A stretch of 40,714 bases of DNA from Chloroflexota bacterium (GTDB lineage Bacteria > Chloroflexota > Dehalococcoidia > Lucifugimonadales > Lucifugimonadaceae), in NCBI GenBank assembly GCA_027618835.1, contig JAQCHZ010000004.1, positions 1 through 40,714 on the forward strand, read 5' to 3'. Of this stretch, positions 1 through 40,714 are shown piece after piece. Each line of letters starts with the position of its first letter. The first letter of the stretch is position 1. The notes under the pieces were generated by a model. The model did no database searches, was not told the origin of the DNA, and worked only from the letters and a program-made list of their open reading frames with translations. A program made the translations under genes and the position numbers.

Positions 1-158
1 TACTTGGCCTGGTACTTCTACTTTAAGCCCAAGTAAAGCACACATTTTTGATCACTATGCCCGCAATAACAAACTACCGAACCTGATCTACTTGCTTGCT
101 GTAACCTGCCACCTGAACCAATCTGGTGACGAACCCCAGAAAAATTAGTGGAGACAGC

Positions 159-1054
159 ATGGGCGCAAAGAAGCCGTTGACACCCGAAGTTACGATTATC
201 GGTTGTGGGAGTCCCACACCACTTCCTGATAGATTCGGGTCGTCGTATGTAGTGCAGGTCGGTGACGAAAAGCTGTTGTTCGATTGTGGACCGGCTACTA
301 CTTGGAAGCTGGCGAGAGCAGGCATCAAGACCACCGAGATTGACGACGTATTCTTCACGCATCACCATTTCGATCATGATGCCGATTTTCCTACCTTCAT
401 ACTCACTCGCTGGGATCAGATGATTCCGAGAGACAAGACGTTGAACGTCTATGGTCCAAAGCTCACTGAGGAGTTCACGAACGGGATTCTCGATGAAGAC
501 ACCGGTCTGTTTGCTCATGATTGGAAGGCCCGGATTCATCATCCAGCTTCACAAATCACGTTCCAAGATCGGGATGGTGAGCTTCCTCGAAAGAAGCCCG
601 ACGTCGATCCTCACAACATGGGGCCGGGTCTAATCAAGGACGGTTCAAATTGGGAAGTCACTGCTGACCCCGCCGATCACGTTCAGCCGTATCTCGATTC
701 GCTTGCTTACAGAATTGATACGCCCGACGGATCGGTCGTATTGACGGGTGATACCGCCCCGTGTGACACCGTGACCGATTTGGCGCGTGGTGCTGATGTA
801 TTGATGATGATGTGCTGGGAGACGCACGATCGCATGGACGGCAATCCGCATGCGCCGATGCCTCGTCATCGGTTCTAGGCGCCGCTGAGACCGCCGCGGA
901 AGCCAGAGTAAAACAGCTTGTGATGGTCCACATCGGCGCACGTCTCACTACTGCCGAGATGAAAGGTCCACGTGAAATAGAGGCGAAACAGGCGTGGAAT
1001 GGTGAGCTCATTTGGGGTGAGGAGATGATGAAGGTGCCTTGGCCTAAGGGTTAG
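159..1054 (+). pseudogene. metallo-beta-lactamase-fold hydrolase (RNase Z-like), frameshifted
   Basis: The reading frame opens at ATG 159, preceded by GGAG seven bases upstream. A GTG at 126 is in frame but has no clear ribosome site. The protein has the metal-binding motif THHHFDHDADF near residue 70 and a second metal-ligand region (TGDTAPCDT) near residue 195, as in RNase Z-like MBL enzymes. The frame stops at 876-878 after PHAPMPRHRF. The neighbouring frame carries the expected C-terminus (SSVLGAAETAAEARV, then VMVHIGARLT with the last His ligand) and ends at 1054. A one-base deletion, or two-base insertion, near 861-866 explains this. If real, the truncated product lacks its last metal ligand and is probably inactive. 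Substrate unknown. Confidence 0.75.
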
Positions 1055-1062
1055 GCTGAATT

Positions 1063-1101
1063 AAACAAAATGACCCTGCATTTAGCAGGGTCATTTTGTT
1101 T
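1063..1101. terminator. bidirectional rho-independent terminator
   Basis: A perfect 17-bp inverted repeat (1063-1079 and 1085-1101) with a 5-base loop. The GC core GACCCTGC/GCAGGGTC is flanked by A-rich and T-rich ends, so it reads as a terminator from both sides. It lies between the convergent MBL-fold gene (ends 1054) and tRNA-Glu (minus strand, ends 1108), and probably serves both. Confidence 0.85.
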
Positions 1102-1107
1102 ACGAGA

Positions 1108-1182
1108 TGGTAGCCCCGCGGAGAATCGAACTCCGGTCTCAGCCTTGAAAGGGCTGCGTCCTAACCGCTGGACGACGGGGCC
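1108..1182 (-). tRNA. tRNA-Glu (UUC)
   Basis: On the minus strand a full cloverleaf can be drawn. The acceptor stem is GGCCCCG/CGGGGCT with one G-U pair. The anticodon stem is CAGCC/GGCTG around the loop CTTTCAA, giving anticodon UUC (Glu). The T arm contains GTTCGATTC. The 3' CCA is encoded at 1108-1110. Length is 75 nt with CCA. The perfect palindromic terminator lies directly downstream at 1063-1101. Confidence 0.95.
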
Positions 1183-1340
1183 GTGCGTTGTGAATGAACG
1201 GCTTCTCAGCGACAGTCATTTTTAACACTAAATATCAGCATACCGCAGAGTTTGTTAAACGGCGATTTGTGGAGGCTGCCAATTGTGGGTTTTGGTTGGG
1301 GGAATTTTTAAGTAGCTGTGGCATTGACCGCGGTCTTGTT

Positions 1341-1605
1341 TGGTCGCGCTCGCCATCGTATGACTCGGCTCCGCGTCGCAATCTCCCCCTCTAACTCCCC
1401 CGATCCGTGGGAGGACCATTGGTCACATGCAGTTGCGTTCGCTCCGGGCGTCGGCGGGCGACTTGGTCGCTAAGCTCAGTGCGTTAGGTTCCATCGTCGT
1501 CGAACGACTCAGTTACGAGTCACAGTTCTCGTTAGTCGCGTTCGTCATCGGATGACTCGGCTCCGAGTCGCTGTCTCCTACCCTAGCCCTTCCGTCTGGA
1601 AGGGG
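1341..1605 (+). repeat. cluster of REP-like palindromic repeats
   Basis: This gene-free stretch after tRNA-Glu holds about four imperfect tandem copies of a family found elsewhere in the window. The two clearest are 1341-1413 and 1531-1605. Degenerate copies lie near 1436-1490 and 1492-1530. The core is TCGCGYTCGTCATCGGATGAC followed by a CTCGGCTCCGCGTCGC-like segment and then a second hairpin. The second hairpin is CCCTTCC/GGAAGGG at the 1531 copy and CTCCC/GGGAG at the 1341 copy. No coding signal was seen between 1183 and 1637. Confidence 0.8.
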
Positions 1606-1637
1606 ATAGCCGCTGCGTTGGTCGCGGTTGATATTGG

Positions 1638-2348
1638 CTAGAGGGTGCTAGCTGGGCATTCTTTGGCTAGCGGGCAGCGGGGGCATTGGGCGATGCGAGC
1701 TTTGCAGATTTGTCGTCCGTGGGTGATCAAGAGAACGTGCATGTCGTAGCGGTCGTCTTCAGAGATGAGTTCTTCCATGATTGGATGCGCTTGGTCGGCA
1801 CTGGTTTTTTCTTCGATGAGACCTAGCCGCTTCGATACTCGGTGGATGTGGGTATCGACCGGGAACGCTGGCATTCTGAGCGAAAACGACATTACGACGG
1901 CGGCGGTTTTGGGTCCCACGCCCGGTAGTGATGTGAACCATTCCCGAGCCTCTTCGAGCGGCCTGTCTGAGAGAAATTCTAGTTCAAAGTGGCCTAATCG
2001 TTTCAGGATTTCGACAAGAATCTTCTGGATGCGAACTGACTTCTGATTAGATAGACCGCCGCGTTTGATTGCTTCAGCGACTTGCGAAGTTTCGGCTTCG
2101 ATTACCTCGGCCCATGTCGGCAAGACTTTGCGGAGTGAGTCGTAGGCACGTTCGGCGTTTAGATCCGAGGTGTTCTGTGTGAGTACGGTAAAGATCAGCT
2201 CGTCAATTGCGATCATTCTCGGTCGCCATTCGATTGGGCCGTAGATTGAATTTAGACGTTCTTTGACGAGTGCTGGGGCTACGGCCGGTATTCGCTTCTC
2301 GGGAGACGCTGAGCGTTTAGACGACCGTTTTTGCGACGGGGAAGGCAT
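1638..2348 (-). CDS. nth: endonuclease III (DNA glycosylase/AP lyase)
   Basis: Base-excision repair enzyme that removes oxidised pyrimidines and nicks the abasic site. The 236-residue protein has a basic N-terminal extension of about 40 residues and then the helix-hairpin-helix segment LPGVGPKTA with catalytic Lys147. VDTHIHRV follows with catalytic Asp165. A C-terminal iron-sulfur loop has Cys215, 222, 225 and 231 in the C-X6-C-X2-C-X5-C pattern. The TQNTSD motif replaces the enterobacterial QATD-type motif, as in many non-proteobacterial Nth proteins. It starts 6 bases after the polyprenyl synthase stop, so the two are probably co-transcribed with metG. REP-like repeats lie directly beyond its 3' end. 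Confidence 0.95.
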   Translation of the reverse strand: MPSPSQKRSSKRSASPEKRIPAVAPALVKERLNSIYGPIEWRPRMIAIDELIFTVLTQNTSDLNAERAYDSLRKVLPTWAEVIEAETSQVAEAIKRGGLSNQKSVRIQKILVEILKRLGHFELEFLSDRPLEEAREWFTSLPGVGPKTAAVVMSFSLRMPAFPVDTHIHRVSKRLGLIEEKTSADQAHPIMEELISEDDRYDMHVLLITHGRQICKARIAQCPRCPLAKECPASTL

Positions 2349-2354
2349 GGTTGC

Positions 2355-3359
2355 CTAGTAGTTGCGTGACTGAACGTATTCAGCGAGTGCGAGTAGCGAA
2401 TCGAGCGATTCCGACGCTGAAATACCATCAAGATTATTGACTGCAGATTCGATGTAGTCGTTGGCGACCTTGCGGGTTTTCTCTAGAGCGCCAGTTTTCT
2501 TGATCGCTTCTACGGCTGCCGGAAGTAGATCGAGTCGTGCTTCTTCCGGGGCGTTGAACAGTGCCAGAATTTCTTCTGATGCGCCGTTCTCGGCAGCGAT
2601 GATCGCTGGGAGGGTGAGAATGCCCTCTCTGAGATCGTGTCCGGCTGGCTTGCCAAGTTGCTCGCTTGTTGCGCTGTAGTCCAGTAAATCGTCGTAGACC
2701 TGGTATGCCATGCCGATGTTGTAGCCGTAGTCGCGAACGTTTTTTACGGATGCATCGTCGCCACCGCCAAGTACAGCTCCGCTCTCGGCAGCTGTGCAGA
2801 ACAGAGAGGCTGTCTTGTCGTAGATTCGCTGGTTGTAGTCATTGAGAGGCACCCCGGGCCTCCACGCTGTATAGATTTCGTTCAGCTCGCCACGGGCTAG
2901 CTCAGTAATTGTTTCTGCAAATCGTCGGACGAGTCGGACATTGTTGGTGTCGCACACGTACATGGCAGAAGTGGCGAAGACGAAATCGCCTATCAGCACG
3001 GCCACGTTTCGACCCCAGAGCTTGCTGGCTGTTTGGTGTCCACGTCGGGTGTCAGCGTGGTCGACGGTATCGTCATGGACGAGAGTTGCGATATGTAACA
3101 ACTCGACGGCTGTTGCCATTTTGACTGGCATTTTGCCGCGTCCTTCGCCAAATAAGCGCGAAGCGAGAAGGGTTAACGCTGGGCGAACACGTTTGCCTGG
3201 CGTGGCGAGAACGTGACCGAGTTGTGCGTCTAGATCATCGGCTTGCTCGGGAGAGTATTCGGGTGCTCGATCGGCGATAGTCGCAATTTCAGCAATAACG
3301 GCCTGTAGATCGTCGGCGACCGGATCGTAGATGCTTTCTTGCGTAATTGCTTCAACCAT
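2355..3359 (-). CDS. polyprenyl diphosphate synthase
   Basis: Trans-isoprenyl chain-elongating enzyme that builds long-chain prenyl diphosphates for quinones or lipid carriers. The 334 residues contain GKRVRPALTLL near residue 55, the first Asp-rich motif DDTVD at 96-100 (in LLHIATLVHDDTVDHADTRRG) and the second, YDDLLDY, at 222-228. All belong to the IspA/IspB superfamily. Length and motif spacing fit the long-chain (hepta- to decaprenyl) class, but product length cannot be read from sequence. It sits between metG and nth on the same strand with short gaps (33 and 6 bases). Confidence 0.93.
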   Translation of the reverse strand: MVEAITQESIYDPVADDLQAVIAEIATIADRAPEYSPEQADDLDAQLGHVLATPGKRVRPALTLLASRLFGEGRGKMPVKMATAVELLHIATLVHDDTVDHADTRRGHQTASKLWGRNVAVLIGDFVFATSAMYVCDTNNVRLVRRFAETITELARGELNEIYTAWRPGVPLNDYNQRIYDKTASLFCTAAESGAVLGGGDDASVKNVRDYGYNIGMAYQVYDDLLDYSATSEQLGKPAGHDLREGILTLPAIIAAENGASEEILALFNAPEEARLDLLPAAVEAIKKTGALEKTRKVANDYIESAVNNLDGISASESLDSLLALAEYVQSRNY

Positions 3360-3393
3360 AAGTGTTCTCGAAATTGTTTCTGATCTTGCTCGA

Positions 3394-5061
3394 CTATTCG
3401 CCGGCTAGTCGGGCGTTTTCTTCTTCGATTATCGAATCATCGAGCTTAGTGAACAGCCGTTCTGGCTTTTCGATGGGAGCGCCTGGAACGATTTCTCGTC
3501 GATTCCAGCCGTCTGCCAATGTGTCGCCGCTCTGGAACAGCATACTGTGTATCTTGTCGGCTGACGTTGGCAGGTAGGGGTAGAACACTGTACGAAGGGT
3601 CGATATTACGTTCAGTCCGACCCATAGAGCGGTTCCGGCAGCTTCTTTATTTACCTTGACGACTTTCCAAGGTTCTTTCGTATCGACGTACTGGTTGCCG
3701 TGTCGCGCTAGTCTCATTGCAGCGCGCAGGCCGTCACGGAATCGGCGACCATCGATTGCTTTCGAGACTTCTTCCAGAGCAGTGTCGCAGGCAGCTAACG
3801 CTGCTTTGTCGTCATCGTCGAGTTCGCCGGGAGTTGGTGCTGCGTTGTCGAAGTTTTTAGTCGTGATCGTGAGCACTCGATTTACGAAGTTTCCGAATGT
3901 AGCAACAAGTTCGTTGTTGTTTGCTGCGTGGAATCCTTCCCAAGTGAAATCGGAATCGGATGTTTCCGGCATGATCGACGATAGGTAGTAGCGAAGCGGA
4001 TCGGCTTCGTATCGTGAAAGGAAGTCAGTCACCCAAATGGCGTTGCCTGTGCTCTTCGAGAAGTCGGCTCCGCCGATGTTTAGATATTCGTTTGCGACCA
4101 CATCGGTTGGCAGGTTGAGATCGCCGCTGCCCATAAGAATCGATGGCAGCATGATGGTGTGGAACGAGACGTTGTCTTTGCCCTGGAAGTAGTACGACTC
4201 GCCTTCAGGTTCAACCCAGTATTTTTTCCATTCGTCTGGAGTTCCGTTTTGCTCGGCCCACGCTCGTGTGGCTGATAGGTAGCCAATTACGGCTTCGAAC
4301 CACACGTAGATGCGCTTCGATTCCCAGCCTTCAAGAGGAACTGGTACTCCCCAATTTATGTCACGAGTGATGGCTCGGTCGTGGAGTCCTTCGCGAAGCA
4401 TTCCGAGTGTTTGATTGCGAACGTTGGCTCGCCAATCGTCTTGCCCCGTGACCCATTCTTCTAGCTTTTCTTGAAAATTTCCAAGTTTTAGCATGTAGTG
4501 GGTGGTGTCTTTGAAGACCGGAGTTGAGCCATCGCGCTTGCTTCGGATGTTGATCAGATCGATAGGGTCGAGCGTTCGGTCGCAGTTATCGCATTGATCG
4601 CCACGTGCCGATTCGTGTCCGCAGTGCGGGCAAGTGCCTTCTACGAATCGATCGGATAGGAAACGCTGTTCGGTTTCCGAGAACGGCATTGATTGGGTTG
4701 CTTCAACTAAGTGACCATTTTCCAGAAGCTTGGTAAATAACTCTTGAGCGACTTCAATATGACGATCGGTGTGCGTGTGTGTGTACAGATCGTAGGAGAA
4801 CGACATGTCGGTGAGGGCTTTGCTCCAGATGTCGTGGTAACGAGTTGCTATTACTTCTGGTTCGACGCCTTCTTCGGCTGCTTTGAGGGCGGTCGGAGTG
4901 CCGTGCATGTCGGAGCCGGAGACCATTGCGACTTCATTGCCGATGATTCGGTGGTATCGAGCAAAGATGTCGGCTGGGACGTTCATGCCTGCGATGTGGC
5001 CGAGGTGCGGTTCGCCGTTTACGTACGGCCATGCGACGGCGACAAGAATTTTACGAGGCAA
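3394..5061 (-). CDS. metG: methionyl-tRNA synthetase
   Basis: Class I aminoacyl-tRNA synthetase charging tRNA-Met. The 555 residues include the HIGH-type motif HLGH at 19-22 and a zinc knuckle with Cys144, 147, 157 and 160 (CPHC...CDNC). The KMSKS-type motif is FSKST at 334-338, followed by a helical anticodon-binding domain. There is no C-terminal EMAP-like tRNA-binding domain, so this is the short form. The frame starts at TTG 5061 with GGAAA upstream, and MPRKILVAVAWPYVNGEPHLGH aligns with normal MetG N-termini. It heads the metG / polyprenyl synthase / nth group. Confidence 0.96.
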   Translation of the reverse strand: MPRKILVAVAWPYVNGEPHLGHIAGMNVPADIFARYHRIIGNEVAMVSGSDMHGTPTALKAAEEGVEPEVIATRYHDIWSKALTDMSFSYDLYTHTHTDRHIEVAQELFTKLLENGHLVEATQSMPFSETEQRFLSDRFVEGTCPHCGHESARGDQCDNCDRTLDPIDLINIRSKRDGSTPVFKDTTHYMLKLGNFQEKLEEWVTGQDDWRANVRNQTLGMLREGLHDRAITRDINWGVPVPLEGWESKRIYVWFEAVIGYLSATRAWAEQNGTPDEWKKYWVEPEGESYYFQGKDNVSFHTIMLPSILMGSGDLNLPTDVVANEYLNIGGADFSKSTGNAIWVTDFLSRYEADPLRYYLSSIMPETSDSDFTWEGFHAANNNELVATFGNFVNRVLTITTKNFDNAAPTPGELDDDDKAALAACDTALEEVSKAIDGRRFRDGLRAAMRLARHGNQYVDTKEPWKVVKVNKEAAGTALWVGLNVISTLRTVFYPYLPTSADKIHSMLFQSGDTLADGWNRREIVPGAPIEKPERLFTKLDDSIIEEENARLAGE

Positions 5062-5141
5062 GTGAATTTCCGGTTTTTTACTGGGCTAACTGAGACGGCG
5101 GGTCGATTTCGCCTGCCGACGATGGTTTCATTATGAGATTT

Positions 5142-5169
5142 ATTATAGCGTCGGTCGTGTTGGAGTCAT
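5142..5169 (-). promoter_or_regulatory. probable metG promoter
   Basis: On the minus strand a perfect -10 box TATAAT (5142-5147) lies 16 bases from ATGACT (5164-5169), a 4/6 match to the -35 consensus. It is about 80 bases upstream of the metG TTG start, in the gap between rsmI and metG. Assignment is by consensus only. Confidence 0.45.
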
Positions 5170-5215
5170 CATGAATTCGTGATCATTAAGTTGTGATGGA
5201 ATTCGACCATTTCGC

Positions 5216-6043
5216 TTACTTTGAATCTTTATTAAGCGAGAGTTGGTAGATGCGATTTTTGGGTGCACGGGTTATCTCGGCGGCGCGTTCGACTAGGGTT
5301 CGTCCACTGAGGCCGTTTTCTTTCAGGTTTCCGAGGACTTCTGAAATATCATCGTCGGAAAGTTCAGTGTTGGCTGATTTGCCGGCACCTTGAATGACAA
5401 CGACGAACTCGCCTTTCGGTTGCGTGTTGAAATGGGCGATTGCTTCGGCGGCTGTTCCACGGAAAGTTTCTTCGTAGAACTTGGTGAGCTCTCGACAGAT
5501 GACCAATTGTCGATCTGCGAACGTGTCGTTGATGTTTTCGAGAGTCGCTTTTATTCGATGTGGCGACTCGTACGCGACTACAGGTCCGGGCTCTTGAGAG
5601 GCGTTTTCAAGTGTTGCCAGCTGCTCATTCTTTTTACGTGGAAGGAATCCTAGAAAGAGAAATCGATCGAACGACCAGCCGGTGATGGATAATGCGCTGA
5701 CAATTGCCGATGGGCCGGGGATCGGGATGACATCATGTCCGGCTTCAACCGCGGCGGCGACTAGAGCCGATCCGGGATCGCTGATTCCAGGCGTTCCGGC
5801 ATCGGATACAACCGCCATGTCGCCGAGTTCAAGTTTTTCGACGAGTGCTTGAAGTCGCTCAGGTGAGGTGTGTTCGTGGAGACTTTCGAGTCGGGGCGAA
5901 ACGCCGATGTGGTTTAGAAGTTTCCGGGAGACGCGTGTGTCTTCGGCGGCGACGGTCAGCACGGTCGAGAGTATTTCGATGGCGCGTTGTGAAATATCGG
6001 AGAGGTTTCCGATTGGCGTTGCGACAACGTAGAGGGTCGACAC
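5216..6043 (-). CDS. rsmI: 16S rRNA (cytidine-1402-2'-O)-methyltransferase
   Basis: SAM-dependent methyltransferase that 2'-O-methylates C1402 in the ribosomal P site. The 275 residues show the family signatures LYVVATPIGNLSDIS at the N-terminus, AEDTRVSRKLL near residue 35, SDAGTPGISDPG near 80-92 and IPGPSAIVSALSITG near 107-121. These belong to the RsmI group of the tetrapyrrole-methylase fold. A short C-terminal HTH-like tail is present. It begins 3 bases after lipA ends, so the pair is almost certainly one transcript. Confidence 0.95.
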   Translation of the reverse strand: MSTLYVVATPIGNLSDISQRAIEILSTVLTVAAEDTRVSRKLLNHIGVSPRLESLHEHTSPERLQALVEKLELGDMAVVSDAGTPGISDPGSALVAAAVEAGHDVIPIPGPSAIVSALSITGWSFDRFLFLGFLPRKKNEQLATLENASQEPGPVVAYESPHRIKATLENINDTFADRQLVICRELTKFYEETFRGTAAEAIAHFNTQPKGEFVVVIQGAGKSANTELSDDDISEVLGNLKENGLSGRTLVERAAEITRAPKNRIYQLSLNKDSK

Positions 6044-6046
6044 TGG

Positions 6047-6973
6047 TTAGCTTTTGGCGTTTGCGGAATCGAGGATCTTGTCGATTGCGGCGTTGTGCTG
6101 ATCGTCGGCATGGTACGAGCTGCGGACGAGTGGTCCTGCTGCTACGTGCTTGAATCCCATTTTTAGACCTTCCTCTTCGAGCCATTTGAACTCTTCAGGT
6201 CGGTAGAAGCGGATGATCGGGTGATGCCGCTTGGAAGGTCGGAGATACTGGCCGATTGTAAGTAGGTCGGTGTTTACTTCGCGTAGGTCGTTCATCGTTT
6301 GAAGGATTTCTGGCTTCGTTTCGCCGAGGCCGACCATCATTCCAGATTTCGAGGGCATGAACGGGTTGATCTCTTTGACCCGTTTCAGCAGTTCGAGAGA
6401 AAGATCGTAGTTCCCGCGGGGTCGGACCTTTTTGAATACTCGTCGAGTGGTTTCGATGTTGTGGTTCAGAACGTGAGGCCCGGCGTTGATGACTCGTTCG
6501 AGTGACTTTAGTTCGCCTTCGAAGTCAGGGATCAATACTTCGATTTTGCAATCGGGAGTGGTTCGTCGAACCTGCTTGATCGTTTCCGCGAATATTCCTG
6601 AGCCGTAGTCAGGCAGGTCGTCGCGATCGACCGATGTAATTACTGTGTAGTTGAGTTCCATTTGCTTCACGGTTGAGGCAACACGGATCGGTTCAGCTTG
6701 GTCGACGGTTCCGGGCCAGCCAGTTTTCACGTTGCAATATGAGCACGCCCGAGTGCAGGTGTCTCCGAGGATCATGAACGTGGCCGTGCCGCGCTCCCAG
6801 CATTCGCCGATGTTTGGGCATGCTGCTTCTTCGCAGACCGTGTTCAGGCTTGCGCCTTTGATCTTCTTGCGAATTTCAAGGAAATTTTCGCTGCCTGGGG
6901 CTTTTACTTTGAACCAGTCGGGGAGCCGTCTCTCGACTGATGGCGATCCTGGGTTTTCTGACTTTGAAACCAA
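6047..6973 (-). CDS. lipA: lipoyl synthase (radical SAM)
   Basis: Inserts two sulfurs into protein-bound octanoyl groups to make the lipoyl cofactor of 2-oxoacid dehydrogenases and the glycine cleavage system. The 308 residues carry the auxiliary-cluster motif Cys47-X4-Cys52-X5-Cys58 (CEEAACPNIGEC) and the radical-SAM motif Cys73-X3-Cys77-X2-Cys80 (CTRACSYC). The expected C-terminal Ser-containing segment is PLVRSSYHAD. No lipB, lplA or dehydrogenase gene is in the window. It is the first gene of a lipA-rsmI pair and is divergent from the RNA methyltransferase gene at 7148. Confidence 0.96.
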   Translation of the reverse strand: MVSKSENPGSPSVERRLPDWFKVKAPGSENFLEIRKKIKGASLNTVCEEAACPNIGECWERGTATFMILGDTCTRACSYCNVKTGWPGTVDQAEPIRVASTVKQMELNYTVITSVDRDDLPDYGSGIFAETIKQVRRTTPDCKIEVLIPDFEGELKSLERVINAGPHVLNHNIETTRRVFKKVRPRGNYDLSLELLKRVKEINPFMPSKSGMMVGLGETKPEILQTMNDLREVNTDLLTIGQYLRPSKRHHPIIRFYRPEEFKWLEEEGLKMGFKHVAAGPLVRSSYHADDQHNAAIDKILDSANAKS

Positions 6974-7147
6974 TGATTTGTTTTCGATTCGATTATGAAG
7001 AATTGACCATTTGGTGGCCGTGATTCGCGCCGAGTTAGGCGCATCGTGGCCTGAACTAGTTCAGAATAACAGACAGGGTATTTTTTTAATCGACCAGATA
7101 TTGGTTTTGTGAGTCTAGTGATTCACGTTTGAGGCACGAATTTCGTA

Positions 7148-8413
7148 ATGGCAAAGCGTAAGCGGCGACAGCGCTATAACGGTCCAGATTTGACCGCTCA
7201 TATCGATTTGAACCCGGGGGACAAATTCGAGATCACGCTGGGTGCGATTAACGATGCTGGTGATACCGTCGCTGAGATCGATGGTGCACCGGTTATCGTG
7301 TCGGGTGGACTTCCAGGCGAAGTAGTAATTGCCGAGGTTCAGAAGAAATTTCCAGAGCGAATAGCGGCGATTGTTGCGCAAGTGCTTGAGCCTGCTGACG
7401 AGCGAATCGAGCCGGAGTGTAAGTATTTTCTGGCTTGTAGCGGGTGTCAGTGGCAGCACGTTTCGTACGGTCATCAGCTTCAACTGAAACGCGAGCGGGT
7501 GCAACGTGAGATCGCCAAGTACGAGAATCTCTCTGGCGTCGATGTCGATTTGACGGTTGAGAGTGAGAAGCGACTCAAATACCGCAATCATGGTCGATTT
7601 ACGATTGGCAAGTACGAGGATGCTGGTGAGGTCGGGTACAAGAACGCAGTGACTCGGCAGTTCGTGCGCATTGAAGAGTGTTTGCTTATGGACGAGAAGG
7701 TGAACGACACGATCGCTCTTGTTCAGGACAAGATGGAAGGTCATACGCAGATGTCGATCCGGGTCGGGGTGAATACCGACTCGATGCTCGTTCAGCCGAA
7801 GATGGAGATTCCGGGATTGGATCTCCTGACCGGAGTACAGCATTACGAAGAAGAGGTGCGAGGTTCACGATTCACGGTGGCGGCTTCTTCGTTCTTCCAG
7901 GTGAATACGGGTCAACTGTCGCGTGCTGTCGATGAAGTACGTGAGCTGCTTGAACTTGGCGGCGACGAAGTGATGGTCGATGCCTACTGTGGTGTTGGAG
8001 TGTTTGCTGTGTTGATGTCGCCATATGTGAAGCGAGTTATCGGAATCGAAGAGTCGGCATCAGCGATCGAGGATGCCAATTTAAATTTGAACGGAGCTAC
8101 GAACGTCGAATTCATCGAGGGCAAGACTGAACACGTGATGGCCGATTGGCAGGACGAAGAATCAGTTGATGTGCTTCTGCTTGATCCGCCTCGAGTTGGG
8201 TGTCACCCGGACGTTTTGGAATCGGTTAAGAAGCTGCAGCCTAAGAAAGTATTGATGATTTCCTGCGAGCCCGCGGCGATGGCTCGGGATCTCGATCTGC
8301 TATGCGAAGGCGGGATGTACAAGCTCGATACCGTTCGACCGGTCGACATGTTCCCGCAGACTCGACACGTTGAGACGATCAGCGTGCTGTCGTTTCAAGG
8401 GACTCAGGATTAG
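7148..8413 (+). CDS. 23S rRNA/tRNA (uracil-5-)-methyltransferase, RlmD/TrmA family
   Basis: SAM-dependent enzyme making 5-methyluridine in RNA. The 421-residue protein has an N-terminal TRAM-type beta-barrel (about 17-75). Iron-sulfur cysteines are Cys91, 97 and 100 (CKYFLACSGC) and Cys178. Next come the FFQVNTGQL segment, the SAM-binding DAYCGVGVFAV and the LLLDPPRVG motif. The catalytic Cys is in MISCEPAA, close to the canonical SCNP. Having both the TRAM domain and the cluster favours RlmD-type, but the exact uridine target cannot be read. It starts a plus-strand run with maf, tatB and tatC. Confidence 0.92.
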   Translation: MAKRKRRQRYNGPDLTAHIDLNPGDKFEITLGAINDAGDTVAEIDGAPVIVSGGLPGEVVIAEVQKKFPERIAAIVAQVLEPADERIEPECKYFLACSGCQWQHVSYGHQLQLKRERVQREIAKYENLSGVDVDLTVESEKRLKYRNHGRFTIGKYEDAGEVGYKNAVTRQFVRIEECLLMDEKVNDTIALVQDKMEGHTQMSIRVGVNTDSMLVQPKMEIPGLDLLTGVQHYEEEVRGSRFTVAASSFFQVNTGQLSRAVDEVRELLELGGDEVMVDAYCGVGVFAVLMSPYVKRVIGIEESASAIEDANLNLNGATNVEFIEGKTEHVMADWQDEESVDVLLLDPPRVGCHPDVLESVKKLQPKKVLMISCEPAAMARDLDLLCEGGMYKLDTVRPVDMFPQTRHVETISVLSFQGTQD

Positions 8414-8418
8414 CTGCG

Positions 8419-9072
8419 ATGCTGCGTTCATCTGGCACAAAATTGGTGCTTGCGAGCGGTTCGCCACGGCGTGCGGAAATTTTGTCTGATGCCGGGATTA
8501 CTTTAGCTATTCAGCCAGCTTCTGTTGATGAGTACGCTATTTTGGCCAATGCGCCTGATCTTGTTTCTGCTGTGCAGCAACTGGCGCTGGCGAAGGCTTC
8601 CGATGTAGCAGTATCGAACTTCGGTGAGTTTGTGCTTGGTGCGGATACGATCGTCGTTTTCGAGAACGAAGTGTTCGGAAAGCCTGAATCTCCAGAGCAA
8701 GCCAACGACATGCTGAACCGATTGAATGGACGTCGGCACCAGGTGATTACCGGAGTTGCTGTCGTAAATCCTGTAGGAGAATCTCACACTAAGTTCGTGA
8801 GCACGTCGGTTGTTTTTCGTAATCTAGAAGACAGTGAAATTTCTGAGTACGTTTCAACTGGACGGCCTCTGGACAAAGCAGGCGGTTATGGGATTCAGGA
8901 TTCTTCTTTCGCTCCGGTTGCGAGTTACGATGAGTGTTATTTGAATGTTGTTGGGCTACCTATGTGTGCAACGAGTGATTTGTTAGAAGAATCTGGTTTT
9001 GAGATTGGCGCATCGCTCGTATGCGCGGGTCATGCTGTGTCTGGTAATTCTGGCGATACGGAGTCGTTGTAG
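8419..9072 (+). CDS. maf: Maf-like nucleoside triphosphate pyrophosphatase
   Basis: House-cleaning enzyme that hydrolyses non-canonical or pyrimidine NTPs to NMPs. The 217 residues have the Maf signature LASGSPRRAEIL at 12-23, GADTIVV with its catalytic Asp near residue 76, and the KPES segment. GRRHQVITGV and DKAGGYGIQ near the C-terminal third are typical of the dTTP/UTP-specific YhdE-like subgroup. It starts 5 bases after the methyltransferase stop, and its stop overlaps the GTG of tatB by one base. This points to one operon. Confidence 0.93.
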   Translation: MLRSSGTKLVLASGSPRRAEILSDAGITLAIQPASVDEYAILANAPDLVSAVQQLALAKASDVAVSNFGEFVLGADTIVVFENEVFGKPESPEQANDMLNRLNGRRHQVITGVAVVNPVGESHTKFVSTSVVFRNLEDSEISEYVSTGRPLDKAGGYGIQDSSFAPVASYDECYLNVVGLPMCATSDLLEESGFEIGASLVCAGHAVSGNSGDTESL

Positions 9073-9584
9073 TGGGCTTCATGGGACTTGGTGGACTAGA
9101 GGTATTGCTCATTGGGGCGATAGCTCTGTTCGTGCTTGGTCCTAAGCGTTTGCTCGAAGGCATTCGTGATGGCCGGAAGATTTATTCAGACCTCAAGCGG
9201 CAGCGTGATGCACTGCAGTCGCTGATTACCGAGGCTATTGATCTTGATGATCTAAAAGAGCAGGTCGGGATTGATGACATCAAAGGGAGTGTGAAATCAC
9301 TCGAAGATGATTTGAAGCTGGATCAGGTGTCTGATGAATTTCGTAAGGCCAATGAAGTGGTCGACAAGTCGATTCCGCGTGACTGGAAGTTCAGTCGACC
9401 GCCTATTGAGGTCGATTCCAAAGTACGTAACGCCATTCCTGATCTGGATATTTCGGGAGGCAGTGACGGCGGTGATTCAACTGTCGGAAAGAAGGCTGGT
9501 CCGCCTGAGGTGCTTGATGGGGATGAGAGTTCGACTACGGCATCTGATTCGTTGAGTCGTGATTCGGGTGAGGTGAAGTCGTGA
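9072..9584 (+). CDS. tatB: Sec-independent translocase subunit TatB (TatA/B family)
   Basis: Membrane component of the twin-arginine pathway, which exports folded proteins. The 170-residue product has a single N-terminal membrane helix (GLEVLLIGAIALFVLGPKRL) ending in the Gly-Pro hinge. An amphipathic helix (EGIRDGRKIYSDLKRQRDAL) and a long acidic, Ser/Asp-rich tail follow. The length and the LGPKRL hinge favour TatB over TatA. GTG 9072 overlaps the maf stop by one base, and ATG 9081 is a possible alternative. Its TGA overlaps the tatC GTG by four bases, indicating translational coupling. Confidence 0.87.
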   Translation: MGFMGLGGLEVLLIGAIALFVLGPKRLLEGIRDGRKIYSDLKRQRDALQSLITEAIDLDDLKEQVGIDDIKGSVKSLEDDLKLDQVSDEFRKANEVVDKSIPRDWKFSRPPIEVDSKVRNAIPDLDISGGSDGGDSTVGKKAGPPEVLDGDESSTTASDSLSRDSGEVKS

Positions 9585-10306
9585 ACGACAACGCCATGTC
9601 GGTTCTCTCGCACCTGAACGAACTGAAGCGTCGGCTGTTTCGGGTAGCGATCGTCTCGGTGATTTTCATTTCGATCGCTGTCGTGAATTTTCGTTGGATA
9701 TTCAACCAGTTCACTGCAAATGCCCGTGAGCTGATCGAGGCTGCAGGCGGCGACATTGTTCAACTAACGCTTACCGAAGCGTGGGTTGCTGCTGCCAAGT
9801 TGGCGGTGATGGTTGGGCTGACTGCTGCACTGCCTTATTTCTTGTTAGAGATGTCACGGTTCTTCCAGCCTGGTTTGAAATCGGGCGAACGGAAGTACGT
9901 TTATTTCCTGATTCCCGGTGCGCTGGTTTCGTTCGCTATCGGGGCGACGTTTGCTTATCTGATTCTTATACCTCGATTGTTCGAGTTCATGTTGGAGTTC
10001 CAGGGCAGCTTGGCTGTGCCTACGATTACGGCGGCATCTGTCGTGTCGATGACGGTTGGTATAGTTTTCTGGCTGGGCACGATATTCGAGTTGCCGATCG
10101 TAATGTATCTACTGGCGAAAATCGGATTGATCAAATCGAAATGGGTAATGAGCAAGATCCGTTGGATGATCTTGCTCGCGTTTGTTTTCGGCGCTGCTGT
10201 TACGCCTACCGATCCGATTTCACAGGTGATCGTGGCAGCTCCTGTAATGGGGCTATTTGGGATTGGTCTGCTGCTGGTAAAGCTGGCAGAGCGCGGACGC
10301 GACTAA
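9581..10306 (+). CDS. tatC: Sec-independent translocase subunit TatC
   Basis: Polytopic receptor of the Tat pathway that binds twin-arginine signal peptides with TatB. The 241 residues show the N-terminal SHLNELKRRLFR, the loop FFQPGLKSGERKY with its conserved Pro and Glu, and six predicted membrane helices. All are standard for TatC. GTG 9581 overlaps the tatB stop by four bases, and ATG 9596 is an alternative. tatA is encoded just downstream but on the opposite strand. Confidence 0.95.
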   Translation: MNDNAMSVLSHLNELKRRLFRVAIVSVIFISIAVVNFRWIFNQFTANARELIEAAGGDIVQLTLTEAWVAAAKLAVMVGLTAALPYFLLEMSRFFQPGLKSGERKYVYFLIPGALVSFAIGATFAYLILIPRLFEFMLEFQGSLAVPTITAASVVSMTVGIVFWLGTIFELPIVMYLLAKIGLIKSKWVMSKIRWMILLAFVFGAAVTPTDPISQVIVAAPVMGLFGIGLLLVKLAERGRD

Positions 10307-10371
10307 CTAGGACGTTGGTGGCGTCTTGACTGGTTCGTGCGGAATTGGTTGGTCGGTTGACCTGGAACTGA

Positions 10372-10578
10372 CTAGCTAGATTTAGCGTCGTCGTTGTCGT
10401 CGTCTTTATCGCCAGTGTCGGAATCGGACTTCTTGCCCTTGACGTCGATGGCGGATTTGAACTCGTTTATGGCCTGTCCCATGCCCTTGCCTACTTGCGG
10501 CAGTTTGCCCACTCCGAAGAGAAGCAAGACGATTACGAGTATGAGGGCGATTTGCCAGATGCCAAAGTTCTGCAGCAC
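10372..10578 (-). CDS. tatA: Sec-independent translocase subunit TatA
   Basis: Pore-forming subunit of the twin-arginine translocase. The 68 residues consist of one membrane helix (IWQIALILVIVLLLFGVGKLP) with the FG hinge, an amphipathic helix (VGKGMGQAINEFKSAI) and an acidic Asp/Lys tail. This is the classic TatA architecture. Its start is GTG 10578 with GGAG about nine bases upstream. It is convergent with tatC (65-base gap), so all three Tat genes are adjacent but tatA needs its own promoter. Confidence 0.93.
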   Translation of the reverse strand: MLQNFGIWQIALILVIVLLLFGVGKLPQVGKGMGQAINEFKSAIDVKGKKSDSDTGDKDDDNDDAKSS

Positions 10579-10742
10579 AGATAAAGCTCCGAGTTGTCCC
10601 TAGTTTGTTCGGGACTTGTTAAATTGAACCGAGGGTTCATGTTCAAGTATACGCCGAGAGTCAGTAGGCGCATATCTGAGGCGTGAGGTTTTGTTCGGTG
10701 CCGACCTCAGATTTGGCAGTTCTGTGGAGCTGACCGTTGCGA

Positions 10743-11399
10743 TTAGCCCATGTATCGCCAGACGGCTATCACTCGGCTTAGAACTTCGATGTCTTCTGAT
10801 CGGAACGTCATTGCCTCCATTTGCGAGTTGGCTGGCTCTAGGCGAGTTCTTGGGCCTTCTGAGTAGTAATGCTTTAACGTAGTCGTGTTGTCTGACTTGA
10901 TGCGCACTGCTGCCATCTGGCCGTTTCGTACGGATGACGCTTGTTCCATGATGACTAGATCGCCATCTGAGATAAGAGCGTCGATCATTGATTCGCCTCT
11001 CACCTTCAAGGCGTATACGCCATCGCCAGTGCCGGTGATTGCCTGGGGGAGATCGATGAGTTCAGAGCCAGAGAGATCGGACCAGGTGTCGTTCTCTGGC
11101 ATCGGGAACGGCGAGCCAGCGGCGATAGTTCCAAGCAGCGGTACGGCTACAGTGTCGATAGAAATTGGCTCAGGTGCGGCGTCTCGCTGGTTCGACAGAC
11201 TTAGGCCCCGTGAGACTTCGGAATGGCGGTTCAAGTAGCCGTGTTCTTGAAGTCTATCGAGGTTGTAAGACACGACCGACGTCGACGTGATGTCGCACCC
11301 GGTTTGAATGTCTCGAATAGAGGGCGGGTAGTCGTGTTCGTCGATGAACTCCTCGATAAACGACAGTATCAATAACTGTTTTTCGGAGAGCTTTTTCAT
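10743..11399 (-). CDS. lexA: LexA repressor
   Basis: SOS-response repressor with self-cleaving protease activity. The 218 residues contain an N-terminal winged-helix DNA-binding domain (PPSIRDIQTGCDITSTSVVSY near 25-45). The cleavage site is Ala94-Gly95, in GTIAAGSP. The catalytic pair is Ser137 (VRGESMID) and Lys176 (TTTLKHYY). All residues needed for RecA-stimulated autoproteolysis are present. It is transcribed alone, divergent from nothing nearby. Candidate autoregulatory sites lie about 40-70 bases upstream. A strong SOS-like palindrome also lies upstream of the phage-type genes at 33692. Confidence 0.95.
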   Translation of the reverse strand: MKKLSEKQLLILSFIEEFIDEHDYPPSIRDIQTGCDITSTSVVSYNLDRLQEHGYLNRHSEVSRGLSLSNQRDAAPEPISIDTVAVPLLGTIAAGSPFPMPENDTWSDLSGSELIDLPQAITGTGDGVYALKVRGESMIDALISDGDLVIMEQASSVRNGQMAAVRIKSDNTTTLKHYYSEGPRTRLEPANSQMEAMTFRSEDIEVLSRVIAVWRYMG

Positions 11400-11437
11400 C
11401 TGTTATTTTCCTGAGCTGGTTGGTCTGGCCGGCGACT

Positions 11438-11468
11438 CATCAGTGCGTACATTTACGCACTAATGTTC
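11438..11468 (-). promoter_or_regulatory. candidate lexA operator(s)
   Basis: Two overlapping signals lie 39-69 bases upstream of the lexA ATG. First, a perfect 8-4-8 palindrome, AGTGCGTACATTTACGCACT (11442-11461), extends to CAT/ATG ends at 11438 and 11465. Second, on the minus strand GAAC-ATTA-GTGC (11457-11468) matches seven of eight positions of the Gram-positive/Dehalococcoides SOS box GAAC-N4-GTTC. Which one LexA binds cannot be decided by eye. Confidence 0.45.
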
Positions 11469-11630
11469 TGAAAATTATCAGTCGACACTGTTCCGTGTCA
11501 ATTGAATGTGTCACAAATTGCGATCATAAGTTCGTAATGGCTCGAGATGTTTTCTTATTGCAGTTGGCTGTGTTGGGGAATTGATGACGGATAACAATCA
11601 AGACGTCGGGCAAGGTGAACACGGCGTTGA

Positions 11631-12378
11631 TTACGGCGCACCGGTGAGGGATTCGCAGGCGGTGCCGTCGTTGTCGCCATCGAGTTGGTGTGGGGCGTCG
11701 GTTGGCCCACCTGCCGCGACGAAGAATGATTGCGCAGTTTGCCAATCGGTGAAATCACCGCAGTTACGGTCGTCTCCGAACGTGTCGAATCCTACTATTA
11801 GAACAGGGATTGACGTCGGCACCGTCGTCGCAGTGGCTGCAGGCGTACTTGTCACGGTTGGGACTGGCACGCTTGTGGCGGTCGGTGTTGCTGTGGACTG
11901 CGGAGAAGGTGAAATCGTCGAAGACGTGGGATTAGTCGTAGTTGGTGTTGGCGAGATCGTTTGAATGGTCGGCGAGAGAAGGATGACTGCCGTGGGCGTC
12001 GCGATTGGCAGGGCGAGTGCTGTGGGTGTTGGAGATCCTGGTGAGAGCGTTGGCACTGGGGCCGAAACTGGACTTGGAGTGCTTGGAGTTGGTGAAGGCG
12101 CTGAATCAGCCGAGGTGGCGTTCACGGGTGAAGTCGCACTTGATGGTTGGCGTAGGCTGCGTGGCTAGCTCTGTGGTCGCCGTCACTACAACCGTTACGT
12201 AGATGATTTCGGGGGTGGGAGTTTGGAACGGAATTAGATCGACAGTCGGAACGGCTCCAACGTTCGATGATTCAAATCCGCACGCGGTCGAAACGAATAT
12301 GACTAAAAGAGCGAGTCCAACCAACAACGAGCGAGTTTTAGTGCTGGTGCCCTGAGTGATCTTCAGGCGAGTGATCAT
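11631..12378 (-). pseudogene. excalibur-domain lipoprotein, frameshifted
   Basis: Read as one gene with a single frameshift, this encodes about 248 residues. It has a lipoprotein-type signal (TRSLLVGLALLVIFVSTAC, Cys near residue 33), a long Thr/Pro/Ser linker (PTPEII...TATTELATQPTPT, then SATSPVNATSADSAPSPTPS) and a C-terminal excalibur-type calcium-binding domain (NCGDFTDWQTAQSF...DGDNDGTACESL). The signal part is in one frame, starting at ATG 12378 or 12384. The linker and excalibur part are in the next. One extra base near 12145-12152 joins them. The start lies inside the end of the His-rich gene. Such lipoproteins are anchored outside the membrane and their role is unknown. Confidence 0.65.
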
Positions 12379-12988
12379 GCCCATTGCGGCTGTGATCGTG
12401 GTCGTGCCCTGCGTGATCATGTCCGGCATGCGGGTCGAATCCGGCAGGCGGTGGCGGAGCTGATGGTTGCGAGTGACTGTGTGACGGATCGATGTGAGCG
12501 TTTGGGTGAGCCGGGTGATCGTCGCCGAACGAGATGCCTTCGAGATTGCCTGGAGGCCCACCAACAGTGTCAGCATGCCCAAACGCAACATAGTGCGGTG
12601 GTTCGCCTTCGAAGACGAGATATGCGGATTGTTTGGTCGAAAGTGACTCATGGCCGCCGAACCATACAACGAGAGGTCCATTAACCATCTGAACCGGGCC
12701 GTCTTTTGCGGGTCGTTTTACGTCTTCGTCGATTTCACCTGAACCGACAGGGCCTATGCCCCATTTGTAAGAACCTTTGAAATCGCCGGGCATGACGAAT
12801 CGCCATCTAGGGATTAGTCCTTTCCAAGGGGCGACTTCGACCGCGACTCGATTTTCCACGCCTTCGAAAGGATGATGGATTCGCCAGTTGAACTGGGTGT
12901 CGTCGGCTTGTGACGGTGGACCAGGCCGATGGGTATCGGCCGCATGGTCATGCTCGTGCTCTGGGGAGTTTTGCGGACCCTGAGTCAA
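12338..12988 (-). CDS. His-rich hypothetical protein
   Basis: I do not recognise the family. The 216-residue protein begins at TTG 12988, the only usable start after an in-frame stop at 13004-13006. Residues 10-20 have an EHEHDHAADTH patch. Residues about 30-155 look globular (WRIHHPFEGVENRVAVEV, VNGPLVVWFGGHESL). The last 55 or so residues form a tail with about 16 His, ending HDHSPEDHSGHQH, a pattern that usually binds Zn, Ni or Cu. There is no signal peptide. It starts 15 bases after rpsT, suggesting co-transcription. Its 3' end overlaps the start of the excalibur lipoprotein by about 40 bases. Confidence 0.7.
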   Translation of the reverse strand: MTQGPQNSPEHEHDHAADTHRPGPPSQADDTQFNWRIHHPFEGVENRVAVEVAPWKGLIPRWRFVMPGDFKGSYKWGIGPVGSGEIDEDVKRPAKDGPVQMVNGPLVVWFGGHESLSTKQSAYLVFEGEPPHYVAFGHADTVGGPPGNLEGISFGDDHPAHPNAHIDPSHSHSQPSAPPPPAGFDPHAGHDHAGHDHDHSRNGHDHSPEDHSGHQH

Positions 12989-13003
12989 AAGGTCTATCCC
13001 AAG

Positions 13004-13261
13004 TTAGCTAGAAAGCTTGTTGTACTGCTTGGTGAGTCGAGACTTCTTACGAGCGGCAGCGTTTCGGTGCATGACACCTTTGGTAACTGCTTTGTCCAGC
13101 GCAGAGATTGCACTGGTTAGTGTTGCATCTGACTCGTCGGTCTTTGAACCGGTTTCGAGAACTTCTGCAACAGCTCGTACACGGCTGCGAGTGAATGATC
13201 GAGTCGATCGATTACGATCGGCTTTGCGGGTCTGGGCGCGCAAAGTTTTAGCGGCGGGCAT
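13004..13261 (-). CDS. rpsT: 30S ribosomal protein S20
   Basis: Small-subunit ribosomal protein that binds 16S rRNA. The 85-residue, strongly basic helical protein has the S20 features: N-terminal MPAAKTLRAQTRKADRNRS, a middle ALDKAVTKGVMHRNAAARKKSRL segment and a short tail. Length matches the family. It is followed after 15 bases by the His-rich gene on the same strand, and preceded by a 66-base gap after rel. Confidence 0.93.
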   Translation of the reverse strand: MPAAKTLRAQTRKADRNRSTRSFTRSRVRAVAEVLETGSKTDESDATLTSAISALDKAVTKGVMHRNAAARKKSRLTKQYNKLSS

Positions 13262-13327
13262 TGATGTTCCTTGGTAACTGTTCTGAATGCTGGGTAAACG
13301 ATTTTATGCGATTTTGAGTTTGTATTG

Positions 13328-15535
13328 CTACAGACTCGGCGCTTTGCTGACCCGTAGGACGTTGTCTACACCTGGGATCGTTTCCACGCGGGAGAAGAGC
13401 CGACTTAATTGCTCAACCCCAGTAGTGTACACCGTAAGTGACACTGTACAGGCATTAGTTTTGTCGTCTTCGTCTGATGTGAGTGAGTGAATATTTACGT
13501 TTTCAGATGAAACGACATTTGTGATGTCTCGGATCAGTCCAACGCGATCGAATGCTTTTATCTGCAAACGAGAGGCGTAGGTCGTCTCGTAATGGCCCCA
13601 TGCGACGGGCAAGTGACGATCAGTGTCTTCTCGGTCGCGGAGGATAGAACAGCCTTGTCGGTGTACTGTCACGCCTCTGCCGCGAGTTAAGTATCCGGTG
13701 ATCTCGTCGCCATGGACAGGGTTGCAGCAATGGGCGATTCTAGTGAGGAGACCTGGCTCACCCATAACGAAAAGGCCCTTGGTTTGATCGGTAGGAGGTT
13801 TACCTGAAGAAACTCCTGGGTTGAACACTTCGTCGGGTGTCGGGCTAAGTGTTTCGACGACTCGACCAACTGAAATTTGACCGGTTCCGAGTGCTTCGGA
13901 TAGATCGTCGAAATCATCGTAGTCTAGGCTGACGGCGATCTCTTTCTCGTTGTATTTGAGACCGAGTCGGCGCAGTTCCTTCTTGAGTAGATCCTTGCCT
14001 CGACGCACGTTGCTTTGTCGTTCCTGTTTGCGGAACCATTGCTTGACCTTGGTCTGGGCACTACCAGTGATGAGATATCCGAGGTCGAGGTTCAGCCAAT
14101 CAAGGCTTGGACCACGAGGGATTCTGGCTTTGCGTATTTCTACGACATCGCCGTTGTTTAGAGTTGTGTTTAGAGCTATCAGCTTGCCGTTTACGACGGC
14201 ACCAACTGTGTTGTGCCCGAGGTCGGTGTGAATGCGGTAAGCGAAGTCGATAGGCGTTGCGCCTGCTGGAAGGTCTTTGACGTCGCCCTTGGGTGTGTAG
14301 ACGAATACTTGGTCTTGCAGAATGTCGGTTTTAACCGTAGCGAGGTATTCATCGTCGCCAGAAACCTCACGCTGCCAGTCGAGAAGTTGTCGAAGCCACG
14401 ACATCTTCGTATCAAAGTTGTCGACCTTCGGTGCGCCGTCTTCGCCTTCTTTGTACATCCAGTGAGAGGCGACACCTTCTTCGGCGATTTCGTGCATCTC
14501 TTGAGTACGAATTTGCACTTCAATTGGGAAGTTGCCTGGGCCACGCACTGATGTGTGCAGCGATTGGTACATGTTTTCTTTAGGGCTGGCGATGTAGTCG
14601 TCGAACTGACCGGGCACCGGTCGCCATTTCGAGTGGACGACGCCGAGCGCTGCATAGCAAGAACCCAGATCGTCGGTGATGACTCTAATTGCGATCAGAT
14701 CGTAGATTTCGTCGAACTTACGGCCCACACGTTCGTAGCGTTGGAGCTTGTTGTAGGTGCTGTAGAGGTGCTTGACTCGTCCATCGACTCGGCATGGGAT
14801 GCCGGCTTTGTCGAGCGGGCCTTTGATTGCCTTTACGGCTGCTTCGGTGTAAATCTCTCGCTCAGCACGTTTACGGCTTACGAGTCGGGAGATTGATTTG
14901 TACTGTCGGGGCATCAGGTAGCGGAAGGCTTGGTCTTCGAGCTGCCATTTGATGTCGTACATGCCCAGGCGGTGGGCTAGAGGCGAGTAGATGTCGAGCG
15001 TTTCTCGTGCGATTCGCTGTTGTTTCGGTACTGGAAGATGTCCGAGCGTTTGCATGTTGTGCAAGCGGTCGGAGAGTTTTATGAGAACGACTCGTACGTC
15101 TTCAGCCATCGCCACTAGCATCTTGCGTAACGATGCCGCACGGGTCGGTTCTGGAGTTGCGATCTGATTCATCATCGCACCAGATTCGGAGATCAAATCG
15201 AGGCGTTTAAGCTTGGTAACGCCATCGACGAGTTTTGCGACTTCAGTGCTGAATTCAGCTTCGAGTTGTTCGAAGCTGATGCCGCAATCTTCTATTACAT
15301 CGTGGAGCAGTGCGGCTTGAATCGTAGTGGCATCGAGTCGCATATCGGCGAGTCGAAGGGCGGTTGCGATTGGATGAACTACGAACGGTTCGCCGGAGTC
15401 GCGTACTTGCCCGTCGTGAGCGTTGATGGCGTACTCAAGTGAGTGCTCTACAGCGGAGGCGCGATCTGCTGGTAGGTACTTGTGAACCGAGTGCATTAGA
15501 TCCTTGGCGGATCCGATTTGTTGAGTGGTTGTCAT
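13328..15535 (-). CDS. rel: bifunctional (p)ppGpp synthetase/hydrolase (RelA/SpoT)
   Basis: Long RSH enzyme controlling the stringent response. The 735 residues contain an N-terminal HD hydrolase domain (ALLHDVIEDCGISF near residue 85). The synthetase domain follows (FDEIYDLIAIRVITDD, then ENMYQSLHTSV near 340). The TGS domain (VFVYTPKGDVKDLPAGATP) is near 420. A zinc-finger-like region with His/Cys (RIAHCCNPVHGD) and a C-terminal ACT domain (FDRVGLIRDITNVVSSENVN) complete it. The intact HD box suggests hydrolysis as well as synthesis. Upstream on the same strand is the AIR-synthase-like gene, separated by 129 bases. Confidence 0.95.
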   Translation of the reverse strand: MTTTQQIGSAKDLMHSVHKYLPADRASAVEHSLEYAINAHDGQVRDSGEPFVVHPIATALRLADMRLDATTIQAALLHDVIEDCGISFEQLEAEFSTEVAKLVDGVTKLKRLDLISESGAMMNQIATPEPTRAASLRKMLVAMAEDVRVVLIKLSDRLHNMQTLGHLPVPKQQRIARETLDIYSPLAHRLGMYDIKWQLEDQAFRYLMPRQYKSISRLVSRKRAEREIYTEAAVKAIKGPLDKAGIPCRVDGRVKHLYSTYNKLQRYERVGRKFDEIYDLIAIRVITDDLGSCYAALGVVHSKWRPVPGQFDDYIASPKENMYQSLHTSVRGPGNFPIEVQIRTQEMHEIAEEGVASHWMYKEGEDGAPKVDNFDTKMSWLRQLLDWQREVSGDDEYLATVKTDILQDQVFVYTPKGDVKDLPAGATPIDFAYRIHTDLGHNTVGAVVNGKLIALNTTLNNGDVVEIRKARIPRGPSLDWLNLDLGYLITGSAQTKVKQWFRKQERQSNVRRGKDLLKKELRRLGLKYNEKEIAVSLDYDDFDDLSEALGTGQISVGRVVETLSPTPDEVFNPGVSSGKPPTDQTKGLFVMGEPGLLTRIAHCCNPVHGDEITGYLTRGRGVTVHRQGCSILRDREDTDRHLPVAWGHYETTYASRLQIKAFDRVGLIRDITNVVSSENVNIHSLTSDEDDKTNACTVSLTVYTTGVEQLSRLFSRVETIPGVDNVLRVSKAPSL

Positions 15536-15581
15536 AAATCGCAGGTTTGCCTGTAGATTGGCAATTTAATTGGTTCTCACC

Positions 15582-15606
15582 AGCACGCTTACGCGTGTTT
15601 GTTTTT
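15582..15606 (+). terminator. hairpin with T-tract upstream of rel
   Basis: On the plus strand a 7-bp stem (15582-15588 with 15593-15599, one G-T pair) with a TTAC loop is followed by a T-rich run to 15606. No plus-strand gene precedes it. It could stop antisense transcription into the upstream region or be fortuitous. Confidence 0.3.
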
Positions 15607-15664
15607 TCATTCTAATTGTTTGATGAAATTAAGGGTGAGAAAGGAACATTTGCGAAATGCGGGG

Positions 15665-16696
15665 TTAGATTGAATAGAGCCGGGCTATTTCATCTCGTTC
15701 GAAAACTGGAAGAGGTTCGGTGATTCCATTTGAAGTTCGAGTTAGTCCGTTTTCTGAGCTTGTGATCTTCCCAATGATGTTTGCGGGTATGCCGTTGTTC
15801 TCAAGCGAGTCGACGATTTCTTGGGAGCCGCTTGGGTCGCAAGTGACGATTAGAGCACCAGAAGCGATTAGTCCCCATGGATCGAGATCGCGAGCGGTGC
15901 ATATTGCTTTTGTTTCGGGGTATATGAGTATCTGATCGGCGTCGATGGCGATTCCTTTTTTAGAGGCTCGTGCCATTTCGTCTAATGCTCCGGCCAGACC
16001 ACCTTCTGTTGGATCGTGCATAGCTGTGACATGGCCGGTTGATGTGGCTATGCTGGCAGCTTTTACGATCGATATTCCGGGAGAGTCGAGGAATTCCGCC
16101 GCTTTGGAGATCTGTTGCTTTGTTAGTCCAGCCGAGAGAAGTGCCGATCTGCTTTCTCGGGCGATTATTGCCGTCCCTTCGATCGCTATACCCGAAGTGA
16201 TAATTACGTCGTCGCCGAAGTTGGCGGCAGATGTTTTTACTGTTTCGGACGGCGCAGCTTCTCCCAGCATGGTTCCTGCGATTATTGGTCGAGGTAGCCC
16301 GATCGTAATTTCGGTGTGTCCGCCTATCAGCATAATTCCTAGTTCAGTTGCTGCTTCTTGGAGTTGGGCGAATATGTCTCTGGCTGTAGAAGCTGGTTCG
16401 TTTTCAGGTAGAAATAGTGTTCCGAGGAACCATTTCGGAGTGCCACCAGACGCTGCGATGTCGTTGGCGTTGACTTGAATTGCGTACCAGCCGATGCGAT
16501 CGGAGGCGAACGTGATGGGGTCGGATTTGGCGATGAGAGTTTTGCTGCCGAAGGAAACGAACGCGGCGTCTTCTCCAACTCCAGGACCGAGCAAGACTCT
16601 TGGGTCTGTCGGTGCGAGATCGCTCAGAAAATTGGCGAGTAGGTCGGCAGGTAACTTGCCTGCCTTAAGTCGCCTATTCGCTAGTTCGTCGGTCAT
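15665..16696 (-). CDS. AIR synthase-related protein (PurM/HypE/ThiL-like fold)
   Basis: A 343-residue member of the ATP-using PurM superfamily. It has the N-terminal GPGVGEDAAFV loop, a NANDIAASGGTPKW segment near residue 80, GGHTEITIG near 123 and the C-terminal ATP-site segment MHDPTEGGLAGALDEMA. The order resembles HypE and archaeal ThiL-like proteins more than PurM itself. No hyp or thi genes are nearby, so the substrate is unknown. ATG 16696 is preceded by GAGGG at good distance. The longer open frame upstream has poor composition and lies in the neighbouring gene. It follows the lipoprotein gene after 29 bases, probably in one transcript. Confidence 0.85.
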   Translation of the reverse strand: MTDELANRRLKAGKLPADLLANFLSDLAPTDPRVLLGPGVGEDAAFVSFGSKTLIAKSDPITFASDRIGWYAIQVNANDIAASGGTPKWFLGTLFLPENEPASTARDIFAQLQEAATELGIMLIGGHTEITIGLPRPIIAGTMLGEAAPSETVKTSAANFGDDVIITSGIAIEGTAIIARESRSALLSAGLTKQQISKAAEFLDSPGISIVKAASIATSTGHVTAMHDPTEGGLAGALDEMARASKKGIAIDADQILIYPETKAICTARDLDPWGLIASGALIVTCDPSGSQEIVDSLENNGIPANIIGKITSSENGLTRTSNGITEPLPVFERDEIARLYSI

Positions 16697-16725
16697 CAGG
16701 GTTGTGCCCTCGTTTACTGGGCTTC

Positions 16726-17604
16726 CTACGGGGTTTCGGTTGGAAGTTGAGGAATTGGATTGCCTGTGAGGTATGAGCCGATGATATAGCCGAGTATTGG
16801 GGCGGTTCCGTGGAGCTCGTTCCAGTAGATATCGAACGCTTTGTAATTTTCTTCGCAGATGAACTCGATTTCTCGCGTTCCGTTGCTGGTGACGAAATCG
16901 AGTCTGAATATCGTCGTACACGGAGCTACGTACGAGATTCCGGAATCCTGATTGAAGAGAGCGATGACACGTTCCATGTCGTCTGCAGTCATCTCTCTAT
17001 TCACTTCAAAATTTCCGGTGGAGAAATCTCTTCGCATGAGAGTGAGATTGGTGGAATCGGCGAGGTTGGCTTGCTCGGTAATATTTACTAGTGGAGCATT
17101 CGAAGGCGTTCGTTCATCGCACCGAACGACTACCGAGTCGTCTGCATTGGCGTGGTATTCCCAGGTCGCAGATCCATTGCTGATGATGTAGTAGAAGCCG
17201 CTGTATGGGGCTTCACTTGTGTCATAGAATGTCCCTGGTTCCGGGCAACCTAGAGCGGCTGATGGCCACTTGGCTGCGCCGGCTGTTTGGACGAACAGGG
17301 TCGAGAAGTCGATGCCCTTTTCGGCGAATAGGCGTCCCATTTCGTTGACGTGAGAATCAGGCGGATTCGGTGTAGAAGTCGGAGTCGGTGTCGGGCTAGG
17401 GGTCGCCGTTAATTCAGGAGTTGCGGTTGGCCCAGGAGTGTTGGTTGCAGTCGGAACTGGTGTGATAGTTGGGCGTGCCGTTGCCAAAGCCGGGGTTGTT
17501 GCAGTCGGATCGTCATCGGAGCCGTTCGATGAGCAAGATACGGCAATTGCGATCAAGGTGATTGCTGCAGTGAGAATTAGCGCAGTTCGTAGCGGGCTTT
17601 TCAA
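16726..17604 (-). CDS. Thr/Pro-rich lipoprotein with W...LGCP...YEYH domain
   Basis: The 292-residue protein has a lipoprotein signal with Cys24 (IAIAVSC), then a Thr/Pro-rich stalk (about 30-83) of the TPTATP type. A first domain (about 95-165) contains KWPSAALGCPEPG, GFYYII and WEYHANADDSVVVRC. A second domain of about 110 residues has MRRDFSTG and CTTIFRLDF. The first domain resembles part of the neighbouring lipoprotein at 17689. It is expected on the outer face of the cytoplasmic membrane. Function unknown. It lies between that paralogue and the AIR-synthase-like gene, all on the minus strand. Confidence 0.8.
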   Translation of the reverse strand: MKSPLRTALILTAAITLIAIAVSCSSNGSDDDPTATTPALATARPTITPVPTATNTPGPTATPELTATPSPTPTPTSTPNPPDSHVNEMGRLFAEKGIDFSTLFVQTAGAAKWPSAALGCPEPGTFYDTSEAPYSGFYYIISNGSATWEYHANADDSVVVRCDERTPSNAPLVNITEQANLADSTNLTLMRRDFSTGNFEVNREMTADDMERVIALFNQDSGISYVAPCTTIFRLDFVTSNGTREIEFICEENYKAFDIYWNELHGTAPILGYIIGSYLTGNPIPQLPTETP

Positions 17605-17688
17605 TTAGATTCTTTCATGATTGGATGGTTCGACATTTGAGCGTTGTTGGGCTTATCTAACTACGAGGAATTCATAGGTTGAGTCGTG

Positions 17689-18435
17689 CTAGATTGCGTC
17701 GACTAAGGCCCATATCTGTCTCGGATTTTCACCCGCTTCAACTTCAAATTCTTCAGGAATCACAACCTCTATGATGACGAGGCCGTCTTGTTCAGATTTG
17801 TACGCTCGGGTCAGCTGAGGGCTAGGGCTGGCATTTATCCAACCGCCAACGAGAACTTCTTCAGGGAAATCGATTTCGTCGACCCCAATTTGTGCAGTAG
17901 TTGAATGTGTTGAATTGAATTCAGCGACATCTTCTTCAGAGCGAATGATGTGTACAGCTTCGTAGTCAGTCGTTGCCGACTCGGAGGTGGTGACCGTCGT
18001 ATACGCGGGTTCTGCTGGAACGAGTTGGAAGGTTGATTCACAAAGTGCGCCAGTGCCATCACCTTGATCGGCGTTGTATTCGTAGAACACGCCTTCATGC
18101 TGCATGAGAAGCTTGTATCCGGGAATTATGTAGGCGCCGGTTAACGAATCAGGAGCTGGGTAGCAGCCGGGATTTAGGTCGGACCAGGTTTCGTGTTCAA
18201 ATAAGATTTTTCTTGGGGCAGACGCATCGATCTGAAGACTAGTGGCCATTGCTTCTCGAGCGGTAAATTCGTTGATCGCTTCCGGTTCGCCTTCTTGGAC
18301 ATTCGCCGGTGTTGGTTGTGCGATATCTGGCGTTGGGGCTGAGTCGGAATAAAAATCTTCACATGCGATAGTGAGAAGCGCGACTAACACGAGCAATAAC
18401 GCAATTGCGGAGCGGCCGTGCTGAGTGATTTTCAT
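17689..18435 (-). CDS. lipoprotein related to the 16726 product
   Basis: The chosen start is ATG 18435, because MKITQHGRSAIALLLVLVAL plus LTIAC (Cys25) makes a proper lipoprotein signal; the upstream open frame does not. The 248-residue mature-type protein has a short Pro-containing linker. A domain with WSDLNPGCYPAPDSL, IIPGYKLLM and YEYNADQGDGTGALC follows, matching the W...GC.P...GY...YEY...C pattern of its neighbour. A protease-inhibitor-like C-terminal half (EVLVGGWINASPSPQ, VIIEVVIPEE) ends it. No enzyme motif seen. Function unknown. Confidence 0.8.
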   Translation of the reverse strand: MKITQHGRSAIALLLVLVALLTIACEDFYSDSAPTPDIAQPTPANVQEGEPEAINEFTAREAMATSLQIDASAPRKILFEHETWSDLNPGCYPAPDSLTGAYIIPGYKLLMQHEGVFYEYNADQGDGTGALCESTFQLVPAEPAYTTVTTSESATTDYEAVHIIRSEEDVAEFNSTHSTTAQIGVDEIDFPEEVLVGGWINASPSPQLTRAYKSEQDGLVIIEVVIPEEFEVEAGENPRQIWALVDAI

Positions 18436-18795
18436 GTTTCTACCGGACATGTGCATATGTGAATAGGGTGCGCGAGCGTTCGTGCAAAAAGATACACAGC
18501 GACCACTCTGTAGCAGCAATGAGCTGTATGTCTGTTCGTATGTCAGATTGTAGTTGTTAGTTTGTTACCCGTGCCTTATTTATGCAGGACGCGTTTGGTG
18601 AAGATTTCGATCAGATCGTCCAGTGTCATGTCGGCGTCTTAGCAAATATGTTAAGTCATTGACATGTATCTACGAATATTATAATTCGTGTGCGCAAACG
18701 ATCAAATTTACCCAGTTAAATTACGAGTGGATAAGTATGAATATATTCCTCACAACTTTTTCACATATGGTATTTGCGTGGTCAAAATAATTGTG
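18436..18795. other. intergenic region before the iron transporter
   Basis: About 360 AT-rich bases with no convincing gene. It holds the promoter region for the minus-strand lipoprotein and the leader side of the iron-transport operon. A 17-codon minus-strand frame at 18576-18629 has no ribosome site and was not accepted. Confidence 0.5.
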
Positions 18796-18875
18796 TATTG
18801 TTTAGGTAAGGATTTCGATATACGAATGATTTAGGACGTACCGGTTAACCGTTAAAGCGGGCTCATGTATCCTAA
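18774..18875 (+). promoter_or_regulatory. candidate promoter and metal-regulator sites of iron operon
   Basis: TTGCGT (18774-18779) and TATTGT (18796-18801), 16 bases apart, form a plausible promoter. Immediately after it lie TTAGGTAAG (18802-18810), TTAGGA (18831-18836), a perfect palindrome CGGTTAACCG (18842-18851) and inverted TCCTAA (18870-18875). TTAGG half-sites are typical of DtxR/IdeR iron-repressor boxes. The match is partial, so the regulator is inferred from gene function. Confidence 0.35.
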
Positions 18876-18902
18876 ATCGACACTACTTAAAGGACTTTCG
18901 GA

Positions 18903-19946
18903 ATGGATAAGAGCGTAGCCAGATTATGGCGCGTGGTCGCTAGTTTCGCGCTGTTTTCAATTTTGACGGTTGCCGCTATTTCGTGCTCGACCGATGATGG
19001 AGGCGGCGATTCTACAAAATCCGAACCTCTCGTTGTTTACTCAGGGCGTAGCGAATCGTTGATTGCTCCGCTGATCGCAGATTTCGAAGAGATCACGGGT
19101 GAGGAGGTACTGGTGAACTACGGTTCAACTGGTCCGCTCGCTGCAACGCTTCTTGAAGAAGGTGTCAATACTCCTGCAGACGTGTTTTTCGCTCAGGATC
19201 CGGGTGGCTTGGGTGCTATAGATTCGCTTCTCTCGGTATTACCGGAAGATATTCTGAGTTCTGTTCCAGCTTGGGCTCAAGATCCCGAAAATAAGTGGGT
19301 TGGTACATCAGGACGTGCACGTGTGATTGTGTACAACACCGACATGCTTACCGAGGCTGATCTTCCAGATTCAATTGAAGATTTTGCAAAGCCAGAGTGG
19401 AAAGGTCGGATTGGTTGGGCTCCTACCAATGGATCACTTCACGCCATGATTACCGCTATGCGACAGGAGTGGGGTGAGGACCGAACTAAGGCTTGGCTCG
19501 AGGGTATCGTTGCGAACGAACCTAAGATTTACGAGAAGAACACTCCTATTGTTGCCGCGGCTGGCGCAGGTGAGATCGAAGTTGGTTTCGTGAACCACTA
19601 TTATCTTCACCGCTTCATTGCCGAACAGGGCGAGTCGTTTGCGGCTCGAAATTACTACACACGAGCGGCTGATCCGGGATCAGTAATTCTGGTAGCTGGC
19701 ATTGGAATGCTCGCTGAATCTGACAATAAGGAGTTGGCAAAGCAGTTCATCAAGTTCTTGCTTAGCGCTACTGGTCAGCAGTACTTCGCCTCACAGACAT
19801 ATGAATTCCCGCTTAACGAGAACGCTAAGCCAAACAACCTGCTTCCTGCGCTTGAAGACATTACGAAGCCTTCGATTGATCTGGGCGACCTGATTGATCT
19901 TGCTGGAACACAGGATCTACTGCGGGAGGTAGGCGCTCTACCGTAA
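18903..19946 (+). CDS. Fe(III) ABC transporter substrate-binding lipoprotein
   Basis: The 347-residue protein is an FbpA/FutA-like periplasmic-type iron-binding protein. A lipoprotein signal (SILTVAAISC, Cys28) precedes VYSGRSESLIAPLIADFEE. FVNHYYLHRF carries the adjacent tyrosines that ligate iron in this family. The DVFFAQDPGG and ADPGSVILVAGIGM segments are also typical. AAAGGA eight bases before ATG 18903 is a good ribosome site. It is the first gene of a three-gene importer, and its lipid anchor fits an organism without a standard periplasm. Iron specificity is by family. Confidence 0.92.
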   Translation: MDKSVARLWRVVASFALFSILTVAAISCSTDDGGGDSTKSEPLVVYSGRSESLIAPLIADFEEITGEEVLVNYGSTGPLAATLLEEGVNTPADVFFAQDPGGLGAIDSLLSVLPEDILSSVPAWAQDPENKWVGTSGRARVIVYNTDMLTEADLPDSIEDFAKPEWKGRIGWAPTNGSLHAMITAMRQEWGEDRTKAWLEGIVANEPKIYEKNTPIVAAAGAGEIEVGFVNHYYLHRFIAEQGESFAARNYYTRAADPGSVILVAGIGMLAESDNKELAKQFIKFLLSATGQQYFASQTYEFPLNENAKPNNLLPALEDITKPSIDLGDLIDLAGTQDLLREVGALP

Positions 19947-20024
19947 GGATGGGCTGGGGTAGGTTCGATCTGCTCCCAATATGTTGATCCGATTGTGTAG
20001 TGCACACACGTTGGAGTTCGTTTC

Positions 20025-20060
20025 GCAGACATCACCTTTTGAAATCCTGGTGGTGTCTGC
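20025..20060 (+). promoter_or_regulatory. intercistronic hairpin abutting permease start codon
   Basis: A 12-bp stem (20025-20036 with 20049-20060, one G-U pair) and a 12-base loop end exactly at the base before the permease GTG. The 3' arm contains the only purine-rich, ribosome-site-like bases (GGTGGTG). The structure could lower permease translation or stabilise the upstream binding-protein message, as in other binding-protein operons. Confidence 0.6.
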
Positions 20061-21740
20061 GTGACTATTTCTGACGTTATTTCTACTGGATGGAAATCCA
20101 CCGACGGGAAACGGCCGCCTGCGTTTCTTTTAGTGTCGGCGGCTATTGTCGCAACTGCGGCGTTAATTCCCGTTGTGTATTTGGTCGCAAGATCGATCAA
20201 CGCTGGCTCGGACTGGATCGACATTGTGTGGCGCCCGAGTACTGCTGCCGTGTTTGGTCGAACGTTTTTACTGATTGCACTCGTAACGATTATTTCTGTC
20301 GCTGTCGCTGTTCCAATTGCGTGGTTGACGGTGAAATCGAACATTCCTCTTCGTAGGGTGCTTTCGGTGGCTGCTGTACTGCCCTTAGTGATGCCGAGTT
20401 TCGTGATGGCAACAACTGTCATAGAGATGTACTCGCCGAAGGGTGTGTTGCAGGGCTGGCTTTCGGGACTAGGTGTTGAGCGCTTACCTGATATTTACGG
20501 TCTGGGTGGAGCGACTCTCGTTCTTGTACTAATGACGTATCCATACGTGCTTTTGACCGTTCGCGGCGCGTTACGCAGAATGGATCCTGCTCTGGAAGAG
20601 GCTGCTCGGGCAATGGGATACGGTCCGGTTCACACGTTCAGGGCTGTGACGTTGCCAATGTTGCGACCTGCGATCGCTGGTGGATCGCTGTTGGTCGCTT
20701 TGTACACATTGAGCGATTTCGGTGGTGTGGCGCTTCTGAGATATCAGACGTTTACTTCGACGATCATGATTCAGTATCAATCGTCCATCGATCGCACTCT
20801 TGCAGCTGTTCTTTCATCGATTCTTGTCGCAATCGCAGTTCTTTTGCTACTCGGCGAAGGATTTACTCGTGGACGTGGGGCTTATCACCGGAGCACCGTG
20901 GGGGCTGTTCGGGTTTCTCGACGAATTGATATTGGTCGCTGGCGATGGGCCGGGGCGGCTATTGTTGGCATTCCGGTTTTGATCGGGTTGCTCATTCCGG
21001 TAGCCGTGTTGATTCACTGGCTCGTTCGAGGTTTGTTGAACGATCAGCAGCTGTTGCCATTGCTCATTCCAGCCAGAAATTCGTTGTATATCTCTCTTTT
21101 GGCTGCGGTTACGACTGTGCTGGCAGCGTTGCCAATTGCAATACTTGCGGTTCGATTCCAGAGCCGGCTAAGTCGATTCTTTGAACGGGCGATTTATATT
21201 GGATTTGGATTGCCTGGTGTAGTGGTTGCGCTGTCGTTGGTGTTCTTTGGGATCAACGTGGCACGACCTTTGTACCAGTCGATTTGGATGTTGATATTTG
21301 CCTTTGTCGTACTGTTTTTGCCGGCGAGTGTTGGTGCTTTGCGGAGTTCGTTACTACAAGTGAATCCACGCGTTGAAGAAGCTGCCCAGAGTTTAGGGCG
21401 ATCTCAATGGAGAGTGATCTTCTCGGTCACTGTACCGTTGGTCATGCCGGGCGCATTGGCTGGTGGAGCGATGGTGTTCCTTCTTACAATGAAAGAGCTT
21501 CCGGCGACTCTGATTCTTTCTCCTATCGGATATCGCACACTTTCTTCTTCTATATGGTCGGCAGCATCTGAGGCGTTTTTCGCTAAGACCGCTGCTGCTG
21601 CTTTGTTGCTGGTTTTGGTTGCTGGGGTGCCGACGGCATATTTGACGTTACGGGGACACAGTGATGGAGCCGATGAATCAGATCGAGTGGCTGAATCCGA
21701 TAGACAATCACCGGCAGAAACAGCTGAGGTAGCTCAATGA
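20061..21740 (+). CDS. Fe(III) ABC transporter permease (fused, FbpB-like)
   Basis: The 559-residue membrane protein carries two binding-protein-dependent transport domains in tandem. EAA loops are EEAARAMGYGPVHTFRAVTLP in the first half and EEAAQSLGRSQWRVIFSVTVP in the second. Each is flanked by about six membrane helices. This fused arrangement is typical of ferric iron permeases. The GTG start at 20061 has no free ribosome site because a hairpin covers it. Its TGA overlaps the ATPase ATG by four bases. The polar C-terminal tail of about 30 residues is acidic. Confidence 0.93.
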   Translation: MTISDVISTGWKSTDGKRPPAFLLVSAAIVATAALIPVVYLVARSINAGSDWIDIVWRPSTAAVFGRTFLLIALVTIISVAVAVPIAWLTVKSNIPLRRVLSVAAVLPLVMPSFVMATTVIEMYSPKGVLQGWLSGLGVERLPDIYGLGGATLVLVLMTYPYVLLTVRGALRRMDPALEEAARAMGYGPVHTFRAVTLPMLRPAIAGGSLLVALYTLSDFGGVALLRYQTFTSTIMIQYQSSIDRTLAAVLSSILVAIAVLLLLGEGFTRGRGAYHRSTVGAVRVSRRIDIGRWRWAGAAIVGIPVLIGLLIPVAVLIHWLVRGLLNDQQLLPLLIPARNSLYISLLAAVTTVLAALPIAILAVRFQSRLSRFFERAIYIGFGLPGVVVALSLVFFGINVARPLYQSIWMLIFAFVVLFLPASVGALRSSLLQVNPRVEEAAQSLGRSQWRVIFSVTVPLVMPGALAGGAMVFLLTMKELPATLILSPIGYRTLSSSIWSAASEAFFAKTAAAALLLVLVAGVPTAYLTLRGHSDGADESDRVAESDRQSPAETAEVAQ

Positions 21741-22900
21741 AAATGCCTTGGCGTAGACAGAAGATCGATATTTCGGTGCAGCCGGGAGTGACGATGGGCG
21801 TCGCTGGTTCAGAGGCGGCAGGTGTTCCTTCAACCGAGGCCGGTGTGATTGAGCTACAGGGCGTCGAATGTAGCTATCCGGGATCTGATGCTCCTGCGAT
21901 AAGCGAATTCAACCTGCTTGTGAAGCCTGGCGAATTTGTGAGCATTTTGGGTCGTAGCGGCGCTGGTAAGACAACCGCTCTGAGAGTCGTCGCTGGATTC
22001 GAACGGGTTTCATCTGGATATGTTCGTGTCGGTGGTCAGTTGGTTGGTTCATCGTTCGTTCATGTGCCACCAGATCAACGTCGGATCGGGTTGGTTTTTC
22101 AGGACTACGCGCTGTTCCCACATTTGACTGTTGCTAAGAACGTTGAATTCGGACTTAAGGGGCTTCCTGCGGAAGAGCGTCGAGTACGAATTGCACCTGT
22201 TTTGAAGATGGTTGGGATGAGCGGGTATGAGTCTCGATACGTGCATGAACTTTCAGGTGGTCAGCAGCAGCGAGTCGCGATAGCGAGGGCGTTGGCTCCT
22301 GATCCGGTCGCTTTGCTTTTGGACGAACCGTTCAGCAACCTTGACCGGCAGCTGCGCGCTGCGCTGCGTCGAGATATTAAGAGGATTGTGCGAGAGAGTG
22401 GGGCGACTACGTTGTTGGTTACGCACGATCGTGAAGAGGCTCTAGCGACATCGGATCGTGTTGCGGTGATGGGTGAGAACAGCATCGAGCAGATCGGAAC
22501 TCCGGAAGAGGTCTATAAAAATCCTGCTTCGGCTGCGGTGGCGAAATTGATCGGGCCGTGCGAGCTGATTCCTGGTGTTTTCCGTGGTGGAGTTGTAGTG
22601 ACCGAAGCGGGTGTGTTCCCGACTCGGGTGACGACCGATATTCGTATGGCGGATGGGCAGCAGGCTTTAGCGTTGATGCGGGCGTCGGAGCTGGAGATCG
22701 TTTTAGCTGGAGAAGAAGATCAACGGACTTCGACCGTCGAGATGACGGAGTTCGAGGGTGAGTTTACTGAGTATAGTATTCGACTGGATTCGGGGACGTT
22801 GCTCAGGGTTCGTCGACGCGCTGAGGACAGTGTCGACGTTGGTAGCCGAGTGACGGTTCACACTCGTGGTGATGCCAAGGTGATCGTATTTCCGGTTTAG
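21737..22900 (+). CDS. Fe(III) ABC transporter ATP-binding protein (FbpC-like)
   Basis: The 387-residue ATPase powers the importer. It has Walker A GRSGAGKTT near 72-80, a Q-loop (VFQDYALFPHLTV), the signature LSGGQQQRVAIARAL, Walker B LLLDEPFSNLD and a switch His in LLVTHDREEA. A C-terminal TOBE-type domain (about 290-387) follows, as in FbpC and CysA-type subunits. An N-terminal extension of about 35 residues precedes the ABC domain and is unusual. It is coupled to the permease gene by an ATGA overlap. Confidence 0.94.
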   Translation: MKMPWRRQKIDISVQPGVTMGVAGSEAAGVPSTEAGVIELQGVECSYPGSDAPAISEFNLLVKPGEFVSILGRSGAGKTTALRVVAGFERVSSGYVRVGGQLVGSSFVHVPPDQRRIGLVFQDYALFPHLTVAKNVEFGLKGLPAEERRVRIAPVLKMVGMSGYESRYVHELSGGQQQRVAIARALAPDPVALLLDEPFSNLDRQLRAALRRDIKRIVRESGATTLLVTHDREEALATSDRVAVMGENSIEQIGTPEEVYKNPASAAVAKLIGPCELIPGVFRGGVVVTEAGVFPTRVTTDIRMADGQQALALMRASELEIVLAGEEDQRTSTVEMTEFEGEFTEYSIRLDSGTLLRVRRRAEDSVDVGSRVTVHTRGDAKVIVFPV

Positions 22901-22930
22901 CCGGGACGGCCGCGATTTGCTGGGGCTGAG

Positions 22931-22964
22931 AGCCGTTCGGCAATAAGTCTGAACGTGGCTTTTT
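22931..22964 (+). terminator. probable terminator of the iron-transport operon
   Basis: AGCCGTTC (22931-22938) can pair with GAACGTGGCT (22951-22960) with one bulged T, followed by a run of T to 22964. It lies 30 bases after the ATPase stop, between it and convergent fabF. Confidence 0.5.
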
Positions 22965-23014
22965 ACAGTGCGTGATTCTGTTTCAGAACAGCAACGTTCG
23001 ACGATCTATCGGTT

Positions 23015-24265
23015 TTACGCGAACTTCTTGATTACTAGGCAGGCGTTTTGGCCGCCGAATCCGAAGCTATTCGAGATGGTCACATTGACCTCTTGTTCTC
23101 GGGCTACATTTGGAATGTAGTCGAGATCGCAGTCAGGGTCGGGCTCATCTTGGTTGATCGTCGGGTGAAGAACGCCGTCTTTGATGCTGCTGATGCAGGC
23201 GATGGCTTCTAGTGCTCCTGAAGCGCCGAGCGAGTGACCAACCATGGACTTGGTCGAGCTGATGGGAACGTTGTAAGCGAGTTCGCCGAATACAGCTTTT
23301 ATCGCTTTGGTTTCGGATGCGTCGTTGATCGGAGTCGATGTGCCGTGAGCGTTGATGTAGTCGATATCGATGATCGTGACTCCGGCGTTAGTTAGTGCTC
23401 GGTTCATCGCTTTGGCGGCGCCAGATCCTTCAGGGTGAGGCTGCACGAGGTGGTAGGCATCGGACGATACGCCCCAGCCTCCGATTTCTGCGTGGATTGT
23501 TGCGCCACGTGCCTTTGCGTGTTCTAAGCTTTCGAGGATGAGGATTCCGCTACCTTCCGAGGGAGCGAATCCGTCGCGCCCTTTGTCGAATGGTCGGCTT
23601 GCTTGGGAAGGGTCGCCGGACCAAGTTGAAAGAGCTCGCATGGTGCTGAATCCACCCATCCCTATTTCACAAATTCCAGCTTCTGTGCCTCCGGTGACGA
23701 TAACGTCTGCATCACCGCGGCGGATGACCTCGGTTGCTTCGCCGATTGCTTGTGTGCTCGCTGCGCAAGCAGTGACACATGTGTTTGTGTAGCCGGTTAG
23801 ATTAAATCGGTGCGAAATGTTCGCTGCTGCCATGTTCACTAGCATCATCGGTATGTAGTAGGGACTCATGCGACCGACACCGCGCTTTACGCGGATCTCG
23901 GCTTGCTGGTCGGTTTCTGGGAGTCCACCGGAACCACTACCGATCAGAACGCCGATGCGATCGAGGTCTTCTTTTTCGAAATCTAATCCGGAGTCTTCGA
24001 CTGCTTGATCGGCGGCAACAACTGCGAACTGAGAGAAGCGAGCCATACGGCGGGCTTCCTTGCGATCCATGTGTTCGGTGGGGTCGAAGTCCTGAATCTC
24101 TCCCGAAACTTTACACGGGAAGCCATCTGGGCTTACGAGGCTGATTTCACGAATTCCAGATTGACCGTTTTTGATGCCGGTCCAAAACTGTTCGACTGAG
24201 TTACCTAGGCACGTTACTGCGCCCATACCGGTAACTACCACTCTTGTTTTGCTGTTGCTGGTCAT
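23015..24265 (-). CDS. fabF: 3-oxoacyl-[acyl-carrier-protein] synthase II
   Basis: Condensing enzyme of fatty-acid elongation. The 416 residues include VVVTGMGAVTCLG at the N-terminus, catalytic Cys167 in CVTACAAS, one His in NAHGTSTPINDASE (about 305) and the second in STKSMVGHSLGASGALEA (about 343). The ending is NSFGFGGQNACLV. All three catalytic residues are present and the length is normal for FabF. It follows folC after 23 bases on the minus strand and is convergent with the iron operon. No acpP or fabH is in the window. Confidence 0.95.
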   Translation of the reverse strand: MTSNSKTRVVVTGMGAVTCLGNSVEQFWTGIKNGQSGIREISLVSPDGFPCKVSGEIQDFDPTEHMDRKEARRMARFSQFAVVAADQAVEDSGLDFEKEDLDRIGVLIGSGSGGLPETDQQAEIRVKRGVGRMSPYYIPMMLVNMAAANISHRFNLTGYTNTCVTACAASTQAIGEATEVIRRGDADVIVTGGTEAGICEIGMGGFSTMRALSTWSGDPSQASRPFDKGRDGFAPSEGSGILILESLEHAKARGATIHAEIGGWGVSSDAYHLVQPHPEGSGAAKAMNRALTNAGVTIIDIDYINAHGTSTPINDASETKAIKAVFGELAYNVPISSTKSMVGHSLGASGALEAIACISSIKDGVLHPTINQDEPDPDCDLDYIPNVAREQEVNVTISNSFGFGGQNACLVIKKFA

Positions 24266-24288
24266 ATATTCGTGTCAGAACTTTGTTT

Positions 24289-25683
24289 CTAAGGTTTCGG
24301 AGGTAGTTTGATGTCGGGATAGAGTTCAGGTTCAATATTGTGTTCGATCTCAACTATTTCCGCAGCGACAAACAGTGATCCGGTTCCGAGAATTAGGTCG
24401 TTCTCGTTTGCAAGATGTTTTGCCGCCCTCAACGCATCTGGCGTGTTTGATGTGGATTTGTGCACAGCAATTTTACATTCACCCAACAATTTCGATAGTT
24501 CTAAATTGTTCAGAGATTTAGGGTGTCTCGACTCGGTGGTGATGAAAATCGGATTGAGGCGTTGTAATTCTAGGGCAACTGCCGTCGGATCATGTCCGCG
24601 GACAGTGCCGAGAATGACGATTATTTTTTTACTGTGCGTAAATAGCACCTCTACGGATTTTCGTACTGCGCGTGCTGAATCGACGTTGTGAGCACCGTCT
24701 ACAAAAATTGGAGTGGGAGCGGTAGTCACAAGCTGGTTTCGGGCTGGCCACTGAACGTTTTCGATTCCTATACTGGTTTTTTCGGGATCTATTTCGATGC
24801 CCGTAGATTCGAGTTCGGAGATGACGGCAATGGCGGTGCTGGCGTTGTCGACTTGGTGAGCCCCTAGAAGTTTCAGATGCAGAGTGAATGTCGAGCTACG
24901 AGTTTTGATCTCAAGTTTTATGCCTTCAAGGCCGAGATTTTCTTCATTGGTGATCGTGACAGCGGAGTTCGATTCGATCAGTTTCGATCGTTGGTCGAAG
25001 GCTTTGGCGCTGATAACTCTCAAGGCGTCGGGGTGCTGAGGGGCTGTTACTACTGGTACGCCTTGTTTGATGATTCCGGCCTTCTCTCCGGCAATCAGTT
25101 CGATGGTGTCGCCGAGTATCGCCACGTGATCGAGACTGATTGGTGTGATCACCGAAACTAGGGGAGTGATGATGTTGGTGGAATCAAGGCGCCCGCCGAG
25201 TCCGACTTCGATCACACTGATGTCTGCGCTCGAATTGGCGAAGTGGCAAAATGCCATTGCTGTTTCTAGTTCAAATACCGAAACGACTCCGATATCGCCA
25301 TCGGCTGTAACTTTTTCTACGGCGTGCCATAGGTCGTTTACGAGGTCGGTAAAGTCGGATTCAGAGATCGGATCGCCGTTCACACGGATTCGCTCTGTGA
25401 TTCGGTGAATCGAGGGTGAAGTAAATAGTCCGGTTTTATAGCCGTTGGCGGCGAGTGCCCACGCTATCATCGCCGAAGTGCTGCCTTTGCCTTTGCTTCC
25501 AGCGACGTGGACGTATTTTTGTCCATGATGCGGATTACCCAAATACGAAAGCAGGCGCTCGATGCGTTTGAGATGGAAGTCGGGTGGGTCGTTGGCGCGA
25601 GACTTTCTCTCGAAGTCGGCGAGCGACAATAGCTTCGAAACGGCTGACTGATATTCGTCATGTTGACGTGATTTGCTCGACAT
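24289..25683 (-). CDS. folC: bifunctional dihydrofolate/folylpolyglutamate synthase
   Basis: Mur-ligase-fold ATPase adding glutamate to folates. The 464 residues show the P-loop VHVAGSKGKGSTSAM near 60-74, the TSPSIHRITERIRVNG folate/omega loop, VIEVGLGGRLDSTNI near 165 and SVITPISLDHVAILGDT. The C-terminal domain contains VDGAHNVDSARA and VRGHDP. These are standard for FolC. Whether it performs both reactions cannot be seen. It precedes fabF with a short gap and is divergent from tldD. Confidence 0.93.
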   Translation of the reverse strand: MSSKSRQHDEYQSAVSKLLSLADFERKSRANDPPDFHLKRIERLLSYLGNPHHGQKYVHVAGSKGKGSTSAMIAWALAANGYKTGLFTSPSIHRITERIRVNGDPISESDFTDLVNDLWHAVEKVTADGDIGVVSVFELETAMAFCHFANSSADISVIEVGLGGRLDSTNIITPLVSVITPISLDHVAILGDTIELIAGEKAGIIKQGVPVVTAPQHPDALRVISAKAFDQRSKLIESNSAVTITNEENLGLEGIKLEIKTRSSTFTLHLKLLGAHQVDNASTAIAVISELESTGIEIDPEKTSIGIENVQWPARNQLVTTAPTPIFVDGAHNVDSARAVRKSVEVLFTHSKKIIVILGTVRGHDPTAVALELQRLNPIFITTESRHPKSLNNLELSKLLGECKIAVHKSTSNTPDALRAAKHLANENDLILGTGSLFVAAEIVEIEHNIEPELYPDIKLPPKP

Positions 25684-25860
25684 CGCTAACGATTATCTCT
25701 GTGAACGGGCGGGAATGTAATTGCGAACGCCGTGAGGAGGTACGACTTTGATGGTTCGATTGCTAGTATTGTCGTTCTGAAACCTGATTCCCTTGACGAC
25801 GCAGCTGCGTTTGACGTTTGTAGTTCGAATACCCACTACTTGAAGAGGCTCGGCGAATTC

Positions 25861-27225
25861 GTGAAATACCGCGACATTATTGAGAATGCCCTGAACGGCC
25901 ATTGTGCCGATTACTGTGAAATCCGAATCGAAGAGACGGATAACTCGCGTCTGACGTATCGAGGTAAATCGCTCGACACTATCGCCCAAACGAGTGGTCT
26001 TGGCGGGAATGTTCGAGCTGTTACTAAAGGTGGTTGGGGTTTTACCAGCTTCAATAGTTTGGACGAGCTGAGTAAGAAGGTTGCCGACGCAGTTGCGCAG
26101 TCGAAGGCTGTCGGCGGATCGAAGACCGAGCTTGGCGAGGTTGAGCCGCACGTCGATGTAGTTCCGGCGTACATCGTTGAGGATCCGACTGAAATTTCTC
26201 TGGATGAGAAGAAACGTCAGATGGACCACTACAACGATTTGGTGTGGTCGGTCGATGGCATTAACAGCGCCGATATCATCTACGGCGACACGTCTCGCAA
26301 GACTTTCTTTGGTAGCTCGGATGGATCGTACATTGAGCAGCAACAGATTCATGTCATATCGAGAATTTCCGCGCAGGCTCGTAGCGGTGGAGATGTGCAA
26401 CAGGCGGGATTCAGTCTTGGATCGCAGGGCGATTACGGATTGATTCGTGGACTCGACAATAAGGTGATTGACGCTGCGAAGCGGGCCGTTGCACTTTTGG
26501 ATGCGAAGTCACTTGAAGGTGGAGAGCGAACAGTCGTTCTCGATCCCGTTCTTGCTGGAGTGTTTGTTCACGAGGCGTTTGGTCATCTTTCCGAGGGTGA
26601 CAACGTTTACGAGAACGAGAAGCTCAAAGAAATTATGTACATGGGGCGGAAGTTCGGTGGTAAGCACCTGAACTTCACTGATGGCGCATCGATCCCCGCA
26701 CTACGTGGCAGTTTTAAGTACGATGATGAGGGCACGCCAGCGACTCGTACAGCGCTTGTTCGAGATGGAGAATTGGTCGGTCGGCTGCATTCTCGAGAGA
26801 CTGCAGCAAAAATGGGAGAGCAGCCGACAGGCAATGCTCGTGCCATTGGTTACAACTTTCCTCCAATCGTTCGAATGACGAACACGATCATCGAGCCCGG
26901 TGAGGCGACATTAGCTGACTTGCTTGAGGGCGTTGATGATGGTGTTTATGTGCGTAATTGGTACGGTGGAATGACGCAGCACGAGATGTTTACCTTCTCG
27001 TCGGGCGAGGCGTACATGATTCGTAACGGCGAGATTCAAGAGGCGGTTCGTCCGGTGATGCTCACTGGCAACCTGTTCGAAACTCTAGAGAATCTTGATG
27101 GGATTGGGAACGATCTCGACATGAACCAGGGCGGCGGTTGTGGCAAAGGCGGACAATCTCCTCTTCCCGTTTCGAACGGTAGCCCTCATATCCGAATTCA
27201 AAAATGCCTCATTTCAGGGGCATAA
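25861..27225 (+). CDS. tldD: metalloprotease TldD
   Basis: The catalytic subunit of the TldD/TldE protease, which trims microcin-type peptides and other unfolded peptides through a narrow channel. The metal motif HEAFGHLSEGD lies near the middle, and the C-terminal region ends in the GGGCGKGGQSPLPVSNGSPHIRI segment typical of TldD. GTG 25861 gives 454 residues beginning with VKYRDIIENALNG, matching usual TldD N-termini. GTG 25732 would add 43 residues and is less likely. It is followed by tldE after 49 bases. A strong purine-rich site (GAGGAGG, 25734-25740) lies upstream of a nine-codon frame instead. Confidence 0.92.
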   Translation: MKYRDIIENALNGHCADYCEIRIEETDNSRLTYRGKSLDTIAQTSGLGGNVRAVTKGGWGFTSFNSLDELSKKVADAVAQSKAVGGSKTELGEVEPHVDVVPAYIVEDPTEISLDEKKRQMDHYNDLVWSVDGINSADIIYGDTSRKTFFGSSDGSYIEQQQIHVISRISAQARSGGDVQQAGFSLGSQGDYGLIRGLDNKVIDAAKRAVALLDAKSLEGGERTVVLDPVLAGVFVHEAFGHLSEGDNVYENEKLKEIMYMGRKFGGKHLNFTDGASIPALRGSFKYDDEGTPATRTALVRDGELVGRLHSRETAAKMGEQPTGNARAIGYNFPPIVRMTNTIIEPGEATLADLLEGVDDGVYVRNWYGGMTQHEMFTFSSGEAYMIRNGEIQEAVRPVMLTGNLFETLENLDGIGNDLDMNQGGGCGKGGQSPLPVSNGSPHIRIQKCLISGA

Positions 27226-27274
27226 GTGCGTTTTCGTCGACAATATTTAATTACTTATCCCAAGAGAAAATCAT

Positions 27275-28597
27275 TTGAGCGAATCGCTATTAAATGCAGC
27301 AGCAGACAAGTTCGATGAGGCCGAGGTCTACCGAGTCGAAATGGAGAGCCATCCGGTTTCATTTGAGTCGGGCAAGCTGAAAGAAATTATGCGCCGTGAC
27401 ACTTCAGGTGTTGCGTTGCGGGTGATCGACAAAGGCCGAATCGGCTTTACTTCGACTACCGACGCTGCTCGTGAGAGCGAGCTGGTTGACAGAGCGGCGA
27501 CTCTCGCACCATTCGGGTCTGAGGCTTCATTTAGCTTTCCTTCACCTTCTGAGTACCCGAGCGTCGACATTGTCGATCTGGCTGTTCCTCAGGTTTCGCA
27601 ACAGTCGATGATCGACACTGGCGAGGGCTTGATTGCGAAGTTAATGGACGAATGGCCTGATTTGTTGTGCGACGCCCGAATTGGGTGGTCGACCGGGCGT
27701 GGTCGGATCATGAACTCGGCTGGAATTGACGAGACGTACGAGCAGACGAGCTACTACTGCTCATTGGGCGCTCAACTGATACGCGGTACCGACATGCTGA
27801 ACGTTTGGGCTGGGTACGGGTCGAGTCATCTGTTTGGTGAGGTTGAGCTTGATCGATTGCTGCAGACCGTTCGTCGGTCGTTGAGGTGGTCGAAGGAGAC
27901 CGCTGTTGCAACGTCGAATACTGGCGATATGCCGGTTATTTTCACTCCTCGCGGAGTTGGAGCGACACTGCTTCATCCGTTGTTGTCGGGCTTCAGTGGC
28001 AAGAACGTTGCCAATGGCTCGTCGCCGCTGGGCGATCGTTGGGGCGAGAAGATCGTGGATGAGCGAATTTCGATCTACGACAATCCGCTAATCAATGGCG
28101 CAAGTGGTAGCCGTCCTTTTGACGACGAGGGAATTGCGAGCCGTAAGCTCGGACTGATCGAGAATGGTGTGGCTGGTGGTCCGTTGTTGGATCTGCAAAC
28201 GGCGGGTCAACTTGGAATGACTTCTACAGGTGCAGCTGGACGTAGTTTGGCGAGCACGCCTTCTCCAAGTTCGTCGGTTATAGATATCGCAGCAGGCGAC
28301 ACTAACTTTGAGGACATGATTTCCGGCATGAAAGAGGGACTTATTGTTGAGGAACTTCTTGGTGCTGGCCAGGGTAACGAGCTTGGCGGCGACTTCCGGG
28401 CGAACGTTTCATTGGGCTTCAAGGTTGAAAACGGAGAAATTGTGGGTCGGGTGAAGGACACGATGATTTCAGGAAACGTCTACAAAGTACTTTCTCAGGT
28501 CGAACAGGTGGGCGATACTTCGGACTGGGTATTTGGATCGATGCGATCGCCAGCGCTTCAGTGCCTCGGTGTCGAAGTGGCTGCGAAAGACGAGTAA
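27275..28597 (+). CDS. tldE: TldE/PmbA family metalloprotease subunit
   Basis: Non-catalytic partner of TldD. The 440 residues lack a HExxxH motif, as expected, and share the PmbA architecture: an N-terminal TldD-like domain, GVALRVIDKGRIGFTSTTDA near residue 45, FTPRGVGATLLHPLLSGFSG near 222 and a C-terminal ANVSLGFKVENGEIVGRVKD segment. The likely start is TTG 27275, since no ATG or GTG fits. The pair with tldD indicates a functional heterodimer. The end of this gene is followed after 13 bases by the HEAT-repeat gene. Confidence 0.92.
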   Translation: MSESLLNAAADKFDEAEVYRVEMESHPVSFESGKLKEIMRRDTSGVALRVIDKGRIGFTSTTDAARESELVDRAATLAPFGSEASFSFPSPSEYPSVDIVDLAVPQVSQQSMIDTGEGLIAKLMDEWPDLLCDARIGWSTGRGRIMNSAGIDETYEQTSYYCSLGAQLIRGTDMLNVWAGYGSSHLFGEVELDRLLQTVRRSLRWSKETAVATSNTGDMPVIFTPRGVGATLLHPLLSGFSGKNVANGSSPLGDRWGEKIVDERISIYDNPLINGASGSRPFDDEGIASRKLGLIENGVAGGPLLDLQTAGQLGMTSTGAAGRSLASTPSPSSSVIDIAAGDTNFEDMISGMKEGLIVEELLGAGQGNELGGDFRANVSLGFKVENGEIVGRVKDTMISGNVYKVLSQVEQVGDTSDWVFGSMRSPALQCLGVEVAAKDE

Positions 28598-28610
28598 GGC
28601 CAATAATCTC

Positions 28611-29762
28611 ATGGGTCTCGACGAATTTCTAAATAAACTGCCCGAAGATGACGATGCGCCGATTAACTACGCGTCGTTGCCTGCGCTTTCACGCCTAACA
28701 AACCACGAAGGTGAAGAGTTTGGCGAGCTGTGGCTTGAATGGACTCCCGAGCGTGTACTCGACATCGTGGAGCGAATGGTTGCTCTGTGCGAAGAGCAGC
28801 CGGACGTTGAGTTCGAAGTTATCTACAAGCAAGGGTTAAAACACCTGGATTCCGCCGTTCGAGTTGCTTCATTAAAGGGACTCGAAGAGAGTGATGATCG
28901 AGCATTGATTCGTCCGCTCGTGGACATGTTGAAAAATGATCCGGCGGTTGAGGTGCGTGTAGGTGCGGCAGTTCCGCTGGCATACCTTTCAGCATTGGCT
29001 GAGACCGGTAGGCTTGGACCTAGGTACAAGGATTCGTTGATAGAGAGCTTGTATAGCGTCTTGGATGATGAACGGGAAGTTCAGGATGTGAAGTTGAAGG
29101 CGTTGGAGGCGGTGTCGGTTTTCACTGACGATCGACTTGATGCGCATATCGAAGCGGCGTGGTCATTGGGAGATATTAGCTCTCGACAAAGCAGTCTTTT
29201 CGCTATGGGTCGCACGTCTGATCCGAAGTGGATCGATCATGTGATTCCTGATGTGGAACACGATGTTGCTTCGATTCGGTATGAGGCGACGATGGCGATG
29301 GGCGAACTTGGAGATGAGTCTCATTTACGTGCGCTTCAGGGTGCGCTTGATGATGAGGATTTGACTGTTCAGTTGGCTGCTATTTCAGCGGTTGAACGCA
29401 TTGGTGGCGATACGGCGAGGGAACAGCTTCAGCAGTTGTTGGTAAGTACCGAGCCGCGTGTTGTGGAGCTCGTTCAACAGGCTTTGCAGACGATGAAGGA
29501 TGAGGAAGACCTCGATGAGGTTGTGACGCAGGAGATGGCTCGTTCTATGTTCGGGGCGACCGATACGCTGCCGGGAATCGATACGGAAGGCTACGAGCCT
29601 GCTGAGATTGAAGGTTGGGCGAATGCGCCTGATCCGAGCAAGGTTGATGATTTCGGCACGGGTGTTACGGATGAGGCGGAGGAGCTGGGTCTGGATCGTG
29701 GCGATCCGTTCGATATAGATTTGCCGCCAGAAGATCCGTGGGATCACGAAGAGAATTTCTAG
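28611..29762 (+). CDS. HEAT-repeat protein
   Basis: Starting at ATG 28611, the 383-residue acidic protein has several HEAT/PBS-lyase-type helical repeats (IRPLVDMLKNDPAVEVRVGA, IRYEATMAMGELGDESHL, LTVQLAAISAVERIGG) between about 85 and 300. An acidic, disordered tail ends DIDLPPEDPWDHEENF. Such proteins act as scaffolds and the partner is unknown. It follows tldE closely and may be co-expressed. The longer upstream frame overlaps tldE and is not needed. A REP-like repeat lies directly downstream. Confidence 0.85.
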   Translation: MGLDEFLNKLPEDDDAPINYASLPALSRLTNHEGEEFGELWLEWTPERVLDIVERMVALCEEQPDVEFEVIYKQGLKHLDSAVRVASLKGLEESDDRALIRPLVDMLKNDPAVEVRVGAAVPLAYLSALAETGRLGPRYKDSLIESLYSVLDDEREVQDVKLKALEAVSVFTDDRLDAHIEAAWSLGDISSRQSSLFAMGRTSDPKWIDHVIPDVEHDVASIRYEATMAMGELGDESHLRALQGALDDEDLTVQLAAISAVERIGGDTAREQLQQLLVSTEPRVVELVQQALQTMKDEEDLDEVVTQEMARSMFGATDTLPGIDTEGYEPAEIEGWANAPDPSKVDDFGTGVTDEAEELGLDRGDPFDIDLPPEDPWDHEENF

Positions 29763-29768
29763 GCTGTT

Positions 29769-29843
29769 TTAGTCGCGCTCGTCATCGGATGCCTCGGTTC
29801 CGCGTCGTATTCTCCTACCCTAGCCCTTCCATCCGGAAGGGGA
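29769..29843 (+). repeat. REP-like palindromic repeat
   Basis: One copy of the family described at 1341-1605, with the core TCATCGGATGCC and the second hairpin CCCTTCC/GGAAGGG (loop ATCC). It sits between the convergent HEAT-repeat and ROK-kinase genes. Confidence 0.8.
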
Positions 29844-29899
29844 GATCTGCGGCGTTGATCGCGCTTGTAAGACGTAACTTGGCTTCGGGTCAGCGAGGG

Positions 29900-30874
29900 C
29901 TATTGCCTTCTGGCTTGGCGGAATGCCAATTGGGCTGCGCCCAGGAGGCTGACGTCGTCGCCTAGGCGGGTTGCTGTGAGCGGGATTGTTCCGCCGTAGC
30001 CGGGTAGTGAGTGGTCGATTACTGATTGTTGTAACCGGTCCCAATGTCGCTGTAGTCCTTGAACCACACCTCCGCCGATAACCAAGGCTTCTGGATTGAA
30101 GACGTTGAGCAGCGAGCCGAGTCCGATAGCGACGTTTTCTATAGTTAGATCGACCACTTCTTTCGCGATCAGATCGCCATCGTCGGCGGCATCGAAGACC
30201 ATTCTGGAAGTGATGTTATTAGGATCGCCACCTGCTAGATCAGCAAGTGCGCCTTTTCCGGTCCAACGATCTCGGGCGGTTCGGGCGATGGCGGGTCCTG
30301 AGGCGTTGCCCTCGAAACAGCCGTCGCAGCCGACGTTACATTTATATGCGCCGGTACGAACTGAGAGGTGACCTACTTCGCCAGCTCCTCCAGATGATCC
30401 GGTGACCATTTCGCTGTTGGCGATGATCCCGCCACCTACTCCGGTGCTGATGGTTACGTAAATGAGATTTTCTGCTCCGACGTGATCGCCGAATCGAGTT
30501 TCAGCGAGGGCGGCCAGCGTTGCATCGTGACCAACCCAAACGGGTAGTGACATCGAGTCGGCAAGCTGAGGCTTCATAGTTTTGTCGTGCCATCCGGGTA
30601 AGTTCGGTGGGTGATTATAGGTTCCGGTGGCGGGGCGAATTGGCCCTGCTGTCGAAACACCGACGCCTACGATTTCGGTTCCCTTTGGCGCAGTAGCGAG
30701 CGCGGCTTTGAGGAGCTTCGCCAGACGGTCACTGGCATCCTCGATTCCTCTTTCGGGATCTGTGTTGATCGATCCACGGCCGGTCATTCGACCTTCAGAG
30801 TCGATGAGGGCGGCTCGAATGTTTGTTCCGCCAATGTCGGCGGCGAGGGCGTACTGGGTTTTTGAAGTGGTCAC
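29900..30874 (-). CDS. ROK family sugar kinase (glucokinase-like)
   Basis: The 324-residue kinase has the N-terminal phosphate loop ALAADIGGTNIRAALID, a TGVGGGIIANSEMV segment with the catalytic region near 145, and a GHLSV...CNVGCDGCFEGNASG zinc-binding motif near 190-212. It resembles ROK glucokinases, but the sugar is not certain. The frame opens at GTG 30874 without a clear ribosome site. It is convergent with the HEAT-repeat gene across a REP copy, and divergent from the RGG-repeat gene across another. Confidence 0.9.
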   Translation of the reverse strand: MTTSKTQYALAADIGGTNIRAALIDSEGRMTGRGSINTDPERGIEDASDRLAKLLKAALATAPKGTEIVGVGVSTAGPIRPATGTYNHPPNLPGWHDKTMKPQLADSMSLPVWVGHDATLAALAETRFGDHVGAENLIYVTISTGVGGGIIANSEMVTGSSGGAGEVGHLSVRTGAYKCNVGCDGCFEGNASGPAIARTARDRWTGKGALADLAGGDPNNITSRMVFDAADDGDLIAKEVVDLTIENVAIGLGSLLNVFNPEALVIGGGVVQGLQRHWDRLQQSVIDHSLPGYGGTIPLTATRLGDDVSLLGAAQLAFRQARRQ

Positions 30875-30919
30875 GGTCGAAATAGTAGCAGTTGGCGGGG
30901 TGTTAGTCGCGAGTGAGTT

Positions 30920-31039
30920 GGTCGCGCTCGTCGTCGAACGACTTGGTCGCGGGTCGCAGTCTCGCCAATCGCGCTCGTCATCGGATGACTCGGCTCTGCG
31001 GCGCAGTCTCCTACCCTAGCCCTTCCGTCTGAAAGGGGG
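30920..31039 (+). repeat. tandem pair of REP-like repeats
   Basis: A short copy (30920-30962, core GTCGTCGAACGAC) followed by a full copy (30968-31039, core GTCATCGGATGAC and hairpin CCCTTCC/GAAAGGG). They fill the gap between the divergent ROK-kinase and RGG-repeat genes. The two cores keep the stem through paired base changes. Confidence 0.8.
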
Positions 31040-31132
31040 CTGATGGGTGGTTGTGGATTGGTTGGGTGGTGTGTTGTTTCTTCTTAACAATTTGTGCTTG
31101 TTGTGGGTGCGGTTCGCGTTCATCATTGAACG

Positions 31133-32302
31133 ATGCCCGAAATTGTTCACAATATAGATTTAAAGTCAGTCCCCCATCAGCCAGGTCAATCGCTCGACCT
31201 TGAGGCGAAGCGCCTGCGCGCTTGGAACCGCTTGTCGGACGAGGAAAAAGAATGGATTCTTGAAGCTTGGGATCTGACGGGAATGATTCCGTCTGCGCCT
31301 GCTTTTAGAGAGTTGAAGAGCGCGGGCGACCGCGTGCTTTACGTTTTGGTTGGAACCGAGGAGAGCCTGACTCCGTTGGAGTTGTGCTATCTCATGATCG
31401 CTCGTTGGTTCCGGAACATTGATCCGGCGACTGCACGGGCGAAAATGGCTCAGCTGGTGAACCAGGGTGCGGCTCGTTACACGGGTATTGGCCGAACGAT
31501 GGGTACAGAAGTTGGTCTTGAGCGACTCGAAGAGTTGGCTCAGACACGACGTCAAGCGCCAAGTGATGATGACGACAGCGAAGAGCGTTCAGACCACCGC
31601 ACTACGACTTCGAGAAGTCGAATTGTCGATCGAGGCGAGTCGGCGAATTCAAACTTCGGCAACCGCCGGTCACCGACCGGACGTTACCGAAGTGAGATCC
31701 CAAATGACGGTGGTCGACCTGGAAAACCAAGAGATCTCAGTGGAGATGGTGACCAACAACGCGGTTCAGGTCGTGATGATCGAAGAGACGACTCACGGGG
31801 TGAGCGCGGCAATGAATGGCGTGGTGACAGGACCGACGATCGTGGACGAAAATTTAGATCACCAAGGCGCGATGATCTAGACGAGCGGAGTATTGACACC
31901 CGCGGCGGCGATTCCCGCGGCCCAAGCCGTGATGACCGAGGCGGCGATTCCCGCGGCCCACGTCGTGATGATCGTGGTGGCTACTCAAGTGGCCCAAGCC
32001 GTGATGACCGAGGCGGCGATTCCCGCGGCCCACGTCGTGATGATCGTGGTGGCTACTCAAGTGGCCCAAGCCGTGACGACCGCGGTGGTTATTCCGGTGG
32101 TCCAAGGCGTGATGATCGCGGCGGATATTCTCGAGGTCCTAGTCGTGACAGCGGTGGAGGACGTGACGAGCGACGTCGCGTGAATACCGACGGTCCACGA
32201 ATCGACGGCAAGGGCGAGAATCGATCAGATCAGCGGGTAAACACGGATGGTCCGATTATTGATGGTCGGGACAAAGAGCCGAGCTCCGACAATCAGGACT
32301 AG
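31133..32302 (+). CDS. protein with RGG-like tandem repeats
   Basis: The 389-residue protein has a folded N-terminal part (about 1-140; DEEKEWILEAWDLTGMI, LTPLELCYLMIARWF) of unknown family. The rest is Arg/Gly/Asp/Ser-rich. Its centre is seven 12-residue repeats (RGGDSRGPSRDD / RGGYSSGPSRDD types) encoded by 36-bp units at 31901-32152. The tail carries two copies of VNTDGP-I-DG. RGG-type segments commonly bind RNA and drive condensates, but a role here is inference. A strong terminator overlaps its stop. No ribosome site is seen before ATG 31133. Confidence 0.8.
   Translation: MPEIVHNIDLKSVPHQPGQSLDLEAKRLRAWNRLSDEEKEWILEAWDLTGMIPSAPAFRELKSAGDRVLYVLVGTEESLTPLELCYLMIARWFRNIDPATARAKMAQLVNQGAARYTGIGRTMGTEVGLERLEELAQTRRQAPSDDDDSEERSDHRTTTSRSRIVDRGESANSNFGNRRSPTGRYRSEIPNDGGRPGKPRDLSGDGDQQRGSGRDDRRDDSRGERGNEWRGDRTDDRGRKFRSPRRDDLDERSIDTRGGDSRGPSRDDRGGDSRGPRRDDRGGYSSGPSRDDRGGDSRGPRRDDRGGYSSGPSRDDRGGYSGGPRRDDRGGYSRGPSRDSGGGRDERRRVNTDGPRIDGKGENRSDQRVNTDGPIIDGRDKEPSSDNQD
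31901..32152 (+). repeat. seven 36-bp in-frame tandem repeats
   Basis: Seven contiguous 36-bp units encode the RGG-like repeats. Units 2-3 and 4-5 form a 72-bp duplication (31937-32008 and 32009-32080) with only one base difference, indicating recent expansion. They lack spacers and keep frame, so this is a coding repeat, not a CRISPR. Confidence 0.9.
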
Positions 32303-32328
32303 AGCGGTTTCTAAGCTCTAGTCCTTTT
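32295..32328 (+). terminator. rho-independent terminator of RGG-repeat gene
   Basis: AGGACTAGAGC (32295-32305) and GCTCTAGTCCT (32315-32325) form a perfect 11-bp stem with a 9-base loop and a short T run. The stop codon of the RGG-repeat gene lies inside the 5' arm. Confidence 0.8.
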
Positions 32329-32349
32329 CAGTCCGGTATGTCGGCCGTT

Positions 32350-33129
32350 CTATCGGTAGTCTTCGCCGTTGTCTAGCGGTGCGTATCCGACTGTTTTCTT
32401 AGCATGATCGGTATCCCAGAAGCGCCAAGTGTTGTCGGAAACTCCGTAAAAAATCTCAAACCCCAGTGGTTGGGTAATGCACTGCGTTACCAGTTGGGTG
32501 AGATCCCGGTGGCTCAGCCATGTCGCCAGCGTGCGAACTGAACCTTCGGGTCGAGCCTGGGGGCCTTTGGGGCTGTTTTGTGGGTTCACGGTTCCGATTC
32601 GTAGGCAGGCAACCTCGAGTCCGAAATGCTCGTGGTAGTACCGACCTGTTGCCTCCCCAAACACCTTGCTCACTCCGTAGTCGGAGTCGGGTCGGACTGG
32701 CACAGTGTGATCGATCATCTTGAAACCACCGGGTGTAAGTCCTTCGTAATCGCCAACCCGGATTTTGCTGTACGGCTCGTCCATTTCGAAATTACCAACA
32801 GCGTGGTTTGAACTGGCGAATATGACCCTTTTAACCCCATTTTGTCGAGCGGCTTCGTACACGTTGTGGGTAGCTGAAATGTTGTTCTTCAGAACATCGG
32901 GCCAAGGCGTTTCGACTGGGGCGTTGGCTGCGAGGTGTACTACCGCGTCGATGCCGGCAAAGGCTTTCGACATAGAGTCATAATCCGAACCGTCGGCGAT
33001 AAGAGTCGGGACGTCAGGGGCGTGCTCTGATTTTCGTGCGTCTAAAGCTGAAATCTCGAAAGTATCTGCTAGGGCGTTGACTAGCATTGATCCGATTAAT
33101 CCTGAGGAGCCTGTTACTAAAATTTTCAT
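32350..33129 (-). CDS. extended SDR, uronate dehydrogenase-like
   Basis: NAD-dependent short-chain dehydrogenase. The start is ATG 33129, giving 259 residues with the Rossmann motif GSSGLIGSMLV at 8-18. The SSNHAVG segment near 108 and the catalytic pair YGVSK near 155 match uronate dehydrogenases, as does the C-terminal TLATWLSHRDL. The likely reaction is oxidation of a uronic acid to its lactone, but other sugar substrates are possible. A longer upstream frame lacks a good start. It is convergent with the RGG-repeat gene. Confidence 0.87.
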   Translation of the reverse strand: MKILVTGSSGLIGSMLVNALADTFEISALDARKSEHAPDVPTLIADGSDYDSMSKAFAGIDAVVHLAANAPVETPWPDVLKNNISATHNVYEAARQNGVKRVIFASSNHAVGNFEMDEPYSKIRVGDYEGLTPGGFKMIDHTVPVRPDSDYGVSKVFGEATGRYYHEHFGLEVACLRIGTVNPQNSPKGPQARPEGSVRTLATWLSHRDLTQLVTQCITQPLGFEIFYGVSDNTWRFWDTDHAKKTVGYAPLDNGEDYR

Positions 33130-33317
33130 TGATTGATCTACTAGCTGGATATTTCGAGAAAAGTGATGTGTCGAATCATAACGATAGAGAAGGAGAAATT
33201 GGCGTAAATCGGGCAATTTTGGGTGATAATTTTGTTTTGCAGTTAGCCCGCTATTTGTCGCGTAAAACGTTTGGTGAATGTTGATAGTTGAACATGTTTC
33301 ACAACTTCTTCATGCCA

Positions 33318-33346
33318 TTGTGCATCCCTTCACATGTGCGTTATAT
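33318..33346 (+). promoter_or_regulatory. promoter before the hairpin unit
   Basis: TTGTGC (33318-33323) and TTATAT (33341-33346) are separated by the optimal 17 bases. Transcription would start a few bases later, about 15 bases before a long-stem hairpin with a T-tract. No protein frame begins there. Confidence 0.45.
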
Positions 33347-33352
33347 GATCGG

Positions 33353-33435
33353 TGAGAAGCTTTGTTCAGGGCGGCAATGCAACACGGAGCGCAGTCTGAC
33401 CAGCCCCCGACGCACTCTGGCATTGCCGCCTTTTT
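33353..33435 (+). ncRNA. possible small RNA (long-loop hairpin ending in terminator)
   Basis: A promoter-like pair is followed by a 13-bp stem (33368-33380 with 33420-33432, one G-T pair; core GGCGGCAATGC), a 39-base loop and TTTTT at 33431-33435. The unit would make an RNA of about 80 bases. I do not recognise it as a known family such as SRP, 6S or a riboswitch. It may equally be a terminator for an unseen transcript. Confidence 0.4.
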
Positions 33436-33454
33436 AATTTGCGTTTGTCGCGGC

Positions 33455-33537
33455 GTTAGTCGCGCTCGTCATCGGATGACTCGGTTCCGCGTTGCAATCT
33501 CCCACCCTCTAACTCGCTCCCACTCTGTGAGGGAGGA
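33455..33537 (+). repeat. REP-like palindromic repeat
   Basis: A copy with the core GTCATCGGATGAC and the second hairpin of the CTCCC/GGGAG subtype, shared with the copy at 1341. It sits between the hairpin unit and the phage-type genes. Confidence 0.8.
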
Positions 33538-33622
33538 TCGTTTGGTTCTGTTTCGCTTTGGGTGGGTGATCGTCGATTTTGGGCTGATAACGGAGATCGA
33601 CAGATTTCGTGACAACTTCCGC

Positions 33623-33673
33623 TTGACTGCTGGCTTGTACGCGGCTAGTTTATTAGAACATATGTTCTGATAA
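33623..33673 (+). promoter_or_regulatory. promoter with overlapping SOS (LexA) box
   Basis: TTGACT (33623-33628) and TAGTTT (33646-33651) are 17 bases apart. Straight after the -10 lies AGAACATATGTTCT (33655-33668), a perfect 14-bp palindrome. It contains GAAC-N4-GTTC, and its flanks TTATT/GATAA extend the symmetry to 33650-33673 with one mismatch. It fits the Gram-positive/Dehalococcoides LexA box and would cover the transcription start of the zinc-ribbon/terminase/portal genes. Confidence 0.75.
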
Positions 33674-33691
33674 ATAGAGAAAGAAGTACCA

Positions 33692-33889
33692 ATGGAAGTG
33701 CAGGCAAGGGTTGTTACACCTGAAATCAACGGCAGCGGGTTCGATGTAGCTGCGGGCGTAGGTGATGACGGGGCGAGTTGCCCAAGATGCGAGAATGATG
33801 CACCAGTTCGACTTGAAAAAGCCGACGCACAAGCGAACACGTGCTATCGATGCCGTACATGTGGTCACATTTTTAGTCCACGCGATTAG
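33692..33889 (+). CDS. small zinc-ribbon protein
   Basis: The 65-residue protein has CPRC near 29 and CYRCRTCGHIF near the end, giving a Cys4-type zinc ribbon. A GAAAGAAG site precedes ATG 33692. Its stop overlaps the terminase GTG by one base, so the two are translated together. It sits where phages usually encode a terminase small subunit or a DNA-binding accessory protein, but no small-subunit signature is seen. Expression is probably governed by the SOS box 20-40 bases upstream. Confidence 0.7.
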   Translation: MEVQARVVTPEINGSGFDVAAGVGDDGASCPRCENDAPVRLEKADAQANTCYRCRTCGHIFSPRD

Positions 33890-35331
33890 TGAAACGTGAC
33901 TCTTCTCAGAATTCGATACCGGTATCGGGCGAGGTCGAAACACCTCACTATCTAGATTCCGTTAGAGCGATTTGGGCGAACGATCCTGTTCGGTTCACAA
34001 GCGCAACACTAGGAGCTAGTCCGTGGTCGAAGCAGATTGAAATTCTGGAGGCGATTCGCGACAACGTGCGGGTTGCAGTGCGTTCATGCAACGGATCGGG
34101 CAAGACATACATAGCGGCACACGTGGTGTTGTGGTGGCTTATGTGCCACCACAATGCGATTGTCATAACGACGGCTCCGACGGCTCATCAAGTTCGAAAC
34201 ATTCTTTGGAGAGAGATACGCTGTGCTCATCATGAGAATGCTGCAGCGGTTGGTGGAACGCTTTTACGGACGTCGCTAGAACTTGGCGATAAACACTACG
34301 CTGAGGGACTGTCGACCGATACTCCTGAGCGTTTCCAGGGCTTTCATGAAGGGCACATTCTGTTTGTGGTCGACGAGGCTTCTGGAGTTCGAGAAGGGAT
34401 TTTCGAAGCGATTGAGGGGTCGATGACTTCGGCAGGTGCGAAGGTGTTGCTTTTGGGTAATCCGACTTCTCTAAAAGGGACGTTTTACGAAGCGAGTCAC
34501 AAGCGTAGGGGCCTGTGGAAGACGATTCACATATCGGCTTTCGATACGCCGAACCTCGTCAAAAACGAGGTGGTGATGCCATCTTTGGTCACTCCGAAAT
34601 GGGTTGCCGATGCCGAACAAAACTGTGGTACCGAAAGCTACCTCTATCAAGTGAGGGTCATGGGCGAGTTTCCGAGCGAGTCGGAAGATACGTTGATTTC
34701 ATTGAAGCTTGTGGAGTCGGCGGCTAGCGAGGATCGATTAGCCGTGTCTACAGATGATTTCATTGAGGTCGGGGTGGACGTTGCTCGGGTTGAGAGCGAC
34801 AAAACGGCGATATGTGTTCGCAGAGGTAACAAGATAGTTTGGCTCGAGTCGTTTGGTCGGCAGGACACGATGGGGACTGCCGGGAGAGTGGCTCGGATTG
34901 CTCGTGAGCATTCACCAAGTGCGATCAGGATCGATGAGATCGGAATAGGTGCTGGTGTTGTTGATCGACTTCACGAGCTTGAGATTCCTAAAGTTGAAGG
35001 TATAAACGTTGCCCGTCGTGCTTCTAAGCCGGAGCAGTTTGCGAATCTCATGGCCGAATTATACGACGGTCTGAGAGAACGGTTCATGGGTGGACGAATT
35101 GCGATACCTGACGATTCAGATTTGATATCGCAGTTGGCGTCAGTCAAGTACTCGTTCACAAGTAGCGGTCAGATGCGTATTGAAGGTAAGGATGAGTTGC
35201 GTTCAGGCGAACACAGTCCAGATCTTGCTGATGCGGTGATGCTTGCATTCGCCAAATCGGCAGATCGTGGATTTAGATTCTGGGTAGGTCCAGAAAGTGG
35301 AGATACAGACTTAGAAGAACCATGTGATTAA
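33889..35331 (+). CDS. phage terminase large subunit
   Basis: Packaging motor ATPase-nuclease, 480 residues. The ATPase has Walker A SCNGSGKT near 67-73, Walker B ILFVVDEAS near 157-165 and a coupling-motif-like LLLGNPTS near 188. The RNase H-like nuclease shows acidic residues in VGVDVARVESDKTA (about 300), IRIDEIGIGAG (about 350) and HSPDLADAVMLAF near the end. No truncation or missing key residue is visible, so the enzyme could be active. GTG 33889 overlaps the preceding stop. The portal gene follows after 9 bases. Confidence 0.9.
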   Translation: MKRDSSQNSIPVSGEVETPHYLDSVRAIWANDPVRFTSATLGASPWSKQIEILEAIRDNVRVAVRSCNGSGKTYIAAHVVLWWLMCHHNAIVITTAPTAHQVRNILWREIRCAHHENAAAVGGTLLRTSLELGDKHYAEGLSTDTPERFQGFHEGHILFVVDEASGVREGIFEAIEGSMTSAGAKVLLLGNPTSLKGTFYEASHKRRGLWKTIHISAFDTPNLVKNEVVMPSLVTPKWVADAEQNCGTESYLYQVRVMGEFPSESEDTLISLKLVESAASEDRLAVSTDDFIEVGVDVARVESDKTAICVRRGNKIVWLESFGRQDTMGTAGRVARIAREHSPSAIRIDEIGIGAGVVDRLHELEIPKVEGINVARRASKPEQFANLMAELYDGLRERFMGGRIAIPDDSDLISQLASVKYSFTSSGQMRIEGKDELRSGEHSPDLADAVMLAFAKSADRGFRFWVGPESGDTDLEEPCD

Positions 35332-35340
35332 GGACTCTGG

Positions 35341-36585
35341 ATGAAATTCGGACTAGATGGCATTGCTGGTATTAAGTCGGGAATTGGTCGTGTTGTTAGC
35401 GACAGATTTCGGTCGAGTGAAAAGGCAAACAGGGCTACGCGGGTGACAGTTGATCGCCTTGATGCGGTCGACGGCATTGGTGGCGAGTGGGCGTCGAAGA
35501 AATACGGTGATTACTACGCAACCTCTGCTTCGATTTACGCGGCGGTTAGGACCCGTGCGGATGCGGTTGATTGTCCTGAACTTCTCGTAGAGAAAGCGAT
35601 TGAATCGCACGGTGTTCGCACCTGGCAGCACGTGGACGTAAATCACCCACTTCAGCAACTTATTGATCGACCAAACGGATCATGGAGTCGTGCAGAGGTG
35701 GTGCGAGCAGTCGAGTCGAATCTGTCGCTTTGGGGTAGCGCATTTATTGGTATTGAGAAGGACGATTCTGGGGTGGTGAGCGAGCTATGACCGCTTCGCC
35801 CTGACCGCATGCGGGTGATCCCTGATGTGAAGAAATATGTTCGTGGATTTGTGTACGAACATGCCGGAGATCGAGTCGCTTATTTACCTGAAGAGATGAT
35901 CAGGGTAAAGCAGTACAACCCGATCGAGGAGTTTGCTGGATTGTCGTCGGTTGCTCCGGCTCGACTGTCAGTTGACATGGGGTTTGAAGCGCAACGATTT
36001 AATCGAAATTTCTTCGCCAATTCGGCTACTCCCGGCGATCTGGGAATTACGTCGGACGAGACACCGACGGATGAAGAAGTATCTGCGTTTTATTCTCGGT
36101 GGAATACACGGTTCAAAGGATCATCGAGGTCACATCGTCCGATTCTTCTTGGTCGGGGTATGGATGCAAAGCGGCTTGGGATGACGCAACGCGATATGGA
36201 GTTTTCGAAAGCACTTGAGTGGTCGGTAGAAGAGGTTTCACGGGCGTTCGGGGTGCCGACGGTGTTTTTAGGTGAGCTTGAGAATGCCACATTGTCGAAC
36301 GTTGGTACGTTCGAGCGGTTTCTATGGCGAAATACGATTTTGCCGGAACTAAAGCTGATCGAAGATTGCTTGAATCGGATCTTGGTGCCGGCATTGGGAT
36401 TTGCTTCCAGCGAGTATCGATTCAGGTTCGATACTTCTGAGATTGATGCATTGAACGAGTCTGAGGATTCGTTGGTCGCTCGTGAGGTAAGTTTGGTGAA
36501 TGCGGGAGTGATGACGCCAAACGAGGTGAGGGCCAGGCACGGTCTAGAGGCGGCAGATTGGGGAGCGGCGGCGAAGGGTGGGTAG
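35341..36585 (+). pseudogene. phage portal protein (HK97-type), interrupted by in-frame UGA
   Basis: One continuous frame of 414 codons encodes an HK97-family portal apart from a TGA at 35788-35790. The frame runs from MKFGLDGIAGIKSG through WASKKYGDYYATS, NLSLWGSAFIGIEKD, SEL-(stop)-PLRPDRMRVIPDV and FNRNFFANSATPG to EVRARHGLEAADW. Portals usually have ELWPLRPDRM, so TGA replaces a Trp TGG codon through a single base change. Without readthrough the product is 149 residues and cannot assemble. A restart at ATG 35809 would give the C-terminal 258. No capsid or protease gene follows. Confidence 0.85.
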
Positions 36586-36754
36586 ATCGGGATTGTGCTT
36601 GTGTGAATGGCGGAGTGACCCGGCTTTCGAATCGTCGAGGGCCAGGTCAGAGTGTGTTGAGTTTGCAAGACTCCTGAAATCCCGCTGCCCAGATTGTCGA
36701 AGTTTGTGGGGTGTTTTTCCTATTATGAAGATGTGCATTCAGGAGACTTTGTAA
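36578..36754 (+). CDS. possible small Cys-rich protein after portal
   Basis: A 58-codon frame from GTG 36578, overlapping the portal stop, encodes a peptide with CLCEW near residue 7 and CPDC near 36. This might be a zinc-binding protein of the kind found next to phage portal genes. Its 3' end overlaps the proposed start of the antiporter gene. No family recognised; it may be chance. Confidence 0.25.
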   Translation: MGRSGLCLCEWRSDPAFESSRARSECVEFARLLKSRCPDCRSLWGVFPIMKMCIQETL

Positions 36755-38538
36755 GAGATTTCGCGCTCATCATGGTCGCAGCAGCAGCGGCCTTGATACT
36801 TTTCCGTTTGATTCGGCAGCCACCGATACTCGGCTATCTCCTCGCGGGCATGCTCGTTGGTCCGTTTGCCCTCCAGGGGCGATTTGTATCTGATACCGAG
36901 ACCGTATCTCTGGTCGCCGAGGTCGGACTTGTGGTGTTGCTCTTTGCCATTGGCGTGGAGTTCGGCTGGGAGCGAATCCGGAAAATCGGATTCCGAGTTG
37001 TTCTTATAGGCGCTGTCGAGATCGCTGCGATGATTTCGCTTGGCTATTACCTCGGTAGAGCGCTTGGATGGACGCCCGCAACTTCGGTTTATCTCGGTGC
37101 AGCACTGGCATTTTCGAGTTCGGCAGTTTTGGTTCAGATGCTCAGAGAAAACGGGCAGTTGATGTCACTGCGTGGGCAGTTGATCGTCGGTATTTTAGTA
37201 GTTGAAGACTTCGTGGCCGTAGTGCTTCTTGCAGTTTTCTCGGGCTACGCAAATCAAGAATCAGGCGGGGCTGTCCAAGTCTGGCCGATCGTAATTAAGA
37301 TGACCGTGTTTGCAGTTGGAGCTCTGGTATTCGGCACCCTACTTGCTCCTCGATTGATGGATTTGTTGGATTATCTGAAGTCTCGTGAAACATTGTTGAT
37401 CGGTAGTTTAGGAATGTGCTTCGGTGTGGGGCTTCTGGCGCGCGAGATGGGTTTATCGGCAGGAGCAGGCGCTTTTTTGATTGGGACCGTACTTGGCGAT
37501 ACTCGACATCGGGATCAAATCGCTCGACTCATTTCGCCTGTACGAGACGTATTCGCAGCATTATTTTTCGTTTCGATTGGCATGTTGGTGAACATGGGTG
37601 ATGTGCCCGAATTATTCGGCACCTCACTGATAGTCACAGGAGTGTTGCTGATCGGAAAGATATTGGCTGCAACAGTCGGAACCTTCATGACGGGTCACGA
37701 TGGCGAAACTTCATTGCGAGTGGGTACAGCGATGCCGCAGCTTGGTGAATTTTCATTGGCTATCGCTCGATCTGGCAGTGAGCATGCCGCGGTCGGATCG
37801 CAGCTATATCCGGTCGTCACGATCAGCACGGTGATGTCGTCGTTTTTGTATCCGTTGATATTCAGCTCACACCGCGTGATCGGATCGCTGGTTGGCAGGT
37901 TGATGACTTCCAGAGTGAAGATAGGGGCTACAGCATTTTCATCGGCGATAGCGACTGCTCGTCGCTCGATGGCTCCCGCAAAACCTGCACCCCATAAATT
38001 CGTTCGAGGCGTGCGATCGGCCGCGGTGAGTTTCGGAATCATTGGGTTGGTAATAGTCGCTGGTGTGTTGATATCGAACGCTGGAACGAGTTTGGCGGGC
38101 GATATTGGTATATCTGAAGACCTCGTTGGTGCCGCCGTGATCGCTGCCGTCGTTACGCTCGCAGTGCCAGCCGCCATCGTAATTTGGCGCTTATTGTCGG
38201 ATCTGGGCACTATTTTTGCGCGACGGGCGTTTATTCTATTCCACATGACGAAACGGCTTAATGCAGCTGATGCCATTAGCGTGGGCGCTGTGAGTATTTT
38301 CATGATGATCACGGGAGTATGGCTTGTGACGCAGTTGCTGCAAATGATGCCCGTAGACGATTTGACGTCGCCTGTTTCGGCACTTGTTATGGCGTTAAGC
38401 GTTGCCTCGACGGCCACGCTGGCGATGAAGATCCACTCGCAGATGGACCGCACGTTTAGGCGAACGCTGCTTGGCGATGCTGCAGGCGAAGAGCCGCCGT
38501 CGATACCAGCTGACGGTAGTGCTTCAGCCGGAGATTAG
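36733..38538 (+). CDS. CPA2-type cation/proton antiporter (KefB-like)
   Basis: Membrane antiporter of the Kef/CPA2 family. The frame contains RQPPILGYLLAGMLVGPFAL near the N-terminus, VGLVVLLFAIGVEF, LAFSSSAVLVQML and VVEDFVAVVLLA near residue 170. About 12 helices form the exchanger domain. No RCK (TrkA-N) nucleotide-binding domain follows; instead the C-terminal 200 residues contain four more helices. The start is uncertain: GTG 36733 or TTG 36694 (13 residues longer). The cation is unknown. It follows the phage-like genes directly and marks the right edge of that segment. Confidence 0.85.
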   Translation: MHSGDFVRDFALIMVAAAAALILFRLIRQPPILGYLLAGMLVGPFALQGRFVSDTETVSLVAEVGLVVLLFAIGVEFGWERIRKIGFRVVLIGAVEIAAMISLGYYLGRALGWTPATSVYLGAALAFSSSAVLVQMLRENGQLMSLRGQLIVGILVVEDFVAVVLLAVFSGYANQESGGAVQVWPIVIKMTVFAVGALVFGTLLAPRLMDLLDYLKSRETLLIGSLGMCFGVGLLAREMGLSAGAGAFLIGTVLGDTRHRDQIARLISPVRDVFAALFFVSIGMLVNMGDVPELFGTSLIVTGVLLIGKILAATVGTFMTGHDGETSLRVGTAMPQLGEFSLAIARSGSEHAAVGSQLYPVVTISTVMSSFLYPLIFSSHRVIGSLVGRLMTSRVKIGATAFSSAIATARRSMAPAKPAPHKFVRGVRSAAVSFGIIGLVIVAGVLISNAGTSLAGDIGISEDLVGAAVIAAVVTLAVPAAIVIWRLLSDLGTIFARRAFILFHMTKRLNAADAISVGAVSIFMMITGVWLVTQLLQMMPVDDLTSPVSALVMALSVASTATLAMKIHSQMDRTFRRTLLGDAAGEEPPSIPADGSASAGD

Positions 38539-38627
38539 TCTGCTGTTTTTGTGATTGGTTCGTCGGGCAGGCTGTGTAAAAACGGGCATTCGAATTGGCA
38601 GAAATCACGATCACGATCTGTGCTTTG

Positions 38628-38645
38628 ACTTGATACATATCAAGT
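38628..38645. promoter_or_regulatory. palindromic operator-like site
   Basis: ACTTGATACATATCAAGT is a perfect 8-2-8 palindrome about 65 bases before the NTF2-like gene, overlapping a TTGACT that could be a -35 box. It may bind a dimeric regulator; which one is unknown. Confidence 0.4.
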
Positions 38646-38710
38646 ATGGAAGTCACCAGCATTCAAATATGAATGCGCTGCACCAGTCACATTTAATTAA
38701 AAGGGACGTC

Positions 38711-39110
38711 ATGGCGGACGATCGAACGGAAGTTTTAGAACTTGAAGTGCGATATTCAGCGGCGATAAACGCTTCCGATGTCGATGAGATCGAGGACCTG
38801 TTCGCTGATGATTCGATTTTGATGCTGCCTGACCGCCTTGCTGTGACTGGACGAGATGTGATCGTCGCTCACCAACGAGAGTTTTTCAGGTCGATCAAGG
38901 CGAGTATTAAGTCGGTCGTTGTTGAGGTCAAAGTGCTCGAATCGATTGTGTATGTGCGTGGTGCTTTCAACTACGGCATTGCCACGAAGATGGGCGGCGA
39001 TACTGTGGTGATGCGCAGGGAAGTACCTGAATTTGTACAAATGCGACGTGATGAAGCAGTGGCGCATTTGGCGCAGCATCAAAAACATTGATCATCCGCA
39101 CGAAGATTAG
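38711..39110 (+). pseudogene. NTF2/SnoaL-like domain protein, frameshifted
   Basis: From ATG 38711 (AAGGGAC upstream) the frame encodes an NTF2-fold (DUF4440/SnoaL-like) domain with VLELEVRYSAAINASDVDEI and FADDSILMLPD. After DTVVMR near residue 102 the frame reads REVPEFVQMRR, unlike the family, and stops at 39091. One base over, the sequence reads GKYLNLYKCDVMKQWRIWRS and then IKNIDHPHED, a typical C-terminus ending at 39110. One inserted base near 39017 explains this. Such proteins bind small ligands or act as isomerases. The role here is unknown. Confidence 0.7.
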
Positions 39111-39162
39111 GTGGTGGTGGAGATTTCAGCGAATGATTCTTATGCCAGCTGACTCTCTGTTG

Positions 39163-40149
39163 CTAAATCTTCGGCAGCAGTCCCAATAGGTTGTCGACCA
39201 TGATTCCGTAGCCTTCGTTGTTGGGGTGGAGGTCGTCTGGTAGTAGATGGGCCTTGTCGGAGCCGAAGACGTCGAGGCCGTTCACGTATCTGATGTTCTC
39301 GTCGCCGTGCGCTTTTAGCGTTTCGTACGCCAGTTTCACTTCGTCTCGCATGTGCCTTAGCGAGAAACCAACGTCGTTGAGTTCGGTCTCTCTTCCCGGC
39401 GAGTAGATTGGTGAAATAAGGACTATCGGCGTTGTTGGGTGCTTTTCTCGTACGATTTGAACGAAGCCCAATATGCCTGGGTAGAACGTTCTCTGGTTGA
39501 GCGATCCCGAGCCGTAGATATTTATGCCGAGGCACATCGATATGAGATCGGCTTCGCTATCTCGGATCACCCGAGCGATCATTGGATCAAGGTGGCATTG
39601 CCCACCGAATCCGAGACATGTCAGATCGTATCCACGGGTACGTGCGACTATTGCAGGCCAGGTTTTTGTTGGTGAATCGGCGGCGCTGCATTGGCTGATC
39701 GAACTGCCGTAGGTGATCCACTTTTTTGCGCTTGATTCAGAGGGCGCAGATATTTTTGCTTCAACGTCGATCCCAAGTCCGCTGAGTCGAGTTTCGCCAA
39801 ACTGTGGAAGCCATAGTTCGATGTTCTTGTTTCCAGCCGAGAGATTTTCGAATCGGAACGATGACTGGTTTGCAAGGTTGACCGACGCCACCAATTTGTC
39901 GTCGACCACTAGGTCGATTTGACCTCGTTCTTCGAACAAATTGCATGTGCCTTCGATAGCTGTCGTGTCGCTATGGAACGTCACACGGACGCCGGCAGCC
40001 ATTGCTGCGCGAAGGGCAAGCTCACTGTCGTACAGCTCTCGCTGTTGGTGATTAATCCGCCATGGCATGACCCACTCGTTGGATACTTCGGTCGATATAG
40101 CGCCGGACCATGTGAGGTGAGGGTCGTTGGCAGCGATGTGTTGGGGCAT
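39163..40149 (-). CDS. SGNH/GDSL-family hydrolase
   Basis: The 328-residue protein has an N-terminal beta-sandwich-like region (about 1-140) and then an SGNH esterase domain. Block I is ITYGSSIS with the nucleophile Ser near 149, block II FGGQCHLDP, block III MCLGINIYG and block V LPDDLHPNNEGYG with the catalytic Asp-His pair. The layout resembles carbohydrate acetyl-esterases. No signal peptide was seen, so it is probably cytoplasmic. It is convergent with the NTF2-like gene. The substrate is not predictable. Confidence 0.88.
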   Translation of the reverse strand: MPQHIAANDPHLTWSGAISTEVSNEWVMPWRINHQQRELYDSELALRAAMAAGVRVTFHSDTTAIEGTCNLFEERGQIDLVVDDKLVASVNLANQSSFRFENLSAGNKNIELWLPQFGETRLSGLGIDVEAKISAPSESSAKKWITYGSSISQCSAADSPTKTWPAIVARTRGYDLTCLGFGGQCHLDPMIARVIRDSEADLISMCLGINIYGSGSLNQRTFYPGILGFVQIVREKHPTTPIVLISPIYSPGRETELNDVGFSLRHMRDEVKLAYETLKAHGDENIRYVNGLDVFGSDKAHLLPDDLHPNNEGYGIMVDNLLGLLPKI

Positions 40150-40465
40150 GTCGGGCTTTCGGGGGTGGCTTGCTAAGAGATTTATAACCGGCGAATCGTA
40201 GCACCCAATTGGTTTTGTTTCTTTGCGTTTTACGCCTGAATTATTTGTGTTTCAACCCTCGCTTTTGAAGCAATTGTTAGTAATTTTCACGATTGATTTT
40301 CTTGCCGTTAATGACCCCTTGGAACACTTTTAAAACCAAAGTTGTTTTGTCTACTTTTTGTATGCTTATTGTCTACTTCAATAAAAACCAGTTTTATATT
40401 AGTAAATGTCAGAAACTAAACAATCTTTATGACACTTACTAATGAACTTATTGTAGTGTGATTAA
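40150..40465. other. AT-rich intergenic region before antitoxin-like gene
   Basis: About 316 bases, more AT-rich than the rest of the window. It contains two direct copies of TTGTCTACTT 22 bases apart (40347-40356 and 40369-40378) and the inverted repeat described next. No other gene is visible. Confidence 0.5.
40398..40443 (+). promoter_or_regulatory. operator-like inverted repeat upstream of antitoxin-like gene
   Basis: ATTAGTAAATGTCA (40398-40411) and TGACACTTACTAAT (40430-40443) form a 14-bp inverted repeat with one mismatch and an 18-base spacer, ending 23 bases before the ATG. The position suits autoregulation by the encoded winged-helix protein, as in AbiE-type systems. Confidence 0.5.
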
Positions 40466-40714
40466 ATGACAAATCTACCGGTAAAACGACCCCGTAAACT
40501 CGGTGAATTCGCAGCGGGAATACTCAAGCATGCTAAAAGCTTGCCTGAAGGTGGAATTATTTCACCGAAGGAATTCCTTCATCTCGGAACACGTGCGAAT
40601 GTAGACCAGGTGTTATCCCGACTCGCTAGGCGAGGAGAGTTGTTGCGCGTGGGTCGTGGTATGTACACCAGACCGGTGAAATCGAGGTTTGGGGTTCGTT
40701 GGCCATCTTCAAAC
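40466..40714 (+). CDS. AbiEi/DUF6088-like antitoxin, partial
   Basis: ATG 40466 opens a frame that runs off the window end after 83 codons. The visible part has a winged-helix pattern: ISPKEFLHLGTRANVDQVLS, RLARRGELLRVGRGMY and then TRP. This is the signature of AbiEi-type antitoxins (type IV toxin-antitoxin, including DUF6088 proteins), in which the N-terminal domain binds the operator. The toxin (AbiEii-like nucleotidyltransferase) would be expected directly downstream, outside the window. Family assignment is from pattern only. Confidence 0.6.
   Translation, partial: MTNLPVKRPRKLGEFAAGILKHAKSLPEGGIISPKEFLHLGTRANVDQVLSRLARRGELLRVGRGMYTRPVKSRFGVRWPSSN

Follow-up and report, generated by a model that had tools for sequence, protein, structure and literature searches.

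The gene transfer agents (GTAs) of Rhodobacter (RcGTA), Caulobacter (CcGTA) and Brachyspira (BhGTA) are built from tailed-phage structural genes that are vertically inherited, lie at scattered loci and stand under host control. RcGTA is spread over five loci and BhGTA is inducible with mitomycin C (PMC9662315, in excerpt); CcGTA is linked to DNA repair and to a LexA-like repressor, RogA, and a role in providing repair templates has been reported for it (PMC9632790, in excerpt). The word LexA is absent from the main text, in the part available, of a 2024 review (PMC11841831). By title, and among the matches listed, publications that pair GTAs with LexA are mostly alphaproteobacterial or general, and none describes a GTA-like system in Chloroflexota. 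Two other kinds of element are comparable: capsid-forming PICIs, which bring their own capsid, portal and terminase and no tails (PMC11389934, in excerpt), and temperate phages under SOS control such as GIL01, in which host LexA binds operators in phage promoters (PMC4551915, in excerpt).

Here we analyse a 40,714-nucleotide stretch (the window) of the genome of a marine SAR202 bacterium (Chloroflexota; genus of Candidatus Lucifugimonas), in which a terminase and portal cassette lies behind a predicted LexA operator. Unlike the GTAs above, the system has a chloroflexotal host, carries what looks like the host's own LexA-type operator on each head operon, comes with no tail genes found in the family, and is known from its genes alone. 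Unlike capsid-forming PICIs, it is not one island and is syntenic among host genes, with no integrase recognised in the family loci. Its likeness to GIL01-type phages lies in the operators, which here are predicted, but it is no phage genome, and genes for replication, lysogeny or tails were not recognised alongside the cassette. We think it probable, though by no means assured, that the cassette is a domesticated, LexA-boxed part of a dispersed, LexA-controlled, GTA-like packaging system.

Results

The cassette and its predicted operator

The palindrome before the cassette (Table 1) lies where a first-pass annotation of this DNA had placed an SOS box, and the 24 bp with one mismatch described there are the same feature as the 26-bp form that we give, in which 12 of 13 arm pairs match and the core GAACATATGTTC occupies 33656-33667. 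The TTGAC-type promoter described with it is present in its -35 hexamer; the -10 candidate, TAGTTT at 33646-33651, is weak as judged by reading, and the 14-mer box starts 3 bases 3' of it. The bare core GAACNNNNGTTC is not rare and proves little alone: it occurs at 104 places of the genome and its reversed control at 68, and the window has 4 copies where shuffling gives a mean of 0.89. With one base added on each side, AGAACNNNNGTTCT occurs at 5 sites in 2.41 Mb (1 for the control), namely at the cassette, before an operon for a 240-aa and a 150-aa protein, upstream of an ImuB-like gene (PF00817), and twice inside reading frames. Outside this genome (G000), the ImuB-like label is one we presume from the look of the sequence.

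Zinc-ribbon, terminase and portal genes directly follow the box, as had been annotated, with the portal gene split by a stop. The window's large terminase (TerL) is 81% identical to that of G012. The portal is interrupted by an in-frame TGA at 35788-35790, a position that encodes Trp in 7 of 7 compared relatives; a sequencing error might conceivably account for the stop. Among named phages, TerL is 34-41% identical to the best 10 of 500 records and the capsid of the system (see below) 24% identical to the best 10 of 893. TerL relatives at 46-48% also occur in metagenome-assembled genomes that bear the labels Desulfotomaculum, Firmicutes and Ca. Andersenbacteria (L191, L188, L207).

Upstream of the box, at 33370-33435, an inverted repeat (GGCGGCAATGC / GCATTGCCGCC) is followed by a T run and is probably a terminator. 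It has no Rfam match, and the Rfam scan of the window returned a single tRNA and nothing else at gathering thresholds.

Table 1. Features of the window at the cassette and at lexA, with the profiles or comparisons that identify them.
Feature	Coordinates	Strand	Identification
Predicted LexA operator of lexA (TCAGAACATTAGTGCGTA)	11454..11471	-	GAACATTAGTGC upstream of lexA in 14/16 genomes
lexA, complete	10743..11399	-	PF01726 + PF00717 over cut-off
NAD-dependent epimerase gene, host flank	32350..33216	-	PF01370; same place in G005, G009, G012, G013, G017
-35 hexamer TTGACT	33623..33628	+	TTGAC in register in 12/13 aligned upstream regions
LexA operator (SOS box), predicted	33649..33674	.	26-bp palindrome, one mismatched pair
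65-aa zinc-ribbon protein, first cassette gene	33692..33889	+	PF09723 partial, below cut-off; relatives upstream of TerL
Large terminase (TerL), frame intact	33889..35331	+	phrog_2 5e-41
Portal, N-terminal part, ends at in-frame TGA	35341..35790	+	PF04860 (below cut-off), phrog_12
Portal, C-terminal part, same frame	35809..36585	+	PF04860 3e-48, phrog_2662 5e-55
Na+/H+ exchanger gene, host flank downstream of portal	36694..38538	+	PF00999

The operator is shared with recA and lexA

The first-pass annotation had proposed asking whether recA, lexA and the cassette share one motif, and in this genome and its relatives they do. The recA promoter of the same genome carries CAGAACACTTGTGCTAA and its lexA promoter CAGAACATTAGTGCG, the latter belonging to the complete lexA that the annotation had also noted in the window. 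In relatives, the lexA box of Table 1 was counted over 16 regions from 17 genomes with a match (a weak G110 match and secondary matches left out), and a one-mismatch box stands upstream of recA in 12 of 17 genomes (17 regions, a G072 fragment left out). The annotation's further remark that Dehalococcoides LexA uses this box found no confirmation in the literature among the matches listed.

We built a matrix from 27 of the 33 recA and lexA operators of the clade, with no phage-gene sites; the six dropped (lexA of G133 and G046; recA of G110, G133, G046 and G067) had no clear site or came from outside the family. The matrix score of the cassette site is the strong test and is independent of the palindrome. 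On both strands of the window, the lexA operator, itself a training site, scored 25.3 and the cassette site came second, with 21.4 on one strand and 19.9 on the other; after it no site exceeded 7.7, and 60 Markov resamples of the window gave a maximum of 19.6 (mean 12.6). The palindrome at the cassette thus looks like a true LexA operator. A chance palindrome is ruled out by the score of 21.4 together with the exact box at 14 of 15 orthologous loci described below.

Elsewhere in the genome, a second protein, of about 369 aa, has a LexA-type DNA-binding domain (C5:147300-147479), with similar matches in G005, G007, G009, G013, G017 and G133. A tandem pair of LexA boxes (C5:54722-54753; L078:14723-14754) precedes a conserved operon for a protein of about 240 aa, which has no Pfam or PHROGs match, and a helix-turn-helix protein of about 150 aa. 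The operon neighbours a gene that we take, from the look of its sequence, to be cinA-like; boxes before it recur in G005, G012, G013, G017, G021 and G036, and it is possibly a further SOS regulator or effector.

Box and gene order are conserved among relatives

Of 149 relatives, most of them incomplete metagenome assemblies, 39 have a TerL homologue. At 14 of the 15 orthologous cassette loci of the family, the exact AGAACNNNNGTTCT lies at most 500 bp upstream of the TerL match, with a binomial tail of 2.5e-41 at the own-genome rate if the kinship of the loci is ignored; in the exception, G031, the box has one base missing and the TerL match has two stops. The boxed cassette was also found in three other genera of the family, and the TerL loci scanned in other genera and families had no exact box. 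When the upstream regions of 13 of the 15 loci were aligned, the columns of the box were nearly all invariant, against a mean column identity of 45%.

The order epimerase, zinc ribbon, TerL, portal and Na+/H+ exchanger is common to G005, G012, G013 and G017, and is partial in G007 and G009, where the stretch ends or includes further genes. The exchanger lies downstream of the portal in G005, G012, G013, G017 and G019, and in G007 2 kb further on. In genera g4 and g10 the portal is followed instead by an RNase D-type gene (3'-5' exonuclease with HRDC domain) and an RraA-like one (profiles: G021), which are again host flanks. Synteny within the genus and the host flanks of other genera point to vertical descent along with the host genome; single instances may have been transferred horizontally. 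G013 is the complete chromosome of a cultured relative, and the window falls in the same genus by the kinship table.

Some TerL genes have unusual structures. Matches are split near query residues 280-290 by some 85-155 extra residues at L041, L042, L040 and other loci, and the insertion could be an intein. G085, G143 and G078 each give six or seven TerL match rows, some of them pieces of one gene; at several of the loci looked at in these genomes, no portal or capsid match lay nearby.

A separate boxed operon encodes the capsid

The cassette had been described as a phage module without capsid or integrase. The description holds for the window, where neither was recognised beside the cassette (profiles, ORF list); it fails as an account of the system, since the capsid belongs to a second boxed operon in relatives and the cassette is placed among host genes. 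A capsid-less phage module as the whole story is ruled out by that separate operon. A capsid profile matched 12 of 18 genomes, our own and G013 not among the 12. In G036 and G021 the operon begins with a box, a prohead protease gene (PF04586), an HK97-type capsid gene (PF05065, phrog_10) and genes for decoration-like proteins, continues with a fibre-like protein (phrog_18345, G036), head-tail connector (phrog_442) and tail terminator (phrog_17840), and ends with a membrane-type protein of 78-79 aa, the 79-aa form holin-like to the eye; one genome's copy of each protein was scanned. Its flanks are cytidylate-kinase-like and MFS transporter genes, and two other flanking genes have no profile match.

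TerL and the capsid operon share a contig in G005, G012, G019, G021, G036 and G040, at distances of 4.3 to 22.1 kb. Across the 149 relatives, capsid occurs in 32, TerL in 39 and both in 28 (Fisher p 3e-17, relatedness ignored). We scored 12 of the 17 family genomes with a capsid match, leaving out G037, G053, G063, G067 and G068, and 9 of the 12 have a box, with the protease between box and capsid. The box is exact in G019 (where it scores only 9.7 by matrix), G021, G036, G040, G048, G052 and G072, and has one mismatch in G005 and G012. The three boxless loci (G046, G028, G058) all belong to genus g11. G046, the one g11 genome so tested, lacks the box at recA and lexA too; with recA, lexA and capsid alike boxless in G046, and capsid boxless in G028 and G058, the genus serves as a natural control. 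G046 has a weak LexA-domain match, and its TerL and capsid persist without boxes. Outside the family, five capsid loci scored by matrix (G078, G084, G120, G141, G143) had no box, and in G133 and G107 a one-mismatch box precedes the protease.

At the syntenic place of our own genome, outside the window (C5:43333-43848), no more than a remnant of the capsid operon is left: a connector gene reduced to its end and spread over two frames, and a terminator gene that is intact. The system is decaying in this genome, and its copy is unlikely to make particles, because the portal is interrupted and the capsid operon almost wholly gone.

Tail genes and phage ancestry

The tape-measure profile PF10145 matched 4 of 18 genomes (G036; G053, with two matches; G021 and G085, weakly), and PF05709 matched 0 of 17, a weak test in that only 1 of 14 control genomes matched. 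A tail-tube query taken from L355, a 56-kb viral contig, matched 5 of 17 genomes (G107, G114, G133, G141, G036), of which G036 is the sole member of the family; its match lies, with a tape measure, on a separate 6.4-kb contig (C95). Tail tube and a 650-aa protein are encoded at a distance from the capsid in G107 and G114, and in G141 the pair follows the connector. In these three genomes the tail tube has a 210-aa and a 650-aa protein as neighbours; those scanned (both of G107, the 650-aa one of G141) gave no tail profile, and none or one weak match to a family of unknown function; the label hub-like rests on position and mutual similarity. Relatives of the tail-tube and 650-aa proteins occur in no other family locus compared, nor in 800 kb of G019. 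A tail-like module thus exists in other families of the order; it was not found in this family, which does not prove its absence. Apart from the matches in G036, G021 and G053, PF10145, PF05709 and the one tail-tube query found no tail genes in the family, and a complete set of particle genes with a tail was not recognised there. No small terminase or lysis gene was recognised in a reading of ORFs and profiles, as distinct from a dedicated search. In the family loci read, no integrase, repressor, replication gene or att sites bounding a phage genome were seen (ORF listing, with profiles for part of the ORFs), nor were integrase, repressor or att sites at the window's cassette.

By their profiles, TerL, portal, protease, capsid, connector and terminator go back to structural genes of tailed phages. 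The head genes of L355 stand in this order too, with tail tube and tape measure after them, and in G133 and G110, which belong to other families, the head genes stand in one stretch followed by a ribosomal L25-type gene (profile: G133). The simplest account of the origin would be a tailed-phage ancestor that later split. In G114 a serine recombinase gene (PF00239, PF07508) directly follows the terminator gene (L380:12871-14649) and may be a relic of a mobile ancestor, and a phage-type integrase gene lies near the head genes of the viral contig L342; the two are a counter-sign to full domestication everywhere. Titles and abstracts among the literature matches listed held nothing on a SAR202 prophage.

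Selection and loss

We computed pairwise dN/dS (Nei-Gojobori) on hand-chosen copies with open frames, plus the G000 portal. Among G000, G012 and G013 the ratio is 0.05-0.06 for TerL and 0.035-0.08 for the portal (0.06 and 0.035, respectively, for G012-G013); the capsid pair G012-G005 gives 0.036, and the terminator gene, compared between G000 and G012, gives 0.083. These values are rough, as dS in genus g1 is high (0.85-2.9) and many pairs are saturated. Between genera the ratio is 0.10-0.25 where computable, many saturated pairs giving none, and within genus g4 the G021-G031 portal pair gives 0.055. Such low ratios argue against long neutral decay. Loss is also evident: in the window's genus a TerL match is present in 8 of 19 genomes and a capsid in 2 of 19, and the complete chromosome of G013 keeps intact TerL and portal genes without a capsid. 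TerL has stops in G005, G007, G010 and G031.

Discussion

The operators, the synteny, the purifying selection and the gene identities are properties of the sequences. From them we infer how such a system would work, from LexA binding and induction through assembly and DNA content to transfer and benefit. LexA would hold both operons off together with recA, lexA and the imuB-like gene. Upon DNA damage RecA would be activated and LexA cleaved, and both operons would be expressed with recA and the imuB-like gene. Once heads had assembled, TerL would load them with DNA by way of the portal, yielding a GTA-like particle. The benefit may be repair templates, as proposed for the Caulobacter GTA. For the steps beyond operators and genes we draw on what is established about LexA, HK97 and terminases. 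With its portal broken and its capsid operon almost wholly lost, the window's own genome would on induction make no more than TerL, the zinc-ribbon protein and a fragment of the portal.

A GTA-like system is supported by the operator shared with recA and lexA, the conservation of the box, the second boxed operon, the host synteny, the low dN/dS, the g11 control and the capsid-operon remnant at the syntenic place in the own genome. It is weakened by the patchy presence of TerL (8 of 19) and capsid (2 of 19) in the genus, by the capsid-less G013 and the broken portal of the own genome, by a capsid match in G040 that covers only residues 1-312 and one in G067 with a stop, and by the incompleteness of most assemblies. 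The lack of a recognised small terminase or lysis gene and the five boxless capsid loci outside the family weaken it further, and the G114 recombinase, as in a mobile element, lowers our confidence slightly. Delivery is left unexplained because no tail module was found in the family.

Much of this loss would also be expected of a decaying prophage, whose temperate-phage head genes were scattered by rearrangement and are disappearing, the boxes being leftovers of induction by the host LexA. The broken portal and deleted capsid operon of the own genome, the TerL stops in four relatives and the capsid missing from G013 all suit it, and it gains from the head order of L355 with tail tube and tape measure, which indicates a tailed-phage origin, and from the recombinase or integrase near the head genes of G114 and L342. 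We nevertheless regard it as unlikely, if deserving of serious weight: neutral decay does not sit well with synteny in the genus, with low dN/dS or with boxes that several genera have kept at both operons, and ORF listing, with profiles for part of the ORFs, showed no integrase, repressor or replication gene in the family loci read.

The tail results bear on a second alternative, a domesticated satellite of the capsid-forming PICI kind that makes and fills its own heads but depends on a helper phage for tails. It would predict what the family shows, head, portal and terminase genes with no tails, and likewise the genomes without PF10145 (14 of 18) and PF05709 (17 of 17). It seems to us improbable, however, in view of the 4-22 kb and the host genes that separate the two operons, of host-like synteny, of family loci in which no integrase was recognised, and of an own tail tube in some other families of the order. 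TerL and portal alone might instead serve an SOS-switched host function without a capsid, in DNA translocation or interference with infecting phages. That 11 of the 39 TerL genomes have no capsid match, among them the complete G013 with intact TerL and portal, and that both genes are under constraint between G012 and G013, would suit such a function; yet several of the 11 are incomplete assemblies, the loss in G013 may be recent, and TerL and capsid co-occur strongly, and we consider it very unlikely.

A domesticated GTA-like particle in SAR202 would differ from described ones in having each head operon switched directly by the host LexA, inside the SOS regulon, with no tail in one family and a tail tube elsewhere in some others, so that damage leads to DNA packaging; this fuller proposal is tentative, and we hold it with a little less than even confidence. 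If true, it would add a GTA-like system in Chloroflexota, tie DNA packaging directly to the SOS response, and offer widespread ocean bacteria a route for gene exchange or for sharing repair templates. A SAR202 relative is in culture, Candidatus Lucifugimonas marina (PMC10444878, in excerpt), and makes the regulatory half testable now; the available main text of that paper does not mention phage, prophage, SOS or terminase.

There is also a warning here for viral sequence collections, in which chromosomal genes of this kind may have been entered as viral. In IMG/VR, 61 contigs (L311-L371) encode relatives of the capsid, 53 of them shorter than 15 kb. One of these capsids is 100% identical to the chromosomal capsid of G012, and some chromosomal genes are probably filed there as viruses.
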